A DNA stretch of 64,000 nucleotides from Apostichopus japonicus (Eukaryota > Echinodermata > Holothuroidea > Aspidochirotida > Stichopodidae), in the NCBI RefSeq assembly GCF_037975245.1, contig NC_092583.1:5489264-5553263 (forward strand). The letters are read 5' to 3'. The notes under the pieces were generated by a model that saw only the letters and a program-made list of their open reading frames with translations, was not told the DNA's origin and searched no databases. Below, piece by piece: positions 1 through 64,000 of the stretch; position 1 is the stretch's first letter, and the number at the start of each line of letters is the position of its first letter. The translations under genes were made by a program, and so were the position numbers.

Positions 1-1096
1 TTGCATGGTTCATAAATATGACGTAACTATTTCAAACCTCCTGGCTTCTTTTTCAGTTTTTTAATGAAAAAGAAAACATCATACACTAATCAGAGTTACA
101 AACACAGTGGACAAGCTTCACTGATCCTGTTTTTCGGATATTAAAGATAAACCGCTAGTTTATACAACGTTAGATGAGTTTTCTTTAATGTTTTTTGCCA
201 GCACTGGTCGATGGATATCCCCCATTATAATGGCACACTTTAAACCATCCAGTGACCGAGCTGATACTCATGCTGAAAAAAACATCGGTAAAATGTTTTT
301 GTATTGTATTTCCAGAATGAGTTTTGTAATTTTATTGAATTTATAAAATCAATGACATTTGTTTGTTGTTTGTATATTTTTAGTACAAATTGTCATGTTT
401 ACGCACAAGTACGGTATATATACTGATGCACTGATATTTGTTATGCTACACATGAGTTACTCTTACCATAAGCATGTTTTCTTTTTCCCTTTTCTATTAT
501 TTATTTATTTATTAATCTTCACAGAGATTCGATGATACAATGTACATTGAGATACAGTTTTCTCATTTGTTTTGTATAATCGCTCCATCTACCGTGCATG
601 CGGAAAGATTAAGAATTCGTTTGTTGACATTCGTTATGGACTTTGAGCTTTATCAATTTAGCGTACCGATGAATGGTAACTAGTTATTGTGTAATTACTG
701 AATTGATTGTTTGCATTTCCTTCAACGTTGTCTGCATAAGAAAGGACTTTGCACTTCGGTGGGATGCCGCACCTACATACATTTACTACAGGTGTTAATC
801 GACGGGCTTGCATGAAGGAAGTAATCCCCTAAGCTAGAAGAAGCCTCATCGTAGTTAACATTCATTCTCATTCACTCAGTCTTCATTTATGCTTGCATTT
901 GAAAGAACGATTTTAGTAACTTGGAACAACTCACTTTTGCAATTCTAGGAAACAGGCCTGTTCTACGAGCATTCGTTACTCATTTAATGCGCATTTGTTT
1001 ATACGACTTGACTTTATCACAGGAAAGATAAGACGACTTCATAGGTAGAGTCTTATACTTTACTGGCAAGGAACGTACACCTTTAGTATTTCAAAC
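1..1096. other. 5' flank of gene 1
   Basis: AT-rich sequence with no recognisable coding exon. A short ATTT run lies near 500-515. The promoter and 5' UTR of the mucin-like gene must lie here, but I see no TATA box or initiator convincing enough to place a transcription start. Confidence 0.4.
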
Positions 1097-1166
1097 ATGG
1101 CGTTTCTAATGTTAAGAGTTCTCCTTTTTGTGTGTATTCTGATTGTCAACCAACCTGCAGAGAGTG
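1097..1166 (+). CDS. Gene 1 exon 1: signal peptide
   Basis: ATG in the context AAACATGG. Encodes 23 residues with a hydrophobic core (VLLFVCILIV) followed by polar residues, a standard secretory signal. Ends in phase 1 at a consensus gtaagt donor. Confidence 0.8.
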
Positions 1167-4100
1167 GTAAGTAAATATTCAAATATTCTTCCTTGCGAGA
1201 CTAAATAGGCGAAGTCTTGAGTCAAAGATATAATGAATAGTCACTTATACCAATAGGCCTATGTTATTTATCCAAGCGGCAGTGCAGCAAACACTAAATC
1301 ATGCCATACTAAATATCAACTGCAGTCAGTCATATCCACAAACCATTAGCAAATGGTCGAAACATTATGTAAAGAAAGGTTTAAAGTCAAGTTTATCTGC
1401 TGATATTGGGAATGCACGTTTGAAGGTCAAGAAGGAAACTTGTGGCATTACATCGAGGGTTAACATTTGCCCCGCCCCCAGCCACCGTGACTTAACATTC
1501 ATTAGCACTCATGGGTTAACGTCATCCAATAGACCGTATTAGAGAACATGTGTAAAAATACTGTGGCTTTATGTAAACAATTTATCGTTACTGAGAATAG
1601 AACATGCATTGTTGTCATTTACAAAATTGTAAATTGTATTTCCACTTAGAGTCAATAAGTACTATAGGTATCACCGATACGACGGTGGTTACGTCAGAAA
1701 TGGCTTCGACAGAACGAACTCCAATGACCACGGAGTCTTTAGATGGTACGCCTATGTCCACTGATGGGACCAAACTAACCACAGAAACGACAGACGGCAG
1801 CGCCACAGAGGCCAGACTAACCACAGAAATGACAGACGGCAGCGCTACAGAGGCCAGTTTAATGACATCAGTTGATCCTTCAGAGACTCTGGTTACTTCA
1901 TACACCGATATCTTAACCGACTTCACCCACGTATCCAGTAACGCAACCACTACTGTGTATTCACCCGAAAAGAACACAGATGACTCCTTCACCACGTCTG
2001 CAGATGGTACTTCTACGATCACCTATAGAAGCAACTCAACCACAATAATGACAAATTCTACTGACTTAAAATTGATGACGTCAAATACGCACACTACTAA
2101 AGCTTCAACTGAAACGTTATCTGCTAGTGTACAAACACCTAGTAACACAGAACCCCAGTCACCTACTCCTGCTTATCCGAAAGAGACCTACCCGGATATT
2201 GAAGGTACATGTATTTGTTTTATTCATTTTATACATTATATGAATGATTGTTATTTACTGCGGAATGCTGCACACAGAGAGACCTACGATTCATCAGTTG
2301 GTGTAGCTATGAGCACGTGACAAACAAGAAACACTAGCCATTTATTATGTCATGGAAATAAGGTATGCATAATGAATAGGGGAACAAGAACGCAAATCTC
2401 TTTGCAAACACCCTTCATAAATATGTTCATTGGCTGCAATAGCACGTTTAAAATGTATACCCCTCATTTATTAACTCAAAGCAAAACAGTATTTCCTTTA
2501 TCCACTTGAGGTTTGACCCCAGAATTGTAATTATGTGTTTTGATAATACTTACTTTGTGAAGGTTGCATGTCTATTCAAAATGTTTTGCTTGTATTAATG
2601 CACCAGACAGCAAAACTGCAGTTTGGTTTCGATGATGCTACATGAATAGTCTTATATGAATGTGACACACTAAGTCGTAGGGTATAGCCAAGATGAAATC
2701 TTCATGAATACTTTAATTCAAGAAGTACAGCAAAAATCATTCAAATAATGACAAGCAATATTCACATGCAGCTGATAATCGAGATGGAAACTGTTATTGC
2801 ATTCAGCATACAGATTGATCTCTTCAAAAGACAACAGGCTTCTTCTCAGGCCTCGACAAATATGTTTAAAAGTACTCGCTATTTGGCGATCGTGACTAAA
2901 AAACTACTTGCCAAAACGCAAAATTCACTCGGCACTATGGTTGCTGTTCAAGTCTCCATAGTACAGATCTACAACATCAATACTTTCTATGAACAAAGGT
3001 TAGGCACTTAGGCAGATACATGGTACTACGTAATTGCACTTGGAAAATTATGTTTCTGTGCAGTACGAAATTTATACTTTTTTTCCACCAAAGTAAGCGA
3101 TGAACAAAGTAAAACATGTGGCAGAGTTATAAATAAGCAGCAATGCCTATTGTCAAAAACAATTAAAAAAACAACACATCTGCAATAATACCTACGAAGA
3201 TAGCTTTGCTTCTGTTACATTAGGGCTCCTCTGTATGGTACTAGGCAAACAGTAGGCAAACTATACAGTAGTCAGGTGTGCGCGAGTACTTAGCCTATAC
3301 AGTACCTCACTGCTACTTTGAACCGCAATACTCTATTAGCGTGACTTCGTACATTTTCCCAATTATTTATCTTGCCATTAACTGCAGATTGATGCGCGAA
3401 ATAATATCGCTATTACTGCATTCACTGCCTAATCAAAGTATCTTTTACGCACTGAAAATCTCAGGTTGAAAGGGCAGTAGCATCTATCTTCGAAAAAAAT
3501 CCTAGCAGCAATAACAGCAAACTTGTCTCAAACTCCTTAAATTGTCGTACATTTTGCAAATTATGACTGATGGCATGTAGGAAAATGCCTTAAGAAATAA
3601 TTTAGATGTTATGTCACCTTAAGTGTATTGTTATTCTGACTGGTATTCTCCACGTTTTTGTGTTAACGAACCCAATTTTACCCCACCGTTTCTGGCCTAT
3701 ACTACATAAAATTGCCCATAGGCCTGGCTAGGTTTGTTGTCCCACAATCATACACAAAATCTGCATTCGTGCAGTATAAGAGGAATCAAAGTTTAGATGG
3801 CCATTATGATTGAAAGGCACCGGCGTTCGAGACACATCTTCACAGCTTCGAGACAGCTTCGAGACACGAACTTTAAACTAGGACATCTCCCAAATGGACA
3901 CAAGATATTTCTTAGCTTTTGAGAACATTTTTACAAATATCTCTGTCATATCAGCCAAAGATGATGGTTTGGTTTGTGTCCCCTTAAATAATGCCACAGT
4001 ACCGCACTATGAGCTTGAGAATCAGATATATACAACACTAGTCTGCATAGCGAACACTTGAAAACGTATTTTCAGAGATTTCAAAGTATTCATCGGCCAA

Positions 4101-7100
4101 TAAGCAATGGATCATTTGCCCAATTCTGCCTGCGTAACCATTACGAATACATTTTGACTAATATGCTGAGAAATGCTAGTGCACTAATAGCAGCGCCATG
4201 CATAAAGAAGGAAATACAAAGTCCCGTCACAGTCGTGATAAGTTACGTGTGTTCCCGCAATTATTTGAAAGAAATTAGGTGCTCAAAGTAACAATTTTAG
4301 AATTGTAAAAACTTTTTGGGAAAATGTATCACTTAGCTAGATTCCATTGTTCGCGTAGCTTCACAACGAATGTGGTAGATATGAAATCATGACATTATTT
4401 GTAGATTGCACAACCAATGAGAAGTGAGTGCAACAAGGGAGCACGTCACATGTTTGGATCTTTTTTTTAAACTTATTTTTGCACATTAACTCACAAAGTT
4501 TCAGTTCAGTCACTCACAGGGTGTGAGGTGGGCACCAATTTTTGTACCACTTTTGCCACAACTGTCGATAGAGTACAATATTTCATCCCAATACATTACA
4601 TTTTGTACTTGGATTGTTTAAATTCCCTTCTAGGTCCTGGGGGAACTGTTTTCAGAGAAATTCAAGTTGAAGTGGCGGTCAACTACGAGTTATGTCAGCC
4701 GGATGATAAGAACACCGAAGAACACTGCGAGCAGTTAAAAGAAGACTTTAAAACATTTGTAAGTTGAAAAGCACGCAAATGCCAATGCCAATGGTCATTA
4801 CATTATTATTATTTACCATCTCCCCGATCTCTAGTATTAGACACACCTGGAGCCAATTTTGTGTCACACGATGACCGATATTAGAGCAACGATATTGAAA
4901 TATCTATTTGCAACAAAGAAATACAGTTACATCAACTCTTTATAACTTAAGGCCATTTTATGCATCCTTGACGATCGTGCACAAGCAATTGCTATAAACC
5001 CAGCTGCAAGGAAAGTACTAAAATGTGTCAAGTGCAATGTTTCTCTCCTTACGAGGGAATTGCACCACCTTTTAGGTATTCAGTAGAACTTTTAAATTAT
5101 ATGCAAAGTAATCAGGAGTACTTTTTAAGAAAAGTCACCCAGAAAAGAACTTGGGCACGAAAACGACTGATCCACTCTCAACCCCAGTGCCCTTGCATCA
5201 GGAATACTTTTTAAGAAAAGTCACACAAGGAAAGAACCTGGGCACGAAAACCAAACTACCGAACGACTGATCCGCTCTCAACCCCAGTGCCCTTGCATCG
5301 GGACTGTGACTGTGTTTAGAGCTGTAATACAACATTCTCTTGCATCATCTTCAGGGTATTTGTTCACATTAAAATATATCTAGACCTGACTGCGTAATTT
5401 TTTTCCTAGGAGGGTTAGGGGCAATTATCATATATAGGCGTATCCAAACCCTCGCGCATGCGTGTTACTCATAGACACGCGTTACTCATCGATCGCTGTA
5501 ATACATGTGTGCCCGGGTGTACGTGGGCACTATGTAAACTTGTACAAAGCAATAGATCTCCGCTGTACAGTTTTACAAGTAATGCAGTTTGCTTTTTGGC
5601 CAAGGATTACCAAGTGAGAATTGAAGAAAATAACTGATGTGACGCGGGCTAAAGAAATACAAGTTAAAGCGCGATCAAATCGTCACTTCAATTATTAATT
5701 TTCTGGAGGTGTTATGGCTAATGTAGGGGACTTATAGTAATAAAATAAAAATTAAAAGAGTAATAAAACCATTAAATTAATGTCCGTCGCGCACATTGAT
5801 GACGACGGATGAAATCCGTACATTGTGTCTAAAATCTGGGTGAGAGGATTACTATATTACATGGGCGTCAATCCAGGGGGGGACGGGGGGACACGTCCCC
5901 CCCCACATTTCGATGGATGGGGGAAACAATATCAAATGTCCCCCCCACACATTTGGAAAAAGAGTAGTGTCGTGGCTATATTTGGTGAGGGCTTACACAT
6001 CTTAGGATTCATATCCTCGAATATCACTCAATGTTACTGAATGGAGAATTCCACCCAGATCTCGTGAGTTGGTACCCTGAGCTCTCCAACAATCTTAAGC
6101 TTAGTCTGCCTTTATTTCGAGGCCAGTTCCATTCTTCGTCGGTTGAAGGGTATAGACAAATATTCAAGTTGATGAATCCAGCGGTACGGGCTATGTTTGG
6201 TGAAGTCGAAGCTCTCTTGCGGTTGCTCCTCGTCTCCTCCGCCAGTTCGACGGAAGCCGAGAGATCTTTTAGTGCTTTGAGGCGTTTGAAGACAAGGCTA
6301 CGGAGCACCATGACTCAACAGAGGCTGACTATGTGATCGTGTTCCATATTCACCGGGCAGGGACGTCGTTAGATGGGATGTGGGTGTGTCTCACCCCCAA
6401 GCCATGGTAAAACTGACGCTAGTTGGATAATTGGAGTGCGACAGTCGGAATTTCCGACTGCCGCACTCTAGTTTATCTAGGCCTTTTCATGTATCCCTGT
6501 GATTGTGCATGACCTAAATTTTTTTTAAAAATTTCGATCAAAATTGACCTTTAACCTGTCATATTTACCACGTTTTCCTTGCCACTTTGGGAAATTGTTT
6601 CTCGCGATTCTTATACTCCACCGTACAAAACTTCTTATGAATTTGAATACTACAAAAAAATGCCTAATATAACTACCGTCATAGGCGTAGGAGCCCAATT
6701 TGTTTTGTGGGGGGGGGGGGGGGGGGGGTTGTAACGACTTGCCCGAAAAATATAACCAAAATTTTTCAAGCGCTACGCGCGCATCACACATCATCTTCAT
6801 GTGCATATCATACAGGCATGCATCGGTTTTTACATCGCATGCAAATAGCATACAATCATTTTCCGTCTTATTACCCTTCCGTATTGGTGATAATTGTTGG
6901 GTAATAATAATATCAGTATAACCACTGAAAAACACATTGCAAATTATCAAAAAAGCTATCAGCATATTGCCCGAATTTCACAAAAATATTTGGTTGGAGT
7001 GGGGGGGGGGCCAATAAGTTTTTGAAATGAGTGCCAGTGGGTACAAATGTATCGCAACAAGTTCGTAACAGAAGTGCAGTCGCGAAAGATTGGGGTTTCT

Positions 7101-10100
7101 GACTGACACTGACCGTATCGTTGACGAGTAGCAGGAGGGTGGGGGGTACAAAGCAGCAGTTGGAATTTTCTGGCTTCAAAACCGATTTTCAGCCACTACA
7201 CCCCCCCCCCCCCCCAATCATCAGGCCTTAGCTACGTCCCTGGGTACATGGTGGTTACATAGTACGCTCCGACCAGAATTCACCCGATAACCAGATGCAA
7301 ATCCACCTAGCAACCGAGGTAACTTGCTTGAGGACTCCAACGAACAACCACTGATTTATTTTCATGCCTTCATCACTTTAGCCACCACTCACATGGGACC
7401 TATTCTAAGTCTGACGATACATGCGCATGTGTGAGGTCCTGAAAACATAATAAAAGTTGTTTGTCTTGCTATCCTTGTTTTCAAATTTCATGTAAATGTA
7501 TTCTCGTAGACCTAGCAACCTGGCAAATTTGCGCTAAGCTCGCTATACGAACTCGGATATGGGCTGTGCCTTATTAGTTAGTTATTTAAATTATTAATAA
7601 TGGCGTATGAGGAAATGCACCATTTTGTGGTATGACTCCCAGGACAGAAAGTCGAGAAACTCACAGGCAGTCGCGGCGGATAGCTTCCTTCGCCTATATG
7701 TCCGGGGAAATTTTGGGACATCGTTCCTATAGACCAGGGGTGGGCAACCTGCGGGCCACATGCGGCCCGCCAGTGATTTTTTTGCGGCCCGTGAGATGTC
7801 TCAAGAAAAAATCAATCTATTTTGCATCATCACCAAAAACGGGCTAGCTGCTTAGAATTTATCTGCACTTATGATGCTGTCAGGTTGGTCTATTATCACC
7901 ATTAATTATCAACAGGACTGTATTGACATTATGGTTTTGTGAATACAGATTAAGTACACACACCACGTCCTCGGAATCAAAAGTTTGAAATCAGCAGCAG
8001 GCCGTTGGTTAGGTGCGGCCCTGTCAATCTTTCACTCCTAAAATCTGGCCCATTCATTCAAAAGGTTGTCCACCCCTGCAATGGGCCTATATCTGAGGCC
8101 CTGGGGTCAGTGGCGTCGTGCCCCTTGGGGCCCGGGGGGCACAGCCCCCCCCCCCCCCCCAAAAAATCAAAGGTGTCATAAAATTTTGTCATAATTTAAA
8201 AAAAAAGTGTTTTCGAAATCGAAAAGTAGACTAAATATTCAATTGCTCTTTGTTGGTCGTTGCGGATTTTCCACACACCTCAAAGACGACATATCGGGAT
8301 TAGTAATGCCATTACCTTTGAATATGTTTGTCCTAAGCTCGCGTTTGATACAGTCTCAATTAACATGGAAAATAATCACTTAGTTATCGCGCGTTTTACC
8401 TTAGGTTTCGCTACTTTCACTTTTTCTGCCCATGTTTTCAAACGGCATGGCTTTTTCTTCACCCAGTCACCACTTCTCACGGGCATGGGCGGCAAGGGTG
8501 GCGGAACCGGGGGGCACAGGGGGCACGTGCCCCCACTTTTCCCCAGGTTAAAAATGTGCCCATTTTCTACATAAAAATTGAGGTGTCTCAAGTTAGCAAG
8601 AGGCCAGGGAACCAGAATGAACACTCGGGAAGGGCCTTTTTCCGGCCATCTGAGGGGTAAAATTTTCTACTACGCTCCGCGCCAACTGATGGTGGCGCTC
8701 CGCTCAGATAGTCGTGCATACAACTTTGCAACTCCTGGCTACGCCTCTGACTCTTAGTGAATTTCTGTGGGTCAAACTCAAAGCTATTTCGAATGAAACA
8801 AATTTGTTAAGATATTAACAAGAAATAAACTCTAATTCGGAAGATTCCTACATAAGCAATTAGCATGATTTCGCCTCATTTTGCCTCAAAAGAAAACTTG
8901 TTCCTTGTTTCCCAATTTGCACATTGGATATTGCAGTGCTAGTATGCATATTGTCCTTGAGGGGGGGGGGGGGCGTTGATGGAGTGATGTGTGTACACAA
9001 ATAAGATAATACAATAAGAGTTGTAAAGGGTACTAAATATAAGGCTGCATCAGTCCAATCGAATTGCTGCAAAGTGCCCTTTGATGTCGGTGCCCCCCCC
9101 CCCCCGATTAAAAGTGCTTCCGCCGCCCTTGATGGGCGGTGATCATGGATCAGCCAACACGAAAATGTTTCGATATCTTCAATGTTGGGCGCTTCTGGGA
9201 GACGAGGAATTGGTAAACTTAGGAATAAATAGCGATCACTTCCTTCGAGAATATTTCCCAAAATAAAAAATTGCCGGAAATTTATATCAATTTTAGGGGT
9301 GTTGCTTTCTGCCATAATGCACGGGAAGTTCCGTTTCCTGCAATCTGAGGGGTCTGCCAGAAGAAAAATTTTCTTGTACGCTGCGCGCCAACCGATGGTG
9401 GCGCTCCGCTTAGATAGTACTTACGGCCGGAATACTCGAATCGATTCCGTCCCCCCCCCCACGTTTCAAATCGGATTGACGCCCCTGCTATATTATATGC
9501 AATTGTATCGAGTAACTTGACCTCTAATCTAGGGCAAGATTCCAGCTGAAGATTGGCGCAAGGATTGTCAGTCGAACAGGTCTAACACGCATGCGCGAGG
9601 GCCTGGATACGCCTATATATGATAATTGCCCCTAACCCTCCTAGGAAAAAAAATTACGCGACCTGACTTGATCATGAACACAACAGTACGCAGCTACTGA
9701 CACATTACCTAGGGTTCAATTAACAAACCAATATGACTAGTTCTGCGAATATACATTACATTCCCAAGCGTCTACAACCTTAGAAAAAAAAGTTCCTATA
9801 GTCAAAAATTCCAGACGTATTTTTCAAATCATCCAACTTGCTACAAGACTTTTATGCATCTGAAGCAATTTTTATCTATGACAATGTAGGCAACAAGAAT
9901 AAGAGGGGAGAGGTAAGGGAAAAGGAGAGGGAGGGCAATGGATGGGGGACGTGAAGGTCAAGGTACGAAAGGTTTTCTTGGAAGGGGGGGTAAAGAGAGG
10001 TTGGACCTGGGAGAATCGTGCTCCAGTGCCTATGGTGTACATGTCTGGAAGTTTTGATCCGATTAACACGGTAAGGTGCAACATGCTTTGATAACATCAT

Positions 10101-13100
10101 AACATGCATAAAACCATGAATTAATTGCACTGAGTGTATGCGACAGCTTCTTTGCTAAAAGATACCAGTTTCTATTTTGTTTTTTTCTTTATACCGTATA
10201 TTTTATACCACTTATGAGCAAAGAAACCTAATAAAATTAATGTGTAATATTTTGGACATGATAGCCTTAGTTGCCGAGGAAACTGAAGACTGTCGATACT
10301 CAAAAAAATCTATTCACTTCTAGAAGTGAATGACTATGCCCTTTCTGGCAACTAATTCACCTTTACTGCACTAGAGTTTTATGCTGAACGTTCATCGTTA
10401 TTTGACTACCTATATATCATTTTCATAGCAGCCGCTTTCATTCGAAGAGAAATCTTTTCGCCATCACACATTACAACTGAAAATACTTAATAATGGAAAC
10501 GAAGTCATTAACTAATGAGACAAACGATACGAACATATTGAACAAAAGATTTCTGCCATAGACATAATACAGACAGTGGCGTACCCATTAACTTAAGGGC
10601 CCGGGCCATGATTTGATGGGGCCCAAAGCGATTAAAGGAGCAATTGTTAGACTGCACTAGCTAATGAGATTCGATTCCCACATCTTGATGATATTAAACC
10701 TGACAGTTTTGAACGCAGTGTGTGTTGCATGTGTGCACCGTTTATTTATATATACGCTCGGGCACACATGACTCCGGGTCCCGGGGATTGGCCCCTCTCA
10801 ATCCCCGGGAATTACGCCTTGGGTTAATCTTATAAGTGAAATATGAAGGGTAACTAGGTCATGTGAACGATTTAATGTGACTCTTACTACAGAAATAAGT
10901 TATAAGTAATGATCTTGCTGTTGTTGTTTTTTTCATACAGGCTGAAACGAAGTATAAGGATGTTAGCGGATTCTTTAACGTGGATGTTATTGAACTACGG
11001 TAATTGTATCATTGTATTTAATCATCTACAATGGTAGCTATTAGTTACCTTCATGGACTTTAGATCGTTAGTTGACTCGTGTAGGATTCATGTAGGTCTT
11101 GCCTTCATATGCAATCGGATATGTTGAGTATAAGCTTCTGTAAACCAGGTGCAAGCGTATATGGTAGGCCATGCGGGAAATATTTGCTGATTTAATGTTT
11201 GTACGAATTAAAATTATTAGCGGTATTATTCTATTTAAAACCGGCATATGAAGCTGCATGGTGATTGGCTGAGAATTAATGCCGGTATATTAAATAGAAT
11301 TAACACCGGTAATAATTTTAATTCGTACGGACATTAAATCAGCAATTATTTTCCGTATGGCTTACCATAAGCGTGTGAGATGGGATAGGTACATGGGATT
11401 TTCTTACCGTGCTTCACTTAGTACAAATCATTTATATGAGAAGGGTGTACTCACCTCACCCTTTGATAGGAATCACATGATTTCAAATGTGCCAACAACA
11501 AACGAGTGGTTTGATTGCTCAATGGGGCCAGAGATATGATCTTAGGTGCTGGAGCGTGGCACAAGTTTCTTTCTACTGAGATACAGGTCCTCCATATCCT
11601 CCAATGTTAAGACGGGCTAGGGAGTTAGAAACCTTGATTACGTCAGTGTTCTCAATGTTCATCAATAGAGTAACCAACGGATTAGGGTTGGTGGTTGGAG
11701 AGAGGGCGGTGGCAACTTATAAGTTACGGAAGATGTTATTTTACTCTTTATTTCACAGAGCTGGCAGTGTTGTTATAATACATAGGGTATTTTATACATA
11801 TAACGACATGATACCGTCTGATAGGGTATTGTCACCATCTGAAATTTACGACAAGACTTTGGGTCCATCCGTTAATGACAAAGAAACAGTTGAAGATTTC
11901 AGTTTTACGGAGTGTTCTGATTGTGAAGATCCGACAGGTATTGCAAACAATTTATACGTAAAACTTATATTAGAGCCTACTAAATTAATCTCTTGTGCAT
12001 GTACTACTCGGAAGACGATTGGGACAATTAATCTATTTTTGTCTACCATTCATGAACATCTATTATTATTGATGATGATTATTATTGATTGATGATTATT
12101 GATGATGATGTTGCATCTGTATAGATTGACTAAAAATATGTAGAACGCTTATTTTCCTCCGCCAAAGGTTATGAACTCTTCGTTTGCTGAATACATGAGT
12201 TCCACAATTGTGCATTTTACAAAAGCTTCCATTAACCAATCAATACATCAATGCTTTGAACAAAAGCTTTTTTTTAGATGGCGATTAGTTACCGTGTTGA
12301 CATTAATGTGTAGAACCACAACATGTATCTCAAGGTGTTCAGTATGCCTTACAAAGGTATCACACACACACACAGTATAGCAGACTAAACTCTAACAGTT
12401 GGTATAACTGAAGTGAATGAGCAGAAATGAGGTCGAGTACCGATTAATGCGATGTATTTTATCATACTCTATAAAGTTGATGTAACCGGCAATGGCGCAT
12501 GTGCATATTGCTTTGTGTTGTATTGTGTACATGTATGAAAGCTGCGATAATACAGGATTTGTTTGTGCAAAACACCAGGAGCAGTATGAATCTCAGGGTT
12601 TACATATTAGCAAATGCAAAATTCAATAGTCTAAACTAGTTAATATCCGCCATCATGCCTTAGTCGTATACAGCTCAAATTATTCAGTGTTGTCAGACGA
12701 ACATTGGTTCGGTGTAAGTGTACATACTATTTAGAGAAACGATCGTAAGGTGGGATATTCTTTGGATGATGCAAAATAACTTGAAATATAAAACACTTCT
12801 ATGACATGAGTATAGATTCTTTCCAATTTTTGACTGAGCTAAAAAATTTAAAGGTGTACAAATATGCGTGATTTAAGTTCCGACTCTCTTATATTTCTAA
12901 ACATTTAGGCGGATCAGGGGCGTAGCCAGGTTTAGGGTGTGAGGGGGGGGGGGCAGAGTCAATTTTCTTACCCCATTTTCATGCTCATAGCGGTGGATCG
13001 CCGTCCTGTGTAAGGGTATATATTTTGAGGTAAACGTTCATTACATTCTCTTTAGTAGCCCCCCCCCCCCCCTCCCCCATGATCGGCTCCATCCCCCAGT

Positions 13101-15631
13101 TCGAATACATCGAGTACCGTCGCCCATCGTGTCCCCAACGATTTCTGTGGGGCAGTCCGCTACCCCTACACCCCCATCCCCATCCACTGGCTACGCCACT
13201 GAGGCGGATTAAAATAAAGAACTCACTATTTCAGAGAGGAAAGGCTATTAGCATAGCAATGCTCATTCTTTGAATATGATCGGCCGTTGTTTGACTTTCT
13301 GACATATAATTTTGGTCATTGTTTGACATTCTGAGGTATAATTTCAGGCAAGCTATACTCTTGAAAAAATGAGTTTTTACAGCACTAAAAAACATGGCAG
13401 ACACTCGTCGTTTTTAAATCAATTCTTCTTTGGAAAGATACTTAACAGTATAATTTAAATCGGAATATTTTTGCTACATAATGCAATAAACGCCTATGGA
13501 CATGACTTGCTGTATTCTTGTATGCTCTTCATTAGACCAAACTGACTTCTGTGAAATGAATAAGTATGGTGTCACTTGCGAAGAAGAAGGCTTTGAAGCT
13601 TCATGTGACAACAATGTGTGGGTGTGCCAATCACCGTGTGCTAAAACAGAAGACAGGTACTGTTCTGTGGAAAGCGCTGTCTGTAAACAAGGCTCGCCAG
13701 AGGTACTTCCAACATGCAGGTGAGGTTTCACGAGGTTTATTTAATGTTAGCTGCAGTTTATATGAATTGTTTCATCGTCTTACGTATAAGCGACCGCGAC
13801 ATTGGCAAAGAATTATTAACCAATACTCAATCACAGGGCCGAATTTTGTGGCTGTTTTTTTTTTTGTAATGTATTTTCATTTAGAGGATATTGTCAATAC
13901 TGATTCATTCTTTATGAAGAAAACTCTAAACTTAATATTGCATTAGTGTAATCATCAATGTATACGGGAGTTGGTGAATTTGTGTTGGCAGATGATCGGC
14001 TCTGGGGTTGTAAAATAGCGCAGGTCCTATGTTCCAGTTAAGAGCAATAACCATTCGGAGATTATTGAACATGTGCACGATGTCATTGATAAAGCAAATG
14101 ACTGGAGAACAATATCGGCCTTTGAAGCTACGAAGACATACCTACGAAAACAATTAATGAAGCTTCTTTACCACGAAGAATATATATTTTTTATATTCGC
14201 AGTTGTACGCAGACAGAGAAAGGTTGGTACATAGGAGCACGATGCCAGATGTATGTCGACCGTCTGGGCTTGATCATTGGAACATCCATTGGGAGCGGAA
14301 TGATAATCTTACTAATAACCATCCTGACTGTTTGTTTATGTCGAGTTAAGAAAGAACTCAACCAGAGCAGGAAATTGCCTTATGAGAAAACTACGTACGT
14401 TCCCTCGTTTATAGTACTGTTGCTGATACAGCTTACATTTCTTAGTATACGTGGTTTAGTGCACCAAGCTTTCCTTCATCGTTTTGAAAATCTGCCAATA
14501 TAATATTGAACATTATATTGCACAATCAATACACCACCGTAGTTTCGTGCATTAACGTTATATTAACATAAGTATTATGATTATGACGATGAATATTCAA
14601 ATCATTCAAAACTAATACCGTCTGCGATTGTTGATATACCATCAAACTTTGGTGTTTTGTGCTGGCGAAACATAGCCATTTTAATGTTTAAGGCTCATCA
14701 CTCAATACATTGCTGAACCAGTCTAGTAAACATATACCTCTATATCAGCTCATAAGAAGCCAATAAAAGTCCGACTCAAACCGTTAAGTCTTTGTGACCA
14801 CCTACAATGTCCAATGTCAGTATTGCACAGCTGCATAAGCATTATATTGGCGTTTATATATCATGGAAGGAATCGACGTCATCTTCAACGTGGTCTTTAG
14901 TATGCGAGTTATTTAACGTATTACAGTTGAATAATTTGTAAGACGAAATGATATCAGCTTAAATGTTTTATTGCACTGCATTACATGTATAGACATAGGC
15001 TATCAAAGTCATGTGTGATATCATTCGCTAACGTAACACATATATCAAGTAGTTCTAGGAACAATGAAAGCAAACTTTTTCATTTTCTTATAGTGAGGCT
15101 TTCTTGTTGGGACAGAATGATCTTGAACTCGACCAACTTGACAACACGGAAATGGACGACTTTGAAAATAAAGCTTTCAGTACTGAAGTTCAGCCGGGAG
15201 AACTGGATGACAACTTCAGGCCAAAAAGTGGTCGACACGTTAGTAACCCAGAATTGGAGCAAGTTCTACAAGCAAGGCAGACTGACAACAATAGAAACAG
15301 TCAAAATAACCAATTTTGGGGAAATTTGGCGAATGACGTAATCAAAGATTCTCACGGAAATACTCCAATGTCAGTAAGTAACGCTCTTCATTCAAAGAAC
15401 ACTTCGGTAAGACTTCGATTGTGTAAAGACCATGCATATCACTAGCAAACTTCATTATAAATCCACGTTTTATTTCTATAAATTTAAAGAAGTTGGTTAC
15501 AAAACCCAATTTTTTTACATATATATTTCACGGCTTCATCTAAAAGTGGTAATTCTGTGTATATTGTTAGTTTCATAAGCACCAGGGGTTCACTCTGTAC
15601 AATAGAACACGCCCGTAATATGCTCTCGTTG

Positions 15632-15694
<63 letters not shown>

Positions 15695-15848
15695 TCCTTA
15701 CCGGTTTCGAACCTCTGGACATACAATCAGCGTCCATAGCCTAGTGGTTAGGGTGTCCGCGTACAGAGCGGGAGGCCCGTGGTTCGAATCCCGGTGGAGG
15801 CTGAAAGTTTTTTCACTGTTCTTGATTTTCCAACTCATTACGATTTTC

Positions 15849-15885
<37 letters not shown>

Positions 15886-17901
15886 TATATACAATATGTA
15901 TTAGTTAGCATTATATTGGTCTTCATTTATTAGTTTTAGAACAAGAGATACCCACTCTTTACCTTGTAGTATTTCATTAGGTACTGCAGTGGCGTAGCCA
16001 GAGGTGCTGAGCCAGGGCAAAGTGCCCCCCCCCCCCCCACATACATTATTGGGCACCAATTTTGCATCTAAGCCCTTTCCAAAAAAAAACAATTTCAAAA
16101 GGGGAAGGGGCCCCTATATCCCTCCCCGGGACGGCGTTCCACCGCTATGTGCATGAAAGTGGGGACATAAAATTTACTACCCCCCCCCCGTCTCACACTA
16201 CCCAAAAACCAGGCTAAGCCCCCTGCGGTACTGCTAACAAACATTCTCTTGCAAGTTATCATTCGCTCCGGTATCTTTTAATTACCAGCAAAATCAGCTG
16301 CAAAGTCAGAGTAAAGGATATTCAGACGGAAGAGAATCAAAGACAAACGGAGCTAGTCGATACGGAAAGAATATTCAACCATCAACACTGCCCGTAAGTA
16401 AGATCATTTCATATGTGAAGGCCGAATATCTTACATGATAACATGCAACTTGTATAGGCAGTCTAAATCTGTCAAATTATGCGAGAAAGGTAAGTTGGCG
16501 AATCATAATTAATACCGCCAAATACATGGAACACTTTAAATTTACTATCATCTGCAATTTTGACAATTAAAAGAGGGCAACTTAATCATCACTATTGGTC
16601 TTTGAGATGGAGACACTTGTTATGAGCAACCTCTCCACCAGCTACGGAAACCCATTCCTTTGGGGGATATATCACCTTTTTGATCATTCTTCACCCATGG
16701 CTGAACTATGGCGTCATCGAGATACTTGTACTTCAAATTTAAATGCTTTTCTCTTTGTTTATAACGTTGTTTAGTTTCTGTATATGGAGATTCTTGCAAA
16801 TGAACAAAAAGTAATGATACTAAAGTTAACATACCTTGACATTAGATACGATTTTCAGTGTCAACAAACATGAAAAGAGAAAGTTAAAGGTTTCAGCTCC
16901 TAGTATTACTGCGACATCACATCGACAAAATGGCAGCTGACTGAACCAAACAAGCGAAGCACCAGTTTTTTTAGATTCTTGTAGTATATGTGTCACATAG
17001 AGTAAAGTTAATACGAGGGTTGAATTTGCTCTTGCTTTAAATATTGTTACCAGCCATCAAGTAATATTACATCAATAATGCTCTAGTAAAGTAAACCTAT
17101 ATCCAATTGGAGTAACTGTGTCATACACTTATTACATGTCTGTCCCTTCATAATCGCCTCCGAAATTCCACTAACATTGTGTATATTCTTGAATTATTGG
17201 AAGAGTTCGTCAGCTTTCAAAGTATGTTATTCGTTTTCAACTTTCAACTTTTCTTGTATAGCCTTCTGAATCGGAGATTGCGTCAAGCGAGCCCTTCAGC
17301 AATCGCTACTCAAAGGTATAAAAGACACTACGTTTATGTTTTAGTTTTGTAAGACCAATTTACTTCAAATAAGATCTCTGTGTAAAGCAAATTGCCCAAA
17401 ACATGATAAACCAAAATGATACTAGTTATTACACCAAACAGTTTGTCATACTCACACTAAAAACGTTCATTGTGAATCCGCAATGGTGTTTTCTTTATTC
17501 TTCTTTCTTTCAAATTGCCTTACTTCGTCTAAGCTTCGAGTTCATTGAATCTTTCCTATGCAGTGGCTGCTTTAATTACCAGCATGATATAACTCATTTG
17601 TACTGTCACCAAGTAAACACGTTTGGTCATTTAAAAGTCAACCACGTGACTCGTGAAATGTATTTGATTTATCCCTCTCTGGGCAATTTTATTTTAAATT
17701 CCTTTGTTCGGGAAACTCTAGACAATATTGGTTTGAGGAATAAACCAAAAAGTGTAGTCGGAAAATTGTCCAGATTGGACGGACTTACCGTACTAGCTAA
17801 GGAAAAGCAATTCATTTAAATAATAAATATTCTTACGTTTTGTTATTTCTCTGATACAGATTTTGCGAGCTGACTACGGGGGTCTTAATAATAATCATTA
17901 A
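1097..17901 (+). CDS. Mucin-like SEA-EGF single-pass membrane protein, 11 exons
   Basis: Exons: 1097-1166, 1650-2204, 4634-4758, 10941-10999, 11759-11937, 13536-13719, 14203-14394, 15094-15373, 16289-16393, 17262-17315, 17860-17901. Every junction has AG/GT borders and all phases agree, giving 614 residues. Order: signal peptide (1-23), Ser/Thr-rich region with NAT and NST sequons (about 25-208), SEA domain (about 213-285) with G-S-V-V-I at 272-276, EGF-like cysteine module (335-405), transmembrane helix (about 412-437), then a basic RVKK stop-transfer and a 177-residue tail rich in acidic residues and Asn/Gln. In MUC1-type SEA domains the G-S bond is cut by autoproteolysis, leaving a noncovalent extracellular/membrane heterodimer. 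Likely a cell-surface mucin of epithelium or glycocalyx. The architecture resembles MUC13/MUC17 or IMPG, but I cannot assign an ortholog. The start has a good context (A at -3, G at +4). Confidence 0.82.
1650..2204 (+). CDS. Gene 1 exon 2: Ser/Thr-rich mucin domain
   Basis: 185 residues dominated by Thr, Ser, Asp and Glu, the composition of an O-glycosylated mucin stalk. N-glycosylation sequons NAT and NST (twice) are present. Includes a 42-bp unit repeated twice (1774-1857). Phase 1 in and out, so the exon could expand or be skipped without frameshift. Confidence 0.85.
1774..1857 (+). repeat. 42-bp x2 coding repeat in mucin exon
   Basis: Units 1774-1815 and 1816-1857 differ at few bases. 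Each encodes a 14-residue block of the pattern LTTExTDGSATEAR/S. Mucin genes commonly vary in the number of such units. Confidence 0.85.
2605..2850. repeat. Dispersed repeat, inverted copy at 21760-21920
   Basis: The reverse complement of 21760-21920 aligns here, sharing for example GATGATGCTACATGAATA and CATACAGATTGATCTCT. The copy at 21760 lacks about 85 bases from the middle. Noncoding, family unknown. Confidence 0.65.
2830..3545. repeat. Dispersed repeat, inverted copy at 53965-54640
   Basis: Long collinear similarity in opposite orientation to 53965-54640, including TTAGGGCTCCT/AGGAGCCCTAA, CCTACGAAGATA and CAGTACCTCACTGCTACTTT. The coding potential is random. It looks like two diverged copies of one interspersed family with unresolved ends. 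Confidence 0.7.
4634..4758 (+). CDS. Gene 1 exon 3: SEA domain, N-terminal part
   Basis: Encodes residues 209-250, beginning GPGGTVF and ending KEDFKTF. Strand and helix of a SEA fold are expected here. Phase 1 in, phase 0 out, donor gtaagt. Confidence 0.8.
5120..5311 (+). repeat. Double-hairpin repeat, two tandem copies
   Basis: Copies begin at 5120 and 5206. Each starts ACTTTTTAAGAAAAGT, a near-perfect hairpin, followed by a second hairpin of the form CCCAGG-loop-CCTGGG, then GGGCACGAAAAC and a tail with CTCAACCCCAGTGCCCTTGC. The first copy lacks about 12 bases (CCAAACTACCGA). Related copies lie at 19734-19788 and 22869-22982. No open frame; possibly a short nonautonomous element. Confidence 0.75.
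6031..6336 (+). pseudogene. hAT transposase C-terminal dimerisation domain (fragment)
   Basis: An open frame of about 100 codons whose last third reads VSSASSTEAERSFSALRRLK followed by a TRLRSTM motif, the hallmark of the hAT C-terminal dimerisation region in ZMYM1-like and other hAT-derived proteins. The N-terminal zinc finger and the RNase H-like catalytic core are absent. The frame ends at TGA a few bases before the next inserted element at 6358. It is a remnant and not an active enzyme. Confidence 0.85.
6358..7242. mobile_element. MITE-like element, family shared with 24350-27213
   Basis: Starts CAGGGACGTCGTTAG and ends GCTACGTCCCTG. The left 330 bp match 24350-24670 and the right 240 bp match 26970-27213, both at high similarity by eye. 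Contains long G tracts at about 6709-6728 and C tracts at 7200. I find no clean target duplication here. Confidence 0.65.
7735..8078. mobile_element. Short nonautonomous hAT-like element
   Basis: Ends CAGGGGTGGGCAACCT and AGGTTGTCCACCCCTG are a 16-bp inverted pair with one mismatch, of the CAGGGGT...CCCCTG type common to hAT MITEs. Interior contains GCGGCCC blocks. Flanking 8-mers do not match, so the target duplication has decayed or the ends are slightly off. Confidence 0.65.
8493..9131. mobile_element. hAT-type MITE with 8-bp TSD
   Basis: Left end CAAGGGTGGCGGAACC, right end GCTTCCGCCGCCCTTG; both flanked by ATGGGCGG (8485-8492, 9132-9139). Holds C and G tracts and a block (about 8640-8720) with GGCGCTCCGC that recurs near 9370-9415, 25565-25600 and 25890-25930. 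Confidence 0.8.
9669..10574 (+). other. Gene 1 intron 3, no feature seen
   Basis: AT-rich intronic sequence with a purine-rich stretch at about 9900-10000 (GAGGGG and AAGGGG words). Nothing else recognised. Confidence 0.4.
10575..10830. repeat. GGCGTACCC-type MITE remnant
   Basis: Begins CAGTGGCGTACCC and contains paired GGGCCCGGGCC and CCCCGGGAATTACGCC blocks, like the other GGCGTA-type MITEs in this window. The right end and target duplication are not resolved. Confidence 0.4.
10941..10999 (+). CDS. Gene 1 exon 4: SEA domain, middle
   Basis: 59 bp, phase 0 in, phase 2 out. Encodes AETKYKDVSGFFNVDVIEL plus two bases of the Arg codon preceding the SEA cleavage motif. Pyrimidine-rich acceptor ends tttcatacag. 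Confidence 0.8.
11150..11375. repeat. Imperfect palindrome (about 90-bp arms)
   Basis: Left arm (about 11155-11245) and right arm (about 11290-11371) are reverse complements at roughly 80%, sharing GCTGATTTAATG, TACGAATTAAAATTATTA and ATTCTATTTAA. A stem-loop MITE in an intron is the simplest reading. No target duplication found. Confidence 0.7.
11759..11937 (+). CDS. Gene 1 exon 5: SEA cleavage motif and C-terminal part
   Basis: Starts R-A-G-S-V-V-I-I-H-R-V-F-Y, the SEA consensus in which the peptide bond between G and S is broken by autoproteolysis. Then a Cys-containing linker (CSDC) before the EGF module. Phase 2 in, phase 1 out. Confidence 0.82.
12059..12113. repeat. ATT/GATGAT microsatellite
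   Basis: Runs of TATTATTATTGATGATGATT type in intron 5 of gene 1. Confidence 0.8.
12915..13201. mobile_element. hAT-type MITE with perfect 8-bp TSD
   Basis: Ends CAGGGGCGTAGCCAGG and CTGGCTACGCCACTG, flanked by AGGCGGAT on both sides (12907-12914, 13202-13209). 287 bp, with G and C tracts near the ends. Inserted in intron 5 of gene 1. Confidence 0.9.
13536..13719 (+). CDS. Gene 1 exon 6: EGF-like cysteine module
   Basis: Encodes residues 330-390 with nine cysteines (335, 344, 353, 360, 364, 372, 379, 390 and neighbours in the pattern CxxxxxxxxC...). With exon 7 it completes a C-x-C...GWYIGARC ending typical of EGF domains. Phase 1 in, phase 2 out. Confidence 0.82.
14203..14394 (+). CDS. Gene 1 exon 7: end of EGF, transmembrane helix
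   Basis: After GWYIGARC the segment LGLIIGTSIGSGMIILLITI and six more nonpolar or Cys residues form one membrane-spanning helix, followed by RVKKEL, so the C-terminus is cytoplasmic. Phase 2 in and out (donor gtacgt). Confidence 0.85.
15094..15373 (+). CDS. Gene 1 exon 8: cytoplasmic tail, acidic part
   Basis: 93 residues rich in Asp/Glu, Asn and Gln (for example LELDQLDNTEMDDFENKAFS). No catalytic domain. Phase 2 in, phase 0 out (donor gtaagt). Confidence 0.8.
15635..15692. repeat. (TA)n microsatellite
   Basis: About 58 bp of uninterrupted alternating TA in intron 8 of gene 1. Confidence 0.95.
15729..15803 (+). ncRNA. tRNA-like sequence, probably SINE head or tRNA pseudogene
   Basis: 75 nt with an A box (TAGCCTAGTGG) and a perfect B box (GGTTCGAATCC). 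The acceptor stem AGCGTCC/GGAGGCT has one mismatch and the anticodon stem TCCGC/GCGGG pairs, with loop GTACAGA. The T stem pairs poorly, so a functional tRNA is unlikely. It sits between two TA microsatellites. Confidence 0.55.
15850..15891. repeat. (TA)n microsatellite
   Basis: Second TA run, interrupted once by TAC, on the other side of the tRNA-like sequence. Confidence 0.9.
15987..16225. mobile_element. hAT-type MITE, 7-of-8 bp TSD
   Basis: Left end CAGTGGCGTAGCCAG, right end CAGGCTAAGCCCCCTG, flanked by AGGTACTG and CGGTACTG. Contains two C tracts. Its right part is also present in the duplicated segment at 20380-20517. Confidence 0.72.
16050..16590. repeat. Segmental duplication, copy 1 (contains exon 9)
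   Basis: Collinear with 20380-20880. Similarity runs through the right half of the MITE, the intron, exon 9 and about 190 bp of the following intron, then stops. By eye about 90% outside the exon. Confidence 0.85.
16289..16393 (+). CDS. Gene 1 exon 9: cytoplasmic tail
   Basis: 35 codons, phase 0 in and out, Gln/Ser/Asn-rich (starts QNQLQSQSKGYSDGRES). A second copy at 20584-20688 differs at four bases. Confidence 0.78.
17262..17315 (+). CDS. Gene 1 exon 10: cytoplasmic tail
   Basis: 18 codons (PSESEIASSEPFSNRYSK), phase 0 in and out, acceptor ttcttgtatag, donor gtataa. Short, so the support is the phase agreement and the acceptor tract. Confidence 0.65.
17860..17901 (+). CDS. Gene 1 exon 11: last 13 codons and stop
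   Basis: After the acceptor tttctctgatacag the frame reads ILRADYGGLNNNH then TAA. Phase 0 matches exon 10. An alternative terminal exon cannot be excluded. Confidence 0.6.
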   Translation: MLRADYGGLNNNH

Positions 17902-19126
17902 TATGTGTATGCGCAGAGTTGTCGAATGCTTCCAACACAAACGAACTGAAGAAGAATGTCTAGATGAGACTGCCAGAATGATTTTGAGAGCAAAAGATGA
18001 ACAGCACGAGTTGTATTGGTTCAAAAAACTATGCAAACAAACATTAATGATTTACAAATTACTCGCGTTAATACTTTCGTTTATGTATATATAACCTAAT
18101 TATAAAAGTACTAATTGCCAACTATTTTAGGCACAAATTGAAATCTTTATTAAAACAACGGTGGTTTCCTTTAATCTCTGAATTCTGGCAAATTTCACAC
18201 CTTTCGAGTACTTCCCAACCCATAGAGGATTTCACCAATGTACGTTAATGAATACGTGATGCACAAATGAACGTGATATTTAACCGGTCAGACACTATTT
18301 TATCAGTGTAAACTAATTATATGCAAACATGAAAGGTAAGAAAAACATGTGTTCATTATTTGAACTATTTTTTATTTTACAATTTAATCAATGAACTGTA
18401 CATTTTCATGTAATTTTAGTACCGATAACATCGCAACCTAAGAAAAAGAAGATTTGTGATCGTGAAGTAATCACCAAGCTAAAGACAACCTGATAACCTT
18501 TATCAGTTAACCTATCTCCCCGAAATAACCTGATCCAGAGTTATTACCTCATCGCTACTATTGTTTGGTTGAGGTTGAAATTGGTTGGAGTTGAATGAAT
18601 AGAGGGTGTATTTTGAACCTGCTGTTCTGTAGCCCACAATCGATTGTTCATGAAGGGTTTTTGCACTAAGATATGCTCACTTGTTTAAATATTTTTGTAT
18701 AAACTTTAATATTGCCAAACATGTTCGAGGCAGTAATATAATATTTTATTAAAGTTGCATTCGATTACAAGTCGTCATTCACTCGCCAAATCGGTATAGC
18801 ACGGTCATTATAAGTCTTCATAATACTTCAACGTTACCTGGTGGAGGGTTTGTCAAATCATAGCGCAAGGAATTCAATCCCAGCCGTGCCTCGTTTTGTT
18901 TTCTTACATTCATAGTATTTTGTACATTCGATTCTTTGTTGTAACTGTTATTTTCCATGCTTTCAATATGTGTTTGTCTATAGAATGATTGAATACAAAG
19001 AAAATAATCAACCATTTTGCCAAAGGAATTTGACGGATTTCTTGGCTGGCTTCAGTTTGTTTTAATGAATAGTTCACAGAATGAGATTAATGGCATTTTT
19101 GGTTTCGTTGATAATCGTTAACCTAT
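17902..19126 (+). other. Probable 3' UTR of gene 1 and intergenic DNA
   Basis: A coding-looking stretch (about 17920-18060) overlaps the end of gene 1 but lacks a phase-compatible exon structure. An ATTAAA at 18748-18753 could be the polyadenylation signal. Nothing else recognised up to the LINE fragment. Confidence 0.4.
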
Positions 19127-19940
19127 GTAGCCATGCTACAGGACTTGGACATAGCAAGCAGGAAAAGAGGACTGAAAATGAATATAAAGAAAACCAAAGT
19201 AATGGCAGACCAATCAGTTAAACACAAACCAATCATCATTAATGGAACAGAATTGGAACATGTATCTGAAAACATTTACCTGGGACAAAGGTTCACTCTC
19301 ACCGAAAGGAATCAAGATAATGAAATAAGGAGGAGGATCAAAGCAGGGTGGCAAGCATTTGGCAAGTACAGCCACATCATGAAGGGCAATCTACCATTAT
19401 GCTTAACAAGGAAAGTGTATGACCAATGCATCCTCCCATCAATGACATATGCATCAGAAACATGGACACTAACAATTAAAATGGAAAGAAAATTAGCAGC
19501 CGCACAACATAACATGGAGAGGAGTATGCTTAACATAACATACAAAGATCACAAAACCAATAGATGGATAAGGGAACAGACAAAGGTACAGGATATAATG
19601 GAAGTAATCAAACATCGTAAATGGACATGGGCCGGCCATGTCACTAGAAGGGGAGATGGAAGATGGAGCACGCTAACCACTGTATGGACACCGCTTGACG
19701 GGAAAAGGAACAGAGGTAGGCAAAGAAAGAGATACTTTTTAAGAAAAAGTCACCCAGGAAAGAACCTGGGCACGAAAACCAAACTACCAAAGAGATGGAG
19801 AGATGAAATACAGAAATTCTGGAACGAAACCAATTGGTACACACATGCAAGGGAGAGAGAGAGAGTTGGAGATATCATGCTGAGGCCTTCATCCAGCAGT
19901 GGATCGACAACGGCTGAAGAAGAATGTAGTCATGCAGCCG
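19127..19940 (+). mobile_element. RTE-like LINE, 3' end of reverse transcriptase ORF (5'-truncated)
   Basis: An open frame from 19133 begins in the RT thumb region (KRGLKMNIKKTKVM), continues through YLGQ, the QCILPSMTYASETWTLT block, LNITYKDHKTNRWIREQT and WTWAGHVTRRGDGRW, and ends with the W..DEIQKFW region of RTE/BovB-type elements. The catalytic FADD box and the endonuclease are missing. A 55-bp insertion at 19734-19788 keeps the frame. After about 19850 the expected WRDHAEAFIQQW ending is reached only in another frame, so a small frameshift is present in the ERER run. Confidence 0.85.
19734..19788 (+). mobile_element. 55-bp double-hairpin insertion in the LINE, 8-bp TSD
   Basis: Flanked by AAAGAGAT at 19726-19733 and 19789-19796. 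The insert starts ACTTTTTAAGAAAAAGT (hairpin) then CCCAGGAAAGAACCTGGG (hairpin) and ends CAAACTACC. It splits the conserved KR-W junction of the RT tail, so it arrived after the LINE. It adds 63 bp in all, preserving frame. Confidence 0.8.
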
Positions 19941-19973
19941 AAAGAGTGTGTGAATATGTGTTTGCGTGTGGGC

Positions 19974-20517
19974 ATTGGCGTACCCAGCGGGGGTGGGGGC
20001 AGGGGCAGGGGCCGAATGCCCCCACAGAAATTTTTGGGACGAGATGGGCGACGGTGACAAATAGTGGGAGCAAAAGAAATATAAATTTACTCGAACCTGG
20101 GAGTGGGTCAATGATGGGGGTGGGGGACTACTAAAGAGAACGTAATGAACGGTCACCTCAAAAATACGTGCGTTACGCGCTATTGCAGTGTTTCTCTGAG
20201 TGGCCATATTTTTGTATCACATATATTTTTCTTTCAATATGTGATATGACCGGATGGGGTTTGACCGCGCAGGCGCGCACATTACTTTTTCTTCTTGTCC
20301 TCAAAATTGGAAAAGATTTCGTAATAAAAAAAAGGATAATTTTGTAGTTTACAAAATGGAAATGATTGAACCAGTTTTGCATGTAAGCCCTTTTCGAAAT
20401 CAAAAGTATTCAAAGGGGGAGGGGGGAGGGGACACCGCTATGTGCCTGAAAATGGGGACAGAAAATTGACTCCCCCCCCCCCTCACACCAACCAGAAATC
20501 CTGGCTACGACCCATGT
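19974..20517. repeat. GGCGTACCC/GGCTACG MITE, composite
   Basis: Starts CATTGGCGTACCCAGC, ends CCTGGCTACGACCCATG, with G-rich and C-rich tracts inside. The right portion belongs to the duplicated segment that carries the exon 9 copy. No matching target duplication. Confidence 0.45.
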
Positions 20518-20880
20518 AGTAATGCTAACAGACATTCTCTTGCACGTTATCATTCAAACGCTACGGTATCTTTTAATTACCAGCAAAATCAGCTCAAAAG
20601 TCAGAGTAAAGGATATTCAGACGGACGAGAATCAAGGACAAACGGAGCTAGTCGATACGGAAAGAATATTCAACCATCAACACTGCCCGTAAGATCATTT
20701 CATATGTGAAGGCCGAATATCTTACATGATAACATGCAACTTGTAAAGGCAGTCTAAACCTGTCAAATTATGAGAGAAAAGGAAGTTGGCGAATCATAAT
20801 TAATTCCGCCAAATACATGTAACACTTTAAATTTACTATCATCTGTGATATTGACAATTATAAGAGAGACAACTCCCTCC
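20380..20880. repeat. Segmental duplication, copy 2
   Basis: Second copy of 16050-16590 in the same orientation, placed about 2.5 kb beyond the last exon of gene 1 and directly after the RTE fragment and a MITE. Confidence 0.85.
20584..20688 (+). pseudogene. Duplicated copy of gene 1 exon 9
   Basis: Same length (105 bp), same acceptor (taattaccag) and an intact donor (gtaaga). Four substitutions relative to exon 9: two synonymous, one Q to K and one K to R. The exon is about 96% identical whereas the flanking intron is about 90%. It lies downstream of the stop-containing exon 11, so it is an orphan unless an alternative transcript skips exon 11. Read through, it would stop six codons past the donor. 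Confidence 0.7.
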
Positions 20881-20924
20881 CCTTATAACCCTTCCCCCAG
20901 GACAGCGATCCACCACTATGTGAG

Positions 20925-21670
20925 TGACACGATATCTCAAGAATGAAAGCATCGACCAATCTCATATTTGGTGTAGGATTATCACATTGAGTAGAAGAAG
21001 CCTATTGTTTTTTTTTTTGGGGGGGGGGGGGTGAAAGGTAACATGGGATCAACAATGGTCAAATTGTTAAACCTTGAAAAAACGATATCCCAAGAAGGGC
21101 AGCTTGGATTAGTCTCATATTTAGTATCGTATGTAGTTGTGAGTTGTGACACGTTAAATACAAGGAGCCTATTTGCTCTTGGTGGAGGCCATATGTCATT
21201 TGGAAGTCACAAGGGGTCACATTGTGGAAGCCTTATTTTATAATCTACTGTATCTCCCACCGACCAGCCTATTGTGCGTTTCGCCTCATAAGAATATGAG
21301 AAGCTTTTTGGGAATTAGCTTAAGGGCATCCGCATATAAGATTAAGAAGTCTCGATCAACTTGACTTTCCACTGAGTTAAGTGTTTCGGTAACTTTTGCA
21401 GTTGTCATGTACATCGCTGCACACATGCCTATACACAAAGGTGTGCAATGAACGGTTTACTGTCCAAACATACAACGTTGCTTTTGGAATAGACGATATC
21501 ATTGTGAATCATCGATTCTATATATATGCTTCCGTTGTTGAAGTTTTCCGTCGTATTTCGCATTGTCGAGATTCAGTGCCAAATAGAAACTTCAGGTTTG
21601 GATGTAGTAACGTTGGGAAAATGACCAGGCACCGTTTACGAAAATTAACTGTTGTCTTGTTAGATGTTTA
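20925..21670. repeat. Satellite-bearing dispersed repeat, copy 1
   Basis: Starts with diverged units of the family ACACGATATCTCAAGAA... and continues into a body (ATCTCCCACCGACCAGCCTA, CGTCGTATTTC, GGATGTAGTAACGTTGGG) also found at 51450-52365 and 52425-53800. A G tract is at 21018-21031. No coding function. Confidence 0.7.
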
Positions 21671-21759
21671 AGAGGCAAACCAGACGCAACATCTTGGAGA
21701 CCAAGGAGTAATAATCGCCCAGCGCATGTTTATAATGTATGGCTTGTAAGTGTACCACA

Positions 21760-21920
21760 TTGAGTATAGGAACCTGTTGTCTTTGGTAGAGATCAATCTG
21801 TATGGTGAATACAAAAAATGTTCCATCTCGGTCATCAGTATGATATCCTACGTTTGTCACATTCATATAAGATTATTCATGTAGCATCATCAAAACCACA
21901 CTGCTGTTTCGCTGTCTGGG
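21760..21920. repeat. Dispersed repeat, inverted relative to 2605-2850
   Basis: Shorter copy of the repeat described at 2605-2850, missing a central block. Confidence 0.65.
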
Positions 21921-22868
21921 CAGTGGCTCTGAGAACGTGTGTGTGTTGAGGAGATATTTCATTTACCTATAGTTTGAAAATAATATGAATATTAGGTTTA
22001 TCTACATACAATATGTCCAAGTATCAATCCATGGTTTGGTTAGTAATAGGCGACTAGTGAATGTTACTCTTAGCTGATTCAGCAGTTTTAGGTACCAAAC
22101 TCCTCTTCTTATCATTGTTGTAATCAAATAATTGACGATGGATATAGAATGGGAGCGTGGAAGAACGCAATTCATATTTCATACATCTGCAAAGTTGTAC
22201 TGAAGTTATGAGATCAAAACCAACCCAAACTCTCACCCTGCCACCCCACAATTACAACAGCTATATACAGATCTCCAAATGCTATAAACTAACTGACCAT
22301 CAATCCGACAATTAGTTAATAAATAGAAAGTTATATACCTGGTTGCATTGAACATGCTGTCTCCGGAAAACTTACATTACCGTTGGTACATTACACACAA
22401 ACGGAAGCGAATCCTGTCAGTGACTCAGCCCATTCTCAAGCTGATTATTGTCGCGTTCATGGGAAGACGATAGGAGAAAATACAGGCAATTTACTGCACA
22501 AGGCTACATCTCACTATTCTGAGCTCAGGATGAGAAACTCTACATGTATGAATGATAACCTTTCTCCAACTGGCTAAGTGTGGAAGTCGCAAACTCGCAA
22601 TTCCTTTTATAGAAAATGGACTCCCAAACACTCCCAAACCTTTTCATTTGCAGAGCATAAAGCATAAACAATTAGTTAGTGCTTCGAAATAAAGCCTAAC
22701 GAAAGATTCCTGTATATTCAACAATCACACCAACAGATCACCAAGCGTGAACATGTAGAAAATAGTACAGCTATCGCTGGCTGGGATAAATATAGCTTAA
22801 TTTTGTGAAAATATCTAGGCGGCACTAAAATGTGAAAACAATACATTACATAAGCATCCATGGGTAAT
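21921..22868. other. Intergenic, no feature seen
   Basis: AT-rich DNA with no repeat or gene that I can support. Confidence 0.35.
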
Positions 22869-22982
22869 ACTTTTTTTAAGAAAAAGTCGCCCAGGAAAGA
22901 ACCTGGGCACGAAAACCAAACTACCGAACGACTGATCCGCTCTCAACCCAGTCACCTTTCATCGGGACTATGACTGTGTGAT
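22869..22982 (+). repeat. Double-hairpin repeat, full-length copy
   Basis: Starts ACTTTTTTTAAGAAAAAGT, then CCCAGGAAAGAACCTGGG, and runs through GAACGACTGATCCGCTCTC to GGGACTATGACTGTG. This is the longest form of the family seen at 5206 and, truncated, at 19734. Confidence 0.75.
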
Positions 22983-24341
22983 CATCGTCAGGTGTGCGTC
23001 ACCATTCCACTCGAAAAAGAACAGATACTACATGGGTAATTTGTACATGCACTTAAATTAAGACTTAATCCAACTGACGATTAAGAAACATTTGCAGACT
23101 TGTACTTGATAAATTTTATAAAAAGTTCACAGAAACGTTTCACCGTTGTACGGTTAATAGACTTTATTTACTGATGAGAGAATGTAGGACACACTTCTCG
23201 CATTGCAAAAGTCATGCGGTTCCATTTCTTTGAAAATATGAACAAGTTTAACCTGTCAAAATGGTGAAAACGTAAAGTTTGGTAAAATTCTCTCCAAAGC
23301 AGTAGCCATTCATCAAATTTTGACCCTTAACCATTGTAGCACCATTAAGGAAGAATGGAATCAAATCTCCCAAGATTGCATATGCCAGTGTAGCAGTATA
23401 GTAATGAGTGTCCGTGCCACACCAGCAGGAAGGATAATCTCTGGCAAGCTACGTAGATTTACGGCAACTTAAGTTTAGTTCCTTCATAGAGAAGAGACTC
23501 TAATAAAGGAACTCTAGAAAACAATACATTATATTGTTGAGAACACAACAATATAATCGTCGTCCATGCGATTTGAGTCAGTGACTTGGACTCGAGTCAC
23601 ATTTTCTTGACTTGTGATTTGACTTGAATTTATATGCTTCTACACTGCACGAGTGGTGCAAAGTTTAGCATTTCTCAGTATAGTTTTGAATGCTCTAGCA
23701 TATAACTACATATCAAACTTGGCATGGGCACAAAAAAACCCATCTTGACTGCACCAAGCTATGATGAAATTTTGCAACTGTAGGTTTTTAAGCAGGATTG
23801 TTTTGTAGGCTCATTGGCTGATTTCTTAACTTTCTTATAAAAGTTACTTCTGGCATAACTATCATTACGTTTACTCTATCTTCTTTTAGAGGGCAGGGTG
23901 TGCGTTATACTGATACATAGAGTGAGGAATATAGTTGCTTAGTTAATGCAATACTGCGTTGATTGTGATATATCGTGGTATAAAACTTTTGGTAAGATGT
24001 ACAATCTTCTCCAACATTTTTCAGAACATACACCATCTAGTCCTATAAGCATCGTCCACTTTGCCAAAATTCCTCAAATTTTCCCTTTCCTCTCAGCCCC
24101 CATCCGTTCATCACAAAAAAATAGCGGTTGTACCATTATACAATAGGCACCTAGTTAGTAGCTGGTTAATCAAGGTAGTATTAACACTGTATTGTGACTA
24201 TATAGGTTCATGTTTTACCTTTAATGTCTTATTGTGTGACTGAGAAATCGAGGAAATAGTGCCTGTTCCACAATCAAATTCAGTTTATGTCCGACCCACC
24301 TGCACTATATTATTAAACTTAAAATGTACCGGAAGGAGCAC
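22983..24341. other. Intergenic; short GACTTG-rich repeat
   Basis: Otherwise featureless. At 23572-23640 there is a degenerate run of GAGTCA/GACTTG words (for example GACTTGGACTCGAGTCAC), a minisatellite-like patch. Confidence 0.4.
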
Positions 24342-24767
24342 TCCACAGTCAGGGAGGTCGCTAGTCGGGGGGGGGGGTGTCTCCCCCCAACTTGGTAAAA
24401 CTGACGATAGTTGGAAAATTGGAGTGCGAGAGTCGGAATTTCTGACTGTCGCATTCTTATTTACCTAGGCCTATTCATATATTCCTGTGATTGTGAATGA
24501 CATAAAAAAATTGAAAAATTACGGTCAAAATTGACCTTAATCAGTCATATTTACCACGTTTTCCTTGCCACTTTGAGAAATTGTATCTCGCGATCCTTAT
24601 ACTCTACTATACAAAACTTCGTATGATTTTGAATACTCTAAAAAATAAAATGCCTAATAGAACTACCGTACAACGTTCGCCAGCTTCAATTCGGTTTATT
24701 TGTGTACTAATTTTGCTATTGGGTGGGCTGATCCTGTTCGCTAGCTTCAAGTAAGTTCAGTATATAT

Positions 24768-25442
24768 TAGCGACGTAGCCAGGGGAGCAGTGGGAGCAAC
24801 TGCTCCACCCTTTCAGTGTCGACAATTTTTTTTAAACTGTTGGGTTTTTTTGCATGGTATTTTTTTCAGTGCTCTTTTGATCTTGATACTTGTCAGCTCC
24901 GTTAACACGATTATAATCGTAAAAACATTCAGGCCTAAATTTAGCCTATAACCTATTACCAGCCAACTGCGTAATAAAATACATATAGCCTACCTAACCG
25001 CACTCGATGGAGAGCATGTTATGAAGCTAAGCTAGCAATCGTACGTGATACGCGCTTCCTATAAATAATTTTTACACTGCTAAATATGAAAGTTTATATT
25101 GTCCATCAGTTAAGTTCGTCAAATGTATTAAAGTCCAGACATTGGACAATAAACAAGAATCATCCTACTGGAAAAATTGTAAAAGAGCATTATGTTTGTC
25201 TTTCTGGTATAATATGTAAAAGAACATGTAAAAGAATCATTCAAACCGGAAACAAAATCGCTGATGATATGATATGATAATAATGAAACAGGCAAACATT
25301 GCACCAGATCGCATCTAAGGACCTTAAATTGTTGAACAATTTCTCAAAGGGGAGGGGGATACCCCTCCCCATAGACCCCTCCCCCATATCAATCGCAAAA
25401 TGTACTCCCCCCACTCCGTGTAAATTCCTGCCTGCGTCGCTG
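24768..25442. mobile_element. hAT-type MITE inside 24350-27213, 8-bp TSD
   Basis: Starts TAGCGACGTAGCCAGG, ends CCTGCGTCGCTG, flanked by GTATATAT (24760-24767, 25443-25450). The right duplication lies in a TA-rich run, which weakens it slightly. Its right half contains the GAGGGGGATACCCCTCCCC block also seen near 46235 and 60540. Confidence 0.7.
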
Positions 25443-25502
25443 GTATATATATATATATTGTCTCTATTGTATACAATTAAGACACTCAATGCTAGTCAGT
25501 GG

Positions 25503-26600
25503 CAGGCTCGGCGGAACGGAAAAATTATTGGGGGGGGGGGGGGCTAATGTGTGGAGACTATCTAAGCGGAGCGCCACCATCAGTTGGCGCGGAGCGTACA
25601 AGAAAATTTTGGGTTTTTTCAAACCCCCAGATGGCCGGAAACGGCACTTTCCGAGTGTTTTATGCTGCGAATACCTAGCCTTAAAATATGGGTCTCAAGC
25701 CTGCAATTTCTCAGATTGCACGTAAAAGTCTGTAAAAACATTGTAATTTGTATATTCGATGGTTTTTTAAGAGAGTAGCTATTACTCGTAGTGTACTCGC
25801 AAAGATGTTTTTGAGTGTAGTAAGGGCAGTGGCGGAGCTAGAGTATTAGTCAGGGAGGGCAAGAATGGTCTGTAGGGGCGCTTTCGACACTATCTAAGCG
25901 GAGCGCCACCACAGGTTGGCGCGGAGTGTACAGAAAATTTTTGAGTAAAGATACTCACTAGATTGCAGGAAATGACCCTTTCCGGGGCCTTGCTAATTTG
26001 CAGATAAACGGAGAATAAATAGGTGTCGTCGCCATTTTGTCGGAAAATTACACCAACAGAATATGACAAATGTCAATAGGTATATGAGAGCGCAATAAAA
26101 TAGTCAAAAATCGCGAATAAGTAAAAAGTAGTGAAAAGCTGAAAAGGGCGCCAGCAGTCCATTTGAGTCCGTCGGGGGGGGGGGGGGGCATCCGCCTCCT
26201 GACTGTATATATGGACGCTCCGCCACTAAGTAAGGGGATGTTGGAGAACTGGCTGAAATGAGGCAAGTCATTGGCCTAAGACGAAGTTGTGTTACGCTTA
26301 TCGGTACTCACACTCACTGCTTCCACTTTTCACGGGGCGTGAAGACGCGGTTGGGGTGAAAATGTGGTCTATAGCCAGGGGACGGGCCGAGGGTCCCCCA
26401 GCAATTACTTAAATTATTACACCTATAGAGTATACGTGTGCATCGGACAGATCGACAAGTATGCATTGAAAAATGGGCAGATGCACGTTTCGGAGCCTTG
26501 GTAAATATTGGGGGGGCTTATCATGCATTTGCCCCCTCAACTTTTTTATTGGGGGGGTGAGCCCCCCCCAAGCCCCCCCTCCCCGGTTCCGCCGCCACTG
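25503..26600. mobile_element. hAT-type MITE inside 24350-27213, 8-bp TSD
   Basis: Starts CAGGCTCGGCGGAACGG, ends CCGGTTCCGCCGCCACTG, flanked by GTCAGTGG (25495-25502, 26601-26608). Contains a further element at 25827-26228. Confidence 0.82.
25827..26228. mobile_element. Innermost hAT-type MITE, 8-bp TSD
   Basis: Starts CAGTGGCGGAGCTAGAG, ends CGCTCCGCCACTA, flanked by AGTAAGGG (25819-25826, 26229-26236). Long G tract at 26174-26188. The youngest of the nest by position. Confidence 0.85.
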
Positions 26601-27429
26601 GTCAGTGGTAGTTGTAACCGAATTTGTCCATATCGAATTTATATATAGGCCTACGTGAGAATCGCAACCACTGAAAACTATATGTTTTTACAGTATGTTT
26701 TTATACTTATTTCTAAGAACTCTATTGATCCTTGACGAAGATGATAGGCAGATTGTTCATGTGAGTGATAAATAGCTACGCCCCCCCCCCCAAAGTAATA
26801 ATATTAAGCGCGCTAGAAAAAAGCACTGTATTTTTGGTAATTCACTATGTCGTCGAATATAATTTGGTGGGGAAAAAAATTCCCTTTGTTACATTCACAT
26901 AGCTTTTGTAGTTAGTAGTCTATGTAGCCTTCAAGCAGATACTCAGTTGCTTACTTGCTTAACCAGAGTGGTTAATAAGTTTGTGAAGTGAGGGCCAGTG
27001 GGTACAAATGTATCGCAAAAAGTTCGGAACAAAAACGCAGTGGCGAAAGATGGGGTGTCTGACTGACACTTACCGTATCGTTGACGAGTAGAGCGGGGGG
27101 GGGGGGGGGGAAGGGGGACGCAGTAGTCGGAATTTTCTGGCTTCAAAACCCATCCAGTTGGAATTTCAGCCACTACACCCCCCCCCCCCCCCAATCATCA
27201 GGCTACGTCCCTGTCCACAGTACGAAAACTTACCGGCATGACCCGTAAGCCCGGAATCTCATACATGGCGTCAACGAGGTCTACGAATTTTGTTATAAAT
27301 TATGTACAGTTCTAGCGCCGCCGCAGAATAACTATTTGAATTCAGCCAACTGATGATACTAAAGTTAAAATTGAAGGTATACAGTCTTGTTCGGCCCTCT
27401 CACACGACTTTACAACTTAACCCTGGTCA

Positions 27430-27737
27430 TTGGTAACTTTTCATATCCACACACCAAAGTGTGCACAATTCAATCAATCTCTAATGGGGCACCGCAGTGT
27501 ACCACATCCACGTGTACCTCGGGGTACTTCCCATAGGGGTGCAGCTTAAAACCGGCGCACACAACTATATTTACAATTTATCTCCGAAGTCCCCATTTAT
27601 ACACCTGGGCGATGACAGGCAATGGAAATAAAGTGCATTGCTCAAGTACACAATGCAATGATCCGGCGAGGACTATATAGAACCTGCAATCTTTAGATCA
27701 CAAGTCCACTGCCTTAACCACTTGACCACATGGCCCT
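27430..27737 (-). mobile_element. tRNA-derived SINE
   Basis: On the - strand the 5' end (27737 leftwards) reads GGGCCATGTGGTCAAGTGG, a tRNA-like A-box region, followed by a decayed B box (GGTTCTATATAG). The body contains CAATGCACTTTATTTCCATT and CCAGGTGTATAAATGGGGAC, a conserved-core style seen in invertebrate SINEs. The 3' boundary is not resolved. Confidence 0.65.
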
Positions 27738-27889
27738 TCCTACTTCAACTTCATTCTGTATGATTCTTTCTCATGCCATGGTACTGGGCAATATAATCAC
27801 TGTACGATCACTATATACGTTTGTAACATGGTGGTCTGCACGAAAACGTGTGGATTGGTACGGAAAGCCAAACGTTCCATAAATGTCGA

Positions 27890-28215
27890 AAAAGAAAGTG
27901 AAATGTCCAAGTTAATATATATATGTCCAATTCGATATCAACATGTTACAATTCCATATGAACATGTCGAAACAAAATACCAATATGTCATTACGTCTAT
28001 CAACATGTCAAATTCAACATCAGCATGTCGAAAACTTGTAACAGCCTGCCACTACTACATTCGTCATGTCAACATTGCTTGCTAGATGCAATATTGACGT
28101 CATGCTATAATTTTGGCACATCGGGTCGCGCCATCGTTTCATTAATGCCCAAAACTGTATATATATGTCGAGATTTATATGAGAATGTCCAAAACTTGTG
28201 TCAGCATGTTGAGAG
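27890..28215. repeat. Degenerate AACATGTC/ATATGTC tandem array
   Basis: The word ATGTC(G/C)AA or CATGTC recurs roughly every 18-25 bases (AACATGTTACAA, AACATGTCGAAA, AATATGTCATTA, AACATGTCAAAT, AGCATGTCGAAA, ATATGTCGAGAT, GAATGTCCAAAA). An old minisatellite. The open frame across it is a by-product of the period. Confidence 0.6.
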
Positions 28216-30660
28216 AAGGAAATAAAACATGCTGATGCTGAATTTGCAATGCAATATTTCTTCGGATATGAATGTCATGTTATGAATTAATTACCGTACG
28301 TTGTTTTTTATGTTGTCTATGGCATTTTTCGTCTTCCGCTTCGAGGAGTTTGGTGTGGGACTCCCTATTTAAAGGTTTTAATCAATTTTGATATGCCGAA
28401 AACCGAAATAAGTTCAGAAATGTTACAGTTACTGATAGGCTACTGATTTGCTACATTCCACTACAAGAGAATATACAAAACACAAATAAATGGGAACAAA
28501 CATAAAAGAAAGTAAATTTGAATCAATGGTAAATAACATGAAAAAAAATGACTTTACAATATTTCGCATATAGCCACTCATCGATCTTGTAGACAGAATT
28601 ATATCCTCTCACTCATACGCAAAATGGGAGCAGGGACATCCAGCAGGCAAGCAGGGAGAATCCCCTACTATTGAGGAGGGAAACTTCCCCTGACCTCTGC
28701 CAATCGTAGTTCATGTGATTGAAAGATTGAAAACAGGTGTGACACGGTTGTATCAATCCCTTTTCTTTCGATCTAATGTCGTTAGTTTTAAATCAATAGA
28801 AAGGATCAGGCAGCATATAGCTCAGTTATGATTGTATAAAGTGTAATGCTCAGAGGGAATTTCTTATAAGAATGTTTTCCCTTTTAGCTTTCCTTCCATT
28901 TCATGGCGGTTAGTTCTTGGGATAAACGTAATCTCTAATCCTCCATGACTTGAAACGGAATACAAAGAATGTTTCTATAGTTCACATGTTCTCATTGGTT
29001 CTTCCTTCCTTTTGACACTTACAATACTTTGTAACATGATGTTCTTTTTTCAAGATTAAACTTGTTGCATGTATAAATTTGGGTCAGGTGATGAAGTTAA
29101 AGTTAGTTAGGGGGTGGGGGTCTCCGTTGGCCCATAGTCTAATTAAATATGATGGTCCCGCACCCAATTTTTTTTGATGATAAGATATATTTGCGTCAAA
29201 CTGTATGAAGTGAGCGTGACACATTTGCTTGTTACCCAATGGCAATATCAGATCTTAATACAAGACGATACCATGGTTACGTACATAAGGCTACCCAATT
29301 TACCGAGCTACGTTTATACCTTTCATGCTTAAACCTGATTTTTGTCATGTCACGCCTATTTCAATGATACAACATCTTTTGTTAAACAGAGTAAAACAGA
29401 GTTCTGGATCAAAGACAAATAATAAATTAAAGCAAAGTTCTGGATGAATTATGTCGATTATTCCAAACCCACACTCTTTGAGAGGTGACGCAAATACCTC
29501 TTTTCAAATCAATAGGAGGAGGAAACTTAATTTTTATTCCGTTCGTTTATATCTTTATTATAGAGATCTGATCTAAGCAATTTTCATGGTTCAGTAACGT
29601 ATCGGCAAATGGAATGAGAAGGAGGGGAGGCGGTGAAAGGAGAGTAACTATGACCTTGAAAGGGAAGCTATTGCCTCATATAACTTATGCTTAATAGAGA
29701 TTTTAGCTGCTGATAGAGTCCACCGTGTCAGAGTGTTGACAAAATGTATTGCACATATAAAAGCTATAAAAACATCCAAACCCCGTCCTCGTCACCGTCC
29801 CAACCCCATTACCATTCAATCTTTCAAAATGCAACAATTTTAAACAACCTGATCAAGTTGGCTGATAATAGATCAAAATTTATTATTTATAAATATGATT
29901 TTAATATTTTGTATTAAACTAAATACACACTTCTGTATGTGTGTGGAACACAGTCATTGAAGGGGGGGGGGGGCATATACACGCAAATGCCGCAGTTTCA
30001 GAGGATTAATAAACACATCAAGTCTTGTAGTTGACGAATTCCCGATCCCCGTGTTTCCCAAATCTACTTGCATAAACTCAAAACCCTATGAATCCTGTTT
30101 CGGGTTTCGAATTACTGTACTATTTACAGCCAATCAGATCCCTAAATAAGATTAGTCACATGTATATAGTTAACGTGTTTGACTACATAAGTATTGTCCA
30201 TTCCTCATTCAAAAGGGTCTTGAAATGTGAATAGGTATTATTTGTTTAAATTTCAGGCTTAATCCCAGTTCATGATCTTCTGAATAGAATATAGTTGTAA
30301 AGGGAGACAACTTACAGCAAGACCTCTCTTGCGAGCGTAATCTTAAGCAACCTTTGGGAATAAGATTTCACGGAATCCGTTTTTCTTTTACTACTGCTTG
30401 CTTCGAAGTCATCGAAAGTATCGGGGCATAAGCCTATTGTACATTTACGTCTTGAAAGGAAACGGCATTCTTGATACTTGCTGCAATGTAAACAAAGACA
30501 TTGAAGCGTGAGGTTCTTGTCAATAAAGATATTCAGATCCGTTGTTCTAATGAGAGTGAAACAGGATGAAAAGAGATTTCGTTGAAGGCAGTGTCGTTCA
30601 CTGTTACCAATAGATTGTATCCAACGAATAATACCAATTTAAGCTCGTTAAGAGTTAACT
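28216..30660. other. Intergenic, no gene seen
   Basis: AT-rich. A G tract at 29959-29972 and a short imperfect duplication of AGTTCTGGAT at about 29401 and 29438 are the only features noticed. Confidence 0.35.
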
Positions 30661-30733
30661 TGTCAAATGGCTCAGAGGGTAGAGCAGTGGACTGGTAACC
30701 TGATGAACTGAGTTCGACTCCATCAATTGTCGG
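30661..30733 (+). ncRNA. tRNA-like sequence (SINE head or tRNA pseudogene)
   Basis: A box TGGCTCAGAGGGTAGAGC and B-box-like GAGTTCGACTC at tRNA spacing, with CTGGTAA in the anticodon position. Acceptor and T stems do not pair, so it is not a functional tRNA. Confidence 0.5.
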
Positions 30734-30889
30734 TTATGCACGTTTACAATTTCTTTTTCTCTTTCAGTAGGCTAGTCGACGCTGAAGTCTTGATATATTA
30801 ATTCAACCACATAAATTACTAGCTGATGTGATGGCCGATGCTGTTAAGAGGGTGACGAAAGACTCATTCCTCGTCGGTTGTGTAAATAG

Positions 30890-31160
30890 TGGCTAGGGTT
30901 CAAGACAGGCCTCTGGCGATAATACCTCTGGCTGTGGCATGGTGCTTTTTTGTGGCCTAGGATCCCGTACCATGTCTCCCTTGTTGTCGCAAAAGAACCC
31001 GGGAGGATGCGCAGAGGGTCGGTCAAATCGACCAGAAGCGTCCTAGGTGGCGTGCGTGAATCCTTGCCTATGGCCAGAGGTGGGGACACTCTCTGCGACC
31101 GGCATGCTTGCAGCCACCGTCCACTGAATACGTGGCCTGATGAGGCGCTATTCTCCTAAA
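30890..31160. other. GC-rich island of unknown nature
   Basis: Noticeably higher GC than its surroundings and open on both strands for 70-80 codons (for example - strand with PLRILPGSFATTRETWYGIL). No family recognised. It may be a retroelement tail, since GC-rich blocks here are otherwise transposons. Confidence 0.35.
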
Positions 31161-34100
31161 AGTGAATCTACGGATGCTTTTAAGAGCCATATAATTAATT
31201 TATATTAAAAATACACCCTGTTTCAAACTAGCCGTTTTTTTTCTTGTCACTCTGAAGGTGGAATGAATTTTATTGTAATGGGTTATTTGTGGTAAGCCAA
31301 GCAACACATTCAAACAGTCATGCGATTCACAAGGGTTTGCAGGAACCTAATTAAACTCATTGTTTGAAATAAATGCGTTGGTAAAGATTTACACAACCTA
31401 CACCAAATAAGCACTATATTCGTTGCAATACTATAGAGACATACAAGCCGGCAAGACCATGAGATAAAAATTTTAATAAATACATAGAATTCAATCTATA
31501 TCACTTTTTCAAGAAAACCCAAGTATACCGGTGTCAATATGGTCCCATTCTAAGCCACATTGTTGTAGTAAATTCTCATACCGGATAGGTAGTTTCGGAA
31601 ACTGGGTGATTCTCAAGAACTTTGTTTGAGATTCACAAAATAAAAATACTTCGTATTGTGTTTTGATAATTTCAGGAACAAATTCGTTGTACACATCTCA
31701 GGATAAAAGTTTGATCTCGGAAGAATGTTATCCGTTTCCTTGTTCTTTATTCTATTTGTTTTACAAGTCAATGGACTAAATTCTGATGAACAATGAACAG
31801 ATGAAGAAAACTGCCATGACTGGAATACCAAGTAGTCCCCGTTATGTCCAACACGTAACACACTAATGGACTTTATCGATACTCATTGACGAACGACATC
31901 TTCCATATTCAAAACATGTTTAGAACAATAGAGAGAGATTATTGCCATGCAACTGATGCATTTGCTTTTATTCTACTGAAACCTGTATACGAAAAGATGT
32001 TTACGCTATATGTGAGCAGTCCAGAATTCACAGAGAACGTTTAGCGTTTTAATCGGCTTCCGGTAACACGTATCAAGCATTCAATTGATGACTGTATAAC
32101 GACGAAAAGACATTAATCGTATGTGAGGCTCATTTGCATCCATTATGATCATTTGCTGTAAAATTAACTTTGCTAGCATTTTTCCCCGCAATCTGGACCA
32201 GGGACGATTATATAAGAAAACCTCTTTCATGGGACCCAAATGAGAAAAATAGAAGACGATAAATTAAATTCGCTGACAATGCGCTACTTGTTAGTGGATA
32301 GATCCAGTTATGTTTTTGTATTACGTTTGTTTGGTAAAGTAACGCAAACCCGGTCACGATGTGGTTCCAAGAGGTACCATTATCTGGCAAAAGCACTAAA
32401 AGCCAATGGCGTACGCAAGGAGGGAGGGCGGGAATGCCCCCTGCTTCACAAGATCCATCATTTGCATCTGGCTGTTTCCAAAAAAAAATTCAGCATCCTT
32501 TACCTAATTGGCCACTGCAACAGGCATCTGTTAATGCTTGTATACAATATAATTCTCTAATAATATCTTTACATACCCTTCTTAGGAGAGTCTAAGTTAA
32601 GGTAGCAAAAGCACACCCAACCATTATATATGTGATAGAGATGAACTTATTATTTATTGCAGTATCTATTTTCCGTTATAAAGTTCGGCTTCTCAAAATA
32701 ATGGTGGATCGAACATGTTGAATTTCTGAGCATGTACCTAATAAGTTATACTTTCAATGTTTTCAGTGTCAAGTGTAAATTCAGCTTAAAATGGAAAAAA
32801 GAAGGAAAAATGAAAAGAAAAAAAGGAGGAAGAATAGCTAAAGGAATAGCCATGTTTGCACCTCCTGGCAACACTTTGTCATCAGGACCTGACAAAATGA
32901 CACACTCATGACACAAATTTCAAACTTGATATCTTCCAAATATTTCGATTTATTCCTTGAAATTGTAACGTTTTTAAAAGTTCAACAGACTATTTTAATC
33001 TCAAAATAACTTTCTTGAAACCTCAGGACAATGATATAATTAGGAAGTACTCAATAAAGTAGGAGAGTGTATGAGGGTATAACGAAGGGTCCAAAAAAAC
33101 TGTTGAAAGATGTCGGTGTTTTCTCAAAATTTCGACCTTTTATAGAAAGTTTCAATGAAAATGCCAGAATTTCCACGGACTTTAGTATAAGCCTATGACA
33201 AAACACAAAATGATAATTTGGCGGTTAGCTAGCTCTCAATTTCCTCGTATAGAAATAAAACCGGGCATTGCTTTTACGTCGGTATACCAATGTGATATGC
33301 AGTCATACTTGTTACGTTGACTGGAATTTGCAATTATTACAGCAGCCTGGGTTATTATTACACATGTTTAGACATGGCAAAACAAAAAGTGACGGATAAA
33401 ACCACACCTCAGCTCCCGCTTCCCCGTCGGTCCTGCAGAAGGCGAATAACGGCCCAGCGATTATACTAGGCTATATATATAGTTGGTCAAACTGGTGCAG
33501 AAAAGTGTGCTGCAAAGTCATTCCTATAAAACGGAAATGATTCGAACGCTTGAGCTTTTGTGATGGATGTTATGTTTTCATGTAACGTTGAGCCTTCGTG
33601 GTTCACGATCCACACGCCTATGGTTGTCTGATTAATTCTTACGTCACATTTTGTTTCATTCTCCTCCTTTAGTTTCGACCTCTCACGACTGTGTTAAGTA
33701 CATTAGCTCTATACAAATCGCCAATACACACGCTTTGTCTTTATTATTGATTGCTTGCAGTGAGTTTATATATACCTTACATACGCACATTACCATCGAT
33801 GATAGATGCCATTCATTTTATTCCCGACGATTTGAGCAAACAGCAAGTAGGCAGTGGTTGTCTGTAACGTTACCACCCACCTCGTGTCTATAAACTTAAT
33901 AAAAAATAAATAAAAACCGCCGAGCTATAAGTCGATCTAATATCCATTGCATCTGCAGGACAGACATTCTAGCTGAGGTTAAAGATTAAAGATCAGGTTG
34001 TAAATGCTGTCAACGTTTGCCTAAACAAAATCCCGAAAAGCATGATTATATTCAAGTTTAGGCGAGTATTTCGTACAATAAAAGGAAATGTAGAGGCTCC

Positions 34101-36633
34101 GACACTATTCCGCAAATCTCAAAAACCTCTGCAGGTGATTTTCGAATCAGTTTGATATATACAGACGATAAAGACACTGGCTGCTGACACAATTGACCAA
34201 TCATGGTTGCAACGAGAAGGCAATCAATGCAGTTGATAATCCCAATATTTCTATGATGATAGGCTAACTGCAAATGCATATATATCTTATCTTTAAATTT
34301 ATTCGAGATTGTCAAAATTCAATATCATAAAACTCCCACTGAAAAAACTTTTTCATAATCCACTGCATGTGTATTTATGTGATATAGGGGTTTTTGTTTG
34401 TAACATTTGATATGAACTGGAATCATAATGAACAGATTAGCATTTTTTTTATTTAAGTTTAGTCAGGCAGGAATGAAGAACTCTTCTTTTTCTTTTCATT
34501 TCATCTTTATATATTTTTGTCGTATCATTGTTATTAGACCATCTTCCTTATAGAATTAAATTTTTGTTTCCTTTTCTATTTCTTCTTTTCAACTGCAATC
34601 CTTAAGCAGTTGACGTTCATCAGTTAAAGTGACTGGACTTTGTAGTCTAACCCACCGACTATTAGATCAGTTCCATCAGATGTAACACTAAACTCAACGG
34701 GAAAAATAAGACATTTTATAGCCCTCAAATGACATATTAACAATGCATATACAAATGTGTCAAGAACAGATGGTGCTCAATGTCATCCAACGATGCTCTC
34801 TGTTGTTTATATCATATTACTAAGAACATTATGTTTTTGGCTGAATTATTAAAATTGATAGAAGAGTTGATTAACCTTCAACCTTTAGATATGCAATGAG
34901 GAAGTGACGTCATCATCAATGTTAGCCCTCAAATACCTATCCAGAGATTTAGCATATTTTAATGCTTAATATCTTGAAAACCGGAGTAGCTTTTATTGAA
35001 ACATTACCAGCACTCTCTTTTTCTTTTATTATCAAGACAAAACATTCTCCCTAAAGTTATCTTTCAAGGTCTTACAGACGATCCCTTCATATCATCTTAC
35101 AGTATCATGAATCTTCCCAACGAACAGTCAAGATGAATATACCCAGTGACGTCAGGGAACAGAATTGTCCGTTGCTTGAGACATCGACCCGATTAAAGCT
35201 GTCCGTAGTTAAAGCAGCCCTTTGAGTAAATGTTGATAGTTATTGCCCATGTTGCTTCTCCCTCGTATCCTCAAACCAGCCCACCTGCCCAACTCACTCC
35301 ACCCCATCCCCCTAAAAATATATTTTTTTTAGACTGCTCATAACGATTGCAAATATAGGAGAGGAATTATTGATGGTTGATGAATATTGCATCAACCTCC
35401 CAACACTATAGGTAATGTTCGGCCCCCTTGTGTAACCCATTCTGAACTTTACTCCGCAATTCCATAGGATATTACTATCGTATGGAAATTTGATGCGCAG
35501 GAGTTATCTACTATATATAAAATACCAAACACCCACACCATTTGCTTTTACTGCCTACGCTTTTGTCAGTTGTGTATTCACACGATGTTCTGATACGTCC
35601 TATAAAAACATGTTTACATAAGTACGTAGGGACTAAGTATATCAGCTGCTGATATACCATTTGCTAGTTTTTTATCAACTCGGTGAAAGTATTGGAACCA
35701 TGACCAGTTCCCCAGGGTGGATTAGTAATTATATCCATGTCGGATTCGGAAACCAGCAATTTGCTGAGCAGAAGAAGGGGCCAGAATGTCATTACTGTCA
35801 TTACATCCCAGAGGAAACAACCGACCAACAACAAACATATTTCCGTTAGTTCACATTTAAGACATTCTTTTTGCCTATACTGACTCGAATAGTTGTACAG
35901 AGAGAGGAGACTGTGAGGGGGGATGTATGAGGGGGGGGGAGATATTAGAGAACGTCTGCCAACCTCACCTCTCCCAACTGTGATTCAAAAACGTTTGGTA
36001 TGTCATTGAGATTCTTTTTAGCAAATAACTTGAAAATGACTCGACCTCCTTCATAGATGATCTATCTGTACCGCTTCGAAATGTACAGCCTGGTTAGTTT
36101 AGTAACGAAATTATGTCATTTATAAACCACGATATGAAACTAATTTTCTGATAATAAAAGTTTGTTTATTTACAAATATATCGGCTTTGGCAGAAAGTGA
36201 AACAGTCTGGTAAACTTTATATCAGATTGTTCAATCACACGGGATAATGTGAAAACTGCATTTTTTTGCTTCGAAGTCTAAACATCCTGACAGAAACACA
36301 TTGAAAAGTTACTGAAAAATACTGATAGTTACTGATAACAATTTTATGCGTGACGTCACTCAGGGAAACGTCGGGCAGATTGAAACGAGACGGTAATATT
36401 AACAAAGCTGTACTAATTCAAACAGTAAAAAAACTTTTAAATTCGTTATACACAAATGATTTGTGCGCATGAGCTTGAACCGACACATCAATCGGGGACT
36501 TGTGTTTGAACACACACATAGAAGGGGGGGGCAAGTGTTTTAATTGGGGGACATCTATGTGTCCTGTAATTGAGGTGTGTGTTCAAACAGTGTGTTTTGT
36601 GATATCTGATACACAGAACACACTAATATTGGT
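31161..36633. other. Intergenic, no gene seen
   Basis: 5.5 kb of AT-rich DNA. Noticed: GGCGTACGC-type MITE fragment at about 32404-32450 and a purine-rich patch at 32790-32840. No exon could be supported. Confidence 0.35.
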
Positions 36634-38210
36634 GTATAACATCAGAGCCGTATATAGAGAGAGTTTGGCCAACCATGTAACCGATTTGGATTGGTCGAGA
36701 GGGAAAACGCCCACACAGGGTGGTAAAATAGGTCCACTTGAAAACTTTTTAGCAGGCGACACGCATACTCACAGTGTATAGACTATCGTTTGTGTACACG
36801 AAAAAGTACGAAATTATGAAAGAAATGGTGCTGGGGATGCTGCAATCGGTCAGAACATGGATATTGTTGTTTGATTTTCCGACTGACCATAAAAGAAGGG
36901 GAATTTTTTGGAAGTAGAAAGAACAAGATGGATATCTAATGAAAAAAGTCTGTGTAGCCTAGGCCCATACTAGCCATATGCCCTAGTGTAATACGAGTAA
37001 TGTACAAGCAATGCGAGAATTTTACGTTCAGACTGGTTTCTGTAATTACATGCATGGCTATTCTCTCTCGATTTACGATCCACAAATTCGATTTCATTAT
37101 GCCAGCTCTTCTAATCATAGGCATGGCAGTTTCAGTCGCACATATAGTTATCCTAATTCCTAGTTATTGTATGCCTAGGCTATGCCTAGCCTAAAAAGTA
37201 TCACTTTTAGTTTAATGTAAAAGGGTGGGCTAGCCTCTAGGCATCACGTAAAGCCCTAATCCTTAGTTAAGCCCGAAGCATAAGTTAAGCCTGGGCTTAG
37301 TTAGACCAGGACCATTCTTGCTATTACTACAACTGTGATAGCACATTACATAATATGGCACAGTGTAAGGCCCAATTAAACTAGGTCTATGGAAAACAAA
37401 GTAGCCTAGGCCTAAACTAGTTAGGCTAGGTCTATACTCATTGGCAACTTGTGGGTTGTGTACACATACAGGCCTAATTATATAGACCCTTTTAGTATGC
37501 CATAAACAAGTGCCCAAATGGTTAAATGATCTTGGTTTGTGTTAATTGTCAGCATTGGCCTAGCCTTTTTAGGCTAACATGAATTCAGCCTAATTTTTTC
37601 TTCTTCAAAAGTATAGCCTAGGCCTTGGTTTAATTTGGATGCAGTCAACTATCATTTATCAAAGTTGCATCAGTACCTCCTTATTCCCTTAATTGACACC
37701 CACATTGATGATTGAAGTTAAAAAAAATCTTTTTAAATTATCTTTAGACAGTAAATTTTAACTCCCTGAATTTCAGGACTTTTTTTACAAATCAAAGGTG
37801 ACATGTGCTCTGAAGAAAAACTCCTAACATAAAAAGCCACAGTTAGCAGACTGTGATAAAGACAAACCTGGTGAGTGACTACTAGACTGAAATCCAGTTC
37901 CTGCAACCACAGCAATAAAGTCTTTGTTTTAATCAATGCACTTGTGTGTTTGAAACTTTCAAATGGACACTCAATGGCAGTTGGTTAAGATATAAGGTTT
38001 TACCTTCATCATGGAGAGTTGAAGGGAATCTGCCTCATCATCTGAATAATGGACTCAAGGATAGCAACAAATCATGATTGGATAATGATTTTGAGCAAGT
38101 AAATATCTGGCAATTTGAAAGTTTGTATTATTTTTTTACATATTATTTAAGCTGTTTAGCTCACACACAAGCAAATGATCAAGTGACAACAACCGATGCA
38201 GTATATTTAA

Positions 38211-38565
38211 AGGTATTGAAGACTTGCCCTAAACCGCATGCCGCGCTCTGAAAAAGTTTACTTTCCGTTGCTTGCAAGTGAAGTTTTTTTTGTGTCGCTA
38301 CAAAATGCAGACGGTAATGAAACCTGATACCTTGTTATCTTTTATCTAGACCTGAGATGTCCACGCTGCTATGTGCACTGTGTTGTGGGTATTGACCGTG
38401 ATGTTTGTATTGACTGTACACTAATGTCTATTTACAGATGGTAGCAAGCTGTGTGTGTATTTTCTGGGATCAATGGTGGTGTCTAACACTTCTGTTACAC
38501 CGCATTCGAAACTAGGTCAGATAACGGGCATGAGACGTTTCTTTGTGCGGGAGTCTCCACACCCT
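38211..38565. mobile_element. TTAA-flanked MITE inside copy A
   Basis: Starts AGGTATTGAAGACTTGC, ends GAGTCTCCACACCCT, with TTAA on both sides (38207-38210, 38566-38569). TTAA targets are used by piggyBac and Kolobok-type elements. A relative of its right end is found inverted at 56746-56835. Confidence 0.72.
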
Positions 38566-40059
38566 TTAAGGAGAAGAATTTATATCCCATTAATAGAGAA
38601 AGAATTACGTTTCAATTGGTAGCATGCAACTTTAAATTTTGCAAACATTAGATACAATCAAACAATAACAAGGTTCATTTACAAGGTAATCTACTGCCCT
38701 TTATTTCACATTAGTCTGTCACAACAGAAGGTCACAGCTTTCAATAATTATTCAAACAAATTCCCTTGATGGGTGCTTCGTTAGATTCCTGCAATTTTCA
38801 AGTTTATCAATGTAATAAGTTCTGAATGTGGCAATGTGGAGAAGCTTTGGGATAATCTGTGGATAAGACTGCCAGACTATCAACAAGATTCCACATCCAT
38901 GCAACTCCAACTGCTTCCTTCACCTCCTTGCAGATGTACCACATGTCCAAAAAAAAGTCAGCATTGGTTAATGTAATTAAAATCTGGCTTCCTCCTGAGC
39001 TGGCAAACACACATGAATTGTCAAGTACAGAGGTCAGTGTGAAACCACTGAAAGATCTTCTCAGCTTTCAAGAAAACAAAGACTTGAAGCCAAATTGACA
39101 GAGGCCACACTGTTACCATTCCACTCTCATAAGATGAAGGTATCACACACACTTCATTTTGCTTCTGCGATGCAGTGCCTGGTAGACTGTGAGGGTCACC
39201 CAATGGATGTTTTAACAACTGCCTGGTTTATAGAGCTCTGCAACAGATAATTCATCCTAATGTCTAGTCGTCATCCTGTCATGGCCTTGAGCAAGTTGAA
39301 CCCACTTCAACACAAAGCAGCTATTGAATTCTTGTCTAGGTACTGTCAAATCCACATCACCATCATTGTTGGTTCCAGCTACGCTGACCATGATAAAAGA
39401 GTACAATGAGGGTTTTTTAATTCACCCAACAGAGCTTGCATTCCAGTACCTTTGGGCAGCTGAAAAGATATTCAGAAATTGTTATATATGAGTGTGTTTG
39501 TATGCATGCATATGTGTGATTTTCTTGCTTTACAGAACAGCTCCATTTTGATAAGCTATGTAACGTGGAAACCTGCCAATCATATGTTTGAAATAAGACA
39601 TTCTTAAATGGAAAGCTTAACGACTTCTTGCCTTTTTATACATCACTGTTCAGGTAAGGCCAGTAAGGGCAGTATGAAGAATAAGTAACAATTAATAATT
39701 ATCATTATGGCCATTTGCTGTCTGCATAATAACAAACTGAATGATGTCATCAGCCCTGTGCTCAGTTGACAACACTGACAAGTAGGCACACGATGTCAGT
39801 GTGATCCATGAAACCTTATTAAGGACATGACCTTATAGTATATATGTTAATGGAAAATACATAAGCTACAACATACACCAGTCTTCAGTTGTTGCAGGTT
39901 TTTTTTTTTCTCGACAGACCCATTCAATCTGTTGCACCTACTATAGCCTAGTAATACATTCCTGAGAAATTAACATCACAATATCAGTCTTAGGTTTGCC
40001 CACAGACTCCCAACTATTGCTAACTCCTACACTCAAGTATAGTTTAGTTTAGTAGAAAA

Positions 40060-40370
40060 AAAGACCAGGAGAGACATTCAAGTCCCCATTAAGGACCCTA
40101 AGGCTATATGAGAGGAATAAAACCGAGGCCATCAAATGTCATACCCAATTACAATGCTTAATGTACTCATCCAAAGTATTCTTAAACCCATTCACACTAC
40201 TTGCAATTCAACCTTCTCAGGCAAACCATTCCATCCATTCACAACCCTTGTATAAGTTGTATTAGACTTTAGAGAAAAAGTTATGCCGAATATTAATCCT
40301 ACTATGTAACTTCTGGAGTTTAATACAATGACCTCTGGTACAACTACTTTTTGGCAAACCTGAATAGATC
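40060..40370 (-). mobile_element. LINE RT C-terminal scrap, antisense, in copy A
   Basis: On the - strand, about 40250-40164 reads RVVNGWNGLPEKVELQVV, then an interrupted LRILW, the conserved tail R-V-V-N-x-W-N-x-L-P found at the end of CR1/L2/jockey-type reverse transcriptases. It contains a stop codon and is a relic. Confidence 0.6.
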
Positions 40371-42436
40371 AGTGAAGCATAAATTGTCATTTTATGTGTA
40401 GGCCTACTTAATTTAATTGAAGGATCTATTAATGTAGGCCTGATGCTATAGTTGTGCGTCTGTAATCTAGCCTAGCCAGGACTGTGATGTGTGCTTTTCG
40501 TTTGTATGACTAAAGTAGGACTAGTAGTATGAGGCGTAAAATAAAACAAGTGTAATGACAGGTTTTCAGCTAGTTTTCTATGCATTTCAGGTGTGAAGAT
40601 AAGCGTAAATGTCATTAACTAACGCATACTCTAATTCATTACCTGATATCCATTTTGTTCCTCGTATGCCTGTCAAAATCTGACATTCTGAGTCGCTTTG
40701 TTTGTTCGCAACGAGCACAGTGTGCAAAGCTGCTATATATTGTGTGTGGTGTTTTTCGTGTTTCGCGCAACTGGTAACGACAACTGGACCTATTTTGATG
40801 CCCATGGTTTGCGTGTGACGTCACAAATCGCCAGTTGGCCAAACTCTCTCTATATACGGCTCTGTATAACATCAGAGCCGTATATAGAGAGAGTTTGGCC
40901 AACCATGTAACCGATTTGGATTGGTCGAGAGGGAAAACGCCCATACAGGGTGGTAAAATAGGTCCACTTGAAAACTTTATAGCAGACGACACGCATACTC
41001 ACAGTGTATAGACTATCGTTTGTGTACACGAAAAAAGTACGAAATTATGAAAGAAATGGTGCTGGGGATGCTGCAATCGGTCAGAACATGGATATTGTTG
41101 TTTGATTATCCGACTGACCATAAAAGAAGAGGAATTTTTTGTAAGTAGAAAGAACAAGATAGAGATCTAATGAAAAAAAGTCTGTGTAGCCTAGGCCCAG
41201 GCTAGCCATAGGCCTAGTGTAATACGAGTAATGTACAAGCAATGCGAGAATTTTACGTTCAGACTGGTTTCTGTAATTACATGCATGGGTATTCTCTCTC
41301 GTTTTACGATCCACAAATTCGATTTAATTATGCCAGCTCTCCTAATCATAGGCATGGCAGTTTCAGTCGCACATATAGTTATCCTAATTCCTAGTTATTG
41401 TATGCCTAGGCTATGCCTAGCCTAAAAAAGTATCACTTTTAGTTTAATGTAAAAGGGTGGGCTAGCCTCTAGGCATCACGTAAAGCCCTAATCCTTAGTT
41501 AAGCCCGAAGCATAAGTTAAGCCTGGGCTTAGTTAGACCTGGACCATTCCTTCTATCACTACAACTGTTATAGCACAGTACATAATATGGCACAGTATAA
41601 GGCCCAATTAAACTAGGTCTGAGGAAAACAAAGTAGCCTAGCCCTAACTAGTTAGGCTAGGTCTATACTCATTGGCAACTTGTGGGTTGTGTACACATAC
41701 AGGCCTAATTATATAGACCCTTTTTAGTATGCCATAAACAAGTGCCCAAATGGTTAAATGATCTTTGGTTTGTGTTAATTGTCAGCATTGGCCTAGCCTT
41801 TTTAGGCTAACATGAATTCAGCCTAATTTTTCAAAAGTATAGCCTAGGCCTTGTTTTAATTTGGATGCAGTCAACTATCATTTATCAAAGTTATATCAGT
41901 ACCTCCTTATTCCCTTAATTGACACCCACATTGATGATTGAAGTTAAAAAAAATCTTTTTAAATTATCTTTAGACAGTAAATTTTAACTCCCTGAATTTC
42001 AGGACTTTTTTTACAAATCAAAGGTGACATGTGCTCTGAAGAAAAACTCCTAACATAAAAAGCCACAGTTAGCAGACTGTGATAATGACAAACCTGGTGA
42101 GTGACTACTAGACTGAAATCCAGTTCCTGCAACCACAGCAATAAAGTCTTTGTTTTAATCAATGCACTTGTGTGTTTGAAACTTTCAAATGGACACTCAA
42201 TGGCAGTTGGTTAAGATATAAGGTTTTACCTTCATCATGGAGAGTTGAAGGGAATCTGCCTCATCATCTGAATAATGGACTCAAGGATAGCAACAAATCA
42301 TGATTGGATAATGAGTTTGAGCAAGTAAATATCTGGCAATTTGAAAGTTTGTATTATTTTTTTACATATTATTTAAGCTGTTTAGCTCACACACAAGCAA
42401 ATGATCAAGTGACAACAACCGATGCAGTATATTTAA

Positions 42437-42791
42437 AGGTATTGAAGACTTGCCCTAAACCGCATGCCGCGCTCTGAAAAAGTTTACTTTCCGTTGCTTG
42501 CAAGTGAAGTTTTTTTTGTGTCGCTACAAAATGCAGACAGTAATGAAACCTGATACCTTGTTATCTTTTATCTAGACCTGAGATGTCCACGCTGCTATGT
42601 GCACTGTGTTGTGGGTATTGACTGTGATGTTTGTATTGACTGTACACTAATGTCTATTTACAGATGGTAGCAAGCTGTATGTGTATTTTCTGGGATCAAT
42701 GGTGGTGTCTAACACTTCTGTTACACCGCATTCGAAACTAGGTCAGATAACCGGCATGAGACGTTTCTTTGTGCGGGGGTCTCCACACCCT
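42437..42791. mobile_element. TTAA-flanked MITE inside copy B
   Basis: Counterpart of 38211-38565 at the same relative position, with TTAA on both sides, so it inserted before the two 4.2-kb copies separated. Confidence 0.72.
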
Positions 42792-44299
42792 TTAAAGAGA
42801 AGTATTTATATCCCATTAATAGAGAAAGAATTATGTTTCAATTGGTAGCATGCAACTTAAAATTTTGCAAACATTAGATACAATCAAACAATAACAAGGT
42901 TCATTTACAAGGTAATCTACTGCCCTTTATTTCACATTAGTCTGTCACATCAGAAGGTCACAGCTTTCAATAATTATACAAACAAATTCCCTTGATGGGT
43001 GCTTCGTTAGATTCCTGCAATTTTCAAGTTTATCAATGTAATAAGTTCTGAATGTGGCAATGTGGAGAAGCTTTGGGATAATCTGTGGATAAGACTGCCA
43101 GACTATCAACAAGATTCCACATCCATGCAACTCCAACTGCTTCCTTCACCTCCTTGAAGATGTACCACATGTCCAAAAAAAAGTCAGCATTGGTTAATGT
43201 AATTAAAATCTGGCTTCCTCCTGAGCTGGCAAATACACATGAATTGTCAAGTACAGAGGTCAGTGTGAAACCACTGAAAGATCTTCTCAGCTTTCAAGAA
43301 AACAAAGACTTGAAGCCAAATTGACAGAGGCCACACTGATACCATTCCACTCTCTTAAGATGAAGGTATCACACACACTTCATTTTGCTTCTGCGATGCA
43401 GTGCCTGGTAGACTGTGAGGGTCACCCAATGGATGTTTTAACAACTGCCTGGTTTATAGAGCTCTGCAACAGATAATTCATCCTAATGTCTAGTCGTCAT
43501 CCTGTCATGGCCTTGAGCAAGTTGAACCCACTTCAACACAAAGCAGCTATTGAATTCTTGTCTAGGTACTGTCAAATCCACATCACCATCATTGCTGGTT
43601 CCAGCTACGCTAACCATGATAAAAGAGTACAATGAGGGTTTTTTAATTCACCCAACAGAGCTTGCATTCCAGTACCTTTGGGCAGCTGAAAAGATATTCA
43701 GAAATTGTTATATATGAGTGTGTTTGTATGCATGCATATGTGTGATTTTCTTGCTTTACAGAACAGCTCCATTTTGATAAGCTATGTAACGTGGAAACCT
43801 GCCAATCATATGTTTGAAATAGGACAGGCTGAAACGATTCTTAAATGAAAAGCTTAACGACTTCTTGCATTTTTATACATCACTGTTCAGGTAAGGCCAG
43901 TAAGGGCAGTATGAAGAATAAGTAACAATTAATAATTATCATTATGGCCATTTGCTGTCTGCATAATAACAAACTGAATGATGTCATCAGCCCTGTGCTC
44001 AGTTGACAACACTGACAAGTAGGCATACTATGTCAGTGTGATCCATGAAACCTTATTAAGGACATGACCGTATAGTATATATGTTAATGGAAAATACATA
44101 AGCTACAACATACACCAGTATTCAGTTGTTGCAGGGTTTTTTTTTCTCGACAGACCCATTCAATCTGTTGCACCTACTATAGCCTAGTACTACATTCCTG
44201 AGAAATTAACACCACAATATCAGTCTTAGGTTTGCCCACAGACTCCCAACTATTGCTAACTCCTACACTCAAGTATATAGTTTAGTTTAGTAGAAAAAA

Positions 44300-44600
44300 A
44301 GACCAGGAGAGACATTCAAGTCCCCATTAAGGACCCTAAGGCTATATGAGAGGAATAAAACCGAGGACATCAAATGTCATACCCAATTACAATGCTTAAT
44401 GTACTCATCCAAAGTATTCTTAAACCCATTCACACTACTTGCAATTCAACCTTCTCAGGCAAACCATTCCATCCATTCACAACCCTTGTATAAGTTGTAT
44501 TAGACTTTAGAGAAAAAGTTATGCCGAATATTAATCCTACTATGTAACTTCTGGAGTTTAATACAATGACCTCTGGTACAACTACTTTTTGGCAAACATG
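44300..44600 (-). mobile_element. LINE RT C-terminal scrap, antisense, in copy B
   Basis: Counterpart of 40060-40370, with the same R-V-V-N-x-W-N-x-L-P tail on the - strand. Confidence 0.6.
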
Positions 44601-45110
44601 AAAAGATCAGTGAAGAATAAATTGTCATTTTATGTGTAGGCCTACTTATTTAATTGAAAGATCTATTAATGTAGGCCTGATGCTATAGTTGTGCGTCTGT
44701 AATCTAGCCTAGCCAGGACTGTGATGTATGCTTTTCGTTTGTATGACTAAAGTAGGACTAATAGTATGAGGCATAAAATAAAACAAGTGTAATGACAGGT
44801 TTTCAGCTAGTTTTCTATGCATTTCAGGTGTGAAGATAAACGTAAATGTCATTAACTAACGCATACTCTAATTCATTACCTGATATCCATTTTGTTCCTC
44901 GTATGCCTGTCAAAATCTGACATTCTGAGTCGCTTCGTTTGTTCGCAACGAGCACAGTGTGCAAAGCTGCTATATATTGTGTGTGGTGTTTTTCGTGTTT
45001 CGCGCAACTGGTAACGACAACTGGACCTATTTTGATGCCCATGGTTTGCGTGTGACGTCACAAATCGCCAGTTGGCCAAACTCTCTCTATATACGGCTCT
45101 GTATAACATT

Positions 45111-45946
45111 ATAGAATAGCGCCCTCCTAGTAGGTTGCAGTTGAGGGTGTGTATTCAGATTACTGGTAATTTGTACAGTTTTTTGGGGGTTGACAAAGGG
45201 TGCTTGCTGGTGACCAGGGGCGTGTCGACGCCGTGGCAGTCAAACTACAAAAATGGTCAGGTGAAGGTTTAGTTTTATTTGATCATCATTTTAGTATCTT
45301 TCACATTGCATGAAACTATGGTCATTGTGTATCCCGACTGCATGCACTGCAATCACTGCACTGTCCAATACAGGCTATGCTGGATATTGGGGATTGAACC
45401 TACCAGTCTAGCTATACGTCTTTTTATGTAATGTTCTGCACTGGATTAAGCCATCAAAAGCAACATTTCACCCACCATGAAGCCAAATGTGCTCCCACCA
45501 TTCTTGGTGATGACTTTCCCCATGATACCAAGAAGGGAGGAAGGAGCTCGTCAAAACCACTGCAGACTTCAGTGCCATGTCATATCCAGCATGAACTATA
45601 TTTCACTTTCCTAATCCCTACATGATCCACCCCATTTTAGAAACAGATTGGATGGGGCACCACTGAACTTTGTCAAGCATTTGGGACAAGGGAACATGGG
45701 GTGATTTAAGCACTCAGGTATCCTTCAAATGTATCATTAGACTAAGGTGTATGGGGCTTGAATTTGACATAACTAAATGAGCATATGATGAAACAATACT
45801 GGTATATGATTATATATTCCTACAAGGATATAATTGGTATTACCAGAGACTGACAGAAAGTTCCATTAAGAAATTACCTTGCTTTAAAGCTGGCGGGTAA
45901 GCGCAATACGATGTCAACCTTCAAAATGATCAAGGATTAAAACATT
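45111..45946. other. Intergenic, no feature seen
   Basis: Right flank of the tandem element. No gene or repeat supported. Confidence 0.35.
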
Positions 45947-45954
45947 GTTACATA

Positions 45955-46328
45955 CAAGGGCGTAGGAACCCGGGGGGCTGGGGGGGGCGCCAGCCCCCCC
46001 AGTGAAAAATGTGGAGGGGCGGAAGTATCATTCCGCCCCCCCACTTCGCAAGTCAGAAAACCCCTTTTTCATTTCCAAATGAGAAAAAAAATCTCATTTG
46101 GAGCACCAAATTGCATCTAAGGCCAGGTGAAAATACAAAATTAAGTTTACAAAATGGAGTGGGTGTTGAAGTGTGCTATATTGCACCAAATTGCATCTGA
46201 AGCCACCTGGAAATGCAAAAAAAATCCAAAGGGGAGGGGGACACCCCCTCCCCTTAGACCCCTCCCCCAGGCCGGCCATCAGTCTTCAGCCCCCCCCCCC
46301 CACTCAAAAGTACCTTCCTACGCCACTG
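45955..46328. mobile_element. hAT-type MITE with perfect 8-bp TSD
   Basis: Starts CAAGGGCGTAGGAACC, ends GTACCTTCCTACGCCACTG, flanked by GTTACATA (45947-45954, 46329-46336). Contains GCACCAAATTGCATCT twice (about 46104 and 46184) and the GGGGAGGGGGACACCCCCTC block. Confidence 0.9.
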
Positions 46329-46336
46329 GTTACATA

Positions 46337-49064
46337 TCAATTATAAGTGGTGCAGTTGAGAAATAAAGACAGCTAGGGTGAGAAAGTACATTATGCATGG
46401 GATTATATGGAATGCACCATAATATCTCACTCATTAAACTATTCATTTTTTTATATTTATTAAACGGATTTTATTTTACTTTCTCAAGGCCCAAAAATAA
46501 TTATTACATTCTGTGGATATTGCCTGTATTTTCTTATTTTGCAAAACTTAATTGAGCTGAATGATATTGTGGTTGTGCTCATATTATTCACATTGACAGT
46601 CTAAGTTTGAACGTAATTACTATTTTAAGGTATCCTTTGCTCAATATCTTTACTCTCTGACACAAGACCACGAAGAATGTAAATGTGGTATCCTTACTTC
46701 ACTTATGGCCAGTCATATCAGAAGTATGAAAGTAACAGGCATTTTAGAATGAGTGATTCTGAAATTGATATGTTTTTACTAATACACATTCAGCTTCCCA
46801 AAATTCCCTTCAACTGCAAAAAGAAACACTAAGGTATTTAGTTTGGAATTTCATCCTGGAAGATTTACTTTAAAAATTGAATATTCAATACAAAATATAT
46901 TCAGCATATATAAATTTACCATATATATAAATTAAATATTTTAAATTCCAGATATGCAATGCACAGTCAGTATGGTAGCATGAATATCGAACCATGTAGA
47001 TTTGTTCTAATCTAATTCATTTTCTATATCATTTTTTTTATTGTAACTTTGTAAACTACTCTATACTCTGTAAAATATTGAAAGTGATGACATCAAAGCG
47101 ATTGTCACCCAAAGATGTAAAGTCTAAACGAACCCCTTTCCCGACCCCCCCCCCCCCGCACACACACAAATCATGTGTTGATAACTTTGATGATGTTACT
47201 GCTTTAATTATCATACTTTAATTACTAATTTACTAGATATGATTATGACTCTTAAACCCAAACTAGGTGACTATATACCTGAAGTAAAACCACAACGGAA
47301 GCTTAAAAGTGCCATTAACATAAGAAAAACTTTGCCCAATAAGTTAACCTTTTCAGTAAATTGTTTAGATCACATCATAATATCTTATCAAACATCAGAA
47401 AAATGTTGGATTGCTCAGTTGCTTTAACTGCAAAATTTTCTATTCTTCTGCAAAATGTAAATTATTCACTTCATGCCAACTGAGCAACTGAACAATTTTT
47501 TGAAAAATATTTAATTGAAAACTTATCTACGGCAGTCAAAAGGTGATATGGGAGATGTAGAGTTATACCAGGTTAGTATATAATACAACATCTTGACAAA
47601 ATATTGTTGAGATACCGAGTTACGCTAACTTGACATCTCCGTAAAATCCGTTGAAACGTTGAGTTGACATGTTACACCTAACTCGTCATCTCGACAAAAT
47701 CTTGATTTTTGGCGAGATACCAAGTTACGCTAGCTTGACATCTCATTAACATTTTAAAATTTGAGACAAAACATGACCAAATGATAAGGTCACCTATGCT
47801 AAAATGTTTCCTACATTGTAACATGTAATAATGTAAAATATATGTAAGAAAGACCAAAAAAAGTTTCTGATAAATTTGCCTCTCCCTCCCTCCCAATCCA
47901 GATGCCATTGTATTGTGTAATAATAGTTGTTCGATACTAAGCATATACTGTCAGTTTGTTGTAAGCTCTAGATGGAAAAGTTGAGCTCCATACAGTATTA
48001 ATCAAAGCATTGTAAATACAGTATTAATCAAAGCATTGTAAACCTTTTGTCCACGCATCAAGTCATGTACAACATAAACCCTATACCCTTTCTTCAAGTT
48101 TATGGTTGCAACTACATTACAATTAAGTGTTGTTAACTTTAATACCATAAGCCCTTCTAATTATCTGTAACAGAGAATCTTTTAGCATTCAGATTCCAGG
48201 CCATGTAACTTTAGTCAATGTTGTGAACACTCTAATGTGTTACATAAGGTGCAAGCTAGTTTCATTCACATATAGTACGCATTACTTTGGAATCGAACAA
48301 AGCAAAATTTTGAGTGGAATGAACTACTACAAACTATAGACCTTAGTTTAAAATTGCATTGCTTAATTGTGACCTTAATTTAGATGGTGTTGACAATTTA
48401 CATTTTACTTTGAAGAGTTGGCTGAATCAGTGGAAGCGTATAGGCCCAATGAATTGGTCTGTAACTTCGGTACAAAGCAGCATTTTCAGGGGTCATTATA
48501 GGAGTCATAATAGTTTAATTGCTCACTCACCACAAAGCAAAATAGCTTTTAAAGATATTTTGCTCTCTTTGTTCATGTCTTATGGTAGTAGTTCTTATAA
48601 GCAATGAGTTATTTTTAAGAGAAGGCTCTAACTTATTGGGGAAACTCAAGTGGAAAGCCATTTTCTCAGCAACTCATTTGTATGTCATTACTAATTAAAG
48701 ATAATGCTAGAAAGTTCACTACAATCTATAAATAATTTATTTCCAAGTAGTCCTGGATACATTAGTGACAAAGGGTTTGTTGTTTTAAATTCTGGCTTGT
48801 ACCTCTTTCTCCCAGCCTCTTTCCAACTGGCTCTTGAACAATTAATATTAAAGTTAGCCCCACATGTGCCTGTACGCAATAACATACTTTTAAATGTAAA
48901 AGTTCTCAAACTTTATACCCAATGGAGATGTTCATTGGTACTATACTATACTATCCTTGTTTAATATCAATCAAATATTTACAAACAAGGACTCCAAAGT
49001 TAAATCAGTAAACCAGAGTAAAATTAGTACTCCCACACTGTACTGTGTACCAAGAAGTATGTAA
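46337..49064. other. AT-rich unique-looking DNA with small tandem repeats
   Basis: No exon supported. Two units of GAGATACC(G/A)AGTTACGCTA at 47611 and 47709 (98 bp apart), a 26-bp tandem duplication (CAGTATTAATCAAAGCATTG...) at 47993-48043, and a C tract at 47145-47157. Confidence 0.45.
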
Positions 49065-49771
49065 GATGTTTGTTTGTTTGTTTATTTATTTGTTTTATCA
49101 CAAGAAAATTACAATGTGAAAGGAAGTCTTCTATAAAGCCTGGATTGGCTTAACAGAGTAGAAGACTCCCTGGCAAAGAAGTAAAATATAATACAAGTTG
49201 AATGAGCAGAATGATAAAGATACTTTAAGGAGTAATAACTATAGGATAACAATGTCCTCGTTCCTAAAGAATTTAGCTATACATGTAATTACTAAATATA
49301 TATAGATATAGCATAAAGATCGTATTAGTATGTTGTGATGATTCATTTTCTTAAATACTTCTTAAATACTCTAAGACTTTTTGGTCTTTATATTATCTGA
49401 AAGGGAATTCCATGTTTTAATTATACGGTTACGAAAGCTATAGGTTCCTATATAGTAGTGGTACGGTGAAAATTACGATGTGCATTATAAGTATGTCTCG
49501 TTTGATAGTGATATAATGGTTGTATATTAATAAAACTGTGGAAATTTTCCGGCAGTAACCCATTCCATGATTTGAAAGCAAAAGCTGCAAGCTTCATTTT
49601 GATGATATCATCGAGTTTAAGCAAGTTTAGTCTCTTGAATAGCGGACTAGTGTGTTCCCGTGGTGCGGAATGGGTAATGTGACGAATAGCTCCTTTTTGG
49701 AGTTTGCAACGGTGATCAAGATTCTTCTGTAAGATTCCCTGTAACTGAGATGTAGCCATAAATGACCGCAC
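49065..49771 (-). mobile_element. LINE 3' end (CR1/L2/jockey-type RT tail)
   Basis: On the - strand, 49771-49448 encodes QLQGILQKNLDHRCKLQKGA, then HITHSAPREHTSPLFKRLNL, KLDDIIKMKLAAFAFKSWNG and LLPENF, the standard end region of many non-LTR reverse transcriptases. After a small disruption the frame resumes with SFRNRIIKTWNSLSDNIK. The - strand end at about 49069-49098 is an AAAC/AAAT-type tail. Catalytic domains are absent. Confidence 0.8.
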
Positions 49772-50160
49772 CGTGCAATCCCAAATTGTTATCGACTGCG
49801 ATTCCCTGTAACTTAGATGTATCCTCCGAAGATCTCACCCGTGGATTCCTACTTTGTAACAGACCCAAATTCCCTATAACTGAAATTTAGCCCCCAAAGA
49901 TCGCCACAGTCCTAGATTGGTGTATTGATCGCCCACCAGTACGGTACCTGTATGAGTACCTATACTAGTATACACCTGGCGTGCCTTTTGACATGTGAGA
50001 TCGCCCATAGTAATGAGTAAGAAAGGATCGTGTATCATATTATTTTATAAATTGCTTGGACGTGCGATATCAATTTCTCACCCTGGCAATCCCACTTTGA
50101 AACATACCCATAAAACCTAGATGTAAGCTACCAAAGATATCACCCCGGGCAATCACACGC
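49731..50160. repeat. Degenerate tandem repeat, period about 70 bp
   Basis: Units with (A)TTCCCT(G/A)TAACTGAGATGTAGCC and following AAAGATC.C start near 49731, 49801 and 49869, with a more distant one near 50106. Old array next to the LINE. Confidence 0.55.
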
Positions 50161-50186
50161 CACCCTACATGGTACAAAAACTGCAG

Positions 50187-50318
50187 ATGAGAATGTTAGA
50201 TGTTTCTAGAAGATACAAAACATTGGAACCAATGTCGTGCAAGATGAAAGAGATTGATCGAATTCAACAGCTCTTTTTAGGGCCACCAAATATGACAGAA
50301 AGAGCAGGCTATTCTCCG
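50187..50318 (+). CDS. Candidate orphan coding exon, unassigned
   Basis: Between acceptor ctgcag and donor gtaaac lies a 132-bp open segment, phase 0 on both sides: 44 residues beginning MRMLDVSRRYKTLEPMSCKM and ending ERAGYSP. Composition is protein-like, with a possible amphipathic helix, unlike the surrounding AT-rich DNA. No partner exons found on this strand, and I do not recognise the protein. It may be an exon of an unseen gene, a processed fragment, or chance. Confidence 0.3.
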
Positions 50319-50654
50319 GTAAACATTCAATCTGTGTCTTTGTGTCTATTTTTTATTGATTTGTTTTTACCCGTTTTCGTAACGTGCATATTCACTAAGG
50401 ATGATATCTGTCTCCACTTTGACGGTCTGGTTTATTCAACTAGGCTCATATATTTAGGAGAGAGATAATAAACTTGCATGCGTTGACATTTTTGTATTTG
50501 GCTTTTATTTATTTATTTGTTTTTGCCGCATTTTAATAACACGCATACACGTTAAGTCACCACTAGATTAGATAGAAGCTCCATTTCGTCAAGACGGACT
50601 GGTAATGTCATAAGGAGGGTAAAGTGCATAGATCACGCCCTTAACTGTGTGAAA

Positions 50655-51040
50655 CCGAGCACAACATGAGTGACTCAAAGTGAAAAAGAGCACACCGTGA
50701 GCAAAAGAGAGTCGTTTAGATGGGCAATTGAGCACGTGCTCATATTAGAATTAGCAAAAAAAAAACGCATGATGTGGTTGATGTGATGAGCACGCGAGCA
50801 CAAAATGAGTGATTCAAAGGGCAAAAGAGCAAAGAGCACACCATGAGCAGAAGAAAGTCATTTAGATGAGTAATTGAGCATGTGCTTTATTAGAGTTAGC
50901 AAAAAAACAAACACGCATGATGTGGTTCATGGGATGAGCACGCGAGCACAAAATGAGAGACTCAAAGAGCAAAAGAGCACACGATGAGCAGAAGAAAGTC
51001 GTTTAGATGAGCAATCGAGCATGTGCTCATATTGATATAT
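50655..51040. repeat. Tandem repeat, about 143-bp period, 2.5 copies
   Basis: Units start GAGCACACC at 50688, 50834 and 50975. Shared blocks include GTCGTTTAGATGGGCAATTG, AACGCATGATGTGGTT and GAGCACGCGAGCACAAAATG. Rich in the word GAGCA(C/A). Confidence 0.8.
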
Positions 51041-51070
51041 TCAAAAGTATATCATTCAAATTTTTGTTAA

Positions 51071-51421
51071 ATAGCTCTCATTGCATCGAATACGCGTCGT
51101 GTCGGTGTGAAATACAACCATCGTGAAAGTGATTCGACCGATGACCGCAGTGAATAGGACGATGACCTGGTGGATACTGAGGGAAGTAATGAACATAATA
51201 GTTCGGATGAGCCGAGTGAAACATCTGACGGTACTGGCAGTAGTGAGGAGGATGATGGTGACGATCACGATGAGGAGGATGGTGAACGTACGTACGATGC
51301 GGTAGAAACTTGGATGACCATGATCCAACTCAATAAGGCCATAACGAAGGTTTTACGCCATGGTCTGAAAAACAAATACGAAAGTGATGACGGGGAGGAG
51401 GGCGATGACAACGAGGTGTAA
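51071..51421 (+). pseudogene. Acidic coding relic
   Basis: Frame from 51071 to the TAA at 51419-51421 encodes a Ser/Asp/Glu-rich tract (SSDEPSETSDGTGSSEEDDG) followed by a hydrophobic/basic segment (WMTMIQLNKAITKVLRHGL) and a second acidic end. One in-frame TAG lies at 51155. The pattern resembles a nuclear acidic protein tail. Origin unknown; it directly follows the 143-bp tandem repeat and precedes satellite DNA, so it may belong to a transposon. Confidence 0.35.
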
Positions 51422-51449
51422 GTTGTCAAACAGACGGGGTGATTATGCA

Positions 51450-52365
51450 ATAGTGTGCGTGTGTAAACACGATATCTCCATGAGGGAAGCTTGGACCAAT
51501 CTAATATTTAGTGATTATGAGAACCACATTAAGTACAAGAACCCTATTGTTTTGTGGGGAGGTCAAATGTCATTTAGGGTAACCATGCAGGGGCCAAATA
51601 GTGAAAACTTTGTAAACACGATATCTCAAGGAGGTAAACTTGGACCAATCTCATATTTCGTGAGTAGGAGGACCACATTTAGGAGTAAAAGCCTATAGTT
51701 TTTTGTGGATATAAAAGGCCATTTAGGGTCACTAGAGGTTAAATTGTGAAAACCTTGTAAACACGATAAATAAAGAAGGGAAGGTTGGACGAATCTCATA
51801 TTTCGTATGTATAGTTGGTACACGTTCAGTACAAGATTTATTGAGGTCAAAGGTCATTTGAAGTCACCAGATGCCAAATTGTGGAAACCTTGTTTTATAA
51901 GCTACCGTATCTCCCACCGACCAGCCTATCAGATAACATGTGCGTTACGCCTCATACGAATAGGAGCTTATGGGCATCCGTATAATCTAAAACTCAAAAC
52001 TGATAATTCGAACATATTTGCATTGGCTTCAACGTGTCGCTCGGAAGCCTTACTTTGCGTGCACAAAGGTGGACTTTGTAATACAGCGGTTCTATTGGGC
52101 ATTTTCCGTCGTATTTATTTCAGGTTGGATGTAGTTTCGTTGTGACCAGGCAACGTTTATGTAACTTAACAGTTCGTCTAGTTAGATTTTATACTATGAC
52201 CAATCTCGATGCGAAAGAATCGGCTGTTGATCTCAATTTGTGTAGTCTCTTCCACCAGTTTCAGCATATCTAGGCCTTAAAAGTAACGTTCGACTTTCGT
52301 CACGTTTATGATTATGGGACACCTTGAACAAACCTGGTAAGGCCTGTGAGCAATTTTATGTTGTG
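51450..52365. repeat. Satellite-bearing dispersed repeat, copy 2
   Basis: Starts with about three units of roughly 140 bp (ACACGATATCTC...GAGGTCAAATGTCATTTAGG), then the body ATCTCCCACCGACCAGCCTA ... TTCCACCAGTTTCAGCAT. Contains an uninterrupted CATACGAATAGGAG, the empty-site version of the foldback insertion in copy 3. A perfect AGGTCAAAGGTCA is at 51844-51856. Confidence 0.75.
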
Positions 52366-52424
52366 TAGGCCAGCAACGGTTGGGTAGAATAGGATTCGTC
52401 AACACATAGTTCATTTAGGGTCAC

Positions 52425-53800
52425 TAGGGGTCAAAATGTGAAAACCTTGTAAACACGATATCTGAAGAAGGGAAGCTCGGACGAATCTCATATTTATTAG
52501 GTAGTTGTGACACGCTTAGTACAAGAAGCATTGTTTCTTCTTGAGGTCAAAGGTCATTTAGATTCACAAGACGACAAATTGTGGAAACCGTGTGTTATAA
52601 CCCGAGCTACCGTATCAACTACCGAACAGACTATCAGATAACATGTGCGTTACGCGTCATACGAATATACGGAAGCGTAGAAGGGACATGGTGATGAAAG
52701 AGAAACAAACTCGTCAAAATGACAAAATTCAGAAAAATGACGTTTTGCCGAGTTTAACAACTCTTCAAAACGACAAAATTATTAAATTTGCCGAGATACA
52801 ACAAGTCGTCAAAATGGCAAAATTTTGCCGAGATTCAAATCGTCAAAACGACAACTTTCAGATTTTTGTCATTTTGATGAGTTATTGTATCTCGGCAAAA
52901 CGTCAATTTTCAATATTTTGTCATTTTGACGACTTGTTGTATCTCGGCAAAACGTCAATTTTCAGAATTTTGTCATTTTGACGACTTGTTGTATGTCGGC
53001 AAAACGTCAATTTTCAGAATTTTGTCATTTTGACGACTTGTGGTATCTCGGCAAAACGTTAAAATTCAGATTTTTGTCATTTTGACGACTTGTTGTATCT
53101 CGGCAAAACATTAAAATTCAGATTTTTGTCATTTTGAAGACTTGTATCTCGGCAAAACGTCAATTTTTGAAATTTTGTCATCATGACGACTTGTTGTATC
53201 TCGACAAATTTAACAATTTTGTCGTTTTGACGAGTTGTTAAACTCGGCAAAACGTTATTTTTCTGAATTTTGTCATTTTGACGAGTTTGTTTCTTTTTCA
53301 TCACCATGTCCCTTCTACGCTTCCGTACGAATAGGAGGCTATTGGCAGTTAGAAATAAGCTTATGGGCATTCGCAGAATCTAAAACTCAATCGGATAACT
53401 CGAACATATCTGCATAGGTCTCTGTTTGTCACTCGGAGGCCTTACTTTGCGTGCAAAAAGGGTGTACTTTCTGTACGTACGGCGGTACTATTGGACGTTT
53501 TCCGTCGTATTTCAGGTTGGATGTAGTTTCGTTGGGGAAATGACCAGGCGCCGTTTTTGAAACTGAACAGTTCGTCTAGTTAGATTTTTGACTACATGAC
53601 CAATCTCAATGCGAATTAATTGTGTAAAACGATCTTAGTTTGACAGTGAGTTCACAAGCTTCTTCTGGATTGGCTGTTGATCTCAAGTTGTGTAGTCTCT
53701 TCCACCAGTTTCAGCATTGCTGGCCTTAAAAGTAACGTTCGACTTTCGTCACGTTAATGATTATGGGACAACACGAACCAACCTGGCTAGGCCTATGGAA
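52425..53800. repeat. Satellite-bearing dispersed repeat, copy 3 (interrupted)
   Basis: Same order as copy 2: satellite unit with AGGTCAAAGGTCA at 52544-52556, CGTTACGCGTCATACGAATA, then the 658-bp foldback, then the rest of the body from 53326 to about 53800. Confidence 0.75.
52668..53325. mobile_element. Foldback element with about 130-bp TIRs and internal minisatellite
   Basis: Ends TACGGAAGCGTAGAAGGG and CCCTTCTACGCTTCCG; inverted arms match for about 130 bp with few differences. Flanked by TACGAATA (52660-52667, 53326-53333). The middle (about 52893-53205) is six head-to-tail units of 52 bp, CGGCAAAACGTCAATTTTCA..., each holding the partly palindromic TTTTGTCATTTTGACGA. The paralogous copy at 51950 has the empty site. 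No ORF of significance. Confidence 0.88.
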
Positions 53801-53964
53801 AAAATATATGCTAGCAACGGTGGGATACACTTGGGTTCGTTAACACAACAACGTGAAGAACACCAATACACTTTAGATGGCAAAACATCTACTAAATTAT
53901 TTTTTATTAAAGGCATTTTCCCACTGGCTATCCGTCATTATTCGCAAAGTATACAACAATGTAA

Positions 53965-54640
53965 GGAGTTTTGAGACTAGTTTTCTGTTGTTGCTGCTAG
54001 GATATTTTAGAAAATAGATGCTCTTACAACCTCAGATTTTCATAGCGTAAAAGATCGCTTTGATTTAGGCAATTTAATGGAGCTATAGCGATATTTTTTT
54101 CGCGCACCAGTCTGCAGCTAAAATACAAGATAAATAATTGGGCATATATACGAAGTCGCGCTAAGCGAGTAGCGGTTCAAAGTAGCAGTGAGGTACTGTA
54201 TAGGCTTAAGATTCGCGCACACCTAACTACTGTCTATACTATATGCCTAGTACTATAGGAGCCCTAATGTAACAGAAGCCAAACTATATCTTCGTAGGTA
54301 TTTTTACAGATGTTTTATTTCTAATTGCCATATTACAGTATGCGTATCTGCTTATTTATGATTCTGCGACATGTTTTACTTTGTTTTACACTGACTTTTG
54401 GTGGAGAAAAGGTTAAATTTCATACTGCACAGAAACATAATTTTCCAATGTGGAATTACATAGTACCATGAATCTGCATAAGTGCCTAACCATTGTTCAT
54501 AGAAAGTATTGATGTTGCAGATCTGTACTATGGAGACTTGAACAACAATCATAGGCCTAGTGGCAAGTGAAATTTGGCGAGTAGATTTTCAGTCACAGTC
54601 GCCAAATAGCGAGTATCTTTGAATATTTGTCGAGGATTGA
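53965..54640. repeat. Dispersed repeat, inverted copy of 2830-3545
   Basis: See 2830-3545. The copies are in opposite orientation and moderately diverged. Confidence 0.7.
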
Positions 54641-54699
54641 AATCCTTGAAAATGTTTTATCATGGTAGAAATATTAATACTTTTCATACATGATGGTAT

Positions 54700-54890
54700 A
54701 TGGATTTGCCATATTGAGTACATTAATCCTGTTGCTTGTGAGGTCAAATCTCATTTGAGGTAACCATGCAGATGTCAAATTCGGAAAACCCTTTTACATG
54801 ATATCTACCGATAGGCATCGTGGATACTTCTCATACTTGGTGTGTGGATGCATCATATTTTTAAAAGACCCCTGTTGTTTTTGTTGGAGG
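54700..54890. repeat. Diverged satellite units
   Basis: About one and a half units of the 140-bp satellite (GAGGTCAAATCTCATTTGAGG, ATGATATCTACCGATAGG) flanking the 5' side of STRAP. Confidence 0.55.
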
Positions 54891-55314
54891 TGTGTATTGC
54901 CACGCACAGTAGACTGACCTGTGTTTATCGTGCCATCGTGTAATTGTATCAAAACCGTGGTTCGGACCATTTCTATTGTAACAGCTAGTTCTGGTTACAA
55001 AAAAAGCAGAAGACTAGTTCGATGAAGTCATCGAAACCTAAATGCATTTTGTATTCTGGTTTGATTTAGCGTCTTAGTCAATAGGGCTTGAAATAGGTGT
55101 ATGCTACCATAACATTGGGCATGCATCCGCATATACATCATATTAAATTCGACGAACGTATACATAAATACGTCGATGATGTCGCGGAAGTACTCCCTGT
55201 TGAATTGAAGTCAAAGGAATATTGAAAGGAAAAGTGGCTACAGTAAATAAAGCCACAGTAGTATAATACATTTCGTTTCTTAAATTGCCAACTGTGTACG
55301 TCCATATATTGAAA

Positions 55315-55429
55315 ATGACGTCCGCAAGACAAACTCCCCTGACATGCCCTGGACACACCCGCCCTGTGGTGCACTTAGACTTCAGTGAAAAAACAGAGTT
55401 TGGATACTTTCTCATCAGTGCGTGCAAAG
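55315..55429 (+). CDS. STRAP: STRAP exon 1 (residues 1-38)
   Basis: Start codon and first half of blade 1, ending YFLISACK. Phase 1 out at gtaagc. Confidence 0.93.
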
Positions 55430-58400
55430 GTAAGCAGCCTAATGTGTGTATCCTATAGCCTAGTACCTTCAGTACAGGCTAAACTACAGCATAACGCAGC
55501 CTACTGTAGTGTTAGTTACCATGTCTGTCATTGCCATTTTATTTGCTGAGCAGCTGGACAAACGTGGAATCCAGTGCTGAAACCATGTTTAGTCGAAATA
55601 ACTATCTAGGTCTAGGCTAAGTAAAATAACTGTTAAGATGTTAATTACCTGCATGTTTGTATTCAAAGAGTAGAGTTACAATTCACGATGGTTGCAAGAA
55701 AGGTAGCACTTGGTTCTAATGACGCGTCAGAGACAGTAAGTTTCTATAGGAATTATTCCCCATGACTAACTCGCTGTTTCTCTGACAACCATAAAATCTC
55801 CCCCTTTCTGTTACTGTTAGATTTCAAACTCTGAAAGTCAATTCCCTTGAATTTCGGCAACTGCACTATTGGGTATCATGAATTGTTGTTTCAAAGATAT
55901 TGAATCTCTCGCACAAAATGAGGTAAATCCAGTATATCCAAATGGTGAACATTCTCAGCCTTTGCTTTGCTGGTCTAGAACTTTTCTAGTTGGATACCAT
56001 CACACACATTTGCTGGTTTAAGAGAAAGGAAACGTTGTGCCTCTTTGAATAAGAATATACATAGAATGGGGTTAAAATGTTAAGAGGTACCACTTCAGTA
56101 GAAAGGTAAATTTGCCCGAAAAATTTAAACAAATTGTTGTATTTAAGAAGATAGGAAGAGTTTTAACTTAGCTTGGAAGGTTCTGTGTTGAACAGTTGAT
56201 GATAATAGTACAATACATACTAGACCAAGTACTACAGTACTGTCCTGTAGAATACAGTACCAATCACAGACTAATTCTGGATCATATATTGGATAAGGTG
56301 GCTCATTCTAATTCTGTAAATGCATTCTTTTTGGTGTAAAGTTGTGAGATATTTTAGGGTATTTGCTTGGAAATGTTATGCAAAACCTAAAAATTAAATG
56401 TTTCTATACTTAAATGATTTTTTTTATACATGATATAATGCATTAACGCCTTAGTCTTTGCATTTCATGAAAACAGATGGAAAACCAATGCTCAGACAGG
56501 GTGAAACAGGAGATTGGATTGGAACATTTGAGGGACATAAAGGTGCTGTATGGGGAGCTTGTCTCAATAATGAAGCAACTCGAGCGGCCACTGGTGCTGC
56601 AGACTTTTCAGCGTAAGAATGTTGATTTTGAAAATTTTTAATATTGTAATCCAATTACATGAATTACAGGCATGCACAGTGTGTTTGGCTTAAATTAAAT
56701 GCACACATTTGTGCATTATAATGGATTACATGATTTTGTTGCCCCTTAAAGGCATTGAAGACTCGCGCACAAAGAAACGTCTGATGCCGGCCGGTAATCT
56801 GACCTAGCTTCGAATGAGGTGTAGCCATGTTTTTTAACAGTTTACAAAATACTGTACCATAATTTTGTGTTTGAAGTCAACATGTAAATCCGGAATTAGT
56901 AAGCCATGTCAACTATTATGAAGTTTGCAGTTACATGCTCAATTGAATCTGTTGAATAAAGAAGTCATTTGCTTTCATCCAGTGTCTTCATGTACAAAGA
57001 GATTGTAAACTCTACATCTCCAAAAGTGGAGCTTGAATGAACTGTAGGATCACCTTAATGATTACAAGAACACGAACATTGCATTTGGACTACTGTATGC
57101 AATATGGCTTGGGATAAATGTGTGTGTATGTATGTGTATGTAGCACCTATGCTCTTAAACATGAAATCTTTAACAGATTGAGTAGACACTTAATATAACG
57201 CTTTAATAATTGGGCAGGATTTGAAGTGAAAAATGTATAAAACAATTCCTCCTTACCGTATCTTGTGATGACTTCATCCACTAATGAGAATGATGATGAC
57301 GACCATGAAGATAATTATTTTTACGATGTTAAACGACCACAAATGTGGGAGAAACCCACAAGGGCTTATGACTTACAACTTTCACATTGGGTGGCCTCCA
57401 GTTCAACATTTTAACTCAAATTTGGAATCTTTCAAATTTATACAGTCATATCAGATGGGAAAACCATATATTGCTCTTGGATAATAACCCACCTTACTAT
57501 GTATGACCCGGCCGGGTATCAAACCCTCGAACCTCCTGGTTGCTAAGCCTCATTGCTTCAAATGCCACTGCCTTTATCCACACAGCCACCGCACCGGTGT
57601 TTTGGATTGATGTTGGTAGACATTATCACCATCAGTGCCATTTTGGTTGGCTGGATAAATCATTAGGGGTGGCATCAAATAAGAATTCAGCTAAAATATT
57701 TCATAAGAGCTAAATCTCAAAACTGCTAAAGCAGTTTGAGGTAACATTTGGCACAATTGCACCCCATGGTCCTACGATGAAACCTATTGCCATATTGATT
57801 TTGGTGAATAAATATCATTAATGTTGGGGTTAAAATTAGCTCTCCTAAACACAAAATCTATTTCCTTTATTATTTCCTTAATTTTCTTAACACGTGGGTG
57901 AGGTGTAACACAGGAACACTTGAATTTAGCCCACTGAATCTTGTGAATCATAGTGTTCTCATGTGGAAGATGTCAATGAATGACTAAGCCTTTTGTCTTC
58001 GAACAGATCATACTCATTCAAATGATGTCAGAAATGCAATGATAGATCTTGTACAAAACCACAGGTCAGGCATAGCTGAAGGCCAGTGGTCACTTTACAG
58101 TGTATTTAGGGCATGCTTCATTCTGGACAGTAATTGGAGCATTTACTTCAGGCAGATACCTGTAGTGTTAAATAAGAGTATAGTGTGCAAGTCATACCTG
58201 TATTGAATTGTTTATTACAAAAGATTATTGTTTATGACATATATGTTATATTGTAATGCAGTCCATCCTTTCTTAGCTTACTACAATTACTGTGTTTGTT
58301 GAGTATAATGTTAAAACTTAATTTTGTTTTAATACAGGAAACTCTGGGACACAGTGTCTGGGGAACAACTTCATGAATTTACTCACAAACACATTGTCAA

Positions 58401-61400
58401 AGCAGTAGAATTCTCACCAGTAAGTCGAAGATTTTTGAATCTATGAACTATGCAAACATGTTGTTTCAACAATTTATAAAGTAAATATTAAAATTCTGTA
58501 GCATAGTTACAAAGTTGCAAGTTTGTAGATGGTGGGTAGTAAGGCAATTAAAGCAAAACAGATATAAAAAGATGAGATGAGTAAGTAGTTAATCAGTCTC
58601 ATTGAAACAGTCACTTTCATGTTCCAGACTAATATGATCTTCTTTGCTACACTCAACAAGGTTTTCCTGGTTGAGACATTTAGTTCTCTATCTCACTCTC
58701 CAAGAACAATGTAGAGGGCCAGAGCCTCTAGGAAAGTACTTTGGCTATTGCAGGATACAGCAATTGAAAACAACTTGGTAACAAACTTGAAATAAGAATA
58801 GTCTTGCATTGTTAATATGAAAGAGTATGAACAAAGATAGTCTATACTACTCATTTTGGTCAATAATAATCGTAACGTTCGCATTCATGATGGCGTGTAT
58901 TTGTGTGTGTGTGTGTGTGCGTGGTTTTGTGACGCCCAGCTTGTATACAAGATATCTCAAGAAGGTAAGCTTGGGCCGATCTCATATTTAATAAGTATTT
59001 GAAACACATTGAGTACAAGAAGTCTATAGTTTTTGGTGAAGGTCAAAGGTCATTTGGAGTCACCAGGCGTAAAATTGTGTAAACCTTCTAAACACGATAT
59101 CTCAAGAAGGGAAGCTTGGGCAAATGTCATATTTAGTGTACAGAAGTACCACATTCAGTACAAGAAGCCTGTTGTTTTTGGTGGAGTCAAAGGTCATTTG
59201 GGGACATCAGAGGTCAAACTGTTGAAACCTTGTAAACAGGATTTTCTCAACATTGGAAGCTTGGGCAGATCCAATACCTGGTATGAAGGTGTATAACATT
59301 AAGTTAAAGAAGCCTATTGAGTTTGGTGGAGGTCAAAGGTCATTTGAAGTCAACAAATGCCAATCATTTACTACCGTCCCCTCTTACCTGTTTCTCTACA
59401 CTAATGTTTCTTTATTCTTCCTAAACATAATATCGGAAGGGAAGCTTGGAAATATCGCATATTTGGTGTGTAATTGTACCACAATGAGGACAAGAAGCCT
59501 AATGTTGTGGGCAGAGGTCAATGGTCCTTTGAGTTCACTAGGGGGAAAATTGTGAAAATCATGTTTGACACAATATTTCAACAAGGACAGATGTATCACA
59601 TTTAGTACAAGAAGCCTGTTGTTGAGGTCAATGGTTATTTCAGGACAGCCTGTGTCATTGTGAATTTCTTGTTTGTCACATCACACTGTTTTTCACTGAG
59701 ATCAAGTCTGTTGTACATCCTCACTATACATTACATCAGATTCATGAAGAGAAATACTCAAGTTATATCATTGAAACCACAATGCATTTTTGCATTCTGT
59801 TTATAGGATAGCAACCATTTGCTCACTGGAAGTAATGAAAAGATTCTTAGGATCTTTGACTTACAGCGGCCGGATGCTGAGCCTACATGTATAACAGGCC
59901 ATGAAGGAAGCATTCGCTATGTTTCATGGTTGAGAGACAGAAAACAGTTTATCACTGCTGCTGAAGACAAGACAGTTAGGTGAGACATCAATAACTTTCA
60001 AGATGACTTCCAAATCAGGGAGTAATTACCTGATTTGTGTCCATGATATCTCTCAGCTGATTTGCTTCTTATATAGAAATCAATTTGACATTTCTACTGC
60101 ATTGTATAGGATGAAAATTCCTTTGAAGTTGGTTGTATATTACGTTTGGACACACAATGGCTTAAAGCAGCCTCTATTTTTGGTCAATGTTTCAACAATA
60201 TTTGCTACTATTTGAAACTGAAATTCTGTAACAATAGTTCACCAGTTTGACTAGGCAAGTTTCATTTCAGAAAATGAAATTAAAATACAAATGTTCAGTA
60301 CTTCCATGTTGCTTTTTTGTTTTTTCTATGAGAAAGTGTCAGTACAAGAATTTAGAACCAAATAGAATTTATTGGTTCTTTGGTATTCATTTGATGACAA
60401 CTCTAGTAGGGTATTTTGTTTGATTAGTTGCAATATTATTTTGAGAAATCCATGGTAGGTTTGATCACTGGCGGATCCAGGGCCTCTGTTTGGGAGGGGC
60501 CAATGTGGCATTAGAGTAATATGGGGGAGGGGTCTAAGGGGAGGGGGTGTCCCCCTCCCCTTTGGAAAATTTTCTATTGCTGAATGCCCTCAGATGCAAT
60601 TTGGTGCGACAAAAGTGTACAATGGTGATGTTAATTTACTTCTAAAAAAATGTTTCCCAGGTGTAATTTTCTAAAATATTTATAAAACAAAGTTGGGATC
60701 ATCTTTCTCAAGAAATTTTATTTCTCATAGGTTATAAATTTCCGTTTGATAAATCTTGTCGAATAAACGGAAGCACTGTGTTAAGCAGTACATGTTGAAT
60801 ATTTGCCTTTTTTTGTGAAATAAATCTCAGTATTTACCAAGGCATAAACATTTCTCTGCAATAGATCTTCAAACCCTCTAATAATCCCAGGTGCATATCT
60901 CAAAGAAAACTTTATCTGAAGCGTAAATAACGTTTTTTCTGTGTTTATTAAGTTTTGATGGCAGATTTAAACTTGATTATTACACAAATTGTTGTGGCCA
61001 AGTGATGATACCTTTATATCCTTCAAGTTCTCTCTGTGCTGGGTAGCTCTGCTCAGCCACAACACACATTCTTGTTGTATTTGACACTCACTACAAAGTT
61101 GGAACCAAGCAACCAATACAGTGTAACCAATATAAATGTTCTACGGTAAATAGCGCAACCAGAAATAGGACAAAGTGAAAGGAGTCACAGAAGTAAACAG
61201 CCAAAAGAGGTACTGTAACAGTATGTATGTAAATACTGCATTGGCTTGATAGTTGATTACTTATGTCTCGATAATATAATATTACTATACATTGAGTGAT
61301 TGAAGTATTACCATAGTTGAGTTTAGAGTTGTAATGAATACCTGCAGGTGAGAATAAAGATGTATCTAGCTTCACAACGTTGATTCAAAGGATGTTTTTC

Positions 61401-64000
61401 CATACTTCATCTTATCTTTCTTGTTACTTATCTTGAACTTTGATTTTTCATATCTAGTAATAAGTAAAATACCACAGTGGCTATTTTATGCTAATCTCAC
61501 TTTACTTTACACAGGATCTGGGATGCTGCAAATGCTACTGAGATTAAAAGGCTTCAATTTGATTCTATTGCCCTAGGGATGGACATATCACATGATGGTA
61601 CCACTATGGTTATTGCATCTGGCAACACTGTCAGCTTTTGGGATTCCCAGAGGTACACTAAACTATGTGGGCTTCAATCTTTAGCATGTTCTTAAAACTG
61701 TGTCATACTGCAGTGTTTAGACCAGATTTATTTCTTTCGGCTAAGAACAGTAGTATAGCAATTATACATTAGGATGCTGAAATAACCAAGCTACATATTC
61801 ACCATAAATCAGTTTCAGCATTACTAAATGACAGGTACTTGCTGTCTTTTTATTTAAAAGTTAGTGAAACCTTGGCTAGTGAACTTATGCCTTGACAAAC
61901 CAGTTTAGTCACTTTGGTTTGGAAATTAAAAAATTCAACTTTGTCTATAAATGTTGTGCATACAAATGAAGAGGTGTTAGTTATATTTAGGAAATGTTTA
62001 CATTCCATTATTAAGTAGACCATGTATACCTTAGTAAATACCTTAATGCAGCAGCATTGTATGTTCCTATACAGCGTGCATCGCAAACATGCAACTTAGA
62101 GGTGGATGGGGCATGTAGGGATGGATAAGATGATCAGGTGTACAAATCTTAAAAACCATAGGGCTAACCAAAATGAGATATGGTTAAATCAGTTTCCAAG
62201 CAAAGGAACTTTAGAAGCAAGCTTTAACTGATACTTGGCTCATTTAATGTGTGCACGTGTGTGTGTGTGTGTGCATGTGTGTGGGGGGGGGGGGGGATAC
62301 TCTGATGGATGTTAATCAATTTATGCATCTAAACATAATTTATTATTATTAGTTAACATTTTTAGTAAAAATTGTTTCTGCTTATGGCATTCTCTTCTTT
62401 TTTGCTTTCTAATCCAGTATTTAATTTTTGGTCTTCAAATGTATGTCACTTTGCATGTTTCTTGCAGTTTTGAAAAACAAAAATCCTTTGAAGTTCCAAC
62501 ACCTGTTTACTCAGCTTGTCTTCATAACAGCAAGGACTTCTTTGTTGCGGGTGGAGAAGACTTTAAGCTTTACAAATTCAGTTATGCAGATGGAAGTGAA
62601 TTAGGTAAGACTGAGGAGAAATAGGTTAAATATATATATAGATATATGTGTAATAACAACACGTGATATGTAGAACATGTACCAACATAATAGGTACATG
62701 TTTGTTTCATACACCATCATTTTAATGTCATCTACAAAAATGGTTTACCTTTCTCAGTTTAAAGGCGTAGCAAAGTCTAAGATTAAAATGTAAAATATGA
62801 AATCCAGGAAAATGAAATACATAGGTCTAATGTCTCATCCTGATAAGCTTGTTGCGTTGCTGAGGCATAAACTTTTGAAATTTGTCCATCTTATTCGATG
62901 AGTTCATTGTTAAATGAAGTTCTGTCGATTACAGTTTAAAATCTCAGACTTGTTTATACTATATTCTTATTGTTCATTAGTTTATTCTGTTTGCGTACTG
63001 CATCATTTTCTGCAAGCAAAATGTGGGTATAATTTCCTTTTTGACATTCAGATTAAAATCAACTTCAGATAAAAATGGCTGTTTTTGTATTCATGTGTTC
63101 CTTTTGAGTTAGTAATGAAACATGTGGAATAGCTGCTGCCAGTGTAAAACACTGAAATATGACATGTAGTAAGGCATGCTTAATATCCTGTTTCAAAGAC
63201 TAAGATGGATGTCATTCCTAGCTCATTTGAAGAAGATGATCATTAACATTTGATTGAACATCTGGAGTAAAAGATCTAATTGTTTGAAATTTTACTGACC
63301 TAGAACAACAAAAACAAAACATTAAACTGTTGAAATTATACATCACATTTAAGCATTAAAACCTCAATGCATTCTGTATTTTGTGGAGAAGTTGAAACCC
63401 TTTTCTCTTTAGTTGCCTTTAGGTAATGATGATGCAATTATTTAAGAAAAACTTTCTTATCAGTCTCTCATTTAGTACTTTTACCTGTTATTTTTTTCTT
63501 TCTGAGTAAATTGCCGAAAGAAACCATACTGGAAAATTTCAAACAAATAAGAGTGAAGATGTTATAGACTTGATTTCCATGTTTTGTTTCTTAAGCTTAA
63601 CATGCAGCATTGCCCTCAGATTGTTAGGACTGGTTTGACCAGAACTGCAAAATTTTCCCTCTTTAAGTTGAAGTGTTTATTAATAATGCCAGTTCATTGA
63701 AAACATATCTACTTTTTAGACCATTACGCATCACTATTTTACACTCATCTGCAACTACAGTATTGATTCCTACCAATCTCTTGAGACTCCCTCAATTTGA
63801 AACACTATTCTCAGAGTTGATCACTTTTAATCATTTGACAGAATCATACAAAGGCCATTTTGGGCCAGTGCATTGTGTGCGCTTCTCACCAGATGGTGAG
63901 ATATATGCTAGTGGATCTGAAGATGGTACTTTACGTCTGTGGCAGACAACAGTTGGCAAGACTTATGGTCTGTGGAAATGGGAGGACCCAACAGAAGATG
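55315..64000 (+). CDS. STRAP: STRAP, serine-threonine kinase receptor-associated protein (WD40), 3' end beyond window
   Basis: Exons: 55315-55429, 56477-56612, 58338-58419, 59807-59979, 61515-61652, 62468-62604, 63842-64000 (continues). All borders are AG/GT and phases agree; 313 residues are seen of about 350 in known STRAPs. The start [15 protein letters not shown] and the blocks [35 protein letters not shown] and [19 protein letters not shown] match vertebrate STRAP closely. Seven WD40 blades: about 13-55, 57-97, 98-130, 140-172, 180-212, 220-258 and 264-297. In vertebrates STRAP damps TGF-beta signalling through the type I receptor and Smad7, and as UNRIP joins the SMN-Gemin complex in snRNP assembly, mostly in the cytoplasm. 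ATG has A at -3 and an in-frame TAA upstream at 55264-55266. The ancestral function is inferred from the family. Confidence 0.95.
56477..56612 (+). CDS. STRAP: STRAP exon 2 (residues 39-84)
   Basis: End of blade 1 and most of blade 2 ([29 protein letters not shown]). Phase 1 in, phase 2 out. Confidence 0.95.
56746..56835. repeat. TTAA MITE remnant in STRAP intron 2
   Basis: TTAA then AGGCATTGAAGACTCGCGCA, similar to the end of the MITE at 38211-38565 read in reverse (ACAAAGAAACGTCT, TCTGACCTAG). The other end is not found. Confidence 0.6.
57270..57598 (-). mobile_element. tRNA-derived SINE in STRAP intron 2
   Basis: On the - strand from about 57597: GGTGCGGTGGCTGTGTGGAT (A-box region) and GGTTCGAGGGTTTGATACCC (B-box region) in a Ser/Leu-tRNA-like spacing, then a body running to about 57270. 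Antisense to STRAP. Confidence 0.65.
58338..58419 (+). CDS. STRAP: STRAP exon 3 (residues 84-111)
   Basis: End of blade 2 ([14 protein letters not shown]) and start of blade 3 ([12 protein letters not shown]). Phase 2 in, phase 0 out at gtaagt. Confidence 0.95.
58890..58922. repeat. (TG)n microsatellite
   Basis: Short TG run in STRAP intron 3, immediately before the satellite array. Confidence 0.85.
58925..59680. repeat. Satellite array in STRAP intron 3, about 140-bp units
   Basis: Five to six units of the form GATATCTCAAGAAGGGAAGC ... CAAGAAGCCTATTGTTTTTG ... GAGGTCAAAGGTCATTTGG. Units carry perfect AGGTCAAAGGTCA at 59040-59052 and 59330-59342 and a one-base variant at 59184-59196. These match the DR1 consensus of RXR/HNF4-type nuclear receptors. 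Confidence 0.85.
59807..59979 (+). CDS. STRAP: STRAP exon 4 (residues 112-169)
   Basis: Blade 3 ([19 protein letters not shown]) and blade 4 ([11 protein letters not shown] ... AAEDKTVR). Phase 0 in, phase 2 out. Confidence 0.95.
60470..60620. repeat. GGCGGATCCAGGG-type MITE fragment
   Basis: Left-end-like CACTGGCGGATCCAGGG followed by GAGGGGGTGTCCCCCTCCCC and CAGATGCAATTTGGTGC, the inverted version of the block inside the MITE at 45955-46328. No right end. Confidence 0.6.
61515..61652 (+). CDS. STRAP: STRAP exon 5 (residues 169-215)
   Basis: [14 protein letters not shown], then blade 5 ([20 protein letters not shown]). Phase 2 in and out. Confidence 0.95.
62255..62297. repeat. TG microsatellite with G tract
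   Basis: GTGTGTGTGTGTGTGCATGTGTG followed by a run of 14 G at about 62282-62296, in STRAP intron 5. Confidence 0.85.
62468..62604 (+). CDS. STRAP: STRAP exon 6 (residues 215-261)
   Basis: Blade 6 ([35 protein letters not shown]). Phase 2 in, phase 1 out at gtaaga. Confidence 0.95.
62605..63841 (+). other. STRAP intron 6
   Basis: 1.2 kb of AT-rich intron with no repeat or exon noticed. Confidence 0.6.
63842..64000 (+). CDS. STRAP: STRAP exon 7 (residues 261-313, open at window end)
   Basis: Blade 7 ([32 protein letters not shown]) and [13 protein letters not shown]. Phase 1 in. Roughly 37 residues and the stop should follow beyond the window. Confidence 0.95.

Follow-up and report, generated by a model that had tools for sequence, protein, structure and literature searches.

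Among DNA transposons, P elements are a textbook case. The Drosophila P element carries 31-bp TIRs and an 8-bp TSD and is cut 17 bp inside the TIR by an RNaseH transposase with a GTP-binding insertion; the available portion of the same source calls its transposition "not site-specific", with a consensus target (PMC7776569). Tandem dimers have been attributed to insertion-site preference combined with a reusable TSD (McGurk and Barbash 2018, as cited in the accessible parts of PMC12628747 and PMC12368964), and tandem arrays with a common target duplication have been proposed, in an extract of PMC12628747, as a seed of satellite DNA. Among the records retrieved, a literature search on double P insertion found none, and searches on fixed-distance target motifs, P-superfamily target specificity and tandem dimers, mostly at the title or abstract level, did not return the arrangement described below. 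The matches listed for spellings of the motif were off-subject by title.

The window (the whole 64-kb stretch of DNA analysed) contains two elements, A and B, in the same orientation and in the order TSD-A-TSD-B-TSD (Table 1), the head-to-tail dimer that an earlier note on this DNA had claimed. Their likeness, put there at 97-98%, was measured as 97.77% over 4258 aligned columns, with 67 substitutions and 12 indels. An assembly artefact is very unlikely as the source of the dimer, given the 67 bases that separate A from B and the presence of the same structure, with different octamers, at many other loci. The palindrome described at the junction was also recovered, as 31+8+31 with both TIRs perfect at 31 bp. 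The target copy had been put at 10 bp, its final base changed at the far right; the true TSD is 8 bp, the longer call having included two letters outside it, and all three TATAACAT copies are identical. A single occurrence of [TA]AGCGCCMYC was found in the window, namely AGCGCCCTC with its preceding T, 8 bp past the dimer.

Table 1. Coordinates of the dimer, its target copies and the adjacent motif, numbered on the window.
Feature	Position	Strand	Basis or remark
Left TSD copy, TATAACAT	36635..36642	.	One of three identical octamers
Element A, 4222 bp, non-autonomous P-superfamily, motif-distal	36643..40864	+	A/B alignment, transposase remnant
A left TIR, 31 bp	36643..36673	+	
A P-type transposase remnant, internal stops	38822..39476	+	Match to 779-aa P-type frame
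A right TIR, 31 bp	40834..40864	-	
Middle TSD copy, TATAACAT, common to A and B	40865..40872	.	
Element B, 4229 bp, motif-proximal	40873..45101	+	A/B alignment
B left TIR, 31 bp	40873..40903	+	
B remnant, same P-type transposase as in A	43048..43702	+	B 2176-2730 and 2681-2830
B right TIR, 31 bp	45071..45101	-	
Right TSD copy, TATAACAT	45102..45109	.	
8-bp spacer, TSD to motif	45110..45117	+	
Target motif, AGCGCCCTC	45118..45126	+	

Assignment to the P superfamily is based on the ends and on the coding remnant. The TSD is 8 bp, with identical octamers in each of the 16 single copies that were read completely, and the TIRs of the window copies have the length of about 31 bp expected of P elements. 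At 48% identity, positions 2180-2734 of A match a P-type frame of 779 aa (E = 7e-45), with a further match at positions 2685-2834 (E = 2e-11); the remnant in the window is interrupted by two TGA and four TAA codons. The 779-aa frame has profile matches to PF21787 (E = 1.9e-30) and PF21788 (E = 3.6e-14), and the A remnant itself reaches E = 0.017 against PF21788, below the cut-off. Judged from these matches, the remnant is a decayed fragment of a P-type transposase (RNaseH with GTP-binding insertion). No THAP domain was called in this related frame of 779 aa, and the N-terminal region was not seen in the A remnant. In a non-exhaustive search for an autonomous element, none of six P-type frames (6 kb each) had these TIRs. 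The longest stop-to-stop frame at 16 single-copy loci (L028-L043) was 131 aa, and a 306-aa open frame at L026 had no Pfam match. The transposase probably acts in trans, because no examined family copy has an open transposase frame. Membership of the hAT superfamily was rejected, since the remnant matches the P-type frame and no hAT match was found among the 26 of 41 shorter frames scanned against Pfam, which gave two weak, irrelevant matches only. Dada was likewise set aside: the TSD here is 8 bp rather than 6-7 bp, and the window's single RNA family match, a tRNA at 15730-15802, lies far from the dimer.

A search of the genome for other copies and their flanks, as the earlier note had advised, revealed that the dimer is not isolated. 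The exact 31-bp TIR is present in 337 copies, and outward-facing TIR tips lie no more than 30 bp apart at 47 junctions, compared with 0 for a reversed control pattern; the dimer is therefore not a product of chance. Although spacers of 0-30 bp were permitted, 44 of the 47 were one clean 8 bp, one was 9 bp and two contained extra TIR tips. The outer octamer equalled the inner one in all seven dimers whose outer ends were both read, as for tandem copies with one TSD. Among 31 junctions examined, 22 could be assigned an orientation (8 RE-RE, 5 LE-LE and 9 head-to-tail, a split compatible with a random 1:1:2); L160, with a short remnant between its units, was kept as unassigned. Junctions of a second TIR family, with the TIR TAGAGTTCC..., had a spacer of exactly 8 bp in 12 of 14 cases, one locus supplying two of the 12, and this family stacks into the same octamers as the first. 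The TIRs of the two families have an AGAG stretch and a TATA stretch in common.

These junctions bear on duplication of one element by unequal exchange, one of two origins suggested in the earlier note, or by slippage. Such a process would suit the window pair, which is head-to-tail with a common octamer; however, inverted junctions do not arise when direct copies exchange, and 13 of the 22 assigned junctions are inverted. Moreover, over its first 2058 bp A is 99.7% identical to a copy on C7, while A differs from B at the 67 bases given above, a different TIR family occupies the same octamers, and the families are mixed within stacks. We therefore exclude unequal exchange as the general cause and regard it as the least credible of the explanations weighed here.

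The new observation of this study is an asymmetric motif, AGCGCC(A/C)(C/T)C, from which insertions keep a distance of exactly 8 bp. The motif lay on one flank only, at this distance, at 47 of 59 sites (at least 6/9 matching); of the 12 sites without it at 6/9, 6 were read on one side only. The 59-site count leaves out scars with fewer than 7/8 matching TSD letters, the stack windows L061, L070, L071 and L076, two of three copies with the TTACATAC TSD, and L114 and L123, where another remnant abuts. When spacings of 0-29 were scanned at 7/9 or better, 44 flanks had the motif at 8 and each other spacing had 0-3; at 6/9 or better, spacing 6 also reached 15 sites and spacing 11 reached 10. Sites fetched after the motif had been noticed carried it at 7/9 or better in 21 of 29 cases; over 2000 mononucleotide shuffles the mean was 0.22 and the highest count 3. 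At stack loci, 10 of 20 had it at 7/9 or better with a spacing of 8, any other spacing from 0 to 20 gave 0-1, and the remaining 10 failed 7/9. A copy of a site internal to the element was rejected as the origin of the motif, since no match above 7/9 was found inside A.

Not all sites are independent, because one repeat family holds at least 10 of 43 motif-bearing sites and L033 and L036 have common flanks. This repeat, of which uninserted copies exist, could in principle be all that the elements happen to occupy, with no recognition of a motif. We consider this highly improbable, given that 13 of the 21 later-fetched sites outside the known repeat still had the motif at 8 bp and that the 33 non-repeat motif-bearing sites show little conservation outside it.

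The extended form TAGCGCCMYC is far over-represented in the genome (9,561 occurrences versus 371 for the reversed control), and of 20 such sites read, 8 belonged to one repeat and the other 12 lay outside it. Both observations would fit a host protein that binds DNA at the motif and recruits the transposase. The 10-mer resembles half of the CTCF motif; a CTCF site was nevertheless rejected as its identity, because the full CTCF-type extension occurs only 6 times in the genome, which also counts against recruitment by a host factor. The offset, moreover, is base-exact, whereas the tethered elements Tf1 and TRE5-A, as presented in the accessible part of PMC3706591, insert near, not at, specific positions. 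Host-factor tethering is thus possible but rather doubtful, and it could hold together with the explanation that we prefer.

That explanation, which we consider probable, is that A and B are non-autonomous P-superfamily copies inserted successively into one 8-bp target by a motif-positioned, site-regenerating process. The evidence supports precise re-insertion into the existing target duplication, the other origin suggested in the earlier note, and the one-sided motif at 8 bp is its likely reason. The motif would be read, and the element joined at fixed offsets, by the integration complex or by a partner rigidly held to it. Insertion would duplicate the octamer and leave spacer and motif intact on one side, so that the site would be rebuilt each time and open to new insertion.

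Alternatively, transposase bound to a resident TIR may draw an incoming copy into the adjacent octamer, with the motif mattering for the first hit only. A rough rate bears on this end-directed insertion. With about 503 events (337/2 TIR pairs plus 335 candidate scars), an even spread over the 9,561 strong motif sites would give 13 double hits, or 8 when the scars are reduced to their TSD-verified share, and an even spread over the whole genome 0.0002, compared with 47 observed. This excess of 3.5- to 6-fold over the uniform-motif estimate indicates that sites differ in strength or that ends add attraction. Private substitutions gave no clear support for the motif-side unit as the younger one: it had fewer in 4 of 7 dimers (L009, L010, L013 and L015) and did not in 3 (the window, L014 and, strongly, L024), a result that also agrees with end-directed insertion. 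Such changes are no clean clock, because a moved copy brings its old mutations; the comparison left out L001 (window), L006 (the same locus as L037) and ends of fewer than 1450 bases. On the other hand, the second family, with its different TIR, sits at the same octamers and in register with the first, although the TIR likeness leaves cross-recognition possible, and the motif was kept at 6/9 or better in all 7 of the dimers that were read on both outer flanks, which end-directed insertion would also permit. We regard it as unlikely.

Successive, motif-positioned insertion also agrees with the excision scars. From 335 candidate places, 42 were read in contig order from C1 to C4 (C3:5296091 was skipped as already contained in L012), and 15 of these lacked matching octamers. 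No TIR end exceeds 18 bp in any of the 25 distinct scars with a verified TSD, as P-type staggered excision would leave; 11 scars keep exactly 18, and 10 have a 1-bp overlap, so that 17 or 18 both fit. The scars thus suggest a staggered cut about 17 nt into the TIR. A P-type cut some 17-18 nt inside the TIR, followed by end joining, would leave scars between octamers and turn old sites into stacks. At L133, L135 and L137, a single octamer bears several scars, and a 9/9 motif follows at a distance of 8 bp. The earlier note proposed that tandem dimers may be unusually active substrates; L012, L021 and L025, where each unit of a pair has become a scar, indicate that both can be lost and no more.

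With less assurance, we lean towards a broader proposal, namely that true site recognition has evolved in a P lineage comprising two or more TIR families, in which AGCGCC(A/C)(C/T)C is read in a rigid 8+8 bp register, the target is rebuilt with each insertion, and the motif serves as a stackable docking site recording insertions and excisions of several families. If true, a P-type lineage keeping a base-exact distance to a short motif would represent natural positioned insertion by this transposase fold, and the origin of tandem arrays with one common target duplication would be explained. The stacked scars preserve, site by site, a legible record of insertion and excision.

Among known systems, Dada shares with these elements the status of sequence-specific eukaryotic DNA transposons, but differs in its 6-7 bp TSD and its targets inside snRNA or tRNA genes (PMC3706591, in part). 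Zebrafish Pdre2 and THAP9 are likewise P-type, with an 8-bp TSD and internally deleted derivatives; the TIRs there are 13 bp, and the available text describes no target motif (PMC10983969). Anopheles P elements and P-MITEs have 27-31-bp TIRs, an 8-bp TSD and non-autonomous relatives, but neither shared-octamer stacks nor a target motif are described in the sections available (PMC1562414). As far as the consulted account goes, the Drosophila P element is similar in its 31-bp TIRs, 8-bp TSD, transposase type and predicted cut position, and dissimilar in that here a one-sided motif stands exactly 8 bp away and a single octamer holds stacked copies and scars. The double insertions of McGurk and Barbash, as reported in the citing articles, resemble these dimers in their tandem copies with one TSD in common; what sets the present case apart is the positioning motif, the frequent inverted pairs, and the scars and second family at the octamer.

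The dimer in the window consists of two co-oriented TIR elements, A and B, which differ by 67 substitutions and 12 indels; their 97.77% identity and perfect TIRs bear out the earlier description of a dimer of elements 97–98% alike. The shared target is present in three copies, as had been claimed, but is 8 bp rather than 10 bp long, since two outside letters had been included; all three copies of this octamer, TATAACAT, are identical. A strong 10-mer form of the motif AGCGCC(A/C)(C/T)C occurs once in the 64-kb window, 8 bp past the dimer. A tRNA gene and several tandem arrays lie elsewhere in the window.

Features of the window and their positions
Feature	Position	Description
Element A	36643-40864	Same orientation as B; bounded by perfect 31-bp TIRs
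Element B	40873-45101	Same orientation as A; bounded by perfect 31-bp TIRs
tRNA gene	15729-15803	ARAGORN: Cys, anticodon aca; Rfam RF00005; flanked by AT-dinucleotide arrays
Tandem repeat	52840-53284	52-bp unit, 8.8 copies
Arrays	50656, 51462, 58940	145-149 bp

The genome (671.6 Mb, 35 contigs), whose size and sparse genes suggest a eukaryote, was searched for other copies and their flanks, as the earlier note had advised, and yielded 337 exact copies of the 31-bp TIR and 47 junctions, at which 10-bp TIR tips face outwards across a gap of 0–30 bp; the reversed control pattern gave 0. The spacer was one clean 8-bp sequence at 44 junctions and 9 bp at 1, and contained extra TIR tips at 2, while a stricter 14-bp tip search gave 25 junction places. 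Trimers are indicated on contigs C14 and C11, where two junctions, about 4.2 kb and 3.5 kb apart, respectively, have a common octamer. Orientation was assigned at 22 of 31 examined junctions, comprising 8 right-end pairs (RE-RE), 5 left-end pairs (LE-LE) and 9 head-to-tail arrangements, with about 5.5, 5.5 and 11 expected under random orientation. Unequal exchange, one of the origins first suggested for the dimer, is thus untenable as a general cause because inverted pairs are beyond its reach. Two junctions on C16 (17529466 and 17708710; loci L155 and L024), 180 kb apart, have one octamer and the same end order, and may be one event in a copied segment. Two others on C16 (689557 and 769563), 80 kb apart, carry the same or the reverse-complement octamer with differing end pairs (RE-RE and LE-RE).

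The motif was first noticed, at a constant distance, in the flanks of the earliest copies read. It lay exactly 8 bp from the duplication (≥6/9 letters) at 47 of 59 sites, namely 17/18 singles, 7/7 dimers, 19/24 scars and 4/10 one-sided reads; it was absent at that spacing (<6/9) in 12, and the runner-up spacing, 6, accounted for 15 sites. Across 108 flanks, matches of ≥7/9 numbered 44 at spacing 8 versus 0–3 at each other spacing from 0 to 29. Among sites fetched later, 21 of 29 carried it (≥7/9), and of the 21 lying outside one known repeat 13 did; 2000 mononucleotide shuffles averaged 0.22 and peaked at 3. TAGCGCCMYC occurs 9,561 times genome-wide versus 371 for the reversed pattern (about 25-fold over-representation), which hints at an additional role as some sort of host site; among 20 such sites read (e.g. 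L084-L103), 8 fell in one repeat family and 12 in other sequence. One locus chosen solely for the motif, L086, holds a TIR remnant and octamer in the matching 8-bp register.

Inward-facing TIR-tip pairs with at most 30 bp between them occurred at 335 places in the genome, 42 of which were sampled in contig order. TSD letters matched (≥7/8) at 27 of these and failed to match at 15. The 25 distinct scars among the 27 are 18–33 bp long and all retain at most 18 bp of TIR per end (exactly 18 in 11). This cap is predicted by P-type excision followed by end joining, P transposase cutting 17 bp inside the TIR according to PMC7776569. Four scars have one and the same 22-mer sequence, in which the overlap is 6 bp; this fits end joining at the self-complementary TATATA.

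Copies and scars also accumulate in stacks at one octamer. A second TIR, TAGAGTTCC..., adjoins tips of the A/B family at 14 places; the gap is exactly 8 bp in 12 of these, a single locus accounting for two. At L133, L135 and L137, successive scars are separated by one repeated octamer, and 8 bp past the last stands a 9/9 motif. Across 20 stack loci, the motif (≥7/9) stood at spacing 8 in 10, compared with 0–1 at each of the other spacings (0 to 20); two of the remaining 10 have spacers of 7 or 9. The L133 stack also holds tgtagaccctatagggtctct, possibly a third kind of palindromic scar, and at L123 (C7:2283024-2283114) a related TIR, CAGAGCCTTATATAGAGAGAGTTGCGACAA, adjoins an A/B-family TIR across GACACTAT, forming a two-family pair. 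The octamer ATAGTGTC was found at distant loci: a scar stack (L012, C3), a dimer (L016, C7) and a single copy (L039, C3).

None of the copies read holds an intact gene, the longest frame at 16 single-copy loci being 131 aa. A decayed stretch in A and B aligns at 48% identity (E 7e-45) with a separate 779-aa open frame of the same genome, which matches P-type RNaseH and GTP-binding-insertion families; the P-type assignment rests on this relative, because the remnant by itself matches the GTP-binding-insertion family only below the family cut-off. Two TGA and four TAA stops are present in at least 20 genome rows covering the remnant, window copy included, so the element probably continued to spread once its gene was dead, mobilised in trans. 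Its TIRs were absent from six P-type loci, 6 kb of each being read. A 306-aa open frame without a Pfam match lies at L026 (1574-2494), near a full element stacked with two scars.

A and B are most probably P-superfamily insertions, positioned by the motif, that entered one octamer one after the other and regenerated the site. Since the motif is wholly one-sided, each insertion would keep octamer, spacer and motif ready on that side and thereby rebuild its target, which would account jointly for the identity of the octamers, the variety of orientations, the trimers and the mingling of families. If some 503 events were distributed uniformly over the 9,561 motif sites, 13 double hits would be expected, or 8 counting only the verified share of scars, and 0.0002 if they were spread over the whole genome; with 47 observed, motif targeting covers, in logarithmic terms, the greater part of the excess. 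The residual 3.5- to 6-fold excess would reflect differences between sites, loci that were copied, or attraction by element ends, the last being what an improbable alternative proposes, namely that a resident copy's TIR draws the newcomer into the adjacent octamer. If newcomers enter on the motif side, the unit there should tend to have fewer private changes; this was so in four of the seven dimers whose motif side is known (L009, L010, L013 and L015) and not in L014, in the window's own pair (3.2 per kb in A, 6.2 in B) or, strongly, in L024, an order that is not decisive because cut-and-paste copies bring old mutations along. The 12/59 sites lacking the motif count against successive insertion into a regenerated site; the 15/42 scar-like places without matching octamers and the 10/20 stacks failing the motif test slightly lower the confidence in it and in the site-recognition reading that follows.

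We lean slightly towards a P-superfamily lineage, with at least two TIR families, having evolved true site recognition, in which the integration complex itself would read the motif in a rigid 8+8-bp register. A host factor bound at the motif and tethering the transposase is a doubtful substitute, not readily squared with the base-exact offset, and from this exactness we infer direct reading in preference to a tether.

Tandem dimers in Drosophila have been ascribed to repeated TSD use (McGurk and Barbash, as cited in PMC12628747 and PMC12368964), and P elements are termed not site-specific in PMC7776569. Dada elements are site-specific DNA transposons, but their targets and TSDs, as described in PMC3706591, differ from those of the present element. 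The one-sided-motif, shared-octamer arrangement had no match in the literature searched, in which subscription journals were thinly covered. What is new here is the one-sided motif in fixed register, together with stacks of several families.
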